Below, piece by piece: positions 1-64,000 of a stretch of DNA of 64,000 nucleotides. Under the pieces are notes generated by a model. It searched no databases, was not told the origin of the DNA, and was given only the letters and a program-made list of their open reading frames with translations. Every line of letters starts with the position of its first letter. The first letter of the stretch is position 1. The position numbers and the translations under genes are program-made. Source of the stretch: Solibacillus silvestris (GTDB lineage Bacteria > Bacillota > Bacilli > Bacillales_A > Planococcaceae); NCBI GenBank assembly GCA_001586195.1, contig CP014609.1:2694501-2758500 (forward strand). The letters run 5' to 3'.

Positions 1-1
1 T

Positions 2-475
2 AAAACAAAGCTTAAATTTTGGCATTTATTAATCATGCTCTTTTTACTATTTGGATTAACACTAGGTCCCTTATTGGGGGCAATTGCCGAATTCGGACCA
101 ACTGAGGCTGCTAAACAGCGTTACCCCGCATTTGAAGAATGGCGAATTGCCACAATCGGAAGCTTTATAAACCATATCGATTTCTTTTCTATTTACCAGT
201 GGCTTACAGGTGCATTTGTCCGTGTTGGTTTTATATTATTCATAACAATCGAGCTATTAGGGCTCACTGGTCAAAAGAAGAAAGTTTGGGAATATATTTT
301 TCCGCTCTTTGTTTTTTGCTCGCTGCCTCTTTATTTACTCGATGACAGTATATTTAGCAAATGGAAGGGGCAATATTTTCTAATAAGTACTACGTTATTC
401 TTTTTCGTACTTTCATTTATTCTCTTAATATTAGCAAATCGAAAATCAAAGCGAAAGTTGGAATATAATGATTGA
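2..475 (+). CDS. Spore germination GerB-family permease, C-terminal part (5' end outside window)
   Basis: The reading frame is open from base 2 with no start needed, so this is the last ~157 residues of a longer protein (family usually ~360). Four to five hydrophobic segments alternate with short loops and the protein ends in a basic tail (RKSKRKLEYND), as in the GerAB/GerKB membrane subunits of germinant receptors, which belong to the amino-acid permease superfamily and sit in the inner spore membrane. It overlaps the next gene by 8 bp, which indicates translational coupling in one operon. The order here is B then A then C, unlike the A-B-C order of gerA in B. subtilis. The internal ATG at 35 is not the true start because the frame continues upstream. 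Confidence 0.8.
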   Translation, partial: KTKLKFWHLLIMLFLLFGLTLGPLLGAIAEFGPTEAAKQRYPAFEEWRIATIGSFINHIDFFSIYQWLTGAFVRVGFILFITIELLGLTGQKKKVWEYIFPLFVFCSLPLYLLDDSIFSKWKGQYFLISTTLFFFVLSFILLILANRKSKRKLEYND

Positions 476-1895
476 ATACGCTGCCTTAAAAAAGCAATTT
501 GATAATTGTGCTGATATTCGCTTTCAAACATTTGACTTTCCTGCAAGCAACGTTATGCTCATCACCTGTGAAGCGATGACAGATAATCATTTATTCAATG
601 AAGTAGTCATACCCCGATTAAGAATGGCATGCCAACAAAAGGAACAATTTGATGAGGCAGTTTTAATACAGAAATTGCATCTTCCCCAGCTACTGAAAAT
701 TGAAGATTTGCAAGAAGCTGTTACGAATGTATTTAGCGGATTTGTTCTTATTTATATCGAGAATTTAAATATACTGTTATGCAGCAATATTGAAAACAAG
801 CCTAATCGAAGCCCTGAGGAATCAAACTTAGAAGTAACTATTAAAGGTCCACGTGATAACTTCATTGAAGATTTAGGTGTAAATATTGCTCTTATCCGCA
901 AACGTCTGCCTACGAATTCATTAAGTGTTGAGAAAATAACGTTAGGAACACGTTCAAAAACAAAGATCGCTATTTTATATTTTAATGACATTGCAGATTT
1001 ATCTATCTTGAAACAATTAAAAAAACAACTCTCTGCAATTGATACAGATGTTATTTTAAGTGGTGAATTAATAATGGAACGGTTGAATAAAATTTCCTAT
1101 TTAATTCCTTTAAATGATTCGACAGGTCGTCCTGATTTTGCGATGCAATCACTCGTTACCGGACGCTTTATCATTTTAGTAGACGGAATTGCATACGCAA
1201 TTATCACGCCCGCCAATATTTTATCATTATTAAAGTCCGGAGAGGATAATGATTTCCCGTCGATATTCAGCTCGTTAGAAAGATTATTACGTTTATTCTG
1301 CATATTAATAGCGCTTTTACTTCCGGCTTTTTGGCTTGCGTTAACAACATTCCATCAAGAGCAGCTCCCAATTCAATTACTTGCGACAGTTGTACAAGCC
1401 AATACGGGCTCCCCACTGCCTGCAGCTATAGAAATGCTTGGAATGCTTTTTATGTTTGAGTTATTTCGTGAAGCAGGATTACGCTTACCGAGTATTTTAG
1501 GTGGAACGATCAGTGTTGTAGGAGGATTAATTATAGGTGATGCAGCCATTCGAGCTGGGATTACAAGTCCGGCAATGATTGTGGTCATAGCCATTTCAAC
1601 GATTGCTACCTTTACACTTGTCAATCAGTCCTTCGTTACGACAATCAGCATGCTGCGAATTGTATTTATTATTATTACATCGATTTTCGGACTTTTCGGC
1701 TTCTTCTTATCACTCTATATTTGCCTTGTTTATATCGCAAATATCCGTGTATTTGGTGTTCCTTATTTAAATATAGCAGCCAATTTGAGCTGGGATAATA
1801 TAAAAATGTCCCTTTTCCGTCCACCACCAAATTCGAGCACGAAACGACCGGAAGTATTAAATGTTAAAGATAAAACAAAGGAAAAAACAAAATGA
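468..1895 (+). CDS. Spore germination protein, GerA family (receptor A subunit)
   Basis: 475 residues, the usual GerA/GerKA size. The soluble N-terminal half (about residues 1-250) contains family landmarks such as KGPRDNFIEDLGVNIALIRK and the conserved IILVDG...IITPANILSLL stretch. The C-terminal half (about 270-440) has five or six membrane segments, including the LRLPSILGGTISVVGGLIIGDAA region typical of the family. A subunits act with B and C subunits as nutrient sensors that trigger germination. The ATG at 468 lies inside the end of the B gene and the stop overlaps the C gene start by 4 bp (ATGA), so the three are co-translated. In this family expression is normally forespore-specific from sigma-G; the promoter lies outside the window. 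Confidence 0.92.
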   Translation: MIEYAALKKQFDNCADIRFQTFDFPASNVMLITCEAMTDNHLFNEVVIPRLRMACQQKEQFDEAVLIQKLHLPQLLKIEDLQEAVTNVFSGFVLIYIENLNILLCSNIENKPNRSPEESNLEVTIKGPRDNFIEDLGVNIALIRKRLPTNSLSVEKITLGTRSKTKIAILYFNDIADLSILKQLKKQLSAIDTDVILSGELIMERLNKISYLIPLNDSTGRPDFAMQSLVTGRFIILVDGIAYAIITPANILSLLKSGEDNDFPSIFSSLERLLRLFCILIALLLPAFWLALTTFHQEQLPIQLLATVVQANTGSPLPAAIEMLGMLFMFELFREAGLRLPSILGGTISVVGGLIIGDAAIRAGITSPAMIVVIAISTIATFTLVNQSFVTTISMLRIVFIIITSIFGLFGFFLSLYICLVYIANIRVFGVPYLNIAANLSWDNIKMSLFRPPPNSSTKRPEVLNVKDKTKEKTK

Positions 1896-3025
1896 AAAAA
1901 TTGCTTTTATTTCCATTGTTACTTTTAGTTGCTGGCTGCTGGGATACAAATCAGCCTGAACGTATGTATTATTTACTTGGCCTGGGAATCGATTATAAAG
2001 AAGGTCAATATGAAATTTATAGTCAAGTTGTTGCTTTCACTAATATTGCTAAAAGTGAACAGCCGAACCCGGAAGCTACGCAGGCTGAAGTTGGGATTGC
2101 CAAAGGAAAGACATTTGATGAAGCATTTTTTAATTTATATCAAACGATGGATGAGCGCTTCTTTTTAGGGCATTTAAACTATGTTCTCTTTTCGGAAGAT
2201 ATCGCAAAGGAAGGTAAAGTAGAACCTGTTATCAATTCCCTTATCCGATACAGGGAATGGAGGTATACAACTTGGGCTTATATTACAGATTCACCACTCA
2301 AGGAAGCTTTGCTCATCACGCCCATTATCAACAAATCCATTACACTTTCAAAGGTGTCCGACCCGCTCAGTTCATTTAATCAGTCATCCCGAGTCCGTCC
2401 TATACAATTACGGGAACTTATGATTCATTTGAATGAACCTAGTCATGAAGTCAAAATACCATTTATCGAAATTAGCGAAAACTGGTCAAAGGAAGATGGA
2501 CCGGATCCAGTCTATTCATTTAAAGGCTTAAGCATTCTCGGTAAGAACTCGGGTTTTAAAGGGAACTTATTAGGCGACGATATAAACGGTGTTCAATGGC
2601 TAGAGAATGAAACGGACCGCTCAGATATTACCGTTAAAACGGAAGAATTTGAAGAGTTATATACAACGACAACCGTTGACGAAGTGCGTTCTAAAATTAT
2701 ACCAATTGTTTCCGAAAGTAATGTGCAATTTGATTTACAAGTTCAATTGGTTGTTCAAACAAATGAAATGCTTAATGAAAATAAAATGGATTTATTAGAA
2801 AATAAGATTAAGCAGCAAGTAAAAAAAGAAATCGAGCAAACCTATAAAGCTTCATTAGAATTTGATGCCGATATTTACCGGTTAGCTGAGGTATTGTATC
2901 GAAAAGATTTGAAAACCTGGAAAAAGTACGAACAAGATGGAAATATTCCTCTTGACGAGTCTACTATTCGGAAAGTGGATGTGGAGCTTGTAAAAGTCAA
3001 AGGTGAACGTATCATTTCCCATTAA
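1892..3025 (+). CDS. Spore germination lipoprotein, Ger(x)C family (receptor C subunit)
   Basis: 377 residues beginning with a lipoprotein signal peptide; the lipobox LVAGC puts the lipidated cysteine at residue 16, followed by WD, a common start of mature GerC proteins. Mature-domain features such as GIDYKEGQYEIYSQV and a long charged C-terminal helical region (QQVKKEIEQTYKASLEFDADIYRLAEVLYRKDLKTW) fit the family. It is anchored on the outer face of the inner spore membrane and is needed for receptor assembly. It overlaps the A gene by 4 bp and is followed by a strong hairpin terminator, so it is the last gene of the operon. Confidence 0.92.
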   Translation: MKKLLLFPLLLLVAGCWDTNQPERMYYLLGLGIDYKEGQYEIYSQVVAFTNIAKSEQPNPEATQAEVGIAKGKTFDEAFFNLYQTMDERFFLGHLNYVLFSEDIAKEGKVEPVINSLIRYREWRYTTWAYITDSPLKEALLITPIINKSITLSKVSDPLSSFNQSSRVRPIQLRELMIHLNEPSHEVKIPFIEISENWSKEDGPDPVYSFKGLSILGKNSGFKGNLLGDDINGVQWLENETDRSDITVKTEEFEELYTTTTVDEVRSKIIPIVSESNVQFDLQVQLVVQTNEMLNENKMDLLENKIKQQVKKEIEQTYKASLEFDADIYRLAEVLYRKDLKTWKKYEQDGNIPLDESTIRKVDVELVKVKGERIISH

Positions 3026-3057
3026 AAAGAGGTTGTGCAACTGTGCACAACCTCTTT
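3026..3057. terminator. Bidirectional intrinsic terminator
   Basis: A perfect 14-bp inverted repeat (3026-3039 with 3044-3057, loop ACTG) begins within the stop codon region of the gerC gene. It carries A-rich DNA on the left and T-rich DNA on the right and separates the convergent germination operon and exonuclease gene. Confidence 0.85.
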
Positions 3058-3063
3058 CGCATT

Positions 3064-3942
3064 TTATTTATAAATCGAACGTGCATGTTTCGCGATTAAG
3101 CGATAGCCTTGCTGTTCAATATGATTAAACAAATCCGGAGCATAAGGGGATAAAGCTAAGTGATCCAGCTCCACGTCAATCGGTACATCACAATGGATTG
3201 TAGCTAATTGATGGGACAAACGTAACATCGCTAAATTTTCGCTGATTTTAATGCGTTGTCCCGGCTTTAATGTAGGCAATGCTTCTAATACGCCATCAAT
3301 GGAACCGTGATTTTGAATAAGCTGTAATGCTGTTTTCGGACCAATCCCTTTTACACCCGGATAACCATCACTCGTGTCCCCCATAAACGCTTTCACTTCC
3401 GCGAATTGTTTTGGTGCGATGCCATATTCCTCTACAAACCGGCTTTCTGTATACACATCGTACTCTGTATAGCCTTTTTTCGTAAATGCGATTTTTGTTG
3501 AAGGGTTAAGTAATTGCAGTAAATCTTTATCTCCGCTAATGACAGTAATTTGGGCATCGTCTTTCCATTTTTTAATCATTGAGCCGATTAAATCATCTGC
3601 CTCAAGACCTTGCGTACCAAAGTTTTGCCACCCGATCATTTCAGATACTCTTTTAGCCATATCAAATTGCGGCAACATTTCCTCCGGCGGTGCAGGTCGA
3701 TTTGCTTTATAGCCATCGTATAGGTCATTGCGGAATGTAACCGCGCCCATATCCCAGCATACAGCTAAATGTGTCGGCTGCATCAGATTTTGTGCTGTCA
3801 ATACATGACGGGCAAAGCCTTGAACACCATTTGATGGCGTCCCGTCATCTAAACGTATAAATTGATTCATTGCAGCTGACGCAAAAAATGAACGAAACAA
3901 TAGCGCCATCCCATCAACGATTAATAAATGTGGTTTTGTCAT
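3064..3942 (-). CDS. ypcP: 5'-3' exonuclease (YpcP/ExoIX-like, PIN + H3TH)
   Basis: 292 residues. The N-terminus HLLIVDGMALLFRSFFA and the acidic clusters LEADDLIGS and VISGDKDLLQLL are the metal-binding signatures of the PIN/5' nuclease domain. DTSDGYPGVKGIGPKTALQLI is the helix-3-turn-helix DNA-binding segment. It matches stand-alone relatives of the DNA polymerase I 5' nuclease domain, which remove RNA primers and flaps; B. subtilis YpcP is of this kind. A start nine codons upstream is possible, but the ATG at 3942 has an AGAGGAG ribosome site 7 bases ahead. It shares a terminator with the germination operon and looks monocistronic. Confidence 0.88.
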   Translation of the reverse strand: MTKPHLLIVDGMALLFRSFFASAAMNQFIRLDDGTPSNGVQGFARHVLTAQNLMQPTHLAVCWDMGAVTFRNDLYDGYKANRPAPPEEMLPQFDMAKRVSEMIGWQNFGTQGLEADDLIGSMIKKWKDDAQITVISGDKDLLQLLNPSTKIAFTKKGYTEYDVYTESRFVEEYGIAPKQFAEVKAFMGDTSDGYPGVKGIGPKTALQLIQNHGSIDGVLEALPTLKPGQRIKISENLAMLRLSHQLATIHCDVPIDVELDHLALSPYAPDLFNHIEQQGYRLIAKHARSIYK

Positions 3943-4010
3943 AATAAATCTCCTCTTTCTACTAAACACTTATTATAACAAATGCACCGGTAGAATGTAG
4001 CTGTCAATAC

Positions 4011-5495
4011 TTACCCATTCGGTTTCAAGTAGTCGATAATATGATTTACGTCCTTGCTGAAAATACGATCCTCTGTCATGGCAGGCGCTATGTTGCGAAT
4101 GTCTTTCCACTTATCATAAAGTTTTGGCGACATGTTTGCTACACCCCGGTATTCCACTGCCTGTGCTGCACAGAATGCCTCGATTGCCAATACATTTCTT
4201 ACATTGGCAATAATCATCCGCGCATGGCGAGATCCTGTCGTCCCCATTGATACATGGTCTTCCTGATTTGCAGAGGATGGAATGGAGTCGACCGAAGCAG
4301 GATGTGCCAAAGTTTTATTTTCCGATACTAAACTTGCGGCACTGTACTGCAAAATCATTGCTCCTGATTCAAGCCCTGGATTCGCGCTTAAAAATGCAGG
4401 CAGCCCTTCATTTAACTGCGGGTTTACTAATCTTTCTATCCGTCGTTCCGATACATTGGCCAACTCCGCCATACCGATTTTCAGAAAGTCCATCGCAAAC
4501 GCAATCGGCTGTCCATGGAAGTTTCCTCCTGAAATGACTAAACCGCCGTCATCGAAAATGAGCGGATTGTCTGTTGCAGCATTCATTTCGATTTCGAGCT
4601 TTTCTTTGACATAGTTCAATACTTGCCAGCTTGCCCCGTGAATTTGCGGGATGCAGCGAAGCGAATATGGATCCTGCACACGCTTTTCGCCTTGATGTGT
4701 AATGAGCTTACTGTCATTCAGCCAATCACGCATACGCTCTGCAACAGCCATTTGTTCCTGCATGCCTCGCGCTTCATGGACAGCTGGATGAAAAGCATCG
4801 ATAATCCCGTATAAACTTTCCATCGTCATTGCTGCAATCCATTCACTCGCATAAGCCAGTTTCTCCGCTTCCAAGTAATTGACGACCCCTTGTGCAGTCA
4901 TCGCCTGGGTTCCATTGATTAAAGCAAGACCTTCTTTCGCCTGCAGCTCGATTTTCGGCAGTCCCCGACGCTCGAATACTTCATGTGACGGGCGCATGAC
5001 ACCATTCACATATACATCGCCTTCTCCAATAACCGCCAATACTAAATGAGAAAGTGGCGCTAAATCTCCGGATGCCCCGAGTGAACCTTGCTGTGGAATA
5101 ACTGGAATGACCTCTTCATTAATCATCCATAACAAACGTTCCAGCACTTCCAGTCGAATACCCGATAGCCCTTTTAATAAAGCATTTAATCTTAGCACCA
5201 TCATCGCTTTTGCAACATGTTCCGAAAAAGGCTCCCCAAACCCGCATGCATGGGAACGAATTAAATTTACTTGCAGTTTGCTTACTTCGTGCTCTGCAAT
5301 TTTTACATCGCTGAATTTTCCAAATCCCGTGTTAATCCCATATACTGTTTTATCTTGCTGAACAATTCTTTCCACTGCTTCACGGCTTTTAACAACTCGT
5401 ACCTTCGCTTCTTCCGCTATCTCTATTTTTTCCCCATTATATAAAATGTTTCCCAATTGTTCGATCGATAAATTTTGTCCGTTCAACTGAATCAT
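4011..5495 (-). CDS. hutH: Histidine ammonia-lyase
   Basis: 494 residues, normal for HutH. The MIO cofactor triad Ala-Ser-Gly lies in [11 protein letters not shown] (about residues 141-143); [10 protein letters not shown] near residue 54 and GNFHGQP downstream are further active-site signatures. It deaminates L-histidine to urocanate, the first step of histidine degradation. A GTG three codons upstream is possible but the ATG at 5495 has AGGGG at correct spacing. No hutU, hutI or hutG is adjacent, so the rest of the pathway must lie elsewhere or the gene works alone. No convincing terminator follows it. Confidence 0.95.
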
Positions 5496-5724
5496 TTCCC
5501 GCACCCCTTTTAAATATTGTTACTCTTAAATTTATTATTGTTTAAATAGCAGTTAATTGCTACTAATATTTCACCCTTAAAATCATAGTTTAGTTGAAAA
5601 CGCCTGTATTAAAGGCTTTGTGCGTTTTATTTCTAAAAAATTGTTCACCTACTAATACATTAACCTTCTAGTGATTTAGTATTTCATTATAGTAAAGTGC
5701 TAAAGCGAAGAAGGATAAAAAAGC
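5496..5724. other. AT-rich upstream region of hutH
   Basis: Non-coding. On the minus strand a TATAAT hexamer (5689-5694) could be a -10 box for hutH but has no clear -35. An inverted repeat AAAACGC...GCGTTTT (5597-5603 with 5622-5628) with an inner CCT/AGG pairing lies in the presumed hutH leader. No recognised riboswitch or cre site was identified. Confidence 0.4.
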
Positions 5725-5948
5725 TTAGACAGCAGTTGTAATTTAATTGAAAAAGGTAAAAAACTCTTAGTGAGAAATGGGCAATATAATAAAATTGATT
5801 GGAATGGAGGGCGACTCCTACGGGAATAGCACGACGCCTGAGACTACAGGCTCAGGCCGTGCCCGTGGAAAGCGTCCCGGAATGGAAATCAATTTTTACG
5901 CACAGCAAAAAATGCCATTTTCCTTAAGAAGAAAAATGGCATTTTGGA
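5725..5948 (+). repeat. Intergenic repeat family, copy 1 (degenerate, right end truncated)
   Basis: Shares its core with copies at 54821-55187 and 63570-63809 (the latter inverted): AAAATTGATTGGAATGGAGG, then a GCCTGAG...CTCAGGC inverted repeat, then GAAAGCGTCCCGGAATGG, AATCAATTTT and an AAAATGCCATTTT hairpin. The left end is diverged (about 5725-5775) and the right end lacks the GGTTATGTCCCACCCTC terminus of the other copies. The repeated context shows that the ORF through it is not a gene. Confidence 0.85.
5908..5945 (-). terminator. Hairpin at repeat end, probable terminator of the ABC1-kinase operon
   Basis: AAAATGCCATTTT pairs with AAAATGGCATTTT around a short loop, 16 bp past the stop of the minus-strand ABC1 kinase gene. 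It is part of the intergenic repeat and seems to serve as its terminator. Confidence 0.65.
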
Positions 5949-5961
5949 TTATTTTAAGCCT

Positions 5962-7959
5962 CTACTTTGTACGCTTCATATCTCGGATTGCTTGAATCGA
6001 TAATCGCACGAGCAAAATCGCACATAAAAACAAGCCTAAATAAGCAGCAGTATTCAAATAAATTGCATAGGCATTATGAATAAATTGAGAGATTGCGAGC
6101 AATGCCACCGATATAATCCCAAATGTAATCCCAACCATCAGCAGAACAAACCGTGAAAACAGCTGAGTGACAAACATGGAATTCGCTTTATCCGAAAAAA
6201 TATCATGATGCAAAATGATTTTCCCGCTCTCCACTTTCCTGAACAGCTGATCAAGACGACGCGGTATTTTCCGTATATTCGGTAATAACAATGCCAGTTC
6301 TTCTTCAATTAAGTCTTTCGTCTCGCCCGGATGTTTGAACGGTTTCAATAAGCTTGATTTCAAATAATCATTTGAGAAGTCTTTTACTTCACTGAAAATC
6401 CTAAACCCTGGGCAAATAACGGACAATGTACCATCCAATGTAACAATTGCACGTAATGCCACATTGACGGATGGGTAAAAATGGAGTCCAAATTCACGCA
6501 CTACAGAGAAGATGGAGTACATTAGCTCATCTGTAGGGATTGTCGATACATAATTAATTTTCAATAGGATCTGGCTAATCGCCTGCTCCATTTCATGCCG
6601 ATTGATCTGCTCGGCATTTTCCACAAGTTGGGCAATACCATCAACAACAAGTGCTGCATCATTTTGATGAATTCCGACTAGAAAATATTTTAACCCTTCC
6701 TGCTGCAATTCAGCTAAACGGCCGACAGCCCCATAATCGAGAATTGCGACACGCCCGGTTGTTTCCTCAATATAAATATTTCCCGGATGTGGATCCGCAT
6801 GAAAAATTCCGGAAATAAGCGTTTGCTCTAAAAACGAATACAATAATGTTTGTGCAAACTGATGGCGGTCAATGCCCAAATCCGTAAATAATGCATTTCC
6901 TACTGTAACGGATTTCCCCTTTATATATTCCATCACCACAACATTTGAATTACTGCATTCCCGGTATACTTTCGGCACTTTCACATCGATACTGCCACGC
7001 TCGACAATTTTGGCAACCTGTTCCATGTTACGTGCCTCAATAATAAAATCAATTTCTTCCTTTAACGCCATGCTGAAGCCTTTTGCCAAGTCGTAAAAGC
7101 CTAAGTTTTCAGCCCACTGCGATTTACTGGAGATCCATCTGGCAAACTCCATTAAAATCGATAAATCATCCTGCATAATATTTTTGACATCAGGCCGTAA
7201 AAACTTCACAACGACAGGTTCGTTCGTTTCCTTTAACACCGCTTTATGTACTTGACCGATTGAAGCGGAGGCTAACGGAGTTTTACTTATATAAGAAAAG
7301 ATTTGGTGCGTACCTGCATTGAAATTTTCTGCAATTATTTGGTCAACTTGCTGCTCGGTAAGGGGTTTCACATGTTGCTGAAGCTTTTCAAGTTCCTCAA
7401 TAAAAATGGGAGACAAAAGCTCTTTACGCGTTGACAGTACTTGTCCAAATTTAATAAATACCCCGCCGCACTGTTCCAGCGTATCCCGTAATGCTTTTGC
7501 CAGTTCACGTTCATCTTCGCGGGCACGGGCATATTTCATCGTTCTTGTTACCCCATTCGTTACCGCGATTCCTACAACTTCACGTAAACGTTTTTGACGC
7601 TTCCAATACGTTATCAGTGTCTTAAAATAGGAACGTCTGCCAACAGGTGTGCCATTTTCATTCAATTCTATCGAATCAAACAGCTCAAAAAACAGATAAA
7701 GCAGCATCGAAATCAGAAGCATACTGCCGAGCCAGATAAGTGTTGTAATGTTGACTACATTCGAAACGATTCCTTGGTCATAATAGTCCGATCCTCGTAA
7801 ATATGTATACCAAAATACAAATGTCGTAAGGGAAACACTAATTAACACGGATAATATTCTTTTCATCAGACTTATTTGTGAGCCGATTAAACGGCCGCTA
7901 ATGAAGAAAACAAGCACGGATGCAATAAGTAATTGAAGTATAGCTGATATGAAATCCAT
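5962..7959 (-). CDS. ABC1/UbiB-family atypical kinase, membrane protein
   Basis: 665 residues. Two or three N-terminal membrane segments (about residues 5-90), an ABC1 kinase-like domain (about 130-480) and two C-terminal membrane segments (about 605-655). Family motifs are clear: FIKFGQVLSTR (KxGQ), the Ala-rich loop PLASASIGQVHKA, VVVKFLRP (catalytic Lys), FHADPHPGNI and AILDYGAVG (DFG equivalent). UbiB/AarF/COQ8 proteins support ubiquinone synthesis in other organisms; a menaquinone-using Firmicute would not need that, so the role here is unknown, perhaps isoprenoid-lipid handling. A GGGG ribosome site lies 8 bases before the start. The OsmC gene ends 13 bp upstream, so the two are probably co-transcribed. 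Confidence 0.88.
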   Translation of the reverse strand: MDFISAILQLLIASVLVFFISGRLIGSQISLMKRILSVLISVSLTTFVFWYTYLRGSDYYDQGIVSNVVNITTLIWLGSMLLISMLLYLFFELFDSIELNENGTPVGRRSYFKTLITYWKRQKRLREVVGIAVTNGVTRTMKYARAREDERELAKALRDTLEQCGGVFIKFGQVLSTRKELLSPIFIEELEKLQQHVKPLTEQQVDQIIAENFNAGTHQIFSYISKTPLASASIGQVHKAVLKETNEPVVVKFLRPDVKNIMQDDLSILMEFARWISSKSQWAENLGFYDLAKGFSMALKEEIDFIIEARNMEQVAKIVERGSIDVKVPKVYRECSNSNVVVMEYIKGKSVTVGNALFTDLGIDRHQFAQTLLYSFLEQTLISGIFHADPHPGNIYIEETTGRVAILDYGAVGRLAELQQEGLKYFLVGIHQNDAALVVDGIAQLVENAEQINRHEMEQAISQILLKINYVSTIPTDELMYSIFSVVREFGLHFYPSVNVALRAIVTLDGTLSVICPGFRIFSEVKDFSNDYLKSSLLKPFKHPGETKDLIEEELALLLPNIRKIPRRLDQLFRKVESGKIILHHDIFSDKANSMFVTQLFSRFVLLMVGITFGIISVALLAISQFIHNAYAIYLNTAAYLGLFLCAILLVRLSIQAIRDMKRTK

Positions 7960-7972
7960 TCAAATCGCCCCT

Positions 7973-8410
7973 TTAGGTCAAAGTTAAATGTGTATGCACT
8001 TCTACATTCCCTTTTAACGCTTTACTAATCATACAAGTTTCCTCTGCCTTATATGCATAGCGCTCCGCTATACGACGGGCGCGTTCATCTTCCTTATTTT
8101 GCAGGTCAATGTCGACATAGTGATGGATCGCTTTATAAGTAAAAACACCATTTGTCACATCAACAAGCCCTTCTGATTTCAAATTCAGCTTTGCATCAAT
8201 TTGGCTTCGTTCAAGCATTGCGGCCAGTGTAATTAAGTAACAGGTTGCTGCAGCACCGAGCAGCATTTCATCCGGATTTGTCCCAATACCAGGTCCATCC
8301 ATTTCAGGCGGAATCGAAATTTGCGTCTGCAATCGTTCGGTTTTTAAGTCACCAACCGAATTTCGTCCCCCTGGCCAGTCAATCGTTAATGTAAAAGTAT
8401 GTACCGTCAT
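7973..8410 (-). CDS. OsmC family protein
   Basis: 145 residues. The two redox cysteines of OsmC/Ohr proteins are present in AATCYLITLAAML (about residue 56) and EETCMISKALKGNVEV (about residue 126), with the conserved GTNPDEMLLGAA ahead of the first. Such proteins are cytosolic thiol peroxidases that reduce organic hydroperoxides. The subgroup (OsmC, Ohr or YhfA-like) cannot be fixed by eye. The start has AAGAG at fair spacing. It precedes the ABC1 kinase gene in a likely two-gene unit. Confidence 0.85.
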   Translation of the reverse strand: MTVHTFTLTIDWPGGRNSVGDLKTERLQTQISIPPEMDGPGIGTNPDEMLLGAAATCYLITLAAMLERSQIDAKLNLKSEGLVDVTNGVFTYKAIHHYVDIDLQNKEDERARRIAERYAYKAEETCMISKALKGNVEVHTHLTLT

Positions 8411-8476
8411 TACTATTCACTCTTTTCAATTTTCTTTAACTATAACATTTTTCGCTTAGGATGTTCAGCTAATGAA

Positions 8477-8515
8477 ATCAGCCGACTAACAGAAAGCTCC
8501 TGTTAATCGGCTGAT
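8477..8515 (-). terminator. Intrinsic terminator of the ATP-grasp ligase gene
   Basis: A 16-bp stem (8477-8492 with 8500-8515, one G-T pair) begins just past the stop codon of the minus-strand ligase. The T-rich tail is modest. Confidence 0.75.
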
Positions 8516-8517
8516 GT

Positions 8518-9732
8518 TTACCATACGTTTTGTTTATATTTTTTATAGTAGTTAACCTGACGGATGAACATGTAGATTTTGCGTTTAAAATGCTTGTCCT
8601 GTTTATAGAACAACGGATTCACAATTTTCTTTTCCTGAATCAAACGTCGAATATCCTTTTTCACCGCTTCATCGTAAACAAATTTTTTTAATACAATTTT
8701 CGGCACGACTGAAAACAGCACATCCCCTTTTAAATACGAGCATGGTTTTGGAATATCGTAAATCAGATCTTCAACAAAGTTGCGTGCCAAATTATGACCC
8801 ATTGCATTAATATAATAACTTGAACGGCCTTGTCGAATATTTACTTCAAACACTTTAAACTTCCCGTCACGTTCATCATATTTTAAATCAAAGTTTGCGT
8901 AGCCGCGATAGCCGACCGCTTCCAAAAAGCCGCGCAGTTTCGTCATCACTTCTTCGTTATAACGGGAAATAAGCGCCGTGTAATTGCCAATCGCCGTTTT
9001 CGTATGTTCCTGAAGGACAACTTGTGCAAACGATACGAGCTGTGTTTCCCCTTTAGAATTGACATAGACAACCGAATCCCACATTGCTGTATCTTCACCG
9101 GGAATATAATCCTGAATAATAAGTTCTTCCAGGTAGCCGCTATTTTTAATCATATCGATCACTTGTTGAACTTCTTCTTTGTTTTCTACTTTGAAAACTT
9201 TCGCCTGGCCTTCAAATGGATGACGGCTATACTCAATCCCGTTACTCGGTTTAATAATAACCGGATACATCATCTCGGTTTCGAATTGACCATCAGTTTT
9301 GCAATCATAAAATACCGTCGTCGGAATATCGATTCCATATTGTTCACAAAGTTTATAGAAATTGGATTTAATCTGTAAGTCATTCATTAACGTTTCGTCG
9401 ATATAGTTGAACACGAAGTAATCTCTTAATATCGCGCTGTTTTCAATAATTAAACGGACGTATAAATCATTTGTGCCGATCAAAATCAGTTTTTCTGCTT
9501 CTTTTTCATATTTTTTCGCTACGCTAATTAAAATTTTGGCAAACTGATCCGGTTCACCAAGTTTTTTGTCATACTCAATTGCACGTGGAATATTGCTTAA
9601 GTTCGTAAAAGGTAAAACACCTTTCCCTACTAGAATCGGACGGATCTTATATTCTTCATGGAAAGATATCGCCATGTTGTATGCATTAATATCAGTACCG
9701 ACAATAATCGGTAAAAATGGTTGTCGAGTCAT
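8518..9732 (-). CDS. ATP-grasp carboxylate-amine ligase, candidate D-aspartate ligase of peptidoglycan
   Basis: 404 residues. The N-terminal PFLPIIVGTDINAYNMAISFHEEY matches the opening of Enterococcus Aslfm-type D-aspartate ligases as I remember it. Central ATP-grasp features follow: YPVIIKPSNG, LIIQDYIPGED, and the metal-binding VFEVNIRQGRSS (about residue 310). Aslfm adds a D-amino acid to the lysine side chain of the cell-wall precursor, giving L-Lys-D-Asp (or D-Glu) cross-bridges; this wall type is known for Lysinibacillus and Solibacillus. The cytosolic location and monocistronic setting (own terminator) fit. The ATG at 9732 is chosen over one 17 codons upstream because GAGAGGAAG precedes it by 7 bases. 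The exact substrate is an inference; a generic ATP-grasp ligase is the alternative. Confidence 0.7.
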   Translation of the reverse strand: MTRQPFLPIIVGTDINAYNMAISFHEEYKIRPILVGKGVLPFTNLSNIPRAIEYDKKLGEPDQFAKILISVAKKYEKEAEKLILIGTNDLYVRLIIENSAILRDYFVFNYIDETLMNDLQIKSNFYKLCEQYGIDIPTTVFYDCKTDGQFETEMMYPVIIKPSNGIEYSRHPFEGQAKVFKVENKEEVQQVIDMIKNSGYLEELIIQDYIPGEDTAMWDSVVYVNSKGETQLVSFAQVVLQEHTKTAIGNYTALISRYNEEVMTKLRGFLEAVGYRGYANFDLKYDERDGKFKVFEVNIRQGRSSYYINAMGHNLARNFVEDLIYDIPKPCSYLKGDVLFSVVPKIVLKKFVYDEAVKKDIRRLIQEKKIVNPLFYKQDKHFKRKIYMFIRQVNYYKKYKQNVW

Positions 9733-9908
9733 TACTATACTTCCTCTCAATCTGTTCAACGGTATTCTTATTTGATTTATCACTTATTTATCATACAATA
9801 CTCTATCGATTTATGCTGTATTTTGTAAATGCTTTTTATTATTTCCCGAATATTTTAATGAAACTTCTCCTCGTTTAAAACGTACGTATTAAGTAAGAGG
9901 TGATCGGG

Positions 9909-10835
9909 ATGAATGCTCAATTACAATTATTCTTCACAAACATTGATAAAATCGTTTTATATTTTGGAGCAGATGCAAAATATTTTTATATTGACCTTGC
10001 ACTAAAACTGACTGTCCGCAATATTGTATTTAACTATGAGGATTATGAAAGCGTGCGTCAACAAATTAAAAACAATACAAAATGGTATAACTTTGCTCGC
10101 GTTAATACTCAGATTATTAATACATATTATGTTCATTATGCAAAGGAACCTGAAAAAATCGGTGAGGTTATAAATCTCCATAAATTATTGACGAAGCAGT
10201 TTAGCCGCCATGAAGACAGCTATATTGCGGCTGCCTATTTAAAATCGGAAGAACATATCGAGCGAATCGGTCTGTTAATTACAGATTTAATGGACAAACA
10301 AAGCGTAAAATATGCGCCTTTAAAACTTTCCACGAGTACGATGCTTGCCGGGCGTGTGGAAGATACTAAAGTATTGGCAAATAGTGTGGAAAAGTATTAT
10401 CAGGCGCTTGTGTCTATCGGATATGAACGAACAAAGGACACGACAAATACAGCTGTCATTTTAACAATCGGAACAGGAGATTTTCATAATGAAACCTTTG
10501 CCCGATTAAAAGAGCTGACGGCTTTTATTAGAAAAACAGAAAAAAAACTTACACCGTACCATTACAATACGATTGCCCTGCTCTCGCTTGCGAAGTTCGA
10601 AGTGCACCAATTCCCGGCACTACATGATATGCATGAAGAAATTTGCCGCTTTTTAAAGATGGATCGAAGCCAGTTTAACTCATTGCTAGTAGCCACTCAA
10701 ATTTACACATCGACTGAATCTATCGGTGACTTACCCTCATATGATGTAGATTTCTCCACAATTATTTTCTCTGCTGCAGAGCATTCAAATTCTGGTCGTT
10801 ATGAAAGCGACCTTCCTGCTGGCGGTGCTGACTGA
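9909..10835 (+). CDS. DUF4003-like protein of unknown function
   Basis: 308 residues, largely alpha-helical and soluble, with no signal peptide or membrane segment. Segments such as HEDSYIAAAYL and KLSTSTMLAGR look like the DUF4003 family found in Bacillales; I assign this from memory with moderate certainty. A GTG three codons earlier is possible, but the ATG at 9909 sits 8 bases after AGAGG. The gene is divergent from the ATP-grasp ligase and ends at a shared terminator. No function can be proposed. Confidence 0.75.
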   Translation: MNAQLQLFFTNIDKIVLYFGADAKYFYIDLALKLTVRNIVFNYEDYESVRQQIKNNTKWYNFARVNTQIINTYYVHYAKEPEKIGEVINLHKLLTKQFSRHEDSYIAAAYLKSEEHIERIGLLITDLMDKQSVKYAPLKLSTSTMLAGRVEDTKVLANSVEKYYQALVSIGYERTKDTTNTAVILTIGTGDFHNETFARLKELTAFIRKTEKKLTPYHYNTIALLSLAKFEVHQFPALHDMHEEICRFLKMDRSQFNSLLVATQIYTSTESIGDLPSYDVDFSTIIFSAAEHSNSGRYESDLPAGGAD

Positions 10836-10847
10836 AAGAAAAACAAA

Positions 10848-10890
10848 AAAACTGTGCTGAACCGGAAGAGACTCCATTCAGCACAGTTTT
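10848..10890. terminator. Bidirectional intrinsic terminator
   Basis: A perfect 14-bp inverted repeat (10848-10861 with 10877-10890) with A/T tails on both sides separates the convergent DUF4003-like and sstT genes. Confidence 0.88.
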
Positions 10891-10891
10891 A

Positions 10892-12103
10892 TTAATTTTG
10901 TTTACGTTCTTTCGCATATTCAGCAGCTGCCGTAAATACGATATCCGTCGAAGAATTCAATGCTGTTTCACAAGAATCCTGGATTACACCGATGATAAAA
11001 CCAATTGCAACTACTTGCATCGCAATATCATCTGAAATCCCAAAGAGGCTACATGCTAACGGAATCAGTAATAGCGACCCGCCTGCAACACCCGAAGCAC
11101 CAGCAGCCGATACTGCAGCCATTACCATTAAGATGACCGCAGTCAGGAAATCAACTTCGATACCTAATGTATGAGCAGTTGCCATCGTCAGTACGGAAAT
11201 TGTAATCGCAGCCCCGCCCATATTTATTGTTGCACCTAAAGGTATCGATACAGCATATGTATCTTTATTTAATTTCAGCTTCTCTGCCAATGCCATATTG
11301 ACTGGAATATTAGCCGCTGAACTACGTGTGAAAAAGGCTGTAATTCCGCTCTCTTTTATAGATGTAAAAATAAGCGGATACGGATTTCTGCGTGCTACTG
11401 CATATACAATAAGTGGATTTACAACGAGCGCTACAAAGAACATTGTTCCTACTAAGATCAGAATTAGACGAGCATATTCCCCTAATGCTGAAAGGCCTGT
11501 CGTTGAAATCGCTTCAAATACTATTCCTAAAATACCGAATGGCGCTAAGTTAATAATCCATTGCACAACTTTTGTAATAGCATCCGAAAAATTCGCAATA
11601 ACACCTTTAGTTGAATCGTTCGCAGCTTTTAAAGCAATCCCTAAAACAACTGCCCAAGCTAAAATGCCGAGATAATTTGCGTTCATAATTGCACTTACCG
11701 GGTTTGTCACGATATTGAATAATAATGTTTCAAACACTTCAAGTATCCCGCTAGGCGGAGCCACATCCTGTGCTTCTGTTTTTAATGTTAATACTGTCGG
11801 GAAAATAAAGCTTGCAATGACGGCAACAAATCCTGCCGCGAATGTCGCAACTCCGTATAAAGCTAGAATCATTTTCATATTTGTTGCTTTGCCGCCAGCA
11901 TGTGAAGCAATCGCATTAATAACAAGCACGAACACCAAAATCGGTGCAACTGCTTTTAAGGCTGAAACGAATAGAGTTCCTAGAATGGTAATACCACTCA
12001 CCGCTTCCGGTATCGTCAGTGCTAAAATAACACCAATAATTATACCAATAATAATACGGTTTACTAAGTTAATGCTGTTCCATTTTTCGAACAATCTTTT
12101 CAT
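10892..12103 (-). CDS. sstT: Serine/threonine:sodium symporter
   Basis: 403 residues of the dicarboxylate/amino acid:cation symporter family. Eight or so membrane segments and two re-entrant loops are implied; the diagnostic [14 protein letters not shown] (serine-rich loop HP1), [13 protein letters not shown] (TM7 sodium site) and [17 protein letters not shown] (HP2) match SstT rather than GltP/DctA. It imports L-serine and L-threonine with Na+. It is transcribed alone and ends at a strong shared terminator. The 214-bp upstream region has no riboswitch I recognise. Confidence 0.9.
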
Positions 12104-12308
12104 AATTTCCCCCGCTATTCTAAGATGTTACATTGCTTCTGGATGTTTGAGAACGAGTAAGTGAATGGATCTGATCAATGCACTACAAAATTCTCCGGCT
12201 GAAGCTACTTTTCTATATAACACTTCAAAATTTAATAATTTACTATAGACCAATAATACAATGTGCGACTAAATAACACAACTGTATTTTTCCACAGTAC
12301 AATGTTAA

Positions 12309-12329
12309 GAAGCAACTTTAAACTGCTTC
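12309..12329 (-). terminator. Weak hairpin at the end of the symporter gene
   Basis: GAAGCA/TGCTTC (12309-12314 with 12324-12329) straddles the stop codon of the minus-strand gene; the T tract after it is interrupted. Confidence 0.35.
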
Positions 12330-13256
12330 CGAATTTTTTCGGATTATTTTATAAAATATTGAAGCTAAAACTTGCTGGAATAACATCCCGAAAACGACCG
12401 GCATCGCTACTTTTGACGGAAAATATGTGGTAGCGATAACGACCCCTACCGCAATATTCCGCATTCCTCCATTAAAAACAAATGTCGCCTGATCAGCCTC
12501 TGATTTCCATAACAGCCGACCAAGTACAAGGGAGAATACATAGCCAGAAACTGCCAAAAACAGGACAACAGCAATAACTTTCGCCAGCTCCAAGTCAATC
12601 GTTTTTACATAAGGTGCAATTGCACTACTATTAATCATAATAATTCCGAATAAACAGAGCTTTGAAACTAAAGACATTGGTTTTCCATATTGTTCGAATA
12701 ACTTCCCTTTCGTCCATTCGTTTACAAGGATACCCAATATAGACGGTAAAACAATCATCCAAATAAGATCAAAAATAAGTGCTGATGTATTTAGTGATAT
12801 CGATTCCCCGACAACTAAATGCAAAATTAATGGCATAAGGATCGGAGCAAGCAGAGTATCAATCAATATAATGGCGAGAGATAAAGGCAAGTTTCCTTTA
12901 CTGATCGTCACCCAAATGACGCTCGTAACCCCTGTTGGTACGGCAACGGATATTAGAAATCCAATCGTTAATAAGCGGTCATCGAATATGAGTTCCGCCA
13001 GAAAGAACGCCCATAAAGGCATGAGAATATGTAGAAAAGCGATGACAAATAAAATCGTTTTAGGGTATTGTTTAAACACTTTTATATCGCGAAATTTTAG
13101 ATTCAAGCTGCTGATGAATGTCATCACGGCAAATAATACCGGGACTAGAAAAAGAAAATGTGTTCCGATTTTTTCGAGCAGCACACCGATGACTAAACTG
13201 AGGGGTGTTAATACCGGCATCCACTTTTGAATAAATTGATTGAGCAATTGAACCAT
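12318..13256 (-). CDS. Bile acid:sodium symporter (BASS) family transporter
   Basis: 312 residues with nine or ten hydrophobic segments. The segment VAVPTGVTSVIWVTISKGNLPLSLAIILIDTLLAPILMP and the FNGGMRNIAVGVVIA stretch are characteristic of the BASS/YocS fold, where they form the crossing helices and Na+ sites. Known relatives move bile acids, pantoate, pyruvate or other organic anions with Na+; the substrate here cannot be told. AGAGG lies 8 bases before the ATG. It follows sstT's upstream region with its own transcription unit. Confidence 0.8.
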   Translation of the reverse strand: MVQLLNQFIQKWMPVLTPLSLVIGVLLEKIGTHFLFLVPVLFAVMTFISSLNLKFRDIKVFKQYPKTILFVIAFLHILMPLWAFFLAELIFDDRLLTIGFLISVAVPTGVTSVIWVTISKGNLPLSLAIILIDTLLAPILMPLILHLVVGESISLNTSALIFDLIWMIVLPSILGILVNEWTKGKLFEQYGKPMSLVSKLCLFGIIMINSSAIAPYVKTIDLELAKVIAVVLFLAVSGYVFSLVLGRLLWKSEADQATFVFNGGMRNIAVGVVIATTYFPSKVAMPVVFGMLFQQVLASIFYKIIRKNSEAV

Positions 13257-13376
13257 GCATTGTGCCTCTTTTCTTGAATTTATATTCCTTACCGAATTGT
13301 ATCATAAGCGGATTACGTCCGGACCAGAATGAAATTCAACCATCAATTTAGTAAAGCAACCGTTTAAATAGATAAG

Positions 13377-13404
13377 TTTGCAAAGATTATGGTATTTTTA
13401 TAAT
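13377..13404 (+). promoter_or_regulatory. Probable sigma-A promoter of the small membrane protein gene
   Basis: TTTGCA (13377-13382), 16-base spacer and TATAAT (13399-13404) lie 24 bases ahead of the TTG start at 13428, with AAGGAGG between them. Confidence 0.6.
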
Positions 13405-13427
13405 AGGTATTTAAGGAGGTTATTGCA

Positions 13428-13628
13428 TTGTCATTATCTAAAAAGGGCTATCTTGTCTTGTTTGTCGGGATACTTTTATTAATCAGTTCTATCTTTTTCA
13501 CAACTAACTGGAGCATTACTTCATGGCTTGTATTATTTATCGTCAGTCTGCTATTTTGTACAGTCGGAATCATTATGTTAATTGTACATTTAGTTAAACA
13601 AATAAAGTTGGAAAAGCAGAATAAGTAA
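13428..13628 (+). CDS. Small two-helix membrane protein, unknown
   Basis: 66 residues with two hydrophobic helices (about residues 7-25 and 31-53) and a basic tail KQIKLEKQNK. It starts at TTG with a full AAGGAGG ribosome site 8 bases upstream and has its own sigma-A-like promoter and terminator, which together make it a real gene. I do not recognise a family. Confidence 0.75.
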   Translation: MSLSKKGYLVLFVGILLLISSIFFTTNWSITSWLVLFIVSLLFCTVGIIMLIVHLVKQIKLEKQNK

Positions 13629-13636
13629 AACAAATG

Positions 13637-13672
13637 AAAAATGAGCAACCGTATTGTTGGTTGCTCATTTTT
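13637..13672. terminator. Bidirectional intrinsic terminator
   Basis: A perfect 14-bp stem AAAAATGAGCAACC/GGTTGCTCATTTTT (13637-13650 with 13659-13672) lies between two convergent small genes. Confidence 0.88.
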
Positions 13673-13829
13673 ATTTTTCTTCCTTTACGGATAGGATGTT
13701 AACGGCTTCTTCAAATTGAATACGTACTGTTTTTCTCGCACGTACGGATGATTTTGCTTTCACTTGAACTTGTTTTTTTTCGCCATTATGCTCAATTTCC
13801 ACTAAAAAGCATTTTGCACCACATTGCAT
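13671..13829 (-). CDS. Small protein (52 aa), unknown
   Basis: ATG at 13829 to TAA at 13671 encodes 52 residues: MQCGAKCFLVEIEHNGEKKQ, then a basic stretch VQVKAKSSVRARKTVRIQ and an acidic tail. AAGGAG lies 9 bases before the ATG and the stop runs into a strong shared terminator, so the gene is credible despite its size. A CxxxxxC pair at residues 3 and 7 could bind metal; that is speculative. The beta-strand-like pattern with an Ala/Arg-rich helix resembles small Bacillales proteins of unknown role. Confidence 0.7.
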   Translation of the reverse strand: MQCGAKCFLVEIEHNGEKKQVQVKAKSSVRARKTVRIQFEEAVNILSVKEEK

Positions 13830-13970
13830 TTTCAACAGCTCCTTGCTTTAATTATAGTGACATTTGCCCTTATAATCTATTAGCTCAACTTTCGATAATA
13901 CTAAAAAAAGCCGCAAATAATTGACAATATGTCCATCATTTACGACCTTTTCTTATTTCGCATTAACGGA

Positions 13971-13997
13971 CCGTGGGGAGGAAAAATACCCCCACGG
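13971..13997 (-). terminator. GC-rich hairpin after the short CNNM gene
   Basis: CCGTGGGG/CCCCACGG (13971-13978 with 13990-13997) follows the stop at 14012 on the minus strand. The T tract is poor, so termination is likely but not certain. Confidence 0.5.
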
Positions 13998-14011
13998 ATT
14001 GGAGTTTCACT

Positions 14012-15079
14012 TTATGTTGAGGGAACGATAATTTCCCCATCGTCTTCATCTTCAATTTCTCCAACAATTTCTGACAATATATCTTCCATCGTCACAAGAC
14101 CGATTGTGACACCTTTTTCATCTGTAACAATCGCCATATGGTTGCGCGATTGCTGCATTTTTAAAAACACGTCTTTTATCGCTACTGTTTCCTTATAACG
14201 GGGAATCTCACGAATATACGTACTGAAATTATTCTTCCGTCCCGCAGCTATATCTGTCAGCATTTCCTTCGAGTTAATGAAACCGATAAAGGCTGCTGTA
14301 TTTTTACTGCGATCAATGACCGGATAACGCGTAAATTCGTACTCGTCAATAACAGCAAGAATTTGCTCTAATGTATACGTTTTTTCGATTGTAATTATTT
14401 CATTGCGCGGAATCATTACTTCCCGTAATTTCCGTGTATCAAAAGCAAAGATATTTTCTAGATAGGCAAGCTCTGTCTGGTTGATTTCTCCACCTTCATA
14501 ACTTTGCGTCACAATCATTTTAAGCTCTTCTTCCGAGTAAACTGTATCGTGACCAGCCGGTTTGACACCAAAGATTTTGAGCAGCCCACGAGCAGAACCG
14601 TTTAATATCGAGATAATCGGTCCTGTAATTTTACCGAACCAATAAAGTGGCGGTGCCAATAATAGTGTCATTTTTTCTGCATATTGGATAGCCAATGTCT
14701 TTGGCATTAATTCGCCAAGTACTACGTGTAAAAAAGTAACAACCGATAATGCAATAACATAAGAAAGGGCTGTTGCAACCGCCGCTGGAATGCTGAAGTA
14801 GTCAAAAACAGGCTCAAGCATTTTCTCTACGGTCGGTTCCCCGAGTGCACCAAGAATTAACGCTGTAATCGTAATTCCAAGCTGACAGGCTGACAAATAA
14901 TAATCCAAATCCTGTGTTACCTTTTTTGCCGTGACGGCTTTTTTATTGCCCTCTGCGATCAGCTGATCGATTCGTGACATACGCACTTTTAAAATTGAGA
15001 ATTCTGCTCCAACGAAAAAGGCTGTTAACAAAATAAATACTGCAATTAAAATTAAATTTATCATTATAATACTGTCCAA
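14012..15079 (-). CDS. CNNM/CorC-family membrane protein, short form (DUF21 + CBS pair)
   Basis: 355 residues. A DUF21 (CNNM) transmembrane domain (about 1-185) with the motif VRMSRIDQLIAEGNKKA and a CBS pair (about 205-335; REVMIPRNEIITIEK starts it) are present. The protein stops at EIVGEIEDEDDGEIIVPST, where family members usually continue with a ~80-residue CorC/HlyC C-terminal domain; this is missing. Relatives export or regulate Mg2+ or other divalent cations. The start is TTG at 15079 with GGGGG 6 bases upstream. It is the second of two tandem paralogues and has the same leader motif as the first. Confidence 0.85.
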   Translation of the reverse strand: MDSIIMINLILIAVFILLTAFFVGAEFSILKVRMSRIDQLIAEGNKKAVTAKKVTQDLDYYLSACQLGITITALILGALGEPTVEKMLEPVFDYFSIPAAVATALSYVIALSVVTFLHVVLGELMPKTLAIQYAEKMTLLLAPPLYWFGKITGPIISILNGSARGLLKIFGVKPAGHDTVYSEEELKMIVTQSYEGGEINQTELAYLENIFAFDTRKLREVMIPRNEIITIEKTYTLEQILAVIDEYEFTRYPVIDRSKNTAAFIGFINSKEMLTDIAAGRKNNFSTYIREIPRYKETVAIKDVFLKMQQSRNHMAIVTDEKGVTIGLVTMEDILSEIVGEIEDEDDGEIIVPST

Positions 15080-15113
15080 TTAATTCCCCCGAAATATGAG
15101 GGATTCACCTCCA
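15080..15113 (-). promoter_or_regulatory. Leader motif shared by the two CNNM genes (copy 2)
   Basis: On the minus strand TGGAGGTGAATCCCTC (15098-15113) precedes the G-rich ribosome site and the TTG GAC start. The same 16 bases and layout occur at 16481-16496 before the paralogue. The strong GGAGGTG is 20 or more bases from the start codon, too far to act directly. Confidence 0.5.
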
Positions 15114-15135
15114 AGACATATAAAGTATCGATCAT

Positions 15136-16464
15136 TTACTGCTGAAGTTTATATTGTCTTAATACAACTTCTTTAATTTGATAATTGTCCATATCCGAAA
15201 TGACCCAAATATGGTCGTCGAATTTAATTTCATCACCGATTTGAAGCTCTTCACCGTTTTTGATTGAATCGATGTTCGTATGCTGAATCCAGCCGCCAAT
15301 TGTATCTATCTCTTCACTGTCCTCAAACTCAAAACCGAAGCGATCTTCCAGTTCGTCGAGCAGTACACGACCATTAATCGTATATTCGTTTTCTCCTGAC
15401 TTACGAATATCATCTACTTCATCCTCATCAAATTCATCCCGAATCTCTCCAACCAGCTCTTCCAAAACGTCTTCCATCGTTAATACTCCGGCTGTACCGC
15501 CATATTCATCGATAATGACCGTCATATGCACTTTCGCCTTTTGCATTTTTAATAGTGCATCTTGGATACTAGTCACACCTAAAACAAATGGTACTTTCGT
15601 TAAAAACTGCTCGAGCTGTACTGTTCGATTTGAAACGATATAGCTAAGAAGCTTGTTTGCATTAATCACACCAATAATGCGGTCTTTATCATTATTTTCA
15701 ACAATCGGATAACGTGTATAGTTATGTTCATCTAAAATTTGGATAATCTCTTCGGCGCTCATATCTTTGTCGATTGTAACTAAGTCTGTTCGAGGCACCA
15801 TAATATCTTTTGCAACACGCTCATCAAAAGCAAATACATTTTCTAAATATTTCAGTTCTTGTTGATCAATTTGTCCGCCCTGGAAACTCTGTGCCATAAT
15901 AATTTTCAGTTCTTCTTCAGAATAGGCCTGCTCTTCACTTGCTGATTTAACACCAACTGCACGTAATAATAACCGAGATGTTCCATTTAATGCCTGAATA
16001 AACGGATACATAATTTTACCGAACCAATAAAGTGGTCCTGCAAGCATTAAAGTTACTTTCTCGGAAAACTGAATCGCTAACGTTTTTGGCGCCATTTCGC
16101 CAATTACTACGTGCAAATAACTTACAATAGCTAGTGCAATTACATAAGAAGCAGCCGAAGCTACAACATCCGAAACATTTAACCAGTCAAATACAGGATA
16201 TAGCAGTTCTTTTACATACGGCTTCGTAAACGCTCCTAAACCGATTGCTGTAATGGTAATACCAAGCTGACAGGCAGATAAATAATAATCTAGGTCTCCT
16301 GCTACTTTTTTTGCAATGACTGCTTTCTTATTGCCTTCCAAAATCAATTGGTCAATACGGGATTTACGAATTTTAACAACAGCAAATTCAGCTGCAACGA
16401 AAAATCCAGTTAAACCTAAAAAAATAATTAATAAAATGATGTTTAATATGGTGTTTACGTCCAA
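15136..16464 (-). CDS. CNNM/CorC-family membrane protein, full length (DUF21 + CBS pair + CorC_HlyC)
   Basis: 442 residues. DUF21 transmembrane domain (about 1-190), CBS pair (about 210-340; KDIMVPRTDLVTIDK) and a C-terminal transporter-associated domain (about 355-435; YTINGRVLLDELEDRFGF) are in the usual order. The conserved VVIGEMAPKTLAIQ lies in the membrane domain. The likely role is transport or control of Mg2+ or another divalent cation at the cell membrane. Translation probably starts at TTG 16464, 6 bases after GAGGG. The gap to the short paralogue is 56 bp, but that gene has its own copy of the leader. Confidence 0.88.
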   Translation of the reverse strand: MDVNTILNIILLIIFLGLTGFFVAAEFAVVKIRKSRIDQLILEGNKKAVIAKKVAGDLDYYLSACQLGITITAIGLGAFTKPYVKELLYPVFDWLNVSDVVASAASYVIALAIVSYLHVVIGEMAPKTLAIQFSEKVTLMLAGPLYWFGKIMYPFIQALNGTSRLLLRAVGVKSASEEQAYSEEELKIIMAQSFQGGQIDQQELKYLENVFAFDERVAKDIMVPRTDLVTIDKDMSAEEIIQILDEHNYTRYPIVENNDKDRIIGVINANKLLSYIVSNRTVQLEQFLTKVPFVLGVTSIQDALLKMQKAKVHMTVIIDEYGGTAGVLTMEDVLEELVGEIRDEFDEDEVDDIRKSGENEYTINGRVLLDELEDRFGFEFEDSEEIDTIGGWIQHTNIDSIKNGEELQIGDEIKFDDHIWVISDMDNYQIKEVVLRQYKLQQ

Positions 16465-16496
16465 TTACTTCCCTCAGCGTGAGGGATTCACCTCCA
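16465..16496 (-). promoter_or_regulatory. Leader motif shared by the two CNNM genes (copy 1), with hairpin
   Basis: On the minus strand TGGAGGTGAATCCCTC (16481-16496) is followed by CGCTGAGGG, so CCCTCA...TGAGGG forms a tight hairpin whose 3' arm contains the GAGGG ribosome site of the TTG start. This could sequester the site. Confidence 0.55.
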
Positions 16497-16695
16497 AAAA
16501 TAATTTAATAGTAATTCGGTCTTTCTGATATGTACCCAACTATCCTATTGAACATGCTAACTATAATGGTGAAGTTACTAATTCTTATAGAAGAAATATT
16601 GCCCTCAAAACCATCACGTTATAGTTTATAAAAATTATATAGTTTTTTTTATCAAATCACAATAAATTGTGCCCAATAAATAAAGAACTAAAAAA

Positions 16696-16733
16696 AAAAG
16701 CTTTCAACTTTGAACTCAAAGCTGAAAACTTTT
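16696..16733 (-). terminator. Intrinsic terminator of the lipoprotein gene
   Basis: AAAAG.TTTCA.CTTTG pairs with CAAAG.TGAAA.CTTTT (16696-16733) 8 bp after the minus-strand stop; a T-rich tract follows on that strand. Confidence 0.65.
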
Positions 16734-16740
16734 AATAAAT

Positions 16741-17214
16741 TTATTCTACATCCATTGAAGATTTTAAAATTTCGCCGTTATATAATTGAACTTTTTCATA
16801 TTCGTCTTTCTCCACTTGGAGAACGAATGTATGAGGGACGCCTTCATCTTCACATTTTTGTCCCACATTGTCGATTAATTGAACTGCCAAGTAATTACCG
16901 TGTTTGTAAACATTATCGACTGAAGTACCACAGCTACCCGAGTAAGTAACTATAAATACGGCCATATATTTATCCATATCAAGCGTGAAATTGTCTACAT
17001 CAAAGCGAGCTTGCAAGGATTCAAACTGTCCTTGCGTATTTGCATAAGCAATATGCGGTACGAGCGTCTCGTAAATCGGTGCAATTTTTTCATCATACTT
17101 AATAATTTCAAATGGTACTGCCTGTTTTTCGGTAAATTTAACTTCTGTATTTTCTCCATTACTACAACCTGCCAACAACAATAAGATTATAGCGAACAAA
17201 TATTTTTTCATCAT
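16741..17214 (-). CDS. Putative lipoprotein, unknown function
   Basis: 157 residues with a lipoprotein signal (LLLLAGC, lipidated Cys about residue 17 followed by SNGEN). The mature part is about 140 residues with SGSCGTSVDN and GQKCEDEGVPHTF, two cysteines that could form a disulfide. I do not recognise the family; the predicted strand-rich C-terminus (TFVLQVEKDEYEKVQLYNGEIL) resembles small secreted beta proteins. Two adjacent ATGs are possible starts, with GAAGGG upstream. It is monocistronic. Confidence 0.75.
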   Translation of the reverse strand: MMKKYLFAIILLLLAGCSNGENTEVKFTEKQAVPFEIIKYDEKIAPIYETLVPHIAYANTQGQFESLQARFDVDNFTLDMDKYMAVFIVTYSGSCGTSVDNVYKHGNYLAVQLIDNVGQKCEDEGVPHTFVLQVEKDEYEKVQLYNGEILKSSMDVE

Positions 17215-17480
17215 AAATTCCCTTCTCTTTTACATCTTCATAGTGAATTTTAGTTTACTTTCAAACAATTTTCAAATCTTCAACCTTACTTTAAATAATT
17301 GTCCATTTGTTAACACTTTCCCCCTAATTCAATATGCAATAAAACATATTGATGGAACTAAATTTCTGGGCGAAAATTATGATCACTACGGTATTTTGAC
17401 TCGTATTAGGCGAATTCCTATTGGCGTTTATCCACATTTACATACATTACAAAGAATACTTAAGAAAGAAGGTATGCTTG

Positions 17481-17960
17481 TTGTATCAAAATCCGTTTGA
17501 ACGCTTTGATGAGAGCCCTGCAGGACAACCATTTCAACAACAGTTTTTCCCAGCCCCACCCGGTCAAGGCCCGGGAGGTTTCCCAGGAGGACCAGGTGGG
17601 TTCCCTGGTGGCCCAGGATTCCCTGGTGGAGCACCGGGATTCCCAGGTGGTGGTCCTGGTGGCTTCCCTGGCAGTCCTGGTGGAGGTCCTGGCGGTAATA
17701 CCCCAATGCCAATGGGTCCGCCCCCTACTTTTACTCCCCAAATGCAACAACTATCCGCTAGCCAGTCACAGCAAGGTTCCAGTGGTATAAGACGTTGTAT
17801 TTACCGTAATACGTTCATTTGGCAACGAAACGGAAATAGTTTCTGGTTTTTCCCGACTTTTGTTACGAGCAATATCATTTTAGGCTTTAGATGGGGACGT
17901 TTCGGTTGGGTATACAGTTCAGTAAACCGTAACTCAATCCTGACTTTCCAATGTTTCTAG
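17481..17960 (+). CDS. Gly/Pro-rich protein with a conserved Cys/aromatic C-terminal domain
   Basis: About 160 residues from TTG at 17481 (GAAGG 8 bases upstream; TTG 17478 is the alternative). Residues ~20-90 are a low-complexity run of GGFPGGP-type repeats, ending in MPMGPPPTFTPQMQQL. The last ~55 residues contain RRCIYRNTFIWQRNGNSFWFF and GFRWGRFGWVYSSVNR...FQCF, a pattern I associate with a small Bacillales family of unclear function sometimes miscalled a transporter. It has no signal peptide. It could be a spore or surface-associated protein, by analogy only. It ends at a good terminator. Confidence 0.65.
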   Translation: MYQNPFERFDESPAGQPFQQQFFPAPPGQGPGGFPGGPGGFPGGPGFPGGAPGFPGGGPGGFPGSPGGGPGGNTPMPMGPPPTFTPQMQQLSASQSQQGSSGIRRCIYRNTFIWQRNGNSFWFFPTFVTSNIILGFRWGRFGWVYSSVNRNSILTFQCF

Positions 17961-17975
17961 GCTAAAGGTAAATAC

Positions 17976-18021
17976 AAAAGCTCTTATGCGGTAGTATTCA
18001 TACTACGTCATAAGAGCTTTT
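17976..18021. terminator. Intrinsic terminator
   Basis: AAAAGCTCTTATG/CATAAGAGCTTTT (17976-17988 with 18009-18021) with an inner GTAGTA/TACTAC stem lies between the Gly/Pro-rich gene and the convergent pseudogene, and can serve both. Confidence 0.82.
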
Positions 18022-18023
18022 AC

Positions 18024-18496
18024 TTATTGTTGGGCTGCTTCTTTTGCAGTTTGATTTTCATGTAATTTTCTCATTGCAAAGCGTGCAATTGGCTGTGCGA
18101 CTAATAATTCAATCCAAAAAGCGATTGCAAAATTTTGTGGCCAAATATGGAAAAAGTTTTTGAGAGGCTCTATACCAAATGTTTTGGTACCTACCCATGT
18201 TCCGATAATCGTTAAACAAATCGATAAAAACCGTCACGTTTAAGAGCGTATTTAATAGGACACGCGCATTGAAACCATCTGTTTGACCAACAAATTTAGG
18301 CATAATTTTACCTACTAGAGGACCCGCTACTAAACGTACAAGCAATATGACGATAATCCACATAATAGGTAAAATTTTCAACGTACTAAAATAGACTTCC
18401 TTAGTAAAACCTCGCTCAAATCCCATAATGAGCGGGGTTGCTAAATATTTTAAATCTTTATGCAACAGAAAAAGCAATGACAACGATATATGCCAT
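18024..18496 (-). pseudogene. DUF2798-like membrane protein, frameshifted
   Basis: Two frames must be joined to read the gene. Frame one gives GFERGFTKEVYFSTLK...LLVRLVAGPLVGKIMP...LLNTLLNVTV; after a run of five A at 18226-18230 the frame shifts and continues SICLTIIGTWVGTKTFGIEPLKN...AFWIELLVAQPIARFAMRKLHEN to a TAA at 18024. The two halves each end in a VxxPxxxK/R-type membrane segment, the internal duplication of DUF2798 proteins. The N-terminus is also damaged: MAYIVVIAFSVA from ATG 18496 hits a stop and the rest continues in another frame. A sequencing error in the A run could explain one shift but not both. Confidence 0.65.
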
Positions 18497-18527
18497 TGCT
18501 TCGCTAACAAATTAAATAAATAACACG

Positions 18528-18932
18528 TTACAGCTTCAGTTCCTGCGGTTCGCCATCATTCATTAATTTGATTCTGATTGGATCGAATTGAAGTGTCACC
18601 ATATCCCCGTCTTCTGAAGTAAAAATGTCTTTAAAGAAGTTTGTAATTTTCAGCTTTAATGTATCATCTTTTACTTCGCTTAGTTTTGCTGTAATTTCTA
18701 AATAAGGGGCATCAAGATCTTCCTTAGTATAGCCCAGTAAAATATGAGTGTAGGGATTTTCATTTAAATCGTACACTTTTTGGGAATCCTCTGTTGTTGT
18801 CGCATATAGTGTGAAGTCTTCGTTTGTAAATGTCATGTAACGAACATAAGGGTGCCGTCCGTTTAATGTAGCCATTGTTCCAATTTTATGATCTTTAATA
18901 ATTGAAAGTACTTTTTCCTTTAATGTTTCCAT
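18528..18932 (-). CDS. Pyridoxamine 5'-phosphate oxidase-like stress protein (general stress protein 26 type)
   Basis: 134 residues with the flavin-binding split-barrel fold pattern: GTMATLNGRHPYVRYMTFTNEDFTLYATTTEDSQKV, as in B. subtilis YdaG (general stress protein 26). Such proteins bind FMN/F420-type cofactors; the substrate is unknown. It lies 13 bp after a paralogue of the same length, so the two form an operon. That unit has a sigma-B-like promoter upstream. The damaged DUF2798-like gene follows. Confidence 0.82.
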   Translation of the reverse strand: METLKEKVLSIIKDHKIGTMATLNGRHPYVRYMTFTNEDFTLYATTTEDSQKVYDLNENPYTHILLGYTKEDLDAPYLEITAKLSEVKDDTLKLKITNFFKDIFTSEDGDMVTLQFDPIRIKLMNDGEPQELKL

Positions 18933-18945
18933 TACGATGCCTCCC

Positions 18946-19347
18946 TTAGTATAGTTGAATTTCTTCCTGGTTTTTTCCGTTTTTATTCATAATTCTCATT
19001 CTTGTCGGCGTAACTTGAATGAGCACAAAGTTTCCGTCCGCATGCTCTGAATATTTTTCAAGCAGCTGCTGCTTCACAACATCATTTAATGTTGTCGCCG
19101 CATTGCCTTCGATTTCTAAAAATGTTTCAAGTATGCCATCGCTTTCATAGCCTAATAAAATATGGGTACCGCCATATTCCTTAATTTCACGGACGACATC
19201 GGAATCTTCCTTTGCCACGGTATACAGTTTTGATTCAACATAGTGAAATGTCATGTAGCGCGAATTAGGCACACCGTTATTATTTGTGGCCATAACGCCA
19301 ATACTGTTTTCATTTAAAATTTGTAATGCAATTTCTTTATTACTCAT
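18946..19347 (-). CDS. Pyridoxamine 5'-phosphate oxidase-like stress protein, tandem paralogue
   Basis: 133 residues, same fold as its neighbour: IGVMATNNNGVPNSRYMTFHYVESKLYTVAKEDSDVVREI and THILLGYESDG. Identity with the neighbour is low to moderate, so the duplication is old or the two were recruited separately. GGAGGAG lies 7 bases before the ATG. It is the first gene after the sigma-B-like promoter at 19455-19480. A role in stress protection is inferred from family and promoter. Confidence 0.82.
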   Translation of the reverse strand: MSNKEIALQILNENSIGVMATNNNGVPNSRYMTFHYVESKLYTVAKEDSDVVREIKEYGGTHILLGYESDGILETFLEIEGNAATTLNDVVKQQLLEKYSEHADGNFVLIQVTPTRMRIMNKNGKNQEEIQLY

Positions 19348-19701
19348 ATTTTCACTCCTCCGGTAAATTAAGTTCCATTATTCGTGAGATGCGAAGCACG
19401 TCCAACTTGATAGAAGCCATTTTGCAAAATTGCTGATGTGCTGATGCTTTTATAATTCCCCTAATAAATTTAAATAAAACAACTTTCTTCATATTCAACG
19501 CAGCTTATAGTCCTCTCGCTTTTCCTCGTTTTAAAAATGACCACATAAAAAACTCATTTATTTTAATTACTAATCTGTAAAAAATTATAAGATATAGGGA
19601 TATTTGTTTGAATATTAAAAAATTTGTAGATAAAATGAAATTGGAATAGATATCCTTTATTCTGCATGATAAAGAAAAACTATATGTAAGGAGGACATTG
19701 G
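19348..19701. other. Divergent intergenic region
   Basis: 354 bp between the stress-protein pair and the ferric-type ABC operon. It holds the sigma-B-like promoter above. On the plus side an imperfect GAATA...TATTC dyad (about 19643-19660) lies before an AAGGAGG ribosome site for the 19702 gene. No Fur box was seen. Confidence 0.5.
19455..19480 (-). promoter_or_regulatory. Sigma-B-like promoter for the stress-protein pair
   Basis: Minus strand: GTTTTA (19475-19480), 14-base spacer, GGGAAT (19455-19460). This matches the B. subtilis sigma-B pattern GTTTAA-N12-15-GGGWAW with one mismatch at -35. It lies about 108 bp upstream of the ATG at 19347. Confidence 0.65.
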
Positions 19702-20793
19702 ATGAAAAGATTTACTTGGCTTTCTCTTATTCTCACAACTCTTTTATTAGTTTTGGCTGCGTGTAGCGACGCCGAAGAGACGACAAATGAGTCAACGCAA
19801 GGCGATAGCGGCACGACAGAAGGTACAACAGAAGAAAATGCTTCCGGCAAGCTCGTCATTTACACAGGCCGTGATGAAAACATGGTACAGGGTGTTATTG
19901 AAAAATTTAATGAGCGTTACCCGGATATTGAAGTGGAATATATGACAATGGGTGCCCAGCAAATTTTAGAGCGTGTCCGTGGTGAAAAAGCCAATCCACA
20001 AGGGGATTTTTGGTGGGGTGGTACACAAGCTGCGATGATGGTTGCCGCAAATGAAGATTTACTTTTACAGTGGGATCCTTCATTTATAGATGCGATTGAC
20101 CCTCTTCATAAAGATGAACAAAATCGATGGGTCGGTGAAATGCTATTACCTGAAGTCATTATGATTAATAGTGATGTCATGTCACCAGAAGAAGGACCTC
20201 AGGATTGGGACGATTTACTTGATCCGAAGTGGAAAGATGAGATTTTAATTCGCGGTGTCCTTGCTTCAGGAACGATGCGGACAATTTATTCTTCTATGAT
20301 TTTCCGTCAAGGTGCTGATGATCCGTCAAAAGGCTATGAATGGCTGAAGCAACTGGATGCGAACACGAAAGAATATACGCAGGATCCTAATGCATTGTAT
20401 TTGAAACTGGCACGTCAAGAAGGTTCGATTTCATTATGGAACTTGCAGGATATTTTACTGAAAAAACATACAACGGATTACACGTTTGACTTTATTTATC
20501 CGGAAAGTGGTGCACCGATTTTAGTCGATGCAGTCGGTATTGTAAACAATGCGAAAAACGAAGAAAATGCGAAATTATTTATGGAATTCCTGTTCGATCA
20601 GGAGACAATGATTGAGCTTTCAAAAGAGTATTACCAAATTCCAACACGTACTGATATTGCAGCGGATGCTATGCCGGACTGGTATAAAGAGCTGGATTTG
20701 AAATCTTTGGAGATCGATTGGCAAGTTATGGCCGATAAAGAAGCGGAATGGATGGAGTATTGGGATACAAACATTAAAGGTAAAGGTAAATAG
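19702..20793 (+). CDS. ABC transporter substrate-binding lipoprotein, ferric-iron (FbpA/AfuA) type
   Basis: 363 residues: lipoprotein signal with LVLAAC (Cys about residue 21), a Thr/Glu/Ser-rich linker to residue ~48, then a type-II periplasmic-binding fold opening LVIYTGRDENMVQGVIEKFNERYPDIEV. YYQIPTRTD near the C-terminus is at the place where family members have conserved tyrosines. Relatives bind Fe3+, but the same fold serves phosphonates, spermidine or sulfate, so the ligand is not certain. It is followed by a small hairpin terminator and then its ATPase and permease. AAGGAGG precedes the ATG. Confidence 0.85.
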   Translation: MKRFTWLSLILTTLLLVLAACSDAEETTNESTQGDSGTTEGTTEENASGKLVIYTGRDENMVQGVIEKFNERYPDIEVEYMTMGAQQILERVRGEKANPQGDFWWGGTQAAMMVAANEDLLLQWDPSFIDAIDPLHKDEQNRWVGEMLLPEVIMINSDVMSPEEGPQDWDDLLDPKWKDEILIRGVLASGTMRTIYSSMIFRQGADDPSKGYEWLKQLDANTKEYTQDPNALYLKLARQEGSISLWNLQDILLKKHTTDYTFDFIYPESGAPILVDAVGIVNNAKNEENAKLFMEFLFDQETMIELSKEYYQIPTRTDIAADAMPDWYKELDLKSLEIDWQVMADKEAEWMEYWDTNIKGKGK

Positions 20794-20805
20794 TAGTTAT
20801 AGACT

Positions 20806-20832
20806 GACCTCTGAATTAAGAGGTCTTTCTTT
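20806..20832 (+). terminator. Intra-operon terminator/attenuator
   Basis: GACCTCT/AGAGGTC (20806-20812 with 20819-20825) and TTTCTTTT lie between the binding-protein gene and the ATPase gene. It would leave the binding protein more abundant than the membrane complex. Confidence 0.65.
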
Positions 20833-20866
20833 TCATAATTTGTCGGTGTGAAGGGAGTTGGATTGG

Positions 20867-21937
20867 ATGAAAGCTGTTCATATTAACGACGTTTCAAAAA
20901 AATTCGGTGATATCGTAAGTGTCAAAGATTTAGAGCTGGATATAAAATCGGGTGAGTTTTTTACATTTTTAGGTCCTAGTGGATGTGGCAAGACAACTAC
21001 ATTACGGATGATCGCCGGATTTTACTACCCTTCTAAAGGAAAGATTTATTTTGACAATCAGGATGTCACAACATTGCAGCCTAATAAACGTAATATCGGA
21101 ATGGTGTTTCAAAACTATGCACTCTTCCCGCATATGACCGTCAATGAAAATATCGCATTCGGTCTGGAAATCCGGAAATATGATAAAAAAACAATTAAAG
21201 AAAAGGTTGACCGGATACGCGAGCTCGTTCATTTAGGACCATATGGCACACGTAAGATCAATGAGTTATCAGGTGGACAACAGCAGCGTGTTGCTTTGGC
21301 ACGAGCACTTGTTATTGAACCTGATATCTTGCTGCTGGATGAGCCATTATCCAATTTGGATGCAAAGCTGCGTGAGGAAACACGCATTGAAATTAAACGA
21401 ATTCAGTCAGAGCTGGGTGTGACGACAATCTACGTTACCCATGACCAGACTGAAGCAATGGCAATGTCGGATCGGATTATGGTAATGGAGCATGGTGTCG
21501 TTAAACAAATCGGTACACCACAGGAAATATACCACCGTCCAAACAACCGCTTCGTCGCTACTTTTATCGGAGAAACAAACTTGCTTACAATGAAAGTACA
21601 ATCGATTGAGGACAACATTATTACTGTTACTAATGACAATGGATTGGTATTACAGGGGTTGACGGAAAACTTAGCACCTGGACTTCAAGTATCGAACGGA
21701 GATGAAGTTTTTATATCAATCCGTCCTGAAGCATTTGAAAATGGTCCTGGTGAAAACACCGTTACAGGTATCGTTGAGCTGATTGAATTTACTGGAGTCA
21801 GCGTAAATTACTTTATTAAATGGAATGATACAACATTAAAAGCAATGATAATTAGTCGGGGTACTGCAATACTGCAAGCTGGCGATATGATTGAATTACA
21901 TATCCCTAAACAAAATATTTATTTTCTAGGAGAATAA
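20867..21937 (+). CDS. ABC transporter ATP-binding protein (FbpC/PotA type)
   Basis: 356 residues. Walker A GPSGCGKTT, Q-loop MVFQNYALFPHM, signature LSGGQQQRVALARAL, Walker B ILLLDEPLSNLD and H-loop THDQTEAM are all intact. A C-terminal TOBE domain follows residue ~235. This long CUT1-like architecture belongs to the iron/polyamine/sulfate importer group and fits the neighbouring binding protein and permease. The ATG at 20867 is preferred to the TTG at 20858, because GGGAG then has 9-base spacing. The permease starts 15 bp downstream. Confidence 0.92.
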   Translation: MKAVHINDVSKKFGDIVSVKDLELDIKSGEFFTFLGPSGCGKTTTLRMIAGFYYPSKGKIYFDNQDVTTLQPNKRNIGMVFQNYALFPHMTVNENIAFGLEIRKYDKKTIKEKVDRIRELVHLGPYGTRKINELSGGQQQRVALARALVIEPDILLLDEPLSNLDAKLREETRIEIKRIQSELGVTTIYVTHDQTEAMAMSDRIMVMEHGVVKQIGTPQEIYHRPNNRFVATFIGETNLLTMKVQSIEDNIITVTNDNGLVLQGLTENLAPGLQVSNGDEVFISIRPEAFENGPGENTVTGIVELIEFTGVSVNYFIKWNDTTLKAMIISRGTAILQAGDMIELHIPKQNIYFLGE

Positions 21938-21952
21938 GAGAGGAGGCACACA

Positions 21953-23674
21953 ATGAGCAAAAAATCCGTTGACACATACGAAGCGAGTTGGTGGTCTCGT
22001 CTTACACAATCACGCTATTTTGTCTATATTCTCATCTCCCCGCTGTTTTTAATTTTATTTGCCTATGTCATTTATCCATTTTACTCAACATTTATTCAAA
22101 GTTTTGCAGGCGACAATCAGCTAGCAAACTATCAGAAGTTTTTCAGTTTGGAAAGTACAGCCAATTTAGAGGCACTTTGGAACAGCTTTTATATATCGAT
22201 TATTAGCGTTATATGCTGTGCTGTTGTCGGGGTAATGATGGCCTTTTTACTGGAGCGCTATGATTTCCCGGGTCGTAGGCTGCTCTCCATTTTAGTACTT
22301 GTCCCGATGGCATTGCCCCCGTTAGTCGGGGTGTTATCCTTTACATTTTTATATGGCGAAAGCGGCATTTTCCCGCGCTTATTTCAGCAGATGTTTCAAT
22401 TGGAAGATGTACCGTTTGCATTGAAAGGGATTTGGGGTGTTATTGTTGTTCATACGTTTACGATGTATACGTACTTTTATTTAACTGCTTCTGCCGCAAT
22501 TAAAGGGCTTGATCCTTCTCTGGAAGAAGCCGCAACAAGCCTGGGTGCAAGCCGGATCCGTGTTTGGCGGAAGATTATTTTGCCGATGCTTACCCCTTCT
22601 TTAATCGCATCTTCCCTGCTCGTTTTCATGGTGTCGATGGCATCCTATACCGCGCCGCTCATGTTCGGGGTTGAACGTACGATGACAATGCAAATTTACT
22701 TATCACGGACAAACGGCAATCTGGATATGGCGGCAACACAGTCAACCATTTTATCGTTCGTATCTATCACCTTTTTACTTATTATGCGTTGGTACCAAAA
22801 CAGACGTAATTATCAAAATTTAAGTAAAGGCATAAGTGTTCACCGCTCTGAAGTGAGCTCAAAGCCTTTAAAATATTTAGCGGTCACACTGTCATTCATC
22901 GGTACATTAATTTTAATCCTGCCGATTTTGGTGCTGATTTTAATTTCGTTTTCTAAAGATGGTGCTTGGACAATTCAAATTTTACCAACGGAATATACAC
23001 TCGACCATTACAAAGCGCTCTTTACTGATGAGCGGACATGGCGTCCAATTTGGAACTCGCTGCAGATGGGCTTCATCGCAACAGTCGGCAATATTATATT
23101 CGGTGTTGCTGCAGCATATGCCATGGTCAGACTTAGTTTCAAGGGGAAAACAGCGCTCGATATTTTAATTACGATTCCTTGGGCATTGCCAGGTACAGTT
23201 GTAGCCGTCAACTTAATCGCAGCCTTCTCTACAGAAAGTGTATTTACATTCAACCAAGTATTGATCGGTTCATTCTGGATTTTACCGCTTGCGTATTTTA
23301 TCCGGCATTTGCCGCTTGTCTTCAGGTCAACATCCGCTTCCCTCATGCAGCTGGACCAGTCTGTAGAAGAAGCTTCCCGGAGTTTAGGGGCATCGTGGTG
23401 GTACACATTCAGAAGAATTGTTATCCCGCTTACTTTATCAGGCGTTCTTGCCGGGACATTGTTGGCTTTTGTCCAAAGTATAGGGGAATTCGTCGCATCG
23501 ATTTTAATTTATAATACGTCAACGATTCCATTGTCGGTTGCAATTTTCCAGAAGCTGTATGCCTTTAAGTTTGGTACGGCATGTGCATACGGTGTCTTGC
23601 AGATTATTCTGATTCTGATTGTACTGATTATCTCAGAACGATTATCGAAAGGCTCTGCAGGAAGCGCAATATAG
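21953..23674 (+). CDS. ABC transporter permease, two-domain ferric-iron (FbpB) type
   Basis: 573 residues, a fusion of two permease modules with about 12 membrane segments. Two EAA loops that dock on the ATPase are present: LEEAATSLGASRIRVWRKI (about residue 195) and VEEASRSLGASWWYTFRRI (about residue 470). This doubled architecture is typical of Fe3+ importers of the FbpB/SfuB type. GAGAGGAGG precedes the ATG. The gene ends at a strong terminator, closing the three-gene operon. Confidence 0.92.
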   Translation: MSKKSVDTYEASWWSRLTQSRYFVYILISPLFLILFAYVIYPFYSTFIQSFAGDNQLANYQKFFSLESTANLEALWNSFYISIISVICCAVVGVMMAFLLERYDFPGRRLLSILVLVPMALPPLVGVLSFTFLYGESGIFPRLFQQMFQLEDVPFALKGIWGVIVVHTFTMYTYFYLTASAAIKGLDPSLEEAATSLGASRIRVWRKIILPMLTPSLIASSLLVFMVSMASYTAPLMFGVERTMTMQIYLSRTNGNLDMAATQSTILSFVSITFLLIMRWYQNRRNYQNLSKGISVHRSEVSSKPLKYLAVTLSFIGTLILILPILVLILISFSKDGAWTIQILPTEYTLDHYKALFTDERTWRPIWNSLQMGFIATVGNIIFGVAAAYAMVRLSFKGKTALDILITIPWALPGTVVAVNLIAAFSTESVFTFNQVLIGSFWILPLAYFIRHLPLVFRSTSASLMQLDQSVEEASRSLGASWWYTFRRIVIPLTLSGVLAGTLLAFVQSIGEFVASILIYNTSTIPLSVAIFQKLYAFKFGTACAYGVLQIILILIVLIISERLSKGSAGSAI

Positions 23675-23678
23675 CAAA

Positions 23679-23715
23679 AAAAAAGTAAAAGCATAAAAAC
23701 TGCTTTTACTTTTTT
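23679..23715. terminator. Bidirectional intrinsic terminator
   Basis: A 15-bp perfect stem AAAAAAGTAAAAGCA/TGCTTTTACTTTTTT (23679-23693 with 23701-23715) between the convergent permease and acetyltransferase genes. Confidence 0.88.
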
Positions 23716-23723
23716 CTTTATAA

Positions 23724-24224
23724 CTATAGCTCTTTAAACATCCAAACTTCATCATAATAGTTTCCATCAACTTTCAATGCACGACGTTCCAGTGCATATT
23801 GCTTAAACCCTAAAGATTCATAAAGTCCAATTGCCCGTTCATTCGTTGATTCCACTGTTAGATGCAGCTGTTCAAGACCCTCGTTTTCTCTTAATAGACG
23901 CAACAACTCCTCTATCATGGCACGCGCTACGCCATTCTCTCTTGCTTCTGGCATAACATACATTCCCACAAGAAGGCCTTTATGATTTAATTTTGCGCTT
24001 GTTTCCCGTTTAAACGTTGCAATTCCCAACAGTTGGTTCCCTCCAAATGCCCCTAGTGTAAATTTATCTGCTTGGGGGCGAAGACGTTGTTCAATTTCCG
24101 GAACCGTATAATTATTCTCATGTTCATAAGACGTGCTAAAAAATGTCGGGTAATTTAAAAGTCCATGCAATCTGACTTTATGATATTGTTCCGCATCTTT
24201 ATAACCTAATATTCTAATATTCAT
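23724..24224 (-). CDS. GNAT-family N-acetyltransferase
   Basis: 166 residues. The acetyl-CoA binding region is MYVMPEARENGVARAMIEELLRLL (about residues 88-111) and the C-terminal motif B is ESTNERAIGLYESLGFKQYALERRALKVDG. The acceptor substrate is unknown. A sigma-B-like promoter (24258-24283) lies 34 bp upstream, suggesting stress control. AAGAGGTG precedes the ATG. Confidence 0.9.
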   Translation of the reverse strand: MNIRILGYKDAEQYHKVRLHGLLNYPTFFSTSYEHENNYTVPEIEQRLRPQADKFTLGAFGGNQLLGIATFKRETSAKLNHKGLLVGMYVMPEARENGVARAMIEELLRLLRENEGLEQLHLTVESTNERAIGLYESLGFKQYALERRALKVDGNYYDEVWMFKEL

Positions 24225-24257
24225 CTTTTCACCTCTTAAATTTACGTCCCTTATTAT

Positions 24258-24283
24258 ATACCCCGTTTCTTAATCTTTTACAC
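24258..24283 (-). promoter_or_regulatory. Sigma-B-like promoter for the acetyltransferase gene
   Basis: Minus strand: GTGTAA (24278-24283), 14-base spacer, GGGTAT (24258-24263). The -10 is a perfect sigma-B match and the -35 differs from GTTTAA at one position. Its -35 touches the stop codon of the upstream gene. Confidence 0.6.
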
Positions 24284-25302
24284 TATTTCGCTAGTATCGC
24301 TAATTCTATTTCGCTACGTAATAGGGCTGGCGCATCGGCATAAACCCCAATATATTTTGCCTTTTTATCAAATCCGCCAACTAATTGAATTGATTGCAAT
24401 TGCTTCATTTCAATTACAAAAGCAGGCTGTTCATCTGTATTACCTAATACTTTAAAATGATAGACATTTTTATCTTCTTCTATCGACTTATGAAGGTGTG
24501 CAATATTAGTCACATCAATTTTTGTTTGTTTCAATAAGCCATTGGATAGATATAGATTTCCGTTTTCAATACGAACTGGATTTAGCGTTAATGCACGAAA
24601 ATCTGCAAGTAAGAATACGAGTCCATAAAGTGATAGAACTGTATGGCCCCAAGCTAAAATCGGTAGCCGGTCATGAAAGAACCAATGAAATGCGATTCCT
24701 TCAAACAATGCCGCATGAAAAATCATTACTAAAAAAGGTACATACATCGTATTTTTGTAAACAGAAAATCCGGTAGGCTGTTTTTTCTTCCAACTGCCAA
24801 ACGCATAATAAAAAACTAGCATTTCTGAGCAAAGTACCCTAATGAGAATGTTATCTTTCACTTTCTCTGCTACGATTCGAGGAAACGCAAAAATAAGTTG
24901 CTCCTGCTCTAATTTAACCGCTCGAATGATGCTCGGTAAATATTTGATAAAAATAAATAAAATGAATAATTCTATAAAAACCAACCCTGCTTCTACAGCG
25001 ATTGCAGAAAGTGTTAAATAACGGAAAGGCTCCATCAATCCATTAGGGATTACCAGTCGAGCAAATAAAATACCGGCAGCAATAAAGACAATGAAATTTT
25101 GGACTGTCCATTTGCCTTTTTGCAGCAAAAGAAGCGCCGGTGCTACAACTGCACAGTCGATTAGCGAGCCAATCACCATTCCACGCGCTTGCTCATCTGA
25201 AAGTGTGGAGACAAACGATAACTGATAAACAATAATATTACCCAGTAAAATGATACAAGCAATCAGGAGCCATTTATAATCAGATACTCTTTGGAAAACC
25301 AT
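24283..25302 (-). CDS. Membrane protein of unknown function
   Basis: 339 residues with about six or seven hydrophobic segments in residues 10-245 and a soluble C-terminal part (about 250-339) containing RIENGNLYLSNGLLKQTKIDVTNIAHLHK, a pattern reminiscent of bacterial PH-like domains. I do not recognise the family. The ribosome site AAGGGGA lies before the ATG. It is transcribed toward the acetyltransferase, whose own promoter overlaps this gene's stop. Confidence 0.7.
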   Translation of the reverse strand: MVFQRVSDYKWLLIACIILLGNIIVYQLSFVSTLSDEQARGMVIGSLIDCAVVAPALLLLQKGKWTVQNFIVFIAAGILFARLVIPNGLMEPFRYLTLSAIAVEAGLVFIELFILFIFIKYLPSIIRAVKLEQEQLIFAFPRIVAEKVKDNILIRVLCSEMLVFYYAFGSWKKKQPTGFSVYKNTMYVPFLVMIFHAALFEGIAFHWFFHDRLPILAWGHTVLSLYGLVFLLADFRALTLNPVRIENGNLYLSNGLLKQTKIDVTNIAHLHKSIEEDKNVYHFKVLGNTDEQPAFVIEMKQLQSIQLVGGFDKKAKYIGVYADAPALLRSEIELAILAK

Positions 25303-25388
25303 AGCGATCCCCTTCCTTAGATTATTGCATAAATTCCTATAAATCTGGTACTTCCATTATAATCTAATGTTACCCTTCCATCATTAAA

Positions 25389-25420
25389 AAACGCAGAAGT
25401 TCACATAAACTTCTACGTTT
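25389..25420 (-). terminator. Intrinsic terminator of the siderophore/FNR operon
   Basis: AAACG.AGAAGTT/AACTTCT.CGTTT (25389-25401 with 25408-25420, one mismatch) followed on the minus strand by six T. It lies 29 bp past the reductase stop. Confidence 0.75.
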
Positions 25421-25448
25421 GGATTTATTGTATTTAATCGTTATTGTA

Positions 25449-26501
25449 TTAGCCATTCACAAGGATATCCTTCATCAGTTCCCGGTTGCGCTTTTCGAAC
25501 ACTTCGTTATGCGAAGAAACTTTTGCATACTGATCTGCTGTCGGTTCAAGGCTTACCTTGATTGCATTAATTGCATTGACGGCATCCTGGAATGTACCTG
25601 TAATTAAATATACTTTGTTGTCGTACTTGGAAATATCACCTACTGCATAAATACCGTCAACAGATGTCAATCCCTTTCCGTCGGTTAAATAATAATAGTC
25701 ATAATCCGAATCTTTTTCCGGAGCAAGTGCCTCATCAAAAGAAAACGAAGAATCCCGGTCATAGCCATGATTTACAAGTACATCATCCACAACTATTTTG
25801 GTTGTTTCCTTTGTTACGACATTTTCCAAAATGACTTCTTCTATTTTAGTCTTTGTGTCATTAGCCACAAGTGTTTTAATTTGCGTATTTGTAATGATTG
25901 GAACCCCATTATCCTGCAAATGTCGGATTTGGGCTTCGTGTGCAGATAGCTTTTCACCTCGATAGATAACTGTAATCTGCTTGGCAATGCCGATCAAATC
26001 CTTCGCCCAGTCAATTGCCGAGTTACCGCCGCCTGAAATTAACAGTGACTTGTCCTTAAAGCTTTGAATGCCCCGAATTGTATAATGCAAGTTCGATACT
26101 TCATACTTTTCAGCACCTTCAATATGCAATTTAATCGGACTAATAATACCGCCACCTACTGCAACTACGACCTTTTTCGAATAGTGTTTTTCGCCTGAAC
26201 TTGTCTCAATCACAAATAAATCATCTTTTTTTGTAATGAAATCGACTTTCGTATTTAGACATACGGTCGGCTTAAATGTCAGTCCTTGTTTAACCAGATT
26301 TTCAATGACTTGCTGCGCAGGAGTTGCAGGCATGCCGCCAATATCCCAAATGATTTTTTCAGGATAAACATGCAGCTTACCGCCAAGCGTAGGCTGAAAT
26401 TCAATGATTTTTGTTTTTAAATCTCTCAACCCTGCATAGAACGCACTGTATAATCCACTTGGACCACCGCCAATTATCGTTACATCATAAATATCGTTCA
26501 T
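25449..26501 (-). CDS. Ferredoxin-NADP+ reductase, thioredoxin-reductase-like (YumC/YcgT type)
   Basis: 350 residues. The FAD-binding motif is DVTIIGGGPSGLYSAFYAG, the NADP-binding motif LLISGGGNSAIDWA, and the C-terminal FAD contact GIYAVGDIS. The CxxC redox motif of thioredoxin reductase is absent, as in Bacillus YumC and YcgT, which reduce ferredoxin or flavodoxin with NADPH. It lies 81 bp behind a Fur-boxed siderophore transport operon and shares its terminator, so it is probably iron-regulated; B. subtilis ycgT is a Fur target. The likely task is supplying electrons for iron release. The ATG at 26501 is chosen for its GGAG; an ATG 11 codons upstream lacks one. Confidence 0.88.
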   Translation of the reverse strand: MNDIYDVTIIGGGPSGLYSAFYAGLRDLKTKIIEFQPTLGGKLHVYPEKIIWDIGGMPATPAQQVIENLVKQGLTFKPTVCLNTKVDFITKKDDLFVIETSSGEKHYSKKVVVAVGGGIISPIKLHIEGAEKYEVSNLHYTIRGIQSFKDKSLLISGGGNSAIDWAKDLIGIAKQITVIYRGEKLSAHEAQIRHLQDNGVPIITNTQIKTLVANDTKTKIEEVILENVVTKETTKIVVDDVLVNHGYDRDSSFSFDEALAPEKDSDYDYYYLTDGKGLTSVDGIYAVGDISKYDNKVYLITGTFQDAVNAINAIKVSLEPTADQYAKVSSHNEVFEKRNRELMKDILVNG

Positions 26502-26582
26502 TCGAAACACTCCATTCTTTTCATTATCGGTCAATTACACTTTTCGCGAAATTGCAGCCGGATTCCATTGACTAAGTTGCAG

Positions 26583-27401
26583 CTAAACGAGCATTCCGGA
26601 TTTCGAATGGTGTCTTCCGATTGGTACAACAGAAGGCGAATCCGAAACAGGATCTTGTGTGACCACACAGTTTAGATTAAATATATCTTTGATTAATTCA
26701 CTTGTAATCACGTGTGCTGGTGTTCCCTCCGAAACAAGTCGACCTTTATGTAAAGCAAAAATATAGTCGGCATAGCGGGCGGATAAATTAATATCATGGA
26801 GTACCATTACAATTGTCGTACCATGCTTACGGTTTAAATCCGTCAGCAAGTCCAAAATCTCCACTTGGTACGTAATATCCAAGTAGGTTGTCGGTTCATC
26901 TAGAAACAAAATATCGGTTTGCTGTGCAAGTGCCATGGCAATCCATACACGTTGTCTCTGCCCTCCTGACAGCTCATCGATATGACTGTCTGCAAGTTCG
27001 GTAATATTCATCATTTCCATCGCTTCCGCAACTGCATCATAATCCTCTGTTGACCAGCCCTTTAACAAGCTCTGATGAGGAAATCGGCCCCTGCCAACTA
27101 AATCGGCTACCGTGATGCCTTCCGGTACAATCGGTGATTGCGGAAGAAGTCCTAAAACACGTGCAAGCTGCTTTGGCGGGATTTTGTTAATCGATTTATC
27201 ATCCAACATTACTTGGCCGGAGATTGGCTTGATTAATCGTGCCATCGTTTTTAAAAGTGTCGATTTTCCACAGCCATTCGAACCGATAATAATGCTGATT
27301 TTGTTGCTAGGAATCGCTAGACTTACACCGTGTAAAATCGCTTTGTTGTCATAGCCTGCAACAAGATTTTCCGTTTGGAATGTATGTGTCGATTTCATCA
27401 T
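26583..27401 (-). CDS. Iron-siderophore ABC transporter ATP-binding protein
   Basis: 272 residues. Walker A GSNGCGKSTLLK, Q-loop LLPQSPIVPEG, signature LSGGQRQRVWIAMAL, Walker B DILFLDEPTTYLD and H-loop VLHDINLSARYAD place it in the FecE/FhuC/FepC group of siderophore ATPases (the CYATLDI-type LDITYQVE region is typical). It overlaps the preceding permease by 4 bp and is the last transport gene of the operon. Confidence 0.92.
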   Translation of the reverse strand: MMKSTHTFQTENLVAGYDNKAILHGVSLAIPSNKISIIIGSNGCGKSTLLKTMARLIKPISGQVMLDDKSINKIPPKQLARVLGLLPQSPIVPEGITVADLVGRGRFPHQSLLKGWSTEDYDAVAEAMEMMNITELADSHIDELSGGQRQRVWIAMALAQQTDILFLDEPTTYLDITYQVEILDLLTDLNRKHGTTIVMVLHDINLSARYADYIFALHKGRLVSEGTPAHVITSELIKDIFNLNCVVTQDPVSDSPSVVPIGRHHSKSGMLV

Positions 27402-28429
27402 AAATCTCCTTTCCGATTAATACGGATTAATAAATAAATTAAGTATGGTGCACCGATTATCCCTGTAATGACCCCTACCGGATAGCGTGTCTCAAAAGCA
27501 AACTGTCCAATAAGATCTGCTGCCAATACTAAAATGACCCCGATTAAACCCGCAGGAATAAGACCTGAAAATCCGACACCGACCAATTTTTTTGCAATGG
27601 GACCTGCCAGGAAGGAAATAAAGGCAATCGGACCCGTTGCAGCAGTCGCCAATGCAATCATGAGCACCGACGTAATAATAAGGATGACTCTCGTTTCGTT
27701 TGTATTGACGCCTAGAGACGTTGCCGCCTGTTCACCAAGCTCCAGCATTTCCAGACGCTTTGCAAAGTACATCAAGATCGGTGTACAAATACACACGACA
27801 AGGATTAACGGGTATAAGTTAGTCAATTTTGCACCGTTTAAACTACCGCTCAGCCATCTCATTGCAGCCGGAATATCATGTGTATTTCCGATTAGCATTA
27901 AATAGTTGATAAAGGCCGTCAGCATCGCCTGAATGCCGATACCGATTAAAATTAGTCGACCAATCGAAAAGGATGTGCCTTTCGCCAGCAGATAGATAAA
28001 GATAGCTGTTGCAAGCCCTCCGATTACAGCTGCGATGGATACAACAATATTGCTTGCATTTAATACAATGATACAAAATACTGCCGCAGCACTTGAACCT
28101 GTTGTAATTCCGATTACATTAGGATTTGCCAGCGGGTTGCGCAGCATTGTCTGGAATATGTAACCCCCGACACCAAATGCAAAGCCTGCAAACAAACCGG
28201 CTACCATTCTCGGGAAACGAATTGTATTGACCGCAAAAGATGCTCCCTTCACTTGTTCACCTAGTAAAACCTTTATAACATCTTGCACCGGATAAATCGT
28301 GTTGCCAAGCATAAGCATCAAACCGCAAAGTACGAGCGAAATGATTGCCATCAAGGAAGTCATCAATATAAACCGGCGTTTTCTTTTTAATCTTGACGTT
28401 TTAATCATCTTCATCGTTTCATTCATCAT
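27398..28429 (-). CDS. Iron-siderophore ABC transporter permease (FecCD family), second
   Basis: 343 residues, nine or ten membrane segments. Hallmarks: FPRMVAGLFAGFAFGVGGYIFQTMLRNPLANPNVIGITTGSSAA and the C-terminal ATGPIAFISFLAGPIAKKLVG with the Gly-rich ATPase contact. It pairs with the next permease upstream to form the FecCD/YfhA-YfiZ type heterodimer. It overlaps both neighbours by 4 bp. Confidence 0.92.
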   Translation of the reverse strand: MMNETMKMIKTSRLKRKRRFILMTSLMAIISLVLCGLMLMLGNTIYPVQDVIKVLLGEQVKGASFAVNTIRFPRMVAGLFAGFAFGVGGYIFQTMLRNPLANPNVIGITTGSSAAAVFCIIVLNASNIVVSIAAVIGGLATAIFIYLLAKGTSFSIGRLILIGIGIQAMLTAFINYLMLIGNTHDIPAAMRWLSGSLNGAKLTNLYPLILVVCICTPILMYFAKRLEMLELGEQAATSLGVNTNETRVILIITSVLMIALATAATGPIAFISFLAGPIAKKLVGVGFSGLIPAGLIGVILVLAADLIGQFAFETRYPVGVITGIIGAPYLIYLLIRINRKGDL

Positions 28430-29460
28430 ATTGCACGCATTTTCGCTTTCATCGTAATTAAAATTAAAATCGGCGCACCTATAAAGGCCGTCACAATTCC
28501 AACTTCGAGCTCACTTGGACTGCCAAGAAGCCTTCCGATCACATCGGAAAAGGTTAAAATAACCGCCCCCGACAATGCTGACATCGGAATAATATAACGT
28601 AGATCAGGACCTACTACGAGACGTACGATATGTGTAGCTAATAAACCAATAAAGCCGATTGGACCTGCCAAAGCAGTCGCAGCACCACATAATAATACGC
28701 CACCTAATGCAGCTACAATTCTTACAGTACCTGTGCGAACCCCTAGCCCTGTCGCGACATCATCACCTAATGCCAACGCATTTAATGCCGGCGCTGTAAA
28801 AAAGGCAATGAATAGTCCTACCGCGATAAATGGAATAAATAAAGTAATTGTATCCCAGTTTCCTGACCCGACACTCCCTACTTGCCAAAATCTGAACTGA
28901 TCCATTACATTCGTTCGCGGAATCATAATGGCAACGACCAGTGAAGATAAAATAGCGCTCGTAGCTGCACCTGCCAAAACGAGCTTTAATGGTGTCGCCC
29001 CGCCTCTTCCCATTGAACCGATTCCAAATACAAAAATAGCGGTAATAAAAGCTCCCGCTATCGCAAGCCAAATATACTGATTTGCAGAACTGATATTCAA
29101 AAAGGCAATACCGCAAACGACAAAAAGGGATGCCCCTGTATTTACACCTAATATACTTGGATCTGCAATAGGGTTACGTGTAACCGATTGCATAAGCGCT
29201 CCGGAAACACCTAATGCTGCGCCGCATAATAAACAGAAAATCGTTCGTACCACACGCTGTCTTACTACGTTCGCTTCATGAGACTGAGCTTCTGAATGGA
29301 ATAACCCATTCAGAAGATCTGTCCAGCTAATCATCCGCGAACCAAATATAAGTGATGCAAGTATACATAGTCCGAGTAAAATCGTTAAAAGCAATAATAC
29401 TTTTATAAAATTGCGCGGCATTATAATTTGCTTCTTTTCTAAAACGGATGGACTTTTCAT
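28426..29460 (-). CDS. Iron-siderophore ABC transporter permease (FecCD family), first
   Basis: 344 residues with the same fold and motifs as its partner: GAALGVSGALMQSVTRNPIADPSILGVNTGASLF and ALAGPIGFIGLLATHIVRLVVGPDLRYIIP. It starts one base after the stop of the binding-protein gene, so translation is coupled. Confidence 0.92.
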   Translation of the reverse strand: MKSPSVLEKKQIIMPRNFIKVLLLLTILLGLCILASLIFGSRMISWTDLLNGLFHSEAQSHEANVVRQRVVRTIFCLLCGAALGVSGALMQSVTRNPIADPSILGVNTGASLFVVCGIAFLNISSANQYIWLAIAGAFITAIFVFGIGSMGRGGATPLKLVLAGAATSAILSSLVVAIMIPRTNVMDQFRFWQVGSVGSGNWDTITLFIPFIAVGLFIAFFTAPALNALALGDDVATGLGVRTGTVRIVAALGGVLLCGAATALAGPIGFIGLLATHIVRLVVGPDLRYIIPMSALSGAVILTFSDVIGRLLGSPSELEVGIVTAFIGAPILILITMKAKMRAI

Positions 29461-29461
29461 A

Positions 29462-30523
29462 TTACTTTAACTTTTTCGCAACTTCCGAAATTAGTGATAC
29501 GTATTCATCAATTGTGTACTGAATTGATAATGGGTTCGGGTTTCCTGCTGCAGCAAGTGGTGTGTTGTCAGGAATAATTAAAACCGTACCATTTTTGATT
29601 GCAGGTACTTTGCCTAAAATCGGATCTGCCTGAAGTGCTTTTAATGTGTTGTCATCACCATAGGCAATCAGAATTTCAGCATCGTTTAAAGCATCTGCAT
29701 TTTCTGCACTTAACTCGATATAGAAGCTGCTTTCATCCTGAACTTGCGCTTTAATGCTTTCCGGATATTCCATACCTAGCTCTTCCAGTAATTCACCACG
29801 TGGGTCAGCTGGTGTATAAATATAGAACTTCGATAAATCTGTCGCGTTAAACATACCGAACGCCGCTTTTTTACCTTTGATTTCAGGGAATTCGTTTGCT
29901 TTATCTTGAATTAATTTTTCTGTATCAGCGATTAATTGTTTACCTTCTTCTTCCATACCCATACCTTTTGCATTGAATAGGATTTGATCACGCCATGTAA
30001 TAACCCATGGAGTTTCCGGATATGCAACGACTGGTGCAATCTCGCTTAATGTATCATACTCTTCTTGTGTAAGACCTGAATATGCTGCTAAAATAACATC
30101 CGGATTCGAATCTGAAATCGCTTCAAAATCTATGCCATCTGTATCTTGGTAGATGTTCGGATTTTCTTCACCAAGCGCTTTTAATTTTTCTGCTGTCCAT
30201 GGAAGCATACCGCTTTCATCCTGCACTCCGTAGTTTGCTGCTGAGAAACCTACTGGTACTACACCTAGAGCAAGTGCCACATCATGGTTTGCCCATGCAA
30301 CCGTTGCTACACGCTCCGGTTTTTCTTCAATTACTGTTTCACCTAGTGCATGTTTGATAACGATTGGATATTGTGTCGCCGAATCTTCTGAATTTGAAGC
30401 TTCAGAATTTGTTTTGTTTGAATTATTTTCTTCTGTTTCTTTATCTGAGCAACCCGCAACAACAAGTAAACCGATTGCTACGAAAAGCATTGCCATTAAA
30501 GAATAAAACTTTTTCGTTTTCAT
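29462..30523 (-). CDS. Iron-siderophore ABC transporter substrate-binding lipoprotein
   Basis: 353 residues: signal peptide with LLVVAGCSD (Cys about residue 25), an Asn/Ser/Glu-rich linker to residue ~50, then a helical-backbone type-III binding fold (PERVATVAWANHDVALALGVVPVGFSAANYG ... EILIAYGDD). It resembles YfiY/FecB proteins; the siderophore class cannot be told from sequence alone. It is the first gene of the operon, with a Fur box 26 bp upstream. No biosynthesis genes are near, so it probably imports xenosiderophores or ferric citrate. Confidence 0.92.
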   Translation of the reverse strand: MKTKKFYSLMAMLFVAIGLLVVAGCSDKETEENNSNKTNSEASNSEDSATQYPIVIKHALGETVIEEKPERVATVAWANHDVALALGVVPVGFSAANYGVQDESGMLPWTAEKLKALGEENPNIYQDTDGIDFEAISDSNPDVILAAYSGLTQEEYDTLSEIAPVVAYPETPWVITWRDQILFNAKGMGMEEEGKQLIADTEKLIQDKANEFPEIKGKKAAFGMFNATDLSKFYIYTPADPRGELLEELGMEYPESIKAQVQDESSFYIELSAENADALNDAEILIAYGDDNTLKALQADPILGKVPAIKNGTVLIIPDNTPLAAAGNPNPLSIQYTIDEYVSLISEVAKKLK

Positions 30524-30548
30524 CTCATTAACGCCCCTTAAAATTGAT

Positions 30549-30563
30549 TGATAATAATTATCA
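30549..30563. promoter_or_regulatory. Fur box 1
   Basis: TGATAATAATTATCA is a perfect 7-1-7 inverted repeat matching the Bacillus Fur consensus. It is 26 bp upstream of the binding-protein start and downstream of the presumed -10. Confidence 0.9.
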
Positions 30564-30592
30564 TTATCGCTAATTAGAATAATAAAGCTATT

Positions 30593-30607
30593 TGATAATG
30601 ATTGTCA
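30593..30607. promoter_or_regulatory. Fur box 2 overlapping the promoter -35
   Basis: TGATAATGATTGTCA is a 7-1-7 box with one mismatch. On the minus strand it overlaps a TTGACA -35 hexamer whose -10 (TTTATT/TATTAT) lies 17-19 bases on, so Fur binding here would block RNA polymerase. Confidence 0.8.
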
Positions 30608-30658
30608 ATGAGATTTGTTACTTATTGAGTATTATTTTTTATATAGGAGGGTTTTAAA

Positions 30659-30676
30659 ATGCTTTGTAGCCTATAG
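30659..30676 (+). other. Five-codon ORF behind a perfect ribosome site
   Basis: AGGAGG (30645-30650) and 8 bases later ATG CTT TGT AGC CTA TAG. The placement, divergent from the Fur-regulated operon and ahead of a hairpin, suggests either a leader peptide or the start of a lost gene. Confidence 0.35.
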
Positions 30677-30713
30677 CGCTATTTTGGTTTACCAATTACT
30701 ACGTTATTACAAA

Positions 30714-30755
30714 AAACTACCGAGAGCAGTTTCAAACCTTTGCTTTCGGTAGTTT
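30714..30755 (-). terminator. Intrinsic terminator of the TAXI-glc-lhgO operon
   Basis: A 15-bp stem (30714-30728 with 30741-30755, one G-T pair) begins 14 bp after the lhgO stop; T6 follows on the minus strand. It could also end plus-strand transcripts. Confidence 0.85.
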
Positions 30756-30768
30756 ATAATTTTCAATA

Positions 30769-31968
30769 TTAAACAGTTTCAAATTTCTTCTCAAATCGAG
30801 CGACTATTTCCTTCCCGATTTCAAGAGATGCAGTTGCTGCTGGTGAAGGGGCGTTTAGCACGTGAATGCTGCGCTTACCCGGAATGAAATAAAAGTCATC
30901 TACCATTGAGCCATCACTTTTTAAAGCTTGAGCCCGTACTCCTGCTCCTCCTGGTTCTAAATCATCTGCTTGGATTTCTGGAATAAGCTTTTGTAAACTT
31001 TTTACGAATAGCCCTTTGCTATATGAACGGGCCATCTCATTTAATCCTTCTTTCATATTTTTCCCGGCTAACTTCCAAAACCCTTTGTATGTTAACGTCT
31101 CGGCGATATCAAATAAGTTAATATCTGTTTTTTTATAGCCTTCTCTTTTAAAGCTTAGAACAGCATTTGGACCAGCTTCGACTTCCCCGCCAATCATGCG
31201 TGTATAGTGTACACCTAAAAACGGAAAGTCCGGGTTTGGTACAGGATAGATTAAATGATTGACTAAACTACGGCTGCTTTCTTTGAGCTTATAGTATTCG
31301 CCACGGAAAGGTACAATTTTTAAATCCGCAGAATATCCTGTCATTTTTGCGATGCGGTCACTTTGCAGTCCTGCACAGTTAATCATTACTTTTGCTTCGA
31401 CTGTACCTTTAGAAGTTTCAATTGTCACACCATTATCGTGTTCATTAATTGATTTCACTTCAACCCCACAACGAATTTCTCCACCGTTTTTTTCTATTAA
31501 CTCTCGTATTTTTTCCGATACTTGCTGGTAGTTGACAATCCCGGCTTGTGGAACTCGAATGGCTCCAAGACCTGCTACATGCGGCTCAATTTCTTTAAGT
31601 TGTTCCGCATTTAACATTTCAATTTCAAGCTCGTTTTGTATACCGCGCTCGTATAAGTTTTGTAATAGTGGTAGTTCGTGTTGCTCAGTTGCTACAATAA
31701 CTTTCCCGCAAATGTCGTATTCAATGCCATGTTCTTTACAAAAGGCCACCATCGACTGACTACCTTGCTTTGCGAAACGTGCCTTAAAGCTACCAGGTTT
31801 ATAATAAATGCCTGAATGGATGACACCACTATTATTGCCGGTTTGATGCTTCGATACCGAATTCTCCTTTTCTAAAATGACTACTTTTTTATCCGGGAAG
31901 CGTTCCGTTAAAGCTAGACCGACAGATAAGCCAACAATCCCTCCACCAATAATAACTACTTCTAACAT
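30769..31968 (-). CDS. lhgO: L-2-hydroxyglutarate oxidase
   Basis: 399 residues. FAD-binding motif VVIIGGGIVGLSVGLAL at the N-terminus, then HQTGNNSGVIHSGIYYKPGSFKA, the signature of the LhgO/YgaF branch of the DAO family, and GPNAVLSFKREGYKK further on. It oxidises L-2-hydroxyglutarate to 2-oxoglutarate and passes electrons to the respiratory chain. It is the last gene of a six-gene operon and lies 12 bp after glcF, which supports a shared 2-hydroxy-acid pathway. Confidence 0.9.
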   Translation of the reverse strand: MLEVVIIGGGIVGLSVGLALTERFPDKKVVILEKENSVSKHQTGNNSGVIHSGIYYKPGSFKARFAKQGSQSMVAFCKEHGIEYDICGKVIVATEQHELPLLQNLYERGIQNELEIEMLNAEQLKEIEPHVAGLGAIRVPQAGIVNYQQVSEKIRELIEKNGGEIRCGVEVKSINEHDNGVTIETSKGTVEAKVMINCAGLQSDRIAKMTGYSADLKIVPFRGEYYKLKESSRSLVNHLIYPVPNPDFPFLGVHYTRMIGGEVEAGPNAVLSFKREGYKKTDINLFDIAETLTYKGFWKLAGKNMKEGLNEMARSYSKGLFVKSLQKLIPEIQADDLEPGGAGVRAQALKSDGSMVDDFYFIPGKRSIHVLNAPSPAATASLEIGKEIVARFEKKFETV

Positions 31969-31980
31969 CTATTTTCCCCC

Positions 31981-33270
31981 TTACGCTTCTATGCCGCATG
32001 CTTCAGCTAACAGCTCGACAAGATGCACAACTCGAACTGTTTCAGCTAACCCTTCACGCTCTACACCTAACTTCATTTGTAAATGACAACCTGGGTTTGT
32101 CGTAACTATCACATTTGGTCGCTGTTGTAATAACTTCACATGCTTCATCTTTTCATCTAGTATTTTCATAGAATGGTTATAACGAATGATGTTATATATC
32201 CCTGCAGATCCGCAACACATATGAGCATCAGGCAATGGCATTAGTTCAATACCAGGAATACTGTTTATCATATGAAGTGGTTCATTTACACGTTTTTGTA
32301 CGTTTGTCATATGACAAGACGGTTGATAAGTAATTACATAAGGCAAACTTTTCTTAAATGGTAGCGGTAACTTACTTAAAATAACGCTAATATCTACAGA
32401 TTTTTCGGAAAATTTAATTGCGCGTTTTACCCAATCAGCCTCAGTTGCTAAAAGATGAGGGTATTCTCCTAACATAGCACCACAGCCACCGATACTATTT
32501 ACTACGAAATCAAAATCATACTGTTCAAATGCTTCAATATTTCGTTTTGCTAATTGACGTGTCTTATCTGTTAAACCGCTATGTTGATGAAGCGCACCAC
32601 AACAACCTTGTTCTTTAATAACGGTCACATCACAGCCTGCTTGCTGCAATAACTTCATGCTAAGTGTATTAATCGATGAAAACATCGTATCCATAATACA
32701 GCCAACGAAAAAAACTACTTTAAATACTGGCTTTTGAGATTGTACAGCATAATGTGTTTTTCTTTTATTTCGTTTAATAGGTCCTTCAATAGGTGGTAAT
32801 ATCGTTTCAAAAGAATGGAGATTTTCCGGTAAAATGTTTAATATTTTTGTTTTTTGTGCAACTTTTTGTATACCAGTTTGTTGATATATGGCTAAACCAG
32901 TACCAAGGACTTTTTGAATATTTTTATTCGGTACAACTTGATTGAACAAGAGTGACTTCACCGTTTTCATACGATTTTTCATTTGTTGTTCTTTATGAAC
33001 TGTTAATACTTCAATTGCCGACTCCAAAATTTTTCCGTATTGCACATTTGTGGGACATACTGTTTCACATGCACGGCAACCTAAACATAAGTCAATTGAA
33101 TCGGATATTTCGTCATACGTAATTTTCCCTTCTGCAGCCATTTTGACTAAATTTATACGGCCACGTGGTGAATGGGTTTCTTTTTGGAATGTTACATACG
33201 TTGGGCAGGTTGGAAGACAATAACCACATTGAACACAGCTGAGTGTCTCTTGATATGCAAGTTCAGTCAT
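31981..33270 (-). CDS. glcF: (S)-2-hydroxy-acid/glycolate oxidase iron-sulfur subunit
   Basis: 429 residues. Two 4Fe-4S cluster motifs near the N-terminus (CVQCGYCLPTCPTY and CLGCRACETVCPTN) are followed by two CCG domains (CCGALHQHSG about residue 222 and CCGSAGIYN about residue 355). This is the layout of GlcF, which takes electrons from GlcD to quinone. It overlaps glcD by 8 bp. The electron donor could also be D-lactate or D-2-hydroxyglutarate dehydrogenase activity of the partner. Confidence 0.9.
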   Translation of the reverse strand: MTELAYQETLSCVQCGYCLPTCPTYVTFQKETHSPRGRINLVKMAAEGKITYDEISDSIDLCLGCRACETVCPTNVQYGKILESAIEVLTVHKEQQMKNRMKTVKSLLFNQVVPNKNIQKVLGTGLAIYQQTGIQKVAQKTKILNILPENLHSFETILPPIEGPIKRNKRKTHYAVQSQKPVFKVVFFVGCIMDTMFSSINTLSMKLLQQAGCDVTVIKEQGCCGALHQHSGLTDKTRQLAKRNIEAFEQYDFDFVVNSIGGCGAMLGEYPHLLATEADWVKRAIKFSEKSVDISVILSKLPLPFKKSLPYVITYQPSCHMTNVQKRVNEPLHMINSIPGIELMPLPDAHMCCGSAGIYNIIRYNHSMKILDEKMKHVKLLQQRPNVIVTTNPGCHLQMKLGVEREGLAETVRVVHLVELLAEACGIEA

Positions 33271-34669
33271 TTGTTAACACAAACCTTTGATTTGGTTCCG
33301 GGAATATTTTCCCTGGGTTTAAAATATCGTTTGGGTCCCAAGCTTGTTTAATCCGTTTCATCATATCGACTCCAACTGCCCCGAGCTCCATCTCCATAAA
33401 TGGTGCCTTTAATGTACCGATTCCATGTTCTCCTGATAATGTACCCCCCAGTTCAATGGCTGTACGGAAAATTTCCTCTACTGCCTTTTCAACACGCCTC
33501 ATCTCTTCTGCATCACGCTCATCAGCAATTATATTCGGATGTAAATTCCCATCGCCTGCATGACCAAACACCACTAGATCAACATTATATTTTTCACGTA
33601 TTTCTTTTAAACGTTGAAACATTTCCGGAATTTTGCTACGTGGTACTGTTGCATCTTCAGAAATCTTTGTCGGCTTCAGACGTACAATTGCTGGTGATAC
33701 AAGTTTCCTTGCTTGCCATAGTTGCGCTGCTTCTTCTTTTGATTGCGCAATTTGAACTGCACGGGCGTTTTCTTTAATACAAACATCATTTACTCGTTTA
33801 ATTTCATCTTTAATTGCCTCGGGATGTCCATCTAATTCAATCAAAATTAGCGCATCAATATTGGTCGGCAGCCCTGATGGACGATACGCTTCAACTGCTT
33901 CTACTGAGGCTTTATCCATGATTTCAAGCTTTGCCGGAATAATCCCCGCACTTAAAATACTGGATATAGCTCGACCAGCATCGACAATGTCATCAAACTG
34001 CGCCATCAATGTTTCCGTTGCTTTTGGCTTTGGGTATAAGCGTAAAATGGCCTCTGTAATGACACCCAACGTTCCTTCAGAACCAACAATAAGTTTTGTT
34101 AAATCGTAGCCAGTTACATTTTTCATCGTTTTACCACCAGTCCGAATGACATTTCCTTCAGGCGTAACAACTTCCAAGCCAATTACGTAATCTTTTGTTA
34201 CACCATATTTTAATCCTTTTGGTCCTCCAGAATTTTCAGCTAAGTTACCCCCGATTGTTGCAATATTCATACTGCTCGGATCAGGAGGATAAATTAGGCC
34301 ATGTAGCAATGCTGCATCATTAATAGCTTGTGCTGTAACCCCAGGTGATACTATTGCCAACATATTTTCCGCATCAATTTCTAATTTCGATGTCCATCGG
34401 GAGAGGTCAAGCACAATCCCCCCACGAACCGGCAAAGGACCGCCGCTTAAGCTTGTCCCTTGTCCGCGTGGATAGACAGGAACCTTATGAGTATTCGCCA
34501 GCTTTATAACAGCGGCTACTTCTTCTGTTGTTAAAGGCTGCACAACGTATTCAGGCATATACGAACCGAATGAAGCATCAAAAGAATAGCTTACTAAATC
34601 TGCCTTTTCAGTAAATATGCGTGCATCATCTTGAATGTTTTGTTTTAAAAGCTGTAGGATTTGATTCAT
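33263..34669 (-). CDS. glcD: FAD-linked 2-hydroxy-acid oxidase (GlcD family)
   Basis: 468 residues of the PCMH-type FAD family. FAD-binding segments YPRGQGTSLSGGPLPVRGG and NIATIGGNLAENSGGPKGLKYG, VTGYDLTKLIVGSEGTLGVITEA, and C-terminal FGHAGDGNLHPN and GEHGIG are all present. Relatives oxidise glycolate, D-lactate or D-2-hydroxyglutarate. Next to lhgO, a D-2-hydroxyglutarate role is attractive but unproven. It overlaps glcF; 57 bp separate it from the regulator upstream. Confidence 0.9.
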   Translation of the reverse strand: MNQILQLLKQNIQDDARIFTEKADLVSYSFDASFGSYMPEYVVQPLTTEEVAAVIKLANTHKVPVYPRGQGTSLSGGPLPVRGGIVLDLSRWTSKLEIDAENMLAIVSPGVTAQAINDAALLHGLIYPPDPSSMNIATIGGNLAENSGGPKGLKYGVTKDYVIGLEVVTPEGNVIRTGGKTMKNVTGYDLTKLIVGSEGTLGVITEAILRLYPKPKATETLMAQFDDIVDAGRAISSILSAGIIPAKLEIMDKASVEAVEAYRPSGLPTNIDALILIELDGHPEAIKDEIKRVNDVCIKENARAVQIAQSKEEAAQLWQARKLVSPAIVRLKPTKISEDATVPRSKIPEMFQRLKEIREKYNVDLVVFGHAGDGNLHPNIIADERDAEEMRRVEKAVEEIFRTAIELGGTLSGEHGIGTLKAPFMEMELGAVGVDMMKRIKQAWDPNDILNPGKIFPEPNQRFVLTND

Positions 34670-34726
34670 CTCGTTCCCTCCACTGTCCGTTAACTTCTGA
34701 CCGCGATAGAGAACGTAATCGAAACG

Positions 34727-35428
34727 TTACTCTTCCGGTAAGTTGAGAATTTTTTGGCGTGCATTGATTAAATGTTCTCGCATTGCTTGTCTAGCGCCTT
34801 CGCAATCTTTCTTTGCGATCGCTTGAGCAATTAGCATATGCTCCTTTGCGACTTCTTGACGTTTCTTGTCCCATCCTAAATTATGAGATAATGAAAACTT
34901 TAAAGCACGTAGATGCAGATCACTTAAGTTGCTAATTGTTCCAGATATAAAATCATTTTTACTCGCTTTCATAATGAATTGATGGAACTGATAATCTTCT
35001 TCATGACCAATCGCCTGGTTGTCTTTCATTAAATTCTGGAAGTGCTCAACTAAGTTTTGAATCTCAATCAGCTCGTCTTCTGTCCGTCGTTCGGCAGCAA
35101 GAGCAGCCGCTTCACTCTCTATAATGATTCGAAATTCCAACAAATCGAGCACTTGTTTTTTATGAATAAGCTGGAAGCGAACAGGATCGAGTAATTCAGC
35201 TAAAGATACTTCTTTAACTAAACTTCTTCCACCTTGTCTGCTTTCAATTGCACCTGCCACTTCAAGTACTTTCAATGCTTCTCGAATCGGTGCTCTACTT
35301 ACACCAAAGCGAGTTGCTAACTCGTTTTCAGTAGGTAATATTGTATTCTTTTGTAATTCACCAGTACGCATCATCTCGATTAAGAAATCTAAAACTTGAT
35401 CCGCAACTTTTCTACGTTCTACTTGCAT
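34727..35428 (-). CDS. FadR-subfamily GntR transcriptional regulator
   Basis: 233 residues. N-terminal winged helix-turn-helix (about residues 10-75: NELATRFGVSRAPIREALKVLE) and an all-helical FCD ligand domain (about 90-225) with Asp/His residues (EFRIIIESEAAALAAERR, HEDYQFHQFIMKAS) that usually coordinate a metal and bind a carboxylate ligand. Relatives LldR and GlcC sense lactate or glycolate. It sits inside the operon it probably controls, for which a matching TNGTNNNACNA operator occurs at 38485-38495. The ATG at 35428 has AGGAG 7 bases upstream; the longer frame would run into the TRAP gene. Confidence 0.88.
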   Translation of the reverse strand: MQVERRKVADQVLDFLIEMMRTGELQKNTILPTENELATRFGVSRAPIREALKVLEVAGAIESRQGGRSLVKEVSLAELLDPVRFQLIHKKQVLDLLEFRIIIESEAAALAAERRTEDELIEIQNLVEHFQNLMKDNQAIGHEEDYQFHQFIMKASKNDFISGTISNLSDLHLRALKFSLSHNLGWDKKRQEVAKEHMLIAQAIAKKDCEGARQAMREHLINARQKILNLPEE

Positions 35429-35438
35429 ATGAAAACTC

Positions 35439-37427
35439 CTATCTTTCAACAGATAAATTATTAACTTGGGCATTCGCCTTTTTACCGCGTGGAATATGAA
35501 TTGCTAATACTATTATAATAAGGGCGAGTCCGATTGCACTTGTAATTAATTCCGGAATAATAAGCAGAATTGACGCAATCCCCATTAGCATACGCTCCAT
35601 CATATTCATACCTGTCGTAAAGAAATTAAATACTGCTGTTGATAATGCAAATACACCTAAAATGGATGTTGTAAATGCAAATGCTATTTGAAATATTGCA
35701 TCTATACCTGTTGCATCTGTCTGCATGACAAGAGCCGGGTTGTATACAATCATGAACGGTAATAGGAATCCTGGTAAACAGAGTTTTACCGCTGTCCAAG
35801 ATGTTTGCATCGCATCGGCTCTTGCTATACCTGCCGCTGTATAGGAGGCTAGTGCTACAGGTGGTGTAATATTTGAAAGTGCACCGAACCAGAATACAAA
35901 GAAATGTGCTGCAATCGGATTAACTCCAGCTTCAATTAGGGCTGGCGCAGCGGCTACTGCAACGACAATATATAAAGCCGTTGATGGTAAGCCCATACTT
36001 AAAACAATACTAGTCACCATGACTAAGATTAAAATAATTGCTAAATTATTCCCCGAAATTTGAATAATGTTGTAGGCAAGAGTTGAACCTAAACCTGTCA
36101 TCGTAATTACAGCAATGATAATCCCTACTGTTGCACAGGCTACCGCTACTTGGATTGAACCTCGTGCACCCTCAATTAATGCGTTTACAATTGATTTAAT
36201 TCCAATACGGAATTCTTTGTCTTTCGTTAACCAGCTTGCTACAATACAAGCGAAAATCCCTGAGAAACCAGCTAATAGTGCTGTGAAACCTGTCATTAAA
36301 GTCACAATAACAATAACAATCGGTAAAATTAACACTCCGCGCGCTTTAATCACTTCGATAACATCTGGTATATTATCTTTACTAATCCCTTTTAATCCTT
36401 GCTTTTTCGCTTCAAGATCAATGGCAATTATGAGTGAAGCGTAGTAAAGAATTGCTGGTATAATTGCTGCCAAAACAATGACGTTGTACCCTACACCTAA
36501 GAAACCAGCCATAATGAATGCAGCAGCTCCCATTATTGGAGGCATAATCATCCCACCTGTTGAGGCAGTTGCTTCAACAGCTGCAGCAAAGCGTGGTTTT
36601 AAACCAATACTTTTCATTAAAGGAATTGTAAATGTTCCTGTAGTGGCAACGTTCGCTACAGCCGATCCGCTTAACATTCCTGTTAATGCTGAAGATAATA
36701 CAGCTACTTGGGCAGGGCCACCGCGTCGTTGGCCTGCTATGGATAATGCTAAGTCATTAAACAGACGTGTTGCTCCACTCGCATTTAAAAAAGCACCAAA
36801 TAAAATGAATATTACAATATAGGTCGTCGCAATCGAGAAGGTCATTCCGAATATACCTTCAGTTGTCATGTATAAACGGTATAGTAAACGTTCGAAGCTA
36901 AACCCTGCATGTCCAAACATTCCTGGAAACCACGGACCAAAAAGTGCAAAGAATAAAGCAATTGCAGATAATATTGGAATAAATAAGCCAATCGTACGCC
37001 GTGAAACTTCAAGTAATACAACAATTGTAATGAATGCAAATACATAATCAATAAAGGTTGGCTCTGAGAATTTTACATTATGAATATTTGAGTAATTTAA
37101 TAGAATGTAAGCTCCCCCAGCAAAACCAAATGCCGCCCATATATAATCTACAACTGTGATTTTTGTTTTACTCGATTTTTTAGTTGCTGGATAAAGTAAA
37201 AATGTCAGTACTAAAATAAATGTCAGGAAGATGGCATTACGGTATATTTCCTGGATATTCATTAAACTGTTTACGTATACCGAGAAGAATGCCAGTGCAA
37301 ACAATAGTGCTGAAATAATAAAGCCAGTCTTACCTGTAAACGTACGTATTGCTCCACCAGCTTCTTTATCGTTTTCTAGTGTCTCTGCTACATCGAACTC
37401 TTCTACTTTTTTCTTAAAAATCATCAT
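35439..37427 (-). CDS. TAXI-TRAP transporter fused permease (DctQM-type)
   Basis: 662 residues with about 16-18 membrane segments: a four-helix small-subunit-like N-terminal part fused to a large DctM-like domain with SGSAVANVATTGTFTIPLMK and MGLPSTALYIVVAVAAAPAL, both typical of the fused TAXI permeases. It imports an organic acid using an ion gradient together with the binding protein encoded 20 bp upstream. Two adjacent ATGs are possible starts. Alternative substrates include glutamate, 2-oxoglutarate and related dicarboxylates. Confidence 0.9.
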   Translation of the reverse strand: MMIFKKKVEEFDVAETLENDKEAGGAIRTFTGKTGFIISALLFALAFFSVYVNSLMNIQEIYRNAIFLTFILVLTFLLYPATKKSSKTKITVVDYIWAAFGFAGGAYILLNYSNIHNVKFSEPTFIDYVFAFITIVVLLEVSRRTIGLFIPILSAIALFFALFGPWFPGMFGHAGFSFERLLYRLYMTTEGIFGMTFSIATTYIVIFILFGAFLNASGATRLFNDLALSIAGQRRGGPAQVAVLSSALTGMLSGSAVANVATTGTFTIPLMKSIGLKPRFAAAVEATASTGGMIMPPIMGAAAFIMAGFLGVGYNVIVLAAIIPAILYYASLIIAIDLEAKKQGLKGISKDNIPDVIEVIKARGVLILPIVIVIVTLMTGFTALLAGFSGIFACIVASWLTKDKEFRIGIKSIVNALIEGARGSIQVAVACATVGIIIAVITMTGLGSTLAYNIIQISGNNLAIILILVMVTSIVLSMGLPSTALYIVVAVAAAPALIEAGVNPIAAHFFVFWFGALSNITPPVALASYTAAGIARADAMQTSWTAVKLCLPGFLLPFMIVYNPALVMQTDATGIDAIFQIAFAFTTSILGVFALSTAVFNFFTTGMNMMERMLMGIASILLIIPELITSAIGLALIIIVLAIHIPRGKKANAQVNNLSVER

Positions 37428-37447
37428 TACACCCCCATAATGGATTC

Positions 37448-38452
37448 TTATTGTTGACCTTCTGCTGCTTCAGGTGGAACTAAATGTTCCGGTATGTCTA
37501 AGCCAGCCTCCACAAAATATTTGTATGCTCCGATATGAAGTGGTGTTGGAAGACCATTTAATGCCGATTCTAATTGAATTTCAGTCGCTGAATTATGGAT
37601 TTGATGTACTTTATCTAAATTTTCATAAATCGCCTTCGTTAACTTATAAACAAGATCCGCATCCATTTCTGCTGTTGTTGCTAAAAAGTTTGGCTGAGCA
37701 ATCGTGTTAATTTCTTTATCAATTCCAGTGTACGTACCTGCCGGAATAACAAAACGGAACCATGTATTAAAAATACTGTTAATGCTATCAAGCTGTTCAT
37801 CTGTGACATCAAGAACAGATGCTTTAACACCTGACGCAGCCATATCCATTATTGATGAAACCGGTACACCTGCCGGTAAAGATCCTCCATCTAATCGCCC
37901 GTCGCGCATCGCTGAAATGGTGTCATCATACCCTAAATATTCGGGCGTGATGTCTTTTTTCGTTAAACCAAGTCCTTCCATAATAACGATTGTTGATTGC
38001 TCCGTTCCGGATGCTTGCGGTCCTACAGAGAATGATTTCCCGTCAATATCTGAAATCGTTCCTGTGTCTATTTCCTTATCCATTAATACGAAGTGCTCAA
38101 CATTTGACCAAAGCATGGAGATTGAACGTAAATCCTTATAAGGTCGTCCTTCAAAGTTTCCTCCACGCCCTTCATATGCCTGCGCACCTATCAACCCTTG
38201 AAGGATCGCTACTTTTGCTTCTTCATTTTTTAATAGCTGGATATTTTCTACTGATCCTGCTGATGATTGACCTGTCCCCTTAACATTGTCTTCAACTAAG
38301 ATTTCAGTCCATAAATTTCCTAGTCCAACCCCAATTGGATAATAAGTTCCCCCTGCTGATGCAGTTGCAATTGTTATGAATTCACGTCGTTCAATACACC
38401 CTGACAACACTAATGTTAGCGCTACCAAAAATAATATAAGAGACTTTTTCAT
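37448..38452 (-). CDS. TAXI-family TRAP transporter substrate-binding lipoprotein
   Basis: 334 residues with a lipoprotein signal (LVLSGC, Cys about residue 19). The mature part opens ITIATASAGGTYYPIGVGLGNLWTEIL, the diagnostic start of TAXI proteins (TTIAT-GG-YYP). It captures the substrate outside the cell and delivers it to the fused permease. It is the first gene of the operon; GGGGGG lies before the ATG. The ligand is inferred to be a C5 or 2-hydroxy acid from the catabolic genes downstream. Confidence 0.9.
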   Translation of the reverse strand: MKKSLILFLVALTLVLSGCIERREFITIATASAGGTYYPIGVGLGNLWTEILVEDNVKGTGQSSAGSVENIQLLKNEEAKVAILQGLIGAQAYEGRGGNFEGRPYKDLRSISMLWSNVEHFVLMDKEIDTGTISDIDGKSFSVGPQASGTEQSTIVIMEGLGLTKKDITPEYLGYDDTISAMRDGRLDGGSLPAGVPVSSIMDMAASGVKASVLDVTDEQLDSINSIFNTWFRFVIPAGTYTGIDKEINTIAQPNFLATTAEMDADLVYKLTKAIYENLDKVHQIHNSATEIQLESALNGLPTPLHIGAYKYFVEAGLDIPEHLVPPEAAEGQQ

Positions 38453-38484
38453 TTCATTCCCCCCGTTTATGAAAAGTTTTAAGC

Positions 38485-38495
38485 TTGTATGACAA
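38485..38495. promoter_or_regulatory. FadR-type operator of the TAXI-glc-lhgO operon
   Basis: TTGTATGACAA fits the FadR-subfamily consensus TNGTNNNACNA and is extended by C/G to CTTGT-ATG-ACAAG. It lies just downstream of the -10 below, 33 bp before the binding-protein start, an ideal place for repression. Confidence 0.65.
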
Positions 38496-38510
38496 GTTTA
38501 CAAGTAGAAT

Positions 38511-38539
38511 ATTATATTATCAATACTAAATATTCAGAA
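38511..38539 (-). promoter_or_regulatory. Probable sigma-A promoter of the TAXI operon
   Basis: Minus strand: TTCTGA (38534-38539), 17-base spacer, TATAAT (38511-38516). The FadR-type operator begins 15 bases downstream. Confidence 0.55.
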
Positions 38540-38671
38540 TTTTAAATTTACCCAATTTTGCCTAGTAGTTAGTAAATATTATTTATATTTAAAGGACACC
38601 TTTCTAAAGCAAAAACCCATTCCTGTCTTTAATAAATATTTTTTCTCTTTTATTCTTTATTTCTCTTTAAA

Positions 38672-38687
38672 TTGACGTTAACGTAAA
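38672..38687. promoter_or_regulatory. MerR-type operator palindrome
   Basis: TTGACGTTAACGTAAA has a perfect ACGTTAACGT core with near-symmetric flanks. It lies 32 bp before the MerR start and resembles operators I recall for MerR-type LiuR regulators of acyl-CoA pathways. Confidence 0.55.
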
Positions 38688-38718
38688 TGGTATACTTTTG
38701 CCAATGGGGGTGCCTTAT

Positions 38719-39102
38719 ATGAAATCCATTAAAACGATCGCTAAAGAATACGCACTCACAACGAGAACATTGCGCTACTATGAAGAACTCGGGATTATGA
38801 AACCGACACGACCTCATAATGGAATGCGCCACTATTCCAAACGAGAGGAGGCAAAGATTAAGTTAATTATCCGCGGAAAAAAGTATGGCTTTTCTATGGA
38901 AGAAATCAAGGAAATGATTTTACTTTTTGACCTTGATCGTACTGGTATTAAACAGTTGGAGAGGACAATCGAATACGGTCAGCAAAAGTTAAAGGAAATT
39001 GACCAGAAGATTCAAGAATTGTATGAAATCCGTCAAGATATCGAAAGGACGGAAGCTATTTTTCGGGAAAAACTAATTCTATTATTGGAGGACCAATCAT
39101 GA
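38719..39102 (+). CDS. MerR-family transcriptional regulator
   Basis: 127 residues. The N-terminal MerR helix-turn-helix and wing (SIKTIAKEYALTTRTLRYYEELGIMKPTR, NGMRHYSKREEAKIKLIIRGKKYGFSMEEI) is followed by a long coiled dimerisation helix (about 75-125). No cysteine-rich metal loop is seen, so it is not of the metal-sensing class. It overlaps the acyl-CoA synthetase gene by 4 bp, which points to control of fatty- or branched-acyl-CoA use. GGGGGTG lies 6 bases before the ATG. Confidence 0.9.
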   Translation: MKSIKTIAKEYALTTRTLRYYEELGIMKPTRPHNGMRHYSKREEAKIKLIIRGKKYGFSMEEIKEMILLFDLDRTGIKQLERTIEYGQQKLKEIDQKIQELYEIRQDIERTEAIFREKLILLLEDQS

Positions 39103-40610
39103 ATATTTCTAATCTGTTAGCTCGTCATGCAAGAAAGTATCCGAATCAAATTGCTGTCATTAGTCTCGGTCAGGAAACAACGTATCAACAATTGGATGAA
39201 CAAGTAAATAAAATCGCCGGCTCATTGCGTGCAAGCGGAATCGTTAAAGGTGATAAAGTCGGGATTTTCATGCCGAACGTAAAAGAGTTTGTCGCACTTT
39301 ACTTTGCCATTCAGCGTGTTGGTGCAGTTGTAGTCCCGATCAATGCCAAATTTGTCACGCGTGAAATTGAATATGTGCTCAATCATAGTGATGCAAAGGC
39401 GATCTTTGTACATGAGCTGATTTTCGAACAGGCTGCTACGATTATGTTCAACGGTCTGAAAGTAAAAACAGGTCCTGTCATTCATGATTGGCAAAGCTTC
39501 AATCAATTCGAGGCTGAAGGTAATGAGGTTGTTTGCTGTGATTTAGTGGAAGATGATCTTTCTACTTTACTTTATACATCCGGCACAACCGGCAATCCAA
39601 AAGGTGTTTTACTGACAAACCGCAATGTACTTGCTGTATCACATATGATTGCCATTGAAATGGAAGTAAAACCTGAAAGCCGAATGCTGATTATGATGCC
39701 GTTAACTCATTCTGCTCCATTGAATTTATTTTTAGTTACAGCTGTTTTAGTCGGGGCTACCGCTGTACTCACACCAACGTTTACGCCTGACTTATTAATA
39801 GATACAGTAGAAAAATACAAAACGACACATTTCTTCGGGGCACCTGTTGCCTATCTTTTAACTGCTGGCTCACCGCGCATCGCAAACGCGGACCTTTCGT
39901 CAATGAAATGGTGGGTTTACGGAGGGGCACCGCTGTCTGAAAAAGAAGTCGTCTATATTCAACAGCAGTTCAATACCGACAATTTAGTATGTGTGTACGG
40001 TTTAACGGAAGCGGGTCCGAGCGGATCGATTCTACACGCAGCCGACCATCCTCATAAAGCAGGCAGTATCGGAAAGCGTGCACCATTTGGAACAGAGCTG
40101 CGTGTTATTAATTCACTCAATGAAAATGTTGCTCCAGGTGAAATTGGTGAAATCATTTTATATGGTGAAGGTAATATGAAAGAGTACTATAAAAACCCGG
40201 ATGAAACTAAGAATATTTTCATCGATGGCTGGGTACGTTCAGGCGATTTAGCCCGCATTGACGAGGAAGGCTATATTTACATTGTTGACCGTAAAAAAGA
40301 TGTAATTATTTCCGGCGGCGTCAATATTTATCCGAAAGAAATTGAAGATCAACTACTGCAGCATGAAGCTATTTTTGAAGTAGCGGTGTTCGGCGTGCCG
40401 CATCCTGAATGGGGGGAAACAGTAAAAGCGGTTTACTGTGCGAAAGTCCCTGTTTCCGAGCAGGAAATTCGAGAGCATTTAGAAAATAGACTTGCCGCGT
40501 TTAAAATACCGAAAATATATGAACAAGTTGAAGCACTTCCGCGCAATGCTTCCGGGAAAATATTAAAACAACAGCTAAGAGGTGAAGCAAATGCAAGTGT
40601 TAGCCAATAA
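39099..40610 (+). CDS. Acyl-CoA synthetase (AMP-forming)
   Basis: 503 residues. The AMP-binding P-loop LLYTSGTTGNPKGVLLT, the A5 motif VYGLTEAGPSG, the A7/A8 region GWVRSGDLARIDEEGYIYIVDRKKDVIISGGVNIYPKEIE and the C-terminal lysine in PRNASGKILKQQL are intact. It activates a fatty or other carboxylic acid with ATP and CoA. The chain length cannot be judged. It is co-translated with the MerR gene and overlaps the acyl-CoA dehydrogenase gene by 20 bp. Confidence 0.92.
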   Translation: MNISNLLARHARKYPNQIAVISLGQETTYQQLDEQVNKIAGSLRASGIVKGDKVGIFMPNVKEFVALYFAIQRVGAVVVPINAKFVTREIEYVLNHSDAKAIFVHELIFEQAATIMFNGLKVKTGPVIHDWQSFNQFEAEGNEVVCCDLVEDDLSTLLYTSGTTGNPKGVLLTNRNVLAVSHMIAIEMEVKPESRMLIMMPLTHSAPLNLFLVTAVLVGATAVLTPTFTPDLLIDTVEKYKTTHFFGAPVAYLLTAGSPRIANADLSSMKWWVYGGAPLSEKEVVYIQQQFNTDNLVCVYGLTEAGPSGSILHAADHPHKAGSIGKRAPFGTELRVINSLNENVAPGEIGEIILYGEGNMKEYYKNPDETKNIFIDGWVRSGDLARIDEEGYIYIVDRKKDVIISGGVNIYPKEIEDQLLQHEAIFEVAVFGVPHPEWGETVKAVYCAKVPVSEQEIREHLENRLAAFKIPKIYEQVEALPRNASGKILKQQLRGEANASVSQ

Positions 40611-42243
40611 ACATGAAAAAAACCAAAATTTTTACGAGTTTGATCAAACATTGCATCAGCTACTACAGCAAAAGCTTTCTCCGTCTTTTTACCGTTATGC
40701 CGATGAGCAGCTGACAGCATTCGGTGCGCTTTGTGCAGGACCAATTGATGCCCGTGCCAAAGTGACAGACCGTGAAGGTGAACCGAGATTACGCCGCTAT
40801 AATGCATACGGCGATGAAGTAAGTGAAGTCATTGTAAACGAAGGTTATAAACAAACGGTTGCCGAAACTTATGCAACAGGAATTGTCGGCTATGTGCATA
40901 AAGACATTCCGGAATTAGGTCATAAAGGCAATTATGTATACAGCTTTGCGCAAGGTTATTTATTGTCGCAAACTGAGCCCGGCTTTTACTGTCCTGTTAC
41001 ATTGACGATGGCGACTGCGTATTTATTGGAGCACTATGCATCAGAAGAGCTGAAGCAAAAGTTTATGCCGCACATCTGTGCAACAGGCGATACGGAGTTA
41101 TTTGAAGGGGCTACGTTTTTAACAGAACGTCAAGGTGGATCTGATGTCGGTGCGAATGTAGTGGAAGCGCGATTGGATCAAGGGGAATGGCGTTTATACG
41201 GTGAAAAGTACTTTGCGTCGAATGCGGGTATGTGCGGAGTGGCAATGGTACTTGCACGCCAAACGACCAATTCCAAGCAAGGCTCGAAAGGCTTAACATT
41301 GTTTGCTGTACCGTGGCGTAATGACGATGGTGAGCTTAATCACATTACGATCCGCCGTTTGAAAGATAAGCTTGGCGTAAAAGCAGTACCATCAGGTGAA
41401 GTTGAGTTTAACGGTGCAAAAGCATATGTTGTCGGGGATCCGTCCAAAGGGATTTACTATATGCTCGAAGCACTCAACTTATCACGTATTTGCAATGCCG
41501 CAGCATCGGTTGGCATTATGAAACGTGCCCTTGATGAAGCAGTCCATTATACAAACGGACGTATCGCTTTTGGACAGACCGTTGCCGAGTTTCCGATGGT
41601 GCAACATTCATTAGGCGCATTGCACGCAAAATGGCATGCATCACTTGTCGCGTTATTTGATTTAGTATCGCGCTATGATGAGATTATCGGCGGTAATGCA
41701 TCTGAAGACGAACAGCAAATCGTCCGCCTGTTAATTGCGTTAGTAAAAAAGGAAACGGCAGAATGGGCGATTGAATTTACCCATGAAGCAATTGAACTAC
41801 ATGGCGGCAACGGCTATATCGAGGATTTCGTACTCCCCCGTTTACTTCGGGATGCCCAGGTATTAACCGTTTGGGAAGGAACTGCGAACATATTGGCACA
41901 CGAGCTCATTCGCCTTGTGCAAAAAAATGCGCATATTACGCTCCTTCATGAACTACAGCAAACGAGCCATCCGTATTTGCAGCAGCTTGCCTCTGTCGTG
42001 GAGCAGCGTTTTGCAGTGTTTGTCACACTAGATCCGGCAATGCAAACGCTCGAAGCAAAACCGCTGATGCAACAGCTTGCTCGTCTATACGAAGCAGTTG
42101 TCGCAGTAAAGCATGCTGAATCGGCCGGTGAACGCGAGCAGATGCTGGCGGAAATTTATATCGAAGAACAATTTGATCAAAAGCCCTTTGGTGAAGTGCC
42201 GTTAGCGGTGAAAGGGTTTAAATTGTTGAATAGCGGTTATTGA
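40591..42243 (+). CDS. Acyl-CoA dehydrogenase, AidB-like
   Basis: 550 residues, longer than classical acyl-CoA dehydrogenases (~380) as in the AidB/isovaleryl-like long group. Motifs: LTERQGGSDVGANV, the substrate loop KDKLGVKAVPSGEVEFNGA, and ELHGGNGYIEDFVLPRLLRDAQVLTVWEGTANI at the FAD/CoA site. It uses FAD to desaturate an acyl-CoA. The start at 40591 has AGAGGTG upstream. With the synthetase and MerR genes it forms a compact acyl-degradation operon ending at a hairpin 13 bp on. Confidence 0.9.
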   Translation: MQVLANKHEKNQNFYEFDQTLHQLLQQKLSPSFYRYADEQLTAFGALCAGPIDARAKVTDREGEPRLRRYNAYGDEVSEVIVNEGYKQTVAETYATGIVGYVHKDIPELGHKGNYVYSFAQGYLLSQTEPGFYCPVTLTMATAYLLEHYASEELKQKFMPHICATGDTELFEGATFLTERQGGSDVGANVVEARLDQGEWRLYGEKYFASNAGMCGVAMVLARQTTNSKQGSKGLTLFAVPWRNDDGELNHITIRRLKDKLGVKAVPSGEVEFNGAKAYVVGDPSKGIYYMLEALNLSRICNAAASVGIMKRALDEAVHYTNGRIAFGQTVAEFPMVQHSLGALHAKWHASLVALFDLVSRYDEIIGGNASEDEQQIVRLLIALVKKETAEWAIEFTHEAIELHGGNGYIEDFVLPRLLRDAQVLTVWEGTANILAHELIRLVQKNAHITLLHELQQTSHPYLQQLASVVEQRFAVFVTLDPAMQTLEAKPLMQQLARLYEAVVAVKHAESAGEREQMLAEIYIEEQFDQKPFGEVPLAVKGFKLLNSGY

Positions 42244-42255
42244 TTGGTTGAGTGG

Positions 42256-42289
42256 AACGCCTTGGTTGAGTAGTTACCGGGCGTTTTTT
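42256..42289 (+). terminator. Intrinsic terminator of the acyl-CoA operon
   Basis: AACGCC (42256-42261) pairs with GGCGTT (42280-42285) and TTTT follows, shortly after the dehydrogenase stop. Confidence 0.7.
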
Positions 42290-42348
42290 GTTGGGCTGGA
42301 TTATGTTGCCCGGGATTTGCGCCGGGGTGCACTAGAGTTTGGCCGGGT

Positions 42349-42533
42349 ATTCTAATATAGTTACAGAAGTTCTAAAATCATTTTATTTGTTCTAATAAAG
42401 TTGCGATTTTCAAATTTATTCTCCAGTTGTTCTAATAAGGAATCGGTTTGTTCTAATATCACCTCCAGACTTTCCAATATCGGGTTGAGTTTTTCTGAAA
42501 TCGTGTTCAATTGTTCTATTAAAAAAAAGTGCG
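42349..42533. repeat. Phased array of TTCTAATA-type boxes, 20-21 bp period
   Basis: Nine unit starts at 42349, 42369, 42389, 42409, 42429, 42450, 42471, 42492 and 42513. The best units read GTTCTAATA; units at 42409, 42471 and 42492 are degenerate. Spacing is 20 bp for four steps, then 21 bp. On the minus strand the 21-base period reads as leucine heptads (LEQ...), but the array runs past the stop of that frame at 42361. Upstream (42277-42347) four short CCGGG blocks occur. Confidence 0.7.
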
Positions 42534-42623
42534 AGAAAAAAAGATTCCTTTTTTTAACTTTCTGTTGTCTAGTTACATAGTTTAATGGGTATGAGATTTT
42601 AGATAGGATATGGAGGATGGAAA

Positions 42624-43154
42624 ATGATTCGATTATTAAAGAAAATGAACGGCGACACACAATTTTGGCAAGCCTGGAAAATGAATAAGCAGATTCATAT
42701 ATTATCCGGGACATTAGGTGAGCAAGGTCAGGAGGAGGAACTGCCGTTAGGATTTTTTCAAAGTTCTAAACGCGTCATGGAAAAACTGGCGGCAGAGAAG
42801 GTCAATCAAGGCTATGAATATGTAGATCCCGGTTCTTTAATTAAAATTGCTGTTCAATACCGTTATGAACAGGAAGAGCAGTTTGAAGAAGCGGAAGAAA
42901 GAAGCCTGTTCGTGGAGGATTTATTAGATGATATTTTGCACGAAACTGGAAACGGCGAGCTTTATGGCTCCGAAATCGGGGATGGTGCCGGCATTACGTT
43001 CTGCCTCGTTGTAGATTTAGGATTAGCACTGAGATCAATCTTAACAATACTAACCGAACATCAAGTAATTGATGGAGCGGAAATTGCCTATTTAAATGAT
43101 GAAGAGACCTATATTGGCATTTATCCTGAAGGCATAGTGTTTGAGCTCGTATAA
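42624..43154 (+). CDS. Conserved hypothetical protein
   Basis: 176 residues, acidic and soluble. The N-terminus has IRLLKKMNGDTQFWQAWKMNKQIHILSGTLGEQG, recalling WGR-like small domains, and the rest is helical with DLLDDILHETGNGELYGSEIGDGAGITFCLVVD. I cannot assign a family with confidence. TGGAGG lies 7 bases before the ATG. A GGGTAT at 42587-42592 has no proper -35 partner. Confidence 0.7.
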   Translation: MIRLLKKMNGDTQFWQAWKMNKQIHILSGTLGEQGQEEELPLGFFQSSKRVMEKLAAEKVNQGYEYVDPGSLIKIAVQYRYEQEEQFEEAEERSLFVEDLLDDILHETGNGELYGSEIGDGAGITFCLVVDLGLALRSILTILTEHQVIDGAEIAYLNDEETYIGIYPEGIVFELV

Positions 43155-43165
43155 ATAAAAAATAA

Positions 43166-43199
43166 GGGTGTGAACCATATAAAAACACTGTCCACACCC
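43166..43199. terminator. Weak hairpin between convergent genes
   Basis: GGGTGTG/CACACCC (43166-43172 with 43193-43199) with a long loop; the T tail is short. Confidence 0.45.
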
Positions 43200-43215
43200 G
43201 TTATATCTTTAAAGT

Positions 43216-43566
43216 TTACTTCGCTTCTTCAATCGCTTCCATTAAAGCAGGAAATAACTTTGCATCGTCTGCATCTTCATCTGTTACTTCATTTAAAATC
43301 TCAAAATCATCTGCATCGATGACAAATAGGCTCATGCCTTCTTTTAAAAATTCATCGGCTTCTACTTCACCTTCGTAATATTGATACGTTGCTAATACGA
43401 TGTTTGAACCTTCTTCTTCATCAAAGAAGAAATAAAGCTTTTCCGTGTTGCCGTATACTTCTTCCAAAACATCTTCCAGCGCTTCCGTACCTTTACTCCA
43501 CTTCACTTCATTATTTATTGTCGCTGCCACGAGCGATTCTAATAGTTCGTCTACTGTATTTGTCAT
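43216..43566 (-). CDS. Small acidic hypothetical protein
   Basis: 116 residues, strongly acidic (LEDVLEEVYGN, DEEEGSNIVLATYQYYEGEVEADEFLKEGM, DEDADDAKLF). It is soluble, with an alternating strand/helix pattern. I do not recognise the family. GGAGG precedes the ATG. A possible sigma-B-like promoter (43603-43627) and a TAACGTTAAAACGTTA palindrome (43624-43639) lie upstream. Confidence 0.7.
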   Translation of the reverse strand: MTNTVDELLESLVAATINNEVKWSKGTEALEDVLEEVYGNTEKLYFFFDEEEGSNIVLATYQYYEGEVEADEFLKEGMSLFVIDADDFEILNEVTDEDADDAKLFPALMEAIEEAK

Positions 43567-43602
43567 AATAAGCCTCCAACTCCGCTCTATATGGCGGTTA
43601 GT

Positions 43603-43639
43603 ATTCCCACTGTAACATAAATCTAACGTTAAAACGTTA
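43603..43639 (-). promoter_or_regulatory. Possible sigma-B-like promoter overlapping a palindrome
   Basis: Minus strand: GTTAGA (43622-43627), 13-base spacer, GGGAAT (43603-43608). The -35 has two mismatches. A 16-bp palindrome TAACGT-TAAA-ACGTTA (43624-43639) overlaps it. Confidence 0.35.
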
Positions 43640-43650
43640 AAGGCAGAATA

Positions 43651-45297
43651 TTATTTGCTCACGATTTGTTCATTCACCTCGTAATGCGCTGCGAATAACT
43701 TTTCGATCGTCAAATCCAGTAGACCGACTAATGTTTCAAATGCAAAATCCGCGTCCAGCCGTTCCGTCCATTTATGCGGGTCTCTCCCTACCGGACCGAT
43801 GTTCAGCACCGGTACATTCAGCTTTTTCATATCCCCGATCGGTAGCGAGTAGCCTTTATCCCAAACCGGCATATTGTTTATAAGCGACGCAATCGAACTG
43901 TTTTCATAGTTTAGTCCTACATAGCTTAAATCCGATATTCCGGCAAAGTAGTTTTGAATAGTAAACTCCATATTAAAAGTTTCATGCGTGTATTGCTTCA
44001 ACTCATTTACAAGGTTGCTGATGAGTCCATTTTTGCCCGAACTGATTGCAGGATAAAATGGCGGCGCAAAGAAAATGACAATCATCGGTGCCAGCTCATT
44101 ACATAACGCAGCTAATTGATCGACTAGATCAATTGTTCGTTTCCGATCATCTTTTTCGCTGTCCCGATTTGATAGAAGCCCTTCAACTTTTTCCTCACCG
44201 TATTTCTCCAGCGCATATTCATAAATTTCCTCATACGTCATGACCTTCACTTTTAATTGCTGCGGTGTAAATTCCGTATGCTGTGAGTACTTCGTAGCTT
44301 TGTTCATATAGGACTGTTCAATTTCATTTGCCGCTTTGATCGCTTTTTGCTGGAGCAATGAAACAACGTCTGTCATGCTTCTTTCAAATAAAAATAAATT
44401 AAACAGCGTCACAGCCCGGTGTGAAATTTGTGTGGAATACTCCGTTTTCAAGTCACGGTATATTAAATTTGTTGGTGGCGGTGTAATTTCCTCGTCCACT
44501 TTTTCACAAAAGTCCGTATTTAATTCCATTTCAGCTGTGATTACCGATGCCATATAATTTGCATTCAATCCACCAAAAGGTTCCCCGACATGGGCTTCCT
44601 TCCCGTAGCATAAAAAGCCCGGCAATGCTTTTCCGATAGATCCGGTATAGAAGTAATTATTTTTATCGCCAGGAAAATTGCTGAACATCGGCTCTGAATT
44701 GAAAATTGTTGTATATTCAAGATTATGCTCTTCCAGAAGTTGTACAAGTTTTGGAACCGCTGCTCGCATCCCTTCAGAGTTTACTTCCTCATCAGGAACG
44801 GTCAATAAAAGAATGTTGCCGTCGTACTCTCCGAACGTCGCTTGTTCAACAATGGACATATGCAAGGCAAGCCCGCATTTCATATCCATTGTCCCTCTGC
44901 CGAATAGCCAGTTTCCGCTCTCCATATCAACTTGCACTGCTTCAGGCAAGTCGTCTTTGATCGAGTAAAATTGTTCCGTTAGCTTCTCAGGATCAAAAGC
45001 ATATTGTTTCCATTTTCCGTAGTCCTGCACATCCACTACATCAAAGTGACTAATTAATACAATTGTTTTTTTAGTATCTGGAGATTTTTTGACCAATGCG
45101 CTAATAAAACTGCGCCCGTCACTCAAATATGTTCGATTTAAATGGCCAGGGTTTTCTTTGAAATAGGCCAGCTCCGACAGTTTATTCACTACAATATCAG
45201 GGAATTCCTTTTCTGCCTGTGAACCTGAAACACTTTTTACTTGTACAAGTTCACATAATAATTGCCTTAACTGCTCTTTGCTCTTCCATTTAAACAC
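43651..45297 (-). CDS. rocB: M20-family peptidase, RocB-like
   Basis: About 548 residues, the length of RocB-type M20 peptidases (classical M20 enzymes are ~400). VLISHFDVVDVQDYGKW and LFGRGTMDMKCGLALHMS carry the metal ligands (His, Asp) of the M20 fold, and LLTVPDEEVNSEGMRAA the catalytic Glu. RocB is linked to arginine use in B. subtilis but its reaction is not established. The start is taken as GTG 45297 with AGAGGG 6 bases upstream, not the ORF end 29 codons earlier. It is transcribed alone. Confidence 0.82.
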   Translation of the reverse strand: MFKWKSKEQLRQLLCELVQVKSVSGSQAEKEFPDIVVNKLSELAYFKENPGHLNRTYLSDGRSFISALVKKSPDTKKTIVLISHFDVVDVQDYGKWKQYAFDPEKLTEQFYSIKDDLPEAVQVDMESGNWLFGRGTMDMKCGLALHMSIVEQATFGEYDGNILLLTVPDEEVNSEGMRAAVPKLVQLLEEHNLEYTTIFNSEPMFSNFPGDKNNYFYTGSIGKALPGFLCYGKEAHVGEPFGGLNANYMASVITAEMELNTDFCEKVDEEITPPPTNLIYRDLKTEYSTQISHRAVTLFNLFLFERSMTDVVSLLQQKAIKAANEIEQSYMNKATKYSQHTEFTPQQLKVKVMTYEEIYEYALEKYGEEKVEGLLSNRDSEKDDRKRTIDLVDQLAALCNELAPMIVIFFAPPFYPAISSGKNGLISNLVNELKQYTHETFNMEFTIQNYFAGISDLSYVGLNYENSSIASLINNMPVWDKGYSLPIGDMKKLNVPVLNIGPVGRDPHKWTERLDADFAFETLVGLLDLTIEKLFAAHYEVNEQIVSK

Positions 45298-45460
45298 AAC
45301 ATACCCTCTCCTTTGTCTATTTCTAGCTGTCCCTCTATGTCGCCTCATTTTCCTCAGTGTAAATAAATGTGAATATTCAGTCAATCATTTGTTTAAGACT
45401 ATAATATTCTTTGAGAGATGCAATCGATAAAAAATGTTAAAAACGATCAGAAGATAAAAA

Positions 45461-45490
45461 AATCCCGCTACCATTAAAGATAGCAGGATT
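45461..45490 (-). terminator. Intrinsic terminator of the GntR-ABC operon
   Basis: A 10-bp stem (45461-45470 with 45481-45490, one G-T pair) followed by seven T on the minus strand. It lies 19 bp past the stop of the small ORF at 45509 and closes the transcript from 48731. Confidence 0.85.
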
Positions 45491-45508
45491 GGTTATGTGC
45501 ATTTAAGC

Positions 45509-45649
45509 TTATTTCTTTTCTTTACCCATTGTATGGAATAATTGAATTGAAGATAATGCATTAATAATAGCTAAAAGTTTTTCCGCACATTCCTCGATTA
45601 GGCATCTTTCTATTATATACTCCAAAAATCTGTTGGTAGCCAAATTCAT
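45509..45649 (-). CDS. Possible small protein (46 aa) at the operon end
   Basis: ATG 45649 to TAA 45509 encodes 46 residues: MNLATNRFLEYIIERCLIEE, then CAEKLLAIINALSSIQLFHTMGKEKK. It sits between the last ABC-operon gene and the terminator at 45461-45490, with an amphipathic helix and a basic tail. The ribosome site is weak, so the start and the reality of the gene are uncertain. No family is recognised. Confidence 0.4.
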   Translation of the reverse strand: MNLATNRFLEYIIERCLIEECAEKLLAIINALSSIQLFHTMGKEKK

Positions 45650-45669
45650 TGAGTTTTAAATCTTTTCAG

Positions 45670-46836
45670 TTACTTTTCTAATTCATAAACATCAGTTATG
45701 TGAATATAATATTTTTGTTCCACATTATTATTGATAAGTTTTCCTTCATATAATAATGTACCTTGTTCAATATCAAAAATCTTGAGTATAAAATCGCTAT
45801 TCACTTCTGTCATGACGTAGAATTTTCCGTTTAGTGTAGCCGTGCTATTAAGTTCAGGAATTAACACTTTTTCAGAATACGGTACAGTAATCGGTTCAAG
45901 CCATCGCTGCTGTCCGATATTATATCTGTAAATGACTATTTCCTCTTTTGTTGAATAGGCGATAACTAAATAATTATCATCCACTTCAATACTTTGCATG
46001 TTCTGATCTAAACCTTCCGGTAACTGAATATCTGTTATTTCATTCGTTTCCGTATTTAATGCGCTGAACTGACGTGAAAAAATATCTTGTTCAGGACTTT
46101 TCAAATCAAAAGAATTTATAGAATAGACGTGGTATTTTTCATGACCTAAATTTGAATAAGAATTGTAGGAATCAATACTTCTTCTTGTCGTATCATCCGT
46201 TGTTGCTTCTTCAAGTAAAGTTTCACTCAGCAGCTGCTGCTTTTTCAAATCAATAATTACTTGATACATTTTTTCGCTTCCGTCATTATCCATTTGTTTT
46301 ACAATAAGTTTAAGCTCATTATCAATAACCGTAATGTCATTATAAAAAACCCAGTTATATCTATTTTTCAGTTGTGACTCGATAGTAAATGAAGTTTTTT
46401 CATCCTTCACTTTATCCAGTATATCAACTTCATAACTATAGGTGTCCCCTTCTTTTATCTTCCAGCCTTCCTCAGGTTCATTCATATAAATTAGCTTCAT
46501 ATCGTCCTCAAAATAGTTATTTTCAATAAATGCTTTACCGCGCATAAAGCTTTTATGTTCATCTATAAGTCTTTGAAACCTTATCGGCACTGTACGGTTA
46601 TGAATAGATTCAATTAATGTGGATTCATCTTTACTAATAAGAAGTAAATTGTATCCTATCCCATACTCAACGCTTGTTTCGAACATCAATGAATCTATAT
46701 ATTTATCATCACCTGAAATTTTTTCGAACGTAAAATCATACTCTTTGTCTTTTGCGTTCACTACTTGTATATAGTGCACAGTAAATGTTACAACGATGAT
46801 TCCGGCAATTAAAAGAAGTTGCCAATATTTTTTCAT
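45670..46836 (-). CDS. Membrane-anchored extracytoplasmic protein, unknown
   Basis: 388 residues with one N-terminal membrane anchor (about 5-24, QLLLIAGIIVVTFTVHYIQVV) and no lipobox. The rest is extracytoplasmic and strand-rich with repeating YxVIxLxxxxL / DDNYLVIAYS / NGKFYVMTEV units, like a beta-propeller. It lies 14 bp after a permease in a GntR-controlled ABC operon, so it may be an accessory or sensor part of that exporter. No family is recognised. Confidence 0.72.
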   Translation of the reverse strand: MKKYWQLLLIAGIIVVTFTVHYIQVVNAKDKEYDFTFEKISGDDKYIDSLMFETSVEYGIGYNLLLISKDESTLIESIHNRTVPIRFQRLIDEHKSFMRGKAFIENNYFEDDMKLIYMNEPEEGWKIKEGDTYSYEVDILDKVKDEKTSFTIESQLKNRYNWVFYNDITVIDNELKLIVKQMDNDGSEKMYQVIIDLKKQQLLSETLLEEATTDDTTRRSIDSYNSYSNLGHEKYHVYSINSFDLKSPEQDIFSRQFSALNTETNEITDIQLPEGLDQNMQSIEVDDNYLVIAYSTKEEIVIYRYNIGQQRWLEPITVPYSEKVLIPELNSTATLNGKFYVMTEVNSDFILKIFDIEQGTLLYEGKLINNNVEQKYYIHITDVYELEK

Positions 46837-46850
46837 GTAATTCCCCTCCT

Positions 46851-47675
46851 CTACACATTAATCTTTCGTTTTAATAAATAATCTGCTAAATAAATCGCAA
46901 GGGCAGTAGTTAAAATACTGAACCCAGTCACTAGTAAATAAATTTCATTCATATAAAAATAATCGGTAATCGTTTGAATGATTACTGGAACCATTACAAG
47001 GACTACTGAAATGACACTATAGATTAATGCCAGGAAAATCCCTTTAAGATGATAGCTGCGTTCAAATAATATAGAGGTAAAAATTACGGCAACAGCTGTA
47101 ATGCCAATTACATAATAGAAAACAAATAATAACGGTGATTGTGGATACAATAAATTCAGTATGTCAGTAGAATAAATATAAATTACACTGTCAGCCTGCC
47201 ACAATTGGTCAGGTACTATTTGTCGAGTAATTTGTTTCACAACTTCCAGTAAGATGATTTGCATTCCTGTTAAACCGAAAACAAAAAGCAAAATTGTTGT
47301 TAATTTGGCAAAATACACATTTCTGCGTGCTGTAGGAAGCATGAGCAAACGATAAATAACCGATGATTTCCCTAACCAGTCACGGTACCAAATAAAAAAT
47401 ACATAAATCATAAGTAAAGCTGCTGCAAATACAACGGATAGTATGAAGTATTCCGAAAATAAAAAATTCTGCAGTGAATATGCACCATAGTTTTGTATAT
47501 AGTCGCTTACTGTCATTTGGTCACGCAGCATCGTTGTTTCCGCATTACTTACATAATGTAAAGACGTGATAATGGCCCCGAAAATTTGGGCTGCTACTAC
47601 CGCAATTATTAAAGCTAGAAAGAGTTTACTAAATCGTTTCACTTCAAAATTGACGAGCTTTATATAATGATTCAT
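46851..47675 (-). CDS. ABC transporter permease-like membrane protein
   Basis: 274 residues with six hydrophobic segments, opening YIKLVNFEVKRFSKLFLALIIAVVAAQIFGA, the usual start of ABC-2-type exporter permeases of the YtrC/YhcI kind. It overlaps the ATPase gene by 4 bp, and so forms an exporter with it. Substrate unknown; wall-antibiotic resistance or peptide export are the roles of the better-known relatives. Confidence 0.8.
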   Translation of the reverse strand: MNHYIKLVNFEVKRFSKLFLALIIAVVAAQIFGAIITSLHYVSNAETTMLRDQMTVSDYIQNYGAYSLQNFLFSEYFILSVVFAAALLMIYVFFIWYRDWLGKSSVIYRLLMLPTARRNVYFAKLTTILLFVFGLTGMQIILLEVVKQITRQIVPDQLWQADSVIYIYSTDILNLLYPQSPLLFVFYYVIGITAVAVIFTSILFERSYHLKGIFLALIYSVISVVLVMVPVIIQTITDYFYMNEIYLLVTGFSILTTALAIYLADYLLKRKINV

Positions 47676-48361
47676 CCGACATACACCTCCCGCATTACAT
47701 CTACTACGGATTTGCCTTCTGTTTCCCGCATTTGTTCTACATCCATTTCTCTTAATACACGGCCGTCTCCAATAAGCACCGCCTTATCGATTAAATGCTC
47801 AATATCATTAATTTCATGTGTTGTAATAATGACGCCTCGGTTTTCGATTAAATGACTCGTAAAGACATTCGCAATCTGTTCCCTAGAAAAGATATCGATT
47901 CCTGAAAATGGCTCATCCATTAGTATGTAGTCTACGTCCAATGCCAAGCCAAGCAGTAAATTGACTTTTGCCGTGTTCCCTTTTGACAAGCTTGAAATTT
48001 TATCGCTCGGATCCAGTTGAAAAAAGGCGAGAAGTTCTGTTGCCCGCTGTTCATTCCACACTTTATAAAAATCGGCCATAAACTCGAAGCTTTCTGCAAT
48101 TGTATAGTTTGGCGACATTGTCAGACGGTCTGGAATATACGTAATTTTTTCGTACGCAACTTTGCTGATTTTTTTTCCATCGATTAAAATTTCGCCACGG
48201 TCAATCGGAGTAAGCGCCATGATAGATTTCATAATGGTCGTTTTTCCTGCACCGTTAATTCCGATCAGGCATGTAATTTGCCCTTTTTCTGCAGTAAAGC
48301 TCATATCTTTCAATACTTGCTTTCTTTTATATTTTTTAGAAACATTTTTAACTTCAATCAC
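47672..48361 (-). CDS. ABC transporter ATP-binding protein (YtrB/YhcH-like)
   Basis: 229 residues. Walker A GINGAGKTTIMK, signature LSKGNTAKVNLLLGLAL, Walker B VDYILMDEPFSGID and H-loop ITTHEINDIE are intact. The signature LSKGN variant is seen in YtrB-type exporters. The GTG start at 48361 is preceded by GGAGG at 9 bases and lies inside the end of the GntR gene (8-bp overlap). Confidence 0.88.
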   Translation of the reverse strand: MIEVKNVSKKYKRKQVLKDMSFTAEKGQITCLIGINGAGKTTIMKSIMALTPIDRGEILIDGKKISKVAYEKITYIPDRLTMSPNYTIAESFEFMADFYKVWNEQRATELLAFFQLDPSDKISSLSKGNTAKVNLLLGLALDVDYILMDEPFSGIDIFSREQIANVFTSHLIENRGVIITTHEINDIEHLIDKAVLIGDGRVLREMDVEQMRETEGKSVVDVMREVYVG

Positions 48362-48731
48362 GATGCTCCGCCTCCTCATACTGTTTCTGTACGAGCTCCA
48401 TTATTTCGGGAAGTGGCGCATTGATTGATTTTATCGAACTGATAAATACTTGCACCGCTTCACTGATTAATTCTTCACGTACACTTTTTAGTACCGCTTC
48501 ATCTTTCGTAATGCAACTTGGCATGTTTCCTTCTGTATAAATCAATTTCTGCTCCTCCATTTCCTTATAGGCACGCTGCACTGTATTCGGGTTGATTTTG
48601 AGCTGATTGGCCAACTCCCGTCTAGATGGGATGACATGCCCTGGCGCAAACGAACCTTTTGCAATTTGTTCCTTAAAATGACGGATAACCTGCACGTATA
48701 CAGGATCCCGGTTATTGAATTTCACATCCAC
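48354..48731 (-). CDS. GntR-family regulator, YtrA subfamily
   Basis: 125 residues. A winged helix-turn-helix (DPVYVQVIRHFKEQIAKGSFAPG, SRRELANQLKINPNTVQRAYKEMEEQ) is followed by a short two-helix C-terminus, the YtrA layout. It is the first gene of the ABC operon. The GTG at 48731 (GGAG 9 bases upstream) is preferred to an ATG 10 codons earlier. Four operator-like TGTA-N12-TACA boxes lie upstream, which makes autorepression likely; B. subtilis YtrA binds AGTGTA-N13-TACACT. Confidence 0.88.
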   Translation of the reverse strand: MDVKFNNRDPVYVQVIRHFKEQIAKGSFAPGHVIPSRRELANQLKINPNTVQRAYKEMEEQKLIYTEGNMPSCITKDEAVLKSVREELISEAVQVFISSIKSINAPLPEIMELVQKQYEEAEHRD

Positions 48732-48749
48732 CTTGTTCAGCTCCTTTCG

Positions 48750-48886
48750 TGTATTACTCACTTAGTACACTATTTGCAAAAAAAATCCGTCAAATCGTAA
48801 TCTGTACTAACTACTTAATACAGTATGCATAAAAAAATGTATTAAGCACTTCATACACCTAATAAGTGTATTATGTGGTTAATACA
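48750..48886. promoter_or_regulatory. Four TGTA-N12-TACA operator-like boxes
   Basis: Boxes at 48750-48769, 48803-48822, 48838-48857 and 48867-48886, all with exactly 12 bases between TGTA and TACA. The first extends to GTGTA/TACAC and the second to CTGTA/TACAG. They fill the space between the GntR gene and the transglutaminase gene. Confidence 0.65.
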
Positions 48887-48907
48887 TTTTTTTGTCAATA
48901 TTATTTT

Positions 48908-50203
48908 TTACAGGTAATCATTTACAGCCGTTTTAGGATAATCGGATTTAATCCATTCATGGTCATCTGAAATTTTTTCATCGCTAATTAAAAAATACTG
49001 ATAATGGACTCGATCTCCCTGATCGGGAACCGGGTCATTCCAAGTAGTATCGAGGTGATACCACTGTCCATCCAATTTCACCAAATTCCAGGCATGTGGT
49101 CCGCCTGCATTACCGACAACATATTTTGCTTCGATACCGAGCGCTTCAAACATTAATAACGCGGCTAATGCATATCCTTCACAGACACCTTCCCCATTCA
49201 TTAAAACAGAATAAGGGGTATGCGGATTTGCTTTACTGTTCAGGTTGTACTCAGTATGCACGACTAAATAATCATTCACAAATTTCACTTTATCGGATTC
49301 CGTTGCGTTCTCCGGAATTGTACTTATAATCTGATCGATTTTTCCAAGCACTATGGCGTTTTGTTCTGCTGTTAAATCATAGTTAACCGTTGCATGCCAC
49401 TCAACTTTATTGCCATAATATTTTGCACGTGTTGAAAACTCGCCCATGACCGCCCATAAATACGGTTCATTTGCTTCAAGCCATGCAAATACTTCATCTA
49501 TTGTCGTTTCAAAATCGGAGACATCCCCTTCATAGTACACCGTAAACTGATTTTCAAACTGTGACATATGATGTGCAATTGCCTGCCCTAACTGCTCCAC
49601 ATTTGTCACTGCCTGCGGTAAATCTTTTACATCATAAACCGGAACAACCTTCTTATTCGCCAAATCCTGAAAATTGAAGCTTTGCAGTTTATTTTCTCCT
49701 TGCATAAAGCTGGTCACGATCTGATCGATTTTATCCTCGAAGTTAACATTCAGTTTTAATTGAATGTTTTCGTCAACTGTCGGCAATGTCAATGAAGAGG
49801 CTTTTACTTCCTCCTTCAAAATGCCGCCCGAAAGAATTGTCGCAATAAGAAAAAGACATGTAAAAAAACCTTTTGAATAGGTTAATAGGCTTGCGTACAA
49901 TTTTGTAAAAGGGTTTCTTGTCATACGATTTAATTCCGTATTTGCTTTCAGTTCAAATTTATCTCTGTCTCTGGAGGCAAATAATCGATTTGGTTTCGAT
50001 GTCGCGTTATTATAAACACTTTTGTATACGTCAAAAAGCTGTTGCTTATTGCCTTTTGCCAGTTTAATTTGTTTAAAATTCTGTTGGATTCCTTTTCGTA
50101 TTCTGCTCCGTATATATAATTGTGCGGTAAAGGAACGAAACAGCTTTATAAAAATTACTAGGACAATTAGAAAAATGATGGAAAAAATAATTAAATTGCT
50201 CAT
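48908..50203 (-). CDS. Transglutaminase-like membrane protein
   Basis: 431 residues: an N-terminal membrane segment (about 3-22) followed by a basic stretch, a second hydrophobic segment (about 108-128), then a large domain with the catalytic triad Cys341 (NGEGVCEGYA), His370 (GGPHAWN) and Asp385 (YHLDTTW) near the C-terminus. Such proteins may act as cysteine proteases or in wall modification; the substrate is unknown. It ends next to the four operator boxes but is a separate unit. Confidence 0.82.
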   Translation of the reverse strand: MSNLIIFSIIFLIVLVIFIKLFRSFTAQLYIRSRIRKGIQQNFKQIKLAKGNKQQLFDVYKSVYNNATSKPNRLFASRDRDKFELKANTELNRMTRNPFTKLYASLLTYSKGFFTCLFLIATILSGGILKEEVKASSLTLPTVDENIQLKLNVNFEDKIDQIVTSFMQGENKLQSFNFQDLANKKVVPVYDVKDLPQAVTNVEQLGQAIAHHMSQFENQFTVYYEGDVSDFETTIDEVFAWLEANEPYLWAVMGEFSTRAKYYGNKVEWHATVNYDLTAEQNAIVLGKIDQIISTIPENATESDKVKFVNDYLVVHTEYNLNSKANPHTPYSVLMNGEGVCEGYALAALLMFEALGIEAKYVVGNAGGPHAWNLVKLDGQWYHLDTTWNDPVPDQGDRVHYQYFLISDEKISDDHEWIKSDYPKTAVNDYL

Positions 50204-50378
50204 ATTACCCCCTACTAATTTTACTAATTTCTATATTACTTAATTATAGGTTTAAAAGATAAATAATATGCATGACATTCTCATAAATAGTTTTTGTTCT
50301 ATTTCCTCGTCCTTTATTTAGAGATTAACTTTACAGTAAATGAATTTTCCGAAAACGATTTACTTCCACAGCATAAAA

Positions 50379-50392
50379 GTGTAAAATTACAC
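50379..50392. promoter_or_regulatory. GTGTA-N4-TACAC palindrome upstream of the DUF2339 gene
   Basis: GTGTA-AAAT-TACAC, extended to AGTGTAA/TTACACT, 40 bp before the GTG start at 50432. The same motif lies at 52605-52618 before the XRE gene. Confidence 0.5.
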
Positions 50393-50431
50393 TAATAGAG
50401 TATCATTACTTTTATTGAAAGAGGTGATCTT

Positions 50432-52513
50432 GTGGAAAGAGATTCAGAGATGCTGGAGCGGATTGCGGCTTTGGAACAGGAATTACGCTTATTAAAAACA
50501 GAAGTCCAGCATTTAAAGCAGCATGCGAAAGTTGAGCAAGTTGTACCTGTTAAAACAGAAACGGTAAAACCTGTTGTACGAGAAAAACTATCTGTACCGA
50601 ATACGGTTGCTGTTCCTAAGGAAGACCCCATTCCAGAAACGGAAAAGCGGTCCCTGGAAGAATTGTTTACTCGGGCATTACCGCGAATTTTTACGGTCAT
50701 TTTAGTGCTCGGTGTCCTTTGGGGTTTGAAACTCGTTAGTGATTACGGCTTCTTATCCGATAGCGTCAAAATTATTGCCGGGTTTGTATTATCAATCGGT
50801 CTTGGCGCATGTGCCTACTATATGGAGAAAAAACAAAAAGGATCGCGGGTTGTCGCGTTATCACTGTATGGTGGTGCCTTCATTGTCGGGATTTTAACTA
50901 CTGCTGCAGGGGCCATTTTATATGATGTGCTTAGTTTATATGTGGCTCTGATTTTTGCACTGCTTTACATTGTTTATGGGGTATTCATCAGCTTTATTAA
51001 AGGAAATGAAGCTTTGACAGTACTCGTTGTCTTTACGTCATTATTACTGCCTTATTTACTCGAATACATGCAATTCAGCGGAATCATTATCGGCATTTTC
51101 ATCGTGCTGCTGTTCGCAGTTCTACAAATCGTTATTTGGAAGCATACACAGCGAAAAGCACTTTATATCGGGACCGTTTTTTCAGTTTTAGCACTGGCGG
51201 TTGTTTCGATATTCCACGATGAACGACTCGTATTTTTTGCCTTTGCGATCATTGCCGTTTTCAGTCTATTTCTCGTAAGTTTCTTACAATTGTATTCTAG
51301 TAATAGTAAAGTCCATGCTAGTTTAATATTTACTTTTACTGTCATTGTGTTGTCACTGGTAAACGGCATTCTTTCTCGTGAACAGACTCCGTTACTAATC
51401 GCTCTTATTTTGTTCTTAACGATTATAGCTGGTGCATTATACATCGTATTTAAGCGGGCGGACCGACTGTTGATCGATATGTTCGGGACATTATCGGCTA
51501 TCGTACTGCTGAATATTATTACACAGCTTAATATTTCAAGTGAAATGACGCTACTACTGATGATTGTCGTAACTTTTGGCGGACTGGTTGTTGCGGTAAA
51601 GCATGCGATATTATTTATGAAATGGGTTAAGGGCATGACGTTTACTGTACTCGCCTTTTTCGTTTTAATGTTTTATGAAGTGGAGCCATTTTTCTCACTG
51701 AAGCATTTGAACATTGTTCTTGTCATTGCAATGCTAATCGGTCTTTATAAAGTGCTGCTTCTGTATAAAGGTACACCGGTTGAAGAGAAGAAGAGACTTT
51801 TCAAACTTGAAGATATCTACCCTTCTCTATTGTATTTAGTCGGTCTTCTTTATATTTGGAAACTGGACTGGGCGTATATGCCACAGCATTATACAACGTT
51901 TTTAGCTTTCAGTGTGATTGCATTTGCCTTTGTTGCAGTTTTGATTGTCAAACGTGATATTGCCGGTCAACTACTCCCATGGCTTGCTGCCGGAGTTTAC
52001 GGAATTGCGGGACTTGTTTTACTTTCTACAGTATGGGTTGATGATCGCACCGTTATTGTTGCCCTTATCGTTCGCATTTTATATTTTGCCATCCTGTGGG
52101 CAATTATTGCAGATTCTTGGGAACAAGGGTGGATTTATAAAAACTACAAAACGTTTTTCAGCCGTTATACAGAGCAGCTGACAATTGCCAGTATGATTAT
52201 TTCGATTATTTGGATCTTCAGTATAACGAACTTCATGAATTTCCATGATCTCATCAATTGGAGTTCGGCGGTTATTCTAAATACCGTGTTCATTTTCATC
52301 TTCGCTTGTCTCGCACTGTTCCTTGCAGCGAGACGAAATTATAGTAATCTGAAGATGGTCGGTATTGGCTTATTGTTTTTCGGAATTATTAAGATGATAT
52401 TCTTTGACTTATCCGAACTCGACATTCTAATCCGTTCGATTTCATTCATCATAATCGGTGCAATCGGACTGGTCATTTCAAACAAGCTACTCGGAAAAGA
52501 AAAAGAAGAATAA
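50432..52513 (+). CDS. DUF2339-family polytopic membrane protein
   Basis: 693 residues. An N-terminal coiled-coil (about 1-35, MLERIAALEQELRLLKTEVQ) and a proline/valine linker are followed by about 20 hydrophobic segments to the end, the layout of DUF2339 proteins. LFTRALPRIFTVILVLGVLWGLKLVSDYGFLSDSVKIIAG is the typical first block. The function of the family is unknown. It starts with GTG, GAGGTGAT upstream. Confidence 0.82.
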   Translation: MERDSEMLERIAALEQELRLLKTEVQHLKQHAKVEQVVPVKTETVKPVVREKLSVPNTVAVPKEDPIPETEKRSLEELFTRALPRIFTVILVLGVLWGLKLVSDYGFLSDSVKIIAGFVLSIGLGACAYYMEKKQKGSRVVALSLYGGAFIVGILTTAAGAILYDVLSLYVALIFALLYIVYGVFISFIKGNEALTVLVVFTSLLLPYLLEYMQFSGIIIGIFIVLLFAVLQIVIWKHTQRKALYIGTVFSVLALAVVSIFHDERLVFFAFAIIAVFSLFLVSFLQLYSSNSKVHASLIFTFTVIVLSLVNGILSREQTPLLIALILFLTIIAGALYIVFKRADRLLIDMFGTLSAIVLLNIITQLNISSEMTLLLMIVVTFGGLVVAVKHAILFMKWVKGMTFTVLAFFVLMFYEVEPFFSLKHLNIVLVIAMLIGLYKVLLLYKGTPVEEKKRLFKLEDIYPSLLYLVGLLYIWKLDWAYMPQHYTTFLAFSVIAFAFVAVLIVKRDIAGQLLPWLAAGVYGIAGLVLLSTVWVDDRTVIVALIVRILYFAILWAIIADSWEQGWIYKNYKTFFSRYTEQLTIASMIISIIWIFSITNFMNFHDLINWSSAVILNTVFIFIFACLALFLAARRNYSNLKMVGIGLLFFGIIKMIFFDLSELDILIRSISFIIIGAIGLVISNKLLGKEKEE

Positions 52514-52604
52514 TTGTTCATTGAATGTAGTCTAGGTGATTTTGCTTAGGCTACTTTTTTTCATTTCTATCCATCGTAATGAAAATAGTATTATGTTATA
52601 TTTA

Positions 52605-52618
52605 GTGTATTATTACAC
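52605..52618. promoter_or_regulatory. GTGTA-N4-TACAC palindrome upstream of the XRE gene
   Basis: GTGTA-TTAT-TACAC lies 12 bp before the ATG at 52630 and just ahead of GAGGTG. A regulator bound here would block translation start or transcription; it may be this gene's own product. Confidence 0.5.
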
Positions 52619-52629
52619 GAGGTGATTCG

Positions 52630-53085
52630 ATGGATCGAAATTTTATCATTCAAATAACATCGGAAAGTTTGAAACTTATCCGAACGGAAAATAATTACAC
52701 GCAAGATAAAATGGCCGAAATTTTAGGCATTTCGAAAAAGACGCTCGTACAGATCGAGAAAGAGCGTACTTATGCAAACTGGACAACGACGATTGCGATC
52801 TGTGCCCTCTTCCGTCATAGCGAAACATTACAAAACCGTATTGGCGGCGACCCGATGGAAGTCATTGAACTTACCGCACATAATGTCATCATTACCCCAC
52901 GTGAAAAAACAATGGGCGGTTATGTTTGGTGGAAGAACATCGACGAATTTAAACACCACCGACTTCAGCAAAATCTTTTAAGCAAGCATTACCGCATTTT
53001 AGATGACGAAAATTATCGAATCATTAGTACGTTTGATGAAGATGTCGTAATGGAAAAATGGCAAGCAATAAAATCTATTGTTTAA
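52630..53085 (+). CDS. XRE-family transcriptional regulator
   Basis: 151 residues. N-terminal helix-turn-helix (about 10-65: SLKLIRTENNYTQDKMAEILGISKKTLVQIEKERTYANW). The C-terminal half (about 80-150) has no recognisable ligand domain, but repeats of WW/HH aromatic residues. GAGGTG precedes the ATG. The gene follows the DUF2339 gene by 116 bp and shares an upstream palindrome with it, so it probably regulates itself and that gene. Confidence 0.82.
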   Translation: MDRNFIIQITSESLKLIRTENNYTQDKMAEILGISKKTLVQIEKERTYANWTTTIAICALFRHSETLQNRIGGDPMEVIELTAHNVIITPREKTMGGYVWWKNIDEFKHHRLQQNLLSKHYRILDDENYRIISTFDEDVVMEKWQAIKSIV

Positions 53086-53108
53086 TTGAAATGATGAGTA
53101 AATAAACG

Positions 53109-53142
53109 GTCCTGCTGAGTGAATTTCCCCTGTCAGCAGGAC
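53109..53142 (+). terminator. Hairpin terminator of the XRE gene
   Basis: Perfect 10-bp stem GTCCTGCTGA/TCAGCAGGAC (53109-53118 with 53133-53142); the T tract is weak but an AT-rich stretch follows. Confidence 0.7.
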
Positions 53143-53427
53143 ATATTAATTTAACCCCTCTTTTTTTACATACGCTAACAAATATCTCCTAAAAGAAATT
53201 AAATAATTGTACAGTTATTCTCTTACCCTTTTGTGCATTTTAACGAAAAATTTATATAAACTAGACAATTTGATGTTTTTTTAACTTTTTTAAACTTTTT
53301 TAATAATAAACATTGAAAATTACCTTAATTCAGAATATTATTATCTATAAATATTATGAACTTTGTTCACTATATTAATAATTTAAGTCGGTTCAATGGG
53401 GATTGGGGACTTTTAGGGGGAATGCAT
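53143..53427. other. AT-rich upstream region of the MFS gene
   Basis: No gene. Runs such as TTTAACTTTTTTAAACTTTTTT (about 53275-53305) are low-complexity and may act as an UP-like or curved element. No clear -35/-10 pair or operator was identified. Confidence 0.35.
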
Positions 53428-54798
53428 ATGAAGAAGATTAACGTAGCACAGGTTATTGCAGACAGTAAATTTAACCGCTTTCATTTCAGCTTATTGGCAT
53501 GGTGTTTTCTCATTATTTTATTTGATGGGTATGATTTAGTGGTCTATGGTACAGTTGTCCCTGTACTAATCGAAGAATGGGGATTGACGACAGTTCAAGC
53601 CGGAGCAATTGGCAGTTATGGTTTGTTCGGTATGATGTTTGGTGCGATCATTTTAGGAATTTTAGCAGACCGTATTGGCCGAAAAAAAGTTACCGCGATT
53701 TCGATCGTATTATTTAGCTTATTTACAGTCCTATGTGGCTTTACAACAAATGTATTGTTATTTTCAATTTTCCGCTTTTTCGCTGGGTTGGGCCTCGGTG
53801 GTATTATGCCGAATGTCATCGCATTATTGACAGATTATTCACCTAAAAAAATGCGCAGTATGGTCGTTTCCATCGTATTATGCGGCTATTCTGTCGGCGG
53901 GATGTTAGCCCCTATTTTAGGTATCTTAATTATGCCAAGCTTAGGCTGGGAGTCGATTTTTTGGGTGGCCGGAATTCCATTGCTATTATTACCACTGATG
54001 TATAAAAAGCTGCCGGAATCAGCAGTTTACCTTGCTAGAAGGGGAAAGACAGAAGAGTTATTCAAAAATTTACGAAAAGTAGATCCGAATATAACATTTG
54101 ACGGAACGGAAGAGCTCGAACATATTCCAGTTGATAATTCCAAAGTTCCTGTTGTCGGATTATTTAATAATAAACGTGGTTTAAGTACGGTCATGTTTTG
54201 GACAGCGTTTTTCTCATGTCTTTTAATGGTTTATGGCTTAAACACATGGTTGCCAAAGCTCATGATTGAAGCGGGCTATGGATTGAATTCGAGCTTAGGC
54301 TTCCTCATTACACTTCAAGGTGGTGCAATGGTCGGCACGATTATTATCGCCCGGTTATGTGATAAATATGGTTCAAAGAAAATGCTCGTTCCGATGTATG
54401 CCTCTGGAGCAATCGCTTTAACACTTCTAGGGTTTGGCGGAAATACGTTTTACATTTACGTGCTGGTTGCTGTCGCTGGGGCTGCAACTATTGGTGCTCA
54501 AAATATTGTACAAGCTTACGTTTCACAGTACTACCCGCCAAATATCCGTTCCACTGCATTAGGGATGGCATCCGGGATTGGGCGTATGGGCGGCATGATG
54601 GGTCCCCTTCTAGGCGGCTTCCTATTATCAATTGCATTGCCGATTGAAATGAACTTCATCGCATTTGCCATTCCGGGTTTAATTGCTGCGATTGCTTTAA
54701 CATTCGTTTCGGATAAACGCTCATATGTAAATATGCAAAACGTGTCTTCAGAAAATGTTACCGCAACTAAAGCGACCTTATCCGAAGCTGCCGATTAA
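53428..54798 (+). CDS. MFS transporter, aromatic acid:H+ symporter (AAHS) family
   Basis: 456 residues, twelve membrane segments. FDGYDLVVYGTVVPVLIEEWGL is the DGYD signature in TM1 of AAHS transporters (PcaK, BenK), and GILADRIGRKKV is the loop 2-3 MFS motif. It imports an aromatic acid such as benzoate, 4-hydroxybenzoate or a related acid with H+; no ring-cleavage genes are nearby. The ATG at 53428 is chosen because AGGGGG lies 7 bases upstream. Confidence 0.87.
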   Translation: MKKINVAQVIADSKFNRFHFSLLAWCFLIILFDGYDLVVYGTVVPVLIEEWGLTTVQAGAIGSYGLFGMMFGAIILGILADRIGRKKVTAISIVLFSLFTVLCGFTTNVLLFSIFRFFAGLGLGGIMPNVIALLTDYSPKKMRSMVVSIVLCGYSVGGMLAPILGILIMPSLGWESIFWVAGIPLLLLPLMYKKLPESAVYLARRGKTEELFKNLRKVDPNITFDGTEELEHIPVDNSKVPVVGLFNNKRGLSTVMFWTAFFSCLLMVYGLNTWLPKLMIEAGYGLNSSLGFLITLQGGAMVGTIIIARLCDKYGSKKMLVPMYASGAIALTLLGFGGNTFYIYVLVAVAGAATIGAQNIVQAYVSQYYPPNIRSTALGMASGIGRMGGMMGPLLGGFLLSIALPIEMNFIAFAIPGLIAAIALTFVSDKRSYVNMQNVSSENVTATKATLSEAAD

Positions 54799-55033
54799 CC
54801 GAAATTGAACGAAAAGGGCTGGGACAGAAGTAGAAATTTCATAAGCTAAGGAGAAAAACCTTATTAAGAAACGGATATTTTATAAAATTGATTGGAATGG
54901 AGGGCGAGTGTTCGTGCTGACGGTTTCACCTTTCGCACTGTGAAAACATTAGCTGACGGCTACGCCTTTCGCTACAAGCAAGCTTCCTGCGGGAATAGCG
55001 TGACGTCTGAGACTAGGAACAAAAGCTAAGAAC

Positions 55034-55076
55034 GCCACGTCCTGTGGCAACGCTTTTGTGACCAACATCCTGTTGG
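55034..55076 (+). repeat. Paired mini-hairpins with RTCCT loop in repeat copy 2
   Basis: GCCAC-GTCCT-GTGGC (55034-55048) and CCAAC-ATCCT-GTTGG (55062-55076) have different stem sequences but the same 5-bp stem and loop, so the shape, not the stem sequence, is conserved. Confidence 0.7.
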
Positions 55077-55129
55077 CCTCACGACCGCGGAAAGCGTCCC
55101 GAAATGGAAATCAATTTTACGCTCAGCAA

Positions 55130-55168
55130 AAAAATGCCATTTTTCTCTAAGAGAAAAATGGCATTTTT
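55130..55168. terminator. Terminator-like hairpin in repeat copy 2
   Basis: A perfect 18-bp stem AAAAATGCCATTTTTCTC with loop TAA; A and T runs on both flanks make it bidirectional. Confidence 0.75.
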
Positions 55169-55321
55169 GGGTTATGTCCCACCCTCTTTTTGCGCTTTAC
55201 TGCTATAGAATGTCGTGACCTGTGTTTAAGCTATTTAATATAAATAAACTTCCCACGTTGAAAATAAACTTCGAATTTCGGGTATTATTTAAAAAACAAC
55301 TCTTTTAAGGATGTGTGCATA

Positions 55322-56494
55322 ATGTGGCAGGAAATTTATGCGGATTTACATATACATATTGGTCGTACTTATAAAGGTCGGGCAGTAAAAATAACAGGAA
55401 GCAAAAACTTGACGCTTACAAATATTTTGGAAACCGCTACTTCGAGAAAAGGATTGGATTTAATCGGCATTATTGATTGTCATTCGCCAGAAGTAATCGA
55501 AGAAGTGGAACATCTACTTCTAGAACAAAAAGCAACAGAATTAGCTGAAGGCGGAATTCGTTATAAAAAGACGACGCTCATTTTAGGAACGGAAATTGAG
55601 ATTTACGATGCCAACTGCCATGGGCCAATCCATGTTCTTTGCTATATACCGACACTTACTAAGATGAAACAGTTTTCAAATTGGCTCCGGCTTCACCAGA
55701 AGAACATCCATCTAAGCACACAGCGTACGCGATGTGATGGACACACTTTGCAGCAAAAAGTCCATGAACTTGGCGGCCTTTTTATTCCGGCGCACGTATT
55801 TACCCCGTTTAAAAGCCTTTTCGGCAGAGGGGTTAAAAGTAGTTTAACGGAAGTATTTGATCCAAACCTCATTGATGGAATTGAACTCGGATTAAGTTCT
55901 GATACGATGATGGTCAAAGGGATTAGTGAATTGGCCCCTTATAGCTTTGTAACAAATTCGGATGCGCATTCTTTAGGAAAGCTTGCCCGTGAATATCAGA
56001 AAATCCAGGTACAGGATGTTAATTTTGAAGAGCTGAGAAAAGCGCTCCATAAGATGGAAGGCAGACAAATCATAGCTAATTACGGACTTAATCCCCTACT
56101 TGGCAAGTATCACGAAACGGTATGTGCCAACTGCGGTGAACAATTAATAGAGGAAGGTCATAGCCGCTGCCCTCATTGCGGAAAGGAGCAGTTGATCAAA
56201 GGCGTTGCAAAAAGAATTGTAGAATTAACGGATAACCCGCAGCTGGAAATCAGCAGACCTCCGTATATTCACCAAGTTCCGCTCGATTTTATTCCGGGTA
56301 TTGGCGCTAAAACAATTGAAAAGATGTTGGATGCATTCGGCACCGAGATGAATATTTTACATGAAGCATCATTTGAGGAACTAAAAAGCGTCATTCCTGA
56401 AAAACTTGCAGTCCTCATCGATTTATCAAGAAAAGGACAAATTGCCATTACAGGAGGCGGCGGCGGAGTATACGGAAAGATTGATATGAATTAA
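55322..56494 (+). CDS. Endonuclease Q-like protein (PHP domain)
   Basis: 390 residues. N-terminal PHP nuclease fold with DLHIHIGR (about residue 8), GIIDCH, GTEIEI and SDAHSLGK metal-binding clusters; a zinc ribbon CANCGEQL...CPHCG (about residues 266-286); and a helix-hairpin-helix DFIPGIGAKTIEKML (about residue 324). This order matches EndoQ, which cuts DNA 5' of deaminated bases (uracil, hypoxanthine, xanthine) and abasic sites. EndoQ is mainly archaeal but occurs in some Bacillus. The ATG at 55322 (MWQEIYADLH) is preferred to the one three codons earlier. Confidence 0.85.
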   Translation: MWQEIYADLHIHIGRTYKGRAVKITGSKNLTLTNILETATSRKGLDLIGIIDCHSPEVIEEVEHLLLEQKATELAEGGIRYKKTTLILGTEIEIYDANCHGPIHVLCYIPTLTKMKQFSNWLRLHQKNIHLSTQRTRCDGHTLQQKVHELGGLFIPAHVFTPFKSLFGRGVKSSLTEVFDPNLIDGIELGLSSDTMMVKGISELAPYSFVTNSDAHSLGKLAREYQKIQVQDVNFEELRKALHKMEGRQIIANYGLNPLLGKYHETVCANCGEQLIEEGHSRCPHCGKEQLIKGVAKRIVELTDNPQLEISRPPYIHQVPLDFIPGIGAKTIEKMLDAFGTEMNILHEASFEELKSVIPEKLAVLIDLSRKGQIAITGGGGGVYGKIDMN

Positions 56495-56620
56495 AAGATT
56501 CTTATTAATTAAAAATCATCATTCTGTGAACTTTTTCAATCATCATATTCGTACAGTCTACTAAATTATAGTATACTTAGATGATAGAAATTTTATATAA
56601 AGGCAGGGTAGGAACACACA

Positions 56621-59320
56621 ATGAATAAAAAACGTAAATGGGGCATTGGCTTCAAAATAACGAGTGGGTATATTATTCTCATAATATGTTTAATCGTTTC
56701 GGCGCTTGTCTTAAATAACCAAATAACAAGTTTACAATCAGAACGAAACGGCGTCATTAAATATGATTCCCAAATGCGCATGATGTCAAATAATCTAGAA
56801 CGTCAAATTCTTAATATGGAATCCTCCTTACAACGTTATTTAATTACAGATGACGAAACTCATCTTGATAAATTTAATGAAGAACTCGCAACATGGGAAG
56901 CTTCTTATGAAGAACTAAGCACAATTGTACAGGACTTTTCAAGTGGCCAAGAGCAGTTGGAAGTGATACACAGCGGTATCGAAGATTGGATCAATAATAT
57001 TGGACAACCTTTATTGAACGCGATACTTGCTAATAATAATGAAGAAATACTTTCGACGTTTGATGGAATGCAAAGCAGTGTGGCAATCAGTGATTTACAG
57101 CAAAAGTTCACTGCATTCCGTACTTTTGAAACAGACGCAATTCAAGTAAAAGTTGCGGAGCTTAATGACCAAAATACGGCGTTAACATATAGCCTTTTTG
57201 GAATTTTAACATTAATCGCGACGGCTACAATTATCATCTTCACAATTATTTCTCGTAATATCGCAGGGTCGATTAACGAAGTAACCGATGCTATCCAAGA
57301 TATGAATGCATCAGACGGGAAAGTACGGAAGCGAATTACTGCTAAGACGAACGATGAAGTGAAAGATCTCGTACTGGCAACAAATTCACTTCTAACCACA
57401 TTGGAGAACCGTCAATGGTTCCAAACAAACTTGGCCGAGGTTGTAACAGCCTACCAAGGTGTCGATACACTCGATGAATTAGGTGAAGTACTGCTGAACT
57501 CGTTGACGACACGTACACATTCGGTATATGGCGCATTTTATATTCAAGATATCCGCAATAAAAACAAATTCAATAAGATTGCTGCCTTTGCGGAAACGGG
57601 CGATAATGTCGGACGTGAAAGTTTTGAAGTTGGACAAGGCTTCATTGGACAGAGTGTGAAGGAAAAACGGATTTTAAGCTATGATAATAAAGATAATAGC
57701 TTCCACTACTTAGAAACAGCACTTGGTAATATTCCAATTTCAAATGGTATTATTGTGCCAGTATTTTTCGGGCAGGAAGTCGTAGCTGTTTTTGAATTAG
57801 CTTCACTAAAACCATATAGCCAACTGCATCGTGACCTAATTAAAGAAGTCGTTGTACATTTAGGCGTAACGATTAACAGCATCATCGGTCGTATGGAAGT
57901 CATTCGTCTTTTAAATGAATCACAGGCGATGACGGAAGAATTGCAAGTTCAGTCAGAAGAGCTACAAACACAATCTGAAGAACTGAAAATGCAAACAGAA
58001 GAACTGACAACAATTAATGAACGTTTAGAAGAACGTACACGTGACGCGGAACAGAAAACACATGAGCTGGAAAAAGTACAGGTTGAGCTGAGACAAAGTG
58101 CAGAACAGCTTCGCCAAAGTTCGAATTACAAATCCGAGTTCCTGGCGAATATGTCGCATGAATTGCGAACACCGCTTAACAGTATTTTAATCTTGTCTGA
58201 AATGCTCGCGGAAAACCATGAAAACCATCTATCTGATGATGAGCTCGAATATGCAAAAGTCATCCATGATTCAGGTGAAGATTTACTGAACCTGATTAAT
58301 GACATTCTCGACTTATCAAAAGTGGAAGCCGGAAAAATGGATTTATGGTTCAGAGAGATGGATGTATATGAAATACCACAGCATATTCAAAATTTATTTA
58401 TGCCGATAGCCAATCAAAAAGGTCTGGAATTATCGGTGGATGTCGCAAATGATCTTGCGGAAATCTTCCATACCGATGTGAAACGATTCCATCAAGTATT
58501 AAATAACCTGCTTTCCAATGCGTTGAAGTTTACAGAGGAAGGTTCGGTAACAGTGAAAGTGGATCGAGCACGTATTACACCGGCCATGAGACAGTTAAGC
58601 GACACATGGATTACGGTGAGTGTGACAGATACCGGTATCGGTATTCCGAAAAACAAGCAAAATATTGTATTTGAGTCGTTCCAGCAAGCGGACGGTGCTA
58701 CTGTTCGTAAATATGGCGGAACGGGATTAGGCTTATCAATCTGCCGTGAAGTAACAAAACTTCTTGGCGGCTGGATTACTTTATCAAGTACTGAAGGTCA
58801 AGGTAGTACATTTACTGTTTACTTGCCAAGCTTACCTGATGGAAATGCTGCCCAAACGAACATTGCTGTACAGGAGGCTGTTTATACAGATGCTGCTCCG
58901 GCAATGGGTGTATCGAAGTCAATATTTGATGAAAAGCATATTTTGATTGTTGATGATGATTACCGTAATATTTACGCATTGCGCCAGGCATTGGAACATA
59001 AAGGTGTTCATATTCTAGAGGCATCAAACGGCGTGGAATGTCTGAACATTTTACAGACGGCGACACGTGTTGATGCTGTATTGATGGATATTATGATGCC
59101 TGAAATGGACGGATATGAAACAATGGAGCGTATCCGCAAAGATTTACAATTACATGAGCTGCCGATTATTGCATTAACAGCAAAAGCGATGAAGCAAGAC
59201 CAAGATCGTGCATTTGAAGCAGGGGCTTCCGATTATATTAGTAAGCCTTTAAACTTGGAACAACTATTCTCCGTACTAACGGTATGGCTCACAAGTGGGG
59301 AACGTTTACGAAATGTATAG
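56621..59320 (+). CDS. rsbK: Hybrid sensor histidine kinase/response regulator, RsbK-like
   Basis: 899 residues: TM1 (about 13-31), CHASE3-like extracytoplasmic domain (35-175), TM2 (180-202), HAMP (200-255), GAF (275-420), coiled coil of LQVQSEELQTQSEELKMQTEEL heptads (430-490), HisKA with His513 (FLANMSHELRTPLN), HATPase (600-740; DTGIGIP, GTGLGLSI) and a receiver with Asp823 (VLMDIMMPEMDG). It matches B. cereus RsbK, which phosphorylates the response regulator RsbY to release sigma-B. The next gene, overlapping by 8 bp, is the methyltransferase RsbM. A CHASE3/HAMP/GAF sensor suggests it reads several inputs. Rhodopsin- or MCP-like partners are not near. Confidence 0.87.
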   Translation: MNKKRKWGIGFKITSGYIILIICLIVSALVLNNQITSLQSERNGVIKYDSQMRMMSNNLERQILNMESSLQRYLITDDETHLDKFNEELATWEASYEELSTIVQDFSSGQEQLEVIHSGIEDWINNIGQPLLNAILANNNEEILSTFDGMQSSVAISDLQQKFTAFRTFETDAIQVKVAELNDQNTALTYSLFGILTLIATATIIIFTIISRNIAGSINEVTDAIQDMNASDGKVRKRITAKTNDEVKDLVLATNSLLTTLENRQWFQTNLAEVVTAYQGVDTLDELGEVLLNSLTTRTHSVYGAFYIQDIRNKNKFNKIAAFAETGDNVGRESFEVGQGFIGQSVKEKRILSYDNKDNSFHYLETALGNIPISNGIIVPVFFGQEVVAVFELASLKPYSQLHRDLIKEVVVHLGVTINSIIGRMEVIRLLNESQAMTEELQVQSEELQTQSEELKMQTEELTTINERLEERTRDAEQKTHELEKVQVELRQSAEQLRQSSNYKSEFLANMSHELRTPLNSILILSEMLAENHENHLSDDELEYAKVIHDSGEDLLNLINDILDLSKVEAGKMDLWFREMDVYEIPQHIQNLFMPIANQKGLELSVDVANDLAEIFHTDVKRFHQVLNNLLSNALKFTEEGSVTVKVDRARITPAMRQLSDTWITVSVTDTGIGIPKNKQNIVFESFQQADGATVRKYGGTGLGLSICREVTKLLGGWITLSSTEGQGSTFTVYLPSLPDGNAAQTNIAVQEAVYTDAAPAMGVSKSIFDEKHILIVDDDYRNIYALRQALEHKGVHILEASNGVECLNILQTATRVDAVLMDIMMPEMDGYETMERIRKDLQLHELPIIALTAKAMKQDQDRAFEAGASDYISKPLNLEQLFSVLTVWLTSGERLRNV

Positions 59321-60128
59321 AAAGAAGTTAGAAGTCCGCTTATTATTGGAAGCGGTATACTCATTATCAGGATTTGATTTCCGAAAGTATAATCAACAAT
59401 CAATATTACGACGGATAGAACATCGGATGCGGATTAACAATTTTTCATCAATATCACAATTAACCGAATCGATTATTTACGATAAAGAGTTACTAAAAGT
59501 ATTACTGAATGATTTCTCGATTAATGTGACAGAAATGTTCCGGGACCCCTCTTTCTTTAGGGCGTTCCGGGAAGAAATCGTTCCTAAGTTGAAGCAGCTT
59601 GATAAAATCCGGGTATGGCATGCAGGCTGCGCAACGGGTGAAGAAGTTTATTCCATGGCCATTCTGCTGCAGGAGGAAGGCTTGCTGGACCGCACGATGA
59701 TGTATGCGACTGACATGAATGAAGATGTGTTGGAAAAAGCACAGCTTGGGGCCTTCCCTCTTCATAAAATGCAAGCCTATACGAAAAATTATATTTTAGC
59801 AGGCGGAAGAGAAAGCTTTTCCCAGTATTATAAAACGGATGACAGCTTTGCCTCTTTTCATCCATACTTAAGCGAAAACATCATGTTTGCCCAGCATAAT
59901 CTGGCAACGGATAAATCGTTTCAGGAATTTGATATTATCATTTGCCGTAATGTGCTCATCTATTTTACACCGGATCTGCAGCATGAAGTACACCATCTCT
60001 TTTACGATAGCTTAGCAATAAACGGATATTTGGGTTTAGGCGATAAAGAAACATTGCAATTTACGCCGCTCGTTTCCAAATACCGTACCATTAACGCAAC
60101 AGAGCGAATCTATCAAAAGAGGTTGTAG
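59313..60128 (+). CDS. rsbM: CheR-type methyltransferase, RsbM-like
   Basis: 271 residues from ATG 59313. An N-terminal helical CheR domain precedes the SAM-binding domain with IRVWHAGCATGEEVYSMAI and FDIIICRNVLIYFTPDL, both diagnostic for CheR. Normal CheR proteins methylate chemoreceptors, but none is present; the B. cereus homologue RsbM methylates RsbK and dampens sigma-B activity. The 8-bp overlap with the kinase gene and the location next to rsbY support this role. The stop is followed by a terminator. Confidence 0.87.
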   Translation: MYRKKLEVRLLLEAVYSLSGFDFRKYNQQSILRRIEHRMRINNFSSISQLTESIIYDKELLKVLLNDFSINVTEMFRDPSFFRAFREEIVPKLKQLDKIRVWHAGCATGEEVYSMAILLQEEGLLDRTMMYATDMNEDVLEKAQLGAFPLHKMQAYTKNYILAGGRESFSQYYKTDDSFASFHPYLSENIMFAQHNLATDKSFQEFDIIICRNVLIYFTPDLQHEVHHLFYDSLAINGYLGLGDKETLQFTPLVSKYRTINATERIYQKRL

Positions 60129-60151
60129 TAAGTACTTTTAGGAATCGAAAT

Positions 60152-60186
60152 AAAAATGGCACATCTTTTACGGATGTGCCATTTTT
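60152..60186 (+). terminator. Intrinsic terminator of rsbK-rsbM
   Basis: AAAAATGGCACATC pairs with GATGTGCCATTTTT (60152-60165 with 60173-60186); T-rich sequence follows. Confidence 0.88.
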
Positions 60187-60215
60187 TATTTCGTATTAAA
60201 TTATTTCTCCATAGC

Positions 60216-60254
60216 AAAAACTCAATTTTTCTGTGAGAGAAAAATTGAGTTTTT
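60216..60254 (-). terminator. Intrinsic terminator of rsbY
   Basis: AAAAACTCAATTTTTCT pairs with AGAAAAATTGAGTTTTT (60216-60232 with 60238-60254, loop GTGAG), 33 bp past the rsbY stop. Confidence 0.85.
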
Positions 60255-60287
60255 ATATTTAAAGACTTATTAATTAATCTGGTTTCC

Positions 60288-61424
60288 TTAACTATTAGCG
60301 CGCAATAATAATACACACATATCATCCGGCTGATTATGTTGCAGTTCACCCTTCAATAAGTAGTCAATCGGTGAAATGTCCGTCGACCAGTGTCTACTCG
60401 CAATTTTACATAGCTCTTTTTCAGATTCCAGATCACACGGACCCATTGCTTCCAGAACACCATCTGTAAAGAGGACAATTTGGATAGAAGAATTATATGG
60501 TATAACTGCTTTTTCAATTTTGATATCTTCCACAAATCCTACCGCATAGCTCGTCGACGTAATCGGTACTGTCTTTTCCCCGTCTACTAGTGCATATCCT
60601 TTCGGATGCCCTGCATTTACGTATTCCACGGTCTTTTGCTTCGTATCGATAATAAAATACACACCAGTGAAATAGTACAATATATTTTCTTTTTCATTTT
60701 GCAGTAAATTCATATAACGATTCAATTCTGAAATAACACGCTTAGGGTCTGTCAGCTTCTTAATTGCCTCACGCAAAACAGATGAAATATACATACAAAC
60801 AAGCGATGCGGACACACCATGCCCCATCATATCCAATAACATGACAGCATAGCGATCTTCATCAAGCTTGTCCCAATAGTACAAGTCTCCGGCCAAATTC
60901 GATGAAGGTAAATAAGAAGCCGTAATCGAGATATCCGGTTCATGAACAGGCGGACTTAATAGACTTTGTTGGACACGGGCTGCCAGATCCAACTCACTTT
61001 GAATAATCTTTTCCTGATTTGTATGCCAGTCCAGTTCTGATTTCAACCGTTTCCCTACACGTATACGGGCTAATAATTCTATTCGATTAATAGGTTTCGT
61101 TATGTAATCAATGCCGCCAACGTCCAAGGCTTCCGACAGCTTCGACTTATCTTCAAGAGCGGTAACGAAAATCACCTGGATATCTTTCCATTGTGGATTT
61201 TGTTTTAATATACGACAAGCTTCAATTCCATCCATCTCCGGCATCATAACATCCAATAAAATAACATTAACGTCATAGCACTTAGGGGCATTGGATGGAT
61301 CTAGGTAGTCAAACATTTCTTTTGCAGATTGTACGGAAACAAACTTCTCATAACCATCACTTTTCAATATTTTTTCAATAACAAAGAGGTTAACTTGGTT
61401 ATCGTCTACAACAAGAATGGTCAT
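60288..61424 (-). CDS. rsbY: Response regulator with PP2C (SpoIIE-type) phosphatase domain, RsbY-like
   Basis: 378 residues. N-terminal receiver with Asp58 (VILLDVMMPEMDG) and acidic pair VVDDNQ, a connector helix (about 120-160), then a C-terminal PP2C phosphatase (about 170-378; DRYAVMLLDMMGHGVSASLVCMYIS, YVNAGHPKGYAL, VLFTDGVLEAMG). This is the RsbY layout: when phosphorylated it dephosphorylates RsbV, which then frees sigma-B from RsbW. It faces rsbK-rsbM, its presumed kinase and modifier. Neither rsbV, rsbW nor sigB lies in the window. A sigma-B-like promoter (61681-61707, minus) about 250 bp upstream would create positive feedback. Confidence 0.88.
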   Translation of the reverse strand: MTILVVDDNQVNLFVIEKILKSDGYEKFVSVQSAKEMFDYLDPSNAPKCYDVNVILLDVMMPEMDGIEACRILKQNPQWKDIQVIFVTALEDKSKLSEALDVGGIDYITKPINRIELLARIRVGKRLKSELDWHTNQEKIIQSELDLAARVQQSLLSPPVHEPDISITASYLPSSNLAGDLYYWDKLDEDRYAVMLLDMMGHGVSASLVCMYISSVLREAIKKLTDPKRVISELNRYMNLLQNEKENILYYFTGVYFIIDTKQKTVEYVNAGHPKGYALVDGEKTVPITSTSYAVGFVEDIKIEKAVIPYNSSIQIVLFTDGVLEAMGPCDLESEKELCKIASRHWSTDISPIDYLLKGELQHNQPDDMCVLLLRANS

Positions 61425-61679
61425 TACATCAACTTCTCTCTACTTTTTTAGATAAAGCATAATTCATTGCCCGTTACACCTAATTATACAGAAAACGACA
61501 GGTAAATGAAATGAAGAGGCTTTTTTGTCGATATTTCAGTCTATAAGTCTCATTAACTTTGTACTATGTATAATATTAAGTAAACGATAGGCTTGTTCTG
61601 AAAGCTTCTACCTGTCTCTTTTTCTGCATGAACGAACAGTACTTTATACCGAACAATTTATATAATTATCCTCATATAT

Positions 61680-61707
61680 GTTTCCCACAAAAGAGAGATG
61701 GGTAAAC
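61680..61707. promoter_or_regulatory. Overlapping divergent sigma-B-like promoters (near-palindrome)
   Basis: Plus strand: GTTTCC (61680-61685), 14-base spacer, GGGTAA (61700-61705), toward the yebE-like gene. Minus strand: GTTTAC (61702-61707), 15-base spacer, GGGAAA (61681-61686), toward rsbY. Both fit GTTTAA-N12-15-GGGWAW. The same bases serve as -35 of one and -10 of the other. Confidence 0.65.
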
Positions 61708-61778
61708 ATATAAGTTATGTTTTTTTTGAGAAATATCGCATAAAGTATTCTTTAAAGGGAACATAGGAAAAGGATAGG

Positions 61779-61865
61779 ATGAATAATATTTTGGTTCATG
61801 CCTCTCCATATAATCTTATCTATTGCATTTACAAGAGTACCCATATTATGATGAGCATAATTTAA
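61779..61865 (+). other. Possible 28-codon ORF downstream of the sigma-B-like promoter
   Basis: ATG 61779 to TAA 61863-61865 encodes 28 residues (MNNILVHASPYNLIYCIYKS...) with AAGGATAGG directly upstream. It could be a leader peptide of the yebE-like gene 18 bp downstream, or chance. Confidence 0.25.
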
Positions 61866-61883
61866 AGAAAAGGATTCGATTTG

Positions 61884-62411
61884 ATGAAAGAAATTTTGCT
61901 TATTCTATTATTACAACTGCTCTATGTTCCTTTATTTACTCTGCGGACAATTTTTTTAGTTAAAAATATTACAACGCTCGCATCACTGATCGGAATTGTT
62001 GAAATGCTCATCTATGTGTTTGGTCTGTCTCTTGTTTTCAGCGGCGATCAAGGTTTTCTTGCAATGGTCGTGTATGCAGTCGGGTTTGGTCTAGGGATCA
62101 TTATCGGGACGCGCATCGAGCAAAAGCTTGCGATTGGCTATATATATGTAACGATTAATACACAAATCCGCAACGAAGAGCTGATACAAGTTATGCGAAA
62201 TGAAGGGTTTGCGGTAACGACATACGTTGGTGAAGGCCGGGATAGTCAACGATACAAATACGAAATTTTAACGAAACGGAATCGTGAAAAGGAACTATTT
62301 ATGCTTGTTCAGCATCATGAGCCGTCAGCCTTTATAATTTCTTATGAACCGAAGTCGTTTAAAGGTGGTTTCTTAGTCAAACGAATGAAGCAACATAAGA
62401 AGCATAAATAA
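61884..62411 (+). CDS. DUF2179/DUF5698 membrane protein (UPF0316, YebE-like)
   Basis: 175 residues: three hydrophobic N-terminal segments (about 1-80; LRTIFLVKNITTLASLIGIVEMLIYVFGLSLVF) with GFGLGIIIGTRIEQKLAIGYIYV, then a soluble DUF2179 domain (about 95-155; AVTTYVGEGRDSQRYKYEILTKRNRE). It resembles B. subtilis YebE. DUF2179 may bind nucleotides; function unknown. The ATG at 61884 follows AAGGA at 9 bases. A sigma-B-like promoter lies ~180 bp upstream. Confidence 0.85.
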   Translation: MKEILLILLLQLLYVPLFTLRTIFLVKNITTLASLIGIVEMLIYVFGLSLVFSGDQGFLAMVVYAVGFGLGIIIGTRIEQKLAIGYIYVTINTQIRNEELIQVMRNEGFAVTTYVGEGRDSQRYKYEILTKRNREKELFMLVQHHEPSAFIISYEPKSFKGGFLVKRMKQHKKHK

Positions 62412-62463
62412 AAAAGTCCAATGAAGAAAGTGCAGTGTAGCGCTCCCCCTTCATTGGACTTTT
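62412..62463. terminator. Bidirectional intrinsic terminator
   Basis: A 15-bp perfect stem AAAAGTCCAATGAAG/CTTCATTGGACTTTT (62412-62426 with 62449-62463) between two convergent genes. Confidence 0.88.
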
Positions 62464-62467
62464 CATT

Positions 62468-63424
62468 TTATTTCACTTTTTGAGCTGTCACTTTTTCCAG
62501 TTCCTGCCCTAAAAACTTAGCAAGCTGCAGCATTGCGTACTTTTCTTCTTTTGCCTCTGCATCCGAATTATAGTTCGTATTTGTATTGACATCATACGTA
62601 AATACTTCGCCTTTTGCATTGCGGATGAATTCAATGCCTGCTACATCAATTCCGCTGTCTTTCAGGAAATTCGCATAGTTTTCAAGCAGCTTTGTTTCGT
62701 TATTTTCGACAATTTCGAATTTTGCACGCTGCTCTTTCGGCTCTTCCCCTACAGGACAGAACAGATCGCCAATTTGGCATACATCTGCCGGACAAAGCTC
62801 GAACCCTTCGGATGTGTCCACTTGTACAGAGTAAAAATACTCGCCGCCAATAAATTCAACACGTGTAATATAAGATTCAGGTGACTCGATGTATTCCTGA
62901 ATCAGCACAATGCCATCTACAGGCTCTTCATAATCCGGCTTCGCTAAATGCTCTTCCAATGCAGCGATTGAATAAAATAGCTGAACACCTAATCCTTTGC
63001 CTGCACGATTATGCTTCGTAATAAACGGTACGATATTCAATGCTTTTGCAGCTTCAACAACTTGCTGTTTCCCAACGGCAGCAATTGTTTTCGGTGTTTT
63101 GATTCCGTGCTTTTCCAGTGCTGTATACTGCTTCACTTTACTTAACTCTAAACGCAATGCATTACTGCCATTCAACACTTTTCTTCCGTGGAATTCCAGC
63201 CAGTCCAGCACTGCTCCTGTCAGTTCAGGTGCGTAACGGTGATCACGGGTATGTGAAGAGGCACTCATTCGATTATAAAATACACCTTCTGGAGGAGCCT
63301 CTGTTAAGTTAACAATCCCCTCGTCCAAATGCCATGATTCATATGGTAAGTTTAATTCTTCTAAACGATTTACTAAGTGACGCGTCCAATCATCATTTTC
63401 ATGGATTACATAGATTTTTGCCAT
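62468..63424 (-). CDS. RimK-like ATP-grasp alpha-L-glutamate ligase family protein
   Basis: 318 residues. ATP-grasp features: FITKHNRAGKGLGVQLF (ATP lid), VLIQEYIESPESYITRVEFIGGEYFYSV, and metal-binding FTYDVNTNTNYNSDAE near residue 290. The family adds an amino acid to a carboxylate (as RimK adds glutamate to ribosomal protein S6), but the target is unknown. The start at 63424 (MAKIYVIHEN) has GGAGG 8 bases upstream. It is transcribed alone and shares a terminator with the yebE-like gene. Confidence 0.82.
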   Translation of the reverse strand: MAKIYVIHENDDWTRHLVNRLEELNLPYESWHLDEGIVNLTEAPPEGVFYNRMSASSHTRDHRYAPELTGAVLDWLEFHGRKVLNGSNALRLELSKVKQYTALEKHGIKTPKTIAAVGKQQVVEAAKALNIVPFITKHNRAGKGLGVQLFYSIAALEEHLAKPDYEEPVDGIVLIQEYIESPESYITRVEFIGGEYFYSVQVDTSEGFELCPADVCQIGDLFCPVGEEPKEQRAKFEIVENNETKLLENYANFLKDSGIDVAGIEFIRNAKGEVFTYDVNTNTNYNSDAEAKEEKYAMLQLAKFLGQELEKVTAQKVK

Positions 63425-63569
63425 CTGCCATTCCTCCAATATTCATGCTTATGCTTTTACACAGAATTTTTCAACTTTAAAAATTATACTTTCATCATAC
63501 ATTAATTCATATAAAATTAGTATGATTTATTATCGTGTAATTAATAAATTTTAGGTTTAAAATAGTAAA

Positions 63570-63809
63570 GAGGGTGGGACATAACCCAAAAATGCCATTT
63601 TTCTCTTAGAGAAAAATGGCATTTTTTTTGCAGAGCGTAAAAATTGATTTCCATTCCGGGACGCTTTCCGCGGGCGTGGCCTGAGCCTGTAGTCTCAGGC
63701 GTCACGCTTTTCCCGCAGGAGTCGCCCTCCATTCCAATCAATTTTATAAAACATCCGCTTCTTAATAAGGTTTTTCTCCTTAGTTTATGAAATTTCTACT
63801 TCTGTCCCA
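63570..63809 (-). repeat. Intergenic repeat family, copy 3 (inverted, best preserved)
   Basis: Inverse of copies 1 and 2. It has both outer termini (GAGGGTGGGACATAACC and GGGACAGAAGTAGAAATTTC read on the minus strand), the core with the GCCTGAG/CTCAGGC inverted repeat, and the 18-bp hairpin (63588-63605 with 63609-63626, loop TTA). It lacks the insert of copy 2. It occupies most of the gap between the RimK-like gene and the GGDEF gene. Confidence 0.9.
63588..63626. terminator. Terminator-like hairpin in repeat copy 3
   Basis: Perfect 18-bp stem with loop TTA, identical in sequence to that in copy 2. It probably ends the GGDEF transcript entering from the right edge. Confidence 0.75.
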
Positions 63810-63816
63810 ACCTAAC

Positions 63817-64000
63817 TTAACGTGAATACTCTGCTACTTTATTGCGACCTGCCTGTTTTGCTCCGATATACAGTGCACGGTCGGCATTGCGTAAAAGCCC
63901 TTTCGTTTCATCCGTGTCATCCGGGACATTTGAAACACCGATACTCACTGTAATAAACACCAGCTCTTTCTGACCGGCTTCGGCTAAATCGGATTCAATT
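63817..64000 (-). CDS. GGDEF-domain protein (diguanylate cyclase), C-terminal end only
   Basis: The minus-strand frame runs from the right edge to TAA at 63817 and encodes the end of a GGDEF domain: VFITVSIGVSNVPDDTDETK, then LLRNADRALYIGAKQAGRNKV and AEYSR. The SIGVS strand and ADRALYxAKxxGRN helix are diagnostic. The GGDEF motif itself is outside the window, so activity cannot be judged. It would make c-di-GMP if intact. Confidence 0.88.
   Translation of the reverse strand, partial: IESDLAEAGQKELVFITVSIGVSNVPDDTDETKGLLRNADRALYIGAKQAGRNKVAEYSR

Follow-up and report, generated by a model that had tools for sequence, protein, structure and literature searches.

We analysed a 64,000-nt stretch of the Solibacillus silvestris genome (contig CP014609.1; hereafter the window), in which an rsbY-like phosphatase gene and a DUF5698/DUF2179 gene of yebE-like type are divergently arranged. 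The gap between the two genes spans 459 nt and contains an imperfect palindrome with one sigma-B-like promoter match on each strand. We take YebE to be a DUF2179 protein and refer to the second gene by that domain. The features of the locus are as follows.

56621–59320, plus strand: rsbK-like hybrid kinase gene (CHASE3, GAF, HisKA, HATPase and receiver domains)
59295–60128, plus strand: rsbM-like CheR-type methyltransferase gene
60288–61424, minus strand: rsbY-like gene (response-regulator receiver and SpoIIE-type PP2C phosphatase)
61483–61488, minus strand: TATAAT, a likely sigma-A -10 element for rsbY, with no good -35 element seen
61675–61712, no strand: extended imperfect palindrome (arms 61675–61686 and 61701–61712)
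61680–61705, plus strand: predicted sigma-B-like promoter towards the DUF2179 gene, GTTTCC-N14-GGGTAA, predicted start at about 61712
61681–61707, minus strand: predicted sigma-B-like promoter towards rsbY, GTTTAC-N15-GGGAAA, predicted start at about 61674
61822–61852, plus strand: TTGCA...TATGAT, by our own reading a likely sigma-A promoter for the DUF2179 gene
61884–62411, plus strand: DUF5698/DUF2179 (yebE-like) gene

The core of the palindrome, at 61680–61707, reads GTTTCCCACAAAAGAGAGATGGGTAAAC. As an earlier note on this DNA had claimed, these 28 bp form an imperfect palindrome that reads GTTT and GGGWAW in both directions, with spacers of 14 and 15 nt. The -10 element on either strand overlaps the -35 element of the opposite strand, which agrees with the further claim that each -10 is the complement of the other promoter's -35 region; the core thus comprises two full predicted promoters on opposite strands with interleaved boxes. 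The term 'face-to-face' used for them does not fit, however: it normally denotes convergent promoters, whereas transcripts from a palindrome between rsbY (minus strand) and DUF2179 (plus strand) would diverge, and the two promoters are better described as divergent and fully overlapping. In the extended form, an inverted-repeat finder gives arms of 12 nt each with 92% complementarity.

The genes to the left of the palindrome resemble a known sigma-B input module. The receiver-PP2C phosphatase gene adjoins genes for a CheR-type methyltransferase and a hybrid kinase, an RsbKMY assignment that is made from domains and gene order. As described in parts of the B. cereus literature, RsbK, RsbM and RsbY control SigB there, with the phosphatase pathway running through RsbV and RsbW (PMC9912610, PMC12848376, PMC3231935). 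The kinase, methyltransferase and phosphatase genes are adjacent in both organisms; in contrast to the B. cereus trio, which lies in the sigB cluster, the trio here is separated from sigB by about 0.64 Mb, and its rsbY gene and a DUF2179 gene point away from each other.

The genome also encodes sigma-B itself. The sigB profile TIGR02941 scores 411.9 bits against a cut-off of 315. Of 20 genomes tested, 19 exceed this cut-off, and within the genus 15 of 16 do so, this one included; the sole exception in the genus is G032. Adjoining sigB in this genome are rsbW (over its cut-off), an anti-sigma antagonist in the rsbV position (which passes a superfamily cut-off), a SpoIIE-type phosphatase in the rsbU position and an ATPase that we read as rsbT-like. 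Five SpoIIE-type phosphatase domains occur in the genome, so RsbY is not the sole possible input. At locus L082 (4342–7392), the sigB operon comprises rsbT-like, rsbU-like, rsbV-like, rsbW and sigB genes; among ORFs of at least 90 amino acids, none of rsbR or rsbS size immediately precedes the rsbT-like gene, and stressosome-type input may therefore be partial.

The sigB operon provides a local yardstick for promoter form. GTTT-N15/16-GGGWAW occurs at 15 of 19 sigB loci (all except L035, L036, L048 and L050), 720–849 nt upstream of the sigB match, and in this genome the motif has the rsbU-like gene on one side and the rsbV-like gene on the other. By its sequence, this predicted operon promoter shares the form of the promoters in the palindrome. 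Bacillales SigB promoters, as given in part of a published account, include an rsbV type, GTTTAA-N14-GGGTAT, and have spacers from N12 to N17 (PMC9847131). Like them, the palindrome has a GTTT -35 and a GGGWAW -10 separated by a spacer of 12–17 nt, here on both strands; unlike them, it interleaves two such promoters on opposite strands, and its sigma-B dependence is predicted. The published consensus, KTTTW, has W at the fifth -35 base. This base is W on the minus strand only; the plus strand has C, which counts against sigma-B activity in both directions. A consensus match does not prove activity, since in the same account, as far as it describes the near-consensus B. subtilis PygaO (GTTTAT-N14-GGGAAT), that promoter showed no clear SigB induction (PMC9847131).

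To assess chance occurrence, we made 20,000 dinucleotide-shuffled versions of the 459-nt gap and scored GTTT-N15-17-GGGWAW on either strand. Any match appeared in 0.985% of the shuffles, both strands matched in 0.005%, and an overlapping pair arose in a single shuffle of the 20,000; these figures are guides rather than a clean p-value, the motif having been picked after it was seen. The rarity of the overlapping pair makes chance a poor explanation. The bare consensus gave 155 matches in the genome against 136 for a reversed control, a difference so slight that we dropped it as evidence. The motif alone is weak evidence, and the case rests on position, pairing and conservation. A search for further overlapping pairs, covering the GTTT(N)CCC...GGGWAAAC form only, found one match in each of the six genus genomes that carry the palindrome, always between rsbY and the DUF2179 gene, and one in the other ten genomes of the genus (in G032), whereas the reversed control gave 2 across all 16. 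That the palindrome is a chance sequence, or an RNA hairpin or terminator with no promoter role, is very improbable: genome-wide consensus matches scarcely exceed the control, and any inverted repeat could form a hairpin, but the shuffles and the conservation described below argue against this explanation, and the palindrome region matched no Rfam family at E values up to 1, nor did a scan of 61300–62000 turn up any terminator-like site.

Conservation in the genus follows the gene pair in part. rsbY is present in 12 of the 16 genomes, 8 of which have it divergent from the DUF2179 gene. The conservation proposed as a check on the earlier note holds for 6 of these 8 and fails for the other two, the sister species G048 and G013, in which the gene pair is present with a shorter gap and no palindrome. 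The six carriers form one clade in the RsbY tree (support 99/99), and the palindrome was either gained in that clade or lost in the other. Pairwise intergenic identity among the carriers is 78.6–98.9%. Against this background, 50 of the 55 columns from 61665 are invariant, compared with a median of 36 among column windows; the invariant runs extend over 61665–61691 and 61700–61719, whereas 4 of the 10 columns at the palindrome centre (61689–61698) vary. The rsbY leader (61422–61476), with 51 of 55 columns invariant, is as conserved as the palindrome block. rsbY is patchy in the genus, being missing from G114, G120, G073 and G032; of these four genomes, all but G032 have a sigB match above the cut-off.

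The invariant runs reach beyond the promoter boxes, and the symmetry, too, runs past the boxes into ATAT flanks that have no counterpart at the sigB operon promoters and that appear, from the sequence, to exceed what sigma-B needs. Both features would suit an operator for a dimeric DNA-binding protein controlling both genes, with the likeness to sigma-B promoters either secondary or an added layer; because sigma-B leaves the flanks unexplained, such a protein retains some probability, albeit a low one. The palindrome is a single copy in each of the six genomes, with none elsewhere in them, which argues against an operator. Moreover, none of the immediate neighbours that we identified encodes a transcription factor, and the nearest candidate, by our own reading, is a helix-turn-helix-like gene at 52630–53085. 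A GTDB-wide scan with the extended palindrome, from which genomes close to the window may be missing, returned 43 stretches from many phyla against about 30 estimated by chance, and we rejected a wider operator family on that basis. The one match of the 43 that we inspected, L163 from Bacillales, lies inside an ion-channel-like reading frame. In two metagenome-assembled genomes, one of Cyclobacteriaceae and one of Evtepia, the pattern recurs in several contigs (L137, L147, L149, L164 and L165; L154, L158 and L167), and these matches may belong to repeats peculiar to those genomes and unrelated to the palindrome.

We collected 400-nt regions upstream of rsbY from 70 genomes and kept 68, dropping L127 and L134 before counting (a start not at the fetched edge and a split gene). 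A perfect match facing rsbY occurs in 16 of these 68 mutually related loci, against a shuffle mean of 0.395 and a maximum of 2 in 200, and is missing in the other 52. The 16 matches fall in four clades: the genus itself (6 of 12), g11 (6 of 6), g14 (3 of 25) and g17 (1 of 1). On the opposite strand of the 68 regions there are only 6 matches, all of them the palindromes themselves. This asymmetry and the off-consensus fifth base of the plus-strand promoter would be expected if only one direction, most likely the one facing rsbY, were a working sigma-B promoter and its mirror match a by-product of the ease with which GTTT can be superimposed on GGGWAW across the two strands. We consider this unlikely, although less so than an operator, for three reasons: none of the boxes, in either direction, varies among the six carriers, a different sigma-B-like element is present at the DUF2179 gene in four species, and a B. 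subtilis study assigns yebE to SigB plus SigA, the combination that, in the part of the study concerned with it, best fits its expression during germination and outgrowth (PMC7824861).

The separate element, GTTAAA-N13-GGGTAT, lies at -108 to -111 in G092, G114, G108 and G120 and has one mismatch (GTTA for GTTT). Across the 14 yebE-like DUF2179 genes of the genus, 6 have the palindrome, 4 have this element and 4 (G013, G048, G032 and G073) have neither. Outside the genus, we fetched 19 DUF2179 loci from 41 matching genomes; 1 was too short, and a perfect sigma-B-like match was found at 2 of the 18 scanned, so a sigma-B-like promoter at DUF2179 looks like a genus-level trait. Upstream of the DUF2179 paralogues L192–L199 there was no perfect match. 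Six of these paralogues (L193, L194 and L196–L199) share TTAGGGTAGAAGTA about 45–50 nt ahead of the start, which is -10-like and stands without a matching GTTT box.

Taken together, these data lead us to favour the view that the palindrome is probably a sigma-B-type bidirectional promoter with interleaved boxes, serving rsbY positive feedback and DUF2179 co-induction. We infer initiation, sigma-B dependence, exclusion and feedback at the palindrome from its sequence and setting. The earlier note's proposal of a sigma-B-type promoter in both directions thereby gains indirect support, from the invariant arms, the presence of sigB and a sigB-operon promoter of the same form, the rsbY-facing matches in four clades and the separate DUF2179 element in four species; the two sister species that have the gene pair and lack the palindrome speak against it. 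In the proposed mechanism, sigma-B RNA polymerase would dock in either orientation and never in both simultaneously, the overlap of the two promoters suggesting that polymerases compete. Leftward firing would yield more rsbY, whose phosphatase product would free more sigma-B via RsbV and RsbW, making rsbY induction by sigma-B a positive feedback. By analogy, such autoactivation fits B. cereus, where rsbY is reported, in the section that treats it, to be partly SigB-dependent (PMC9912610). Rightward firing would induce the DUF2179 gene, which encodes a small membrane protein, as a stress gene under shared control.

Sigma-A-like promoters closer to each gene would probably supply basal expression. 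TATAAT is present on the minus strand at 61483–61488 as the earlier note had it, and TAATTATAC, which covers it, shows no difference among the 8 gene-pair genomes; TATCTATTGCA and TATGATG are likewise kept on the DUF2179 side in these 8. A sigma-70 scan reported neither the TATAAT nor the TTGCA...TATGAT element, its sole match lying inside the DUF2179 gene. Transcription might start from the TATAAT only, which the earlier note names as a refuting case; given conserved sigma-A-like -10 boxes nearer both genes, sigma-B-dependent transcription would probably come on top of a basal level. The combination of SigB and SigA that fits yebE expression in the B. subtilis study, as far as its yebE section goes, is the same as we propose for the DUF2179 gene (PMC7824861).

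The predicted arrangement can be compared with bidirectional promoters of E. coli, which, in the portion of the report that describes them, have a shared -10 and starts mostly 18, and also 10 or 23, bp apart, and compete only under strong transcription, a competition that lowers noise (PMC12825309). Pseudo-symmetric DNA with one promoter-like match per strand is present at the palindrome as well, and two exclusive polymerase orientations and divergent RNAs would be common to both. In contrast to the E. coli promoters, which are of the housekeeping type, the palindrome is of sigma-B type, its -35 overlies its -10 and about 38 bp separate its predicted starts. Because its boxes interleave and no -10 is shared, the palindrome would work like the E. 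coli type without being a member of it. In a limited search of open-licence literature, where absence is weak evidence, we found no precedent for an overlapping divergent SigB promoter; Streptomyces sigma-8 binds 'bidirectional promoter' probes, whose geometry the relevant passage does not state (PMC5402319). Earlier reports already place rsbY (B. cereus) and yebE (B. subtilis) under sigma-B control; what is new here is the interleaved geometry.

If the sigma-B interpretation is correct, bacterial bidirectional promoters would have a second geometry, with -35 over -10 in place of a shared -10, made easy by the boxes of the sigma-B consensus, and the palindrome would sit inside the feedback loop that switches on the general stress response. 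The interpretation also suggests that rsbY, and a DUF2179 gene, come under sigma-B control repeatedly in the family. A polymerase firing towards DUF2179 cannot fire towards rsbY, so the interleaved promoter might also act as a built-in brake on autoactivation, capping feedback and lowering cell-to-cell noise without an extra regulator; we put this forward tentatively, as a doubtful extension of the model. With single-base changes that leave one direction intact, polymerase competition and noise in the feedback could be tested directly.

Elsewhere in the window, 63560–63790 is a repeated element with an inverted repeat; it has 73 matches in the genome, several of them near full length at 96–98% identity.
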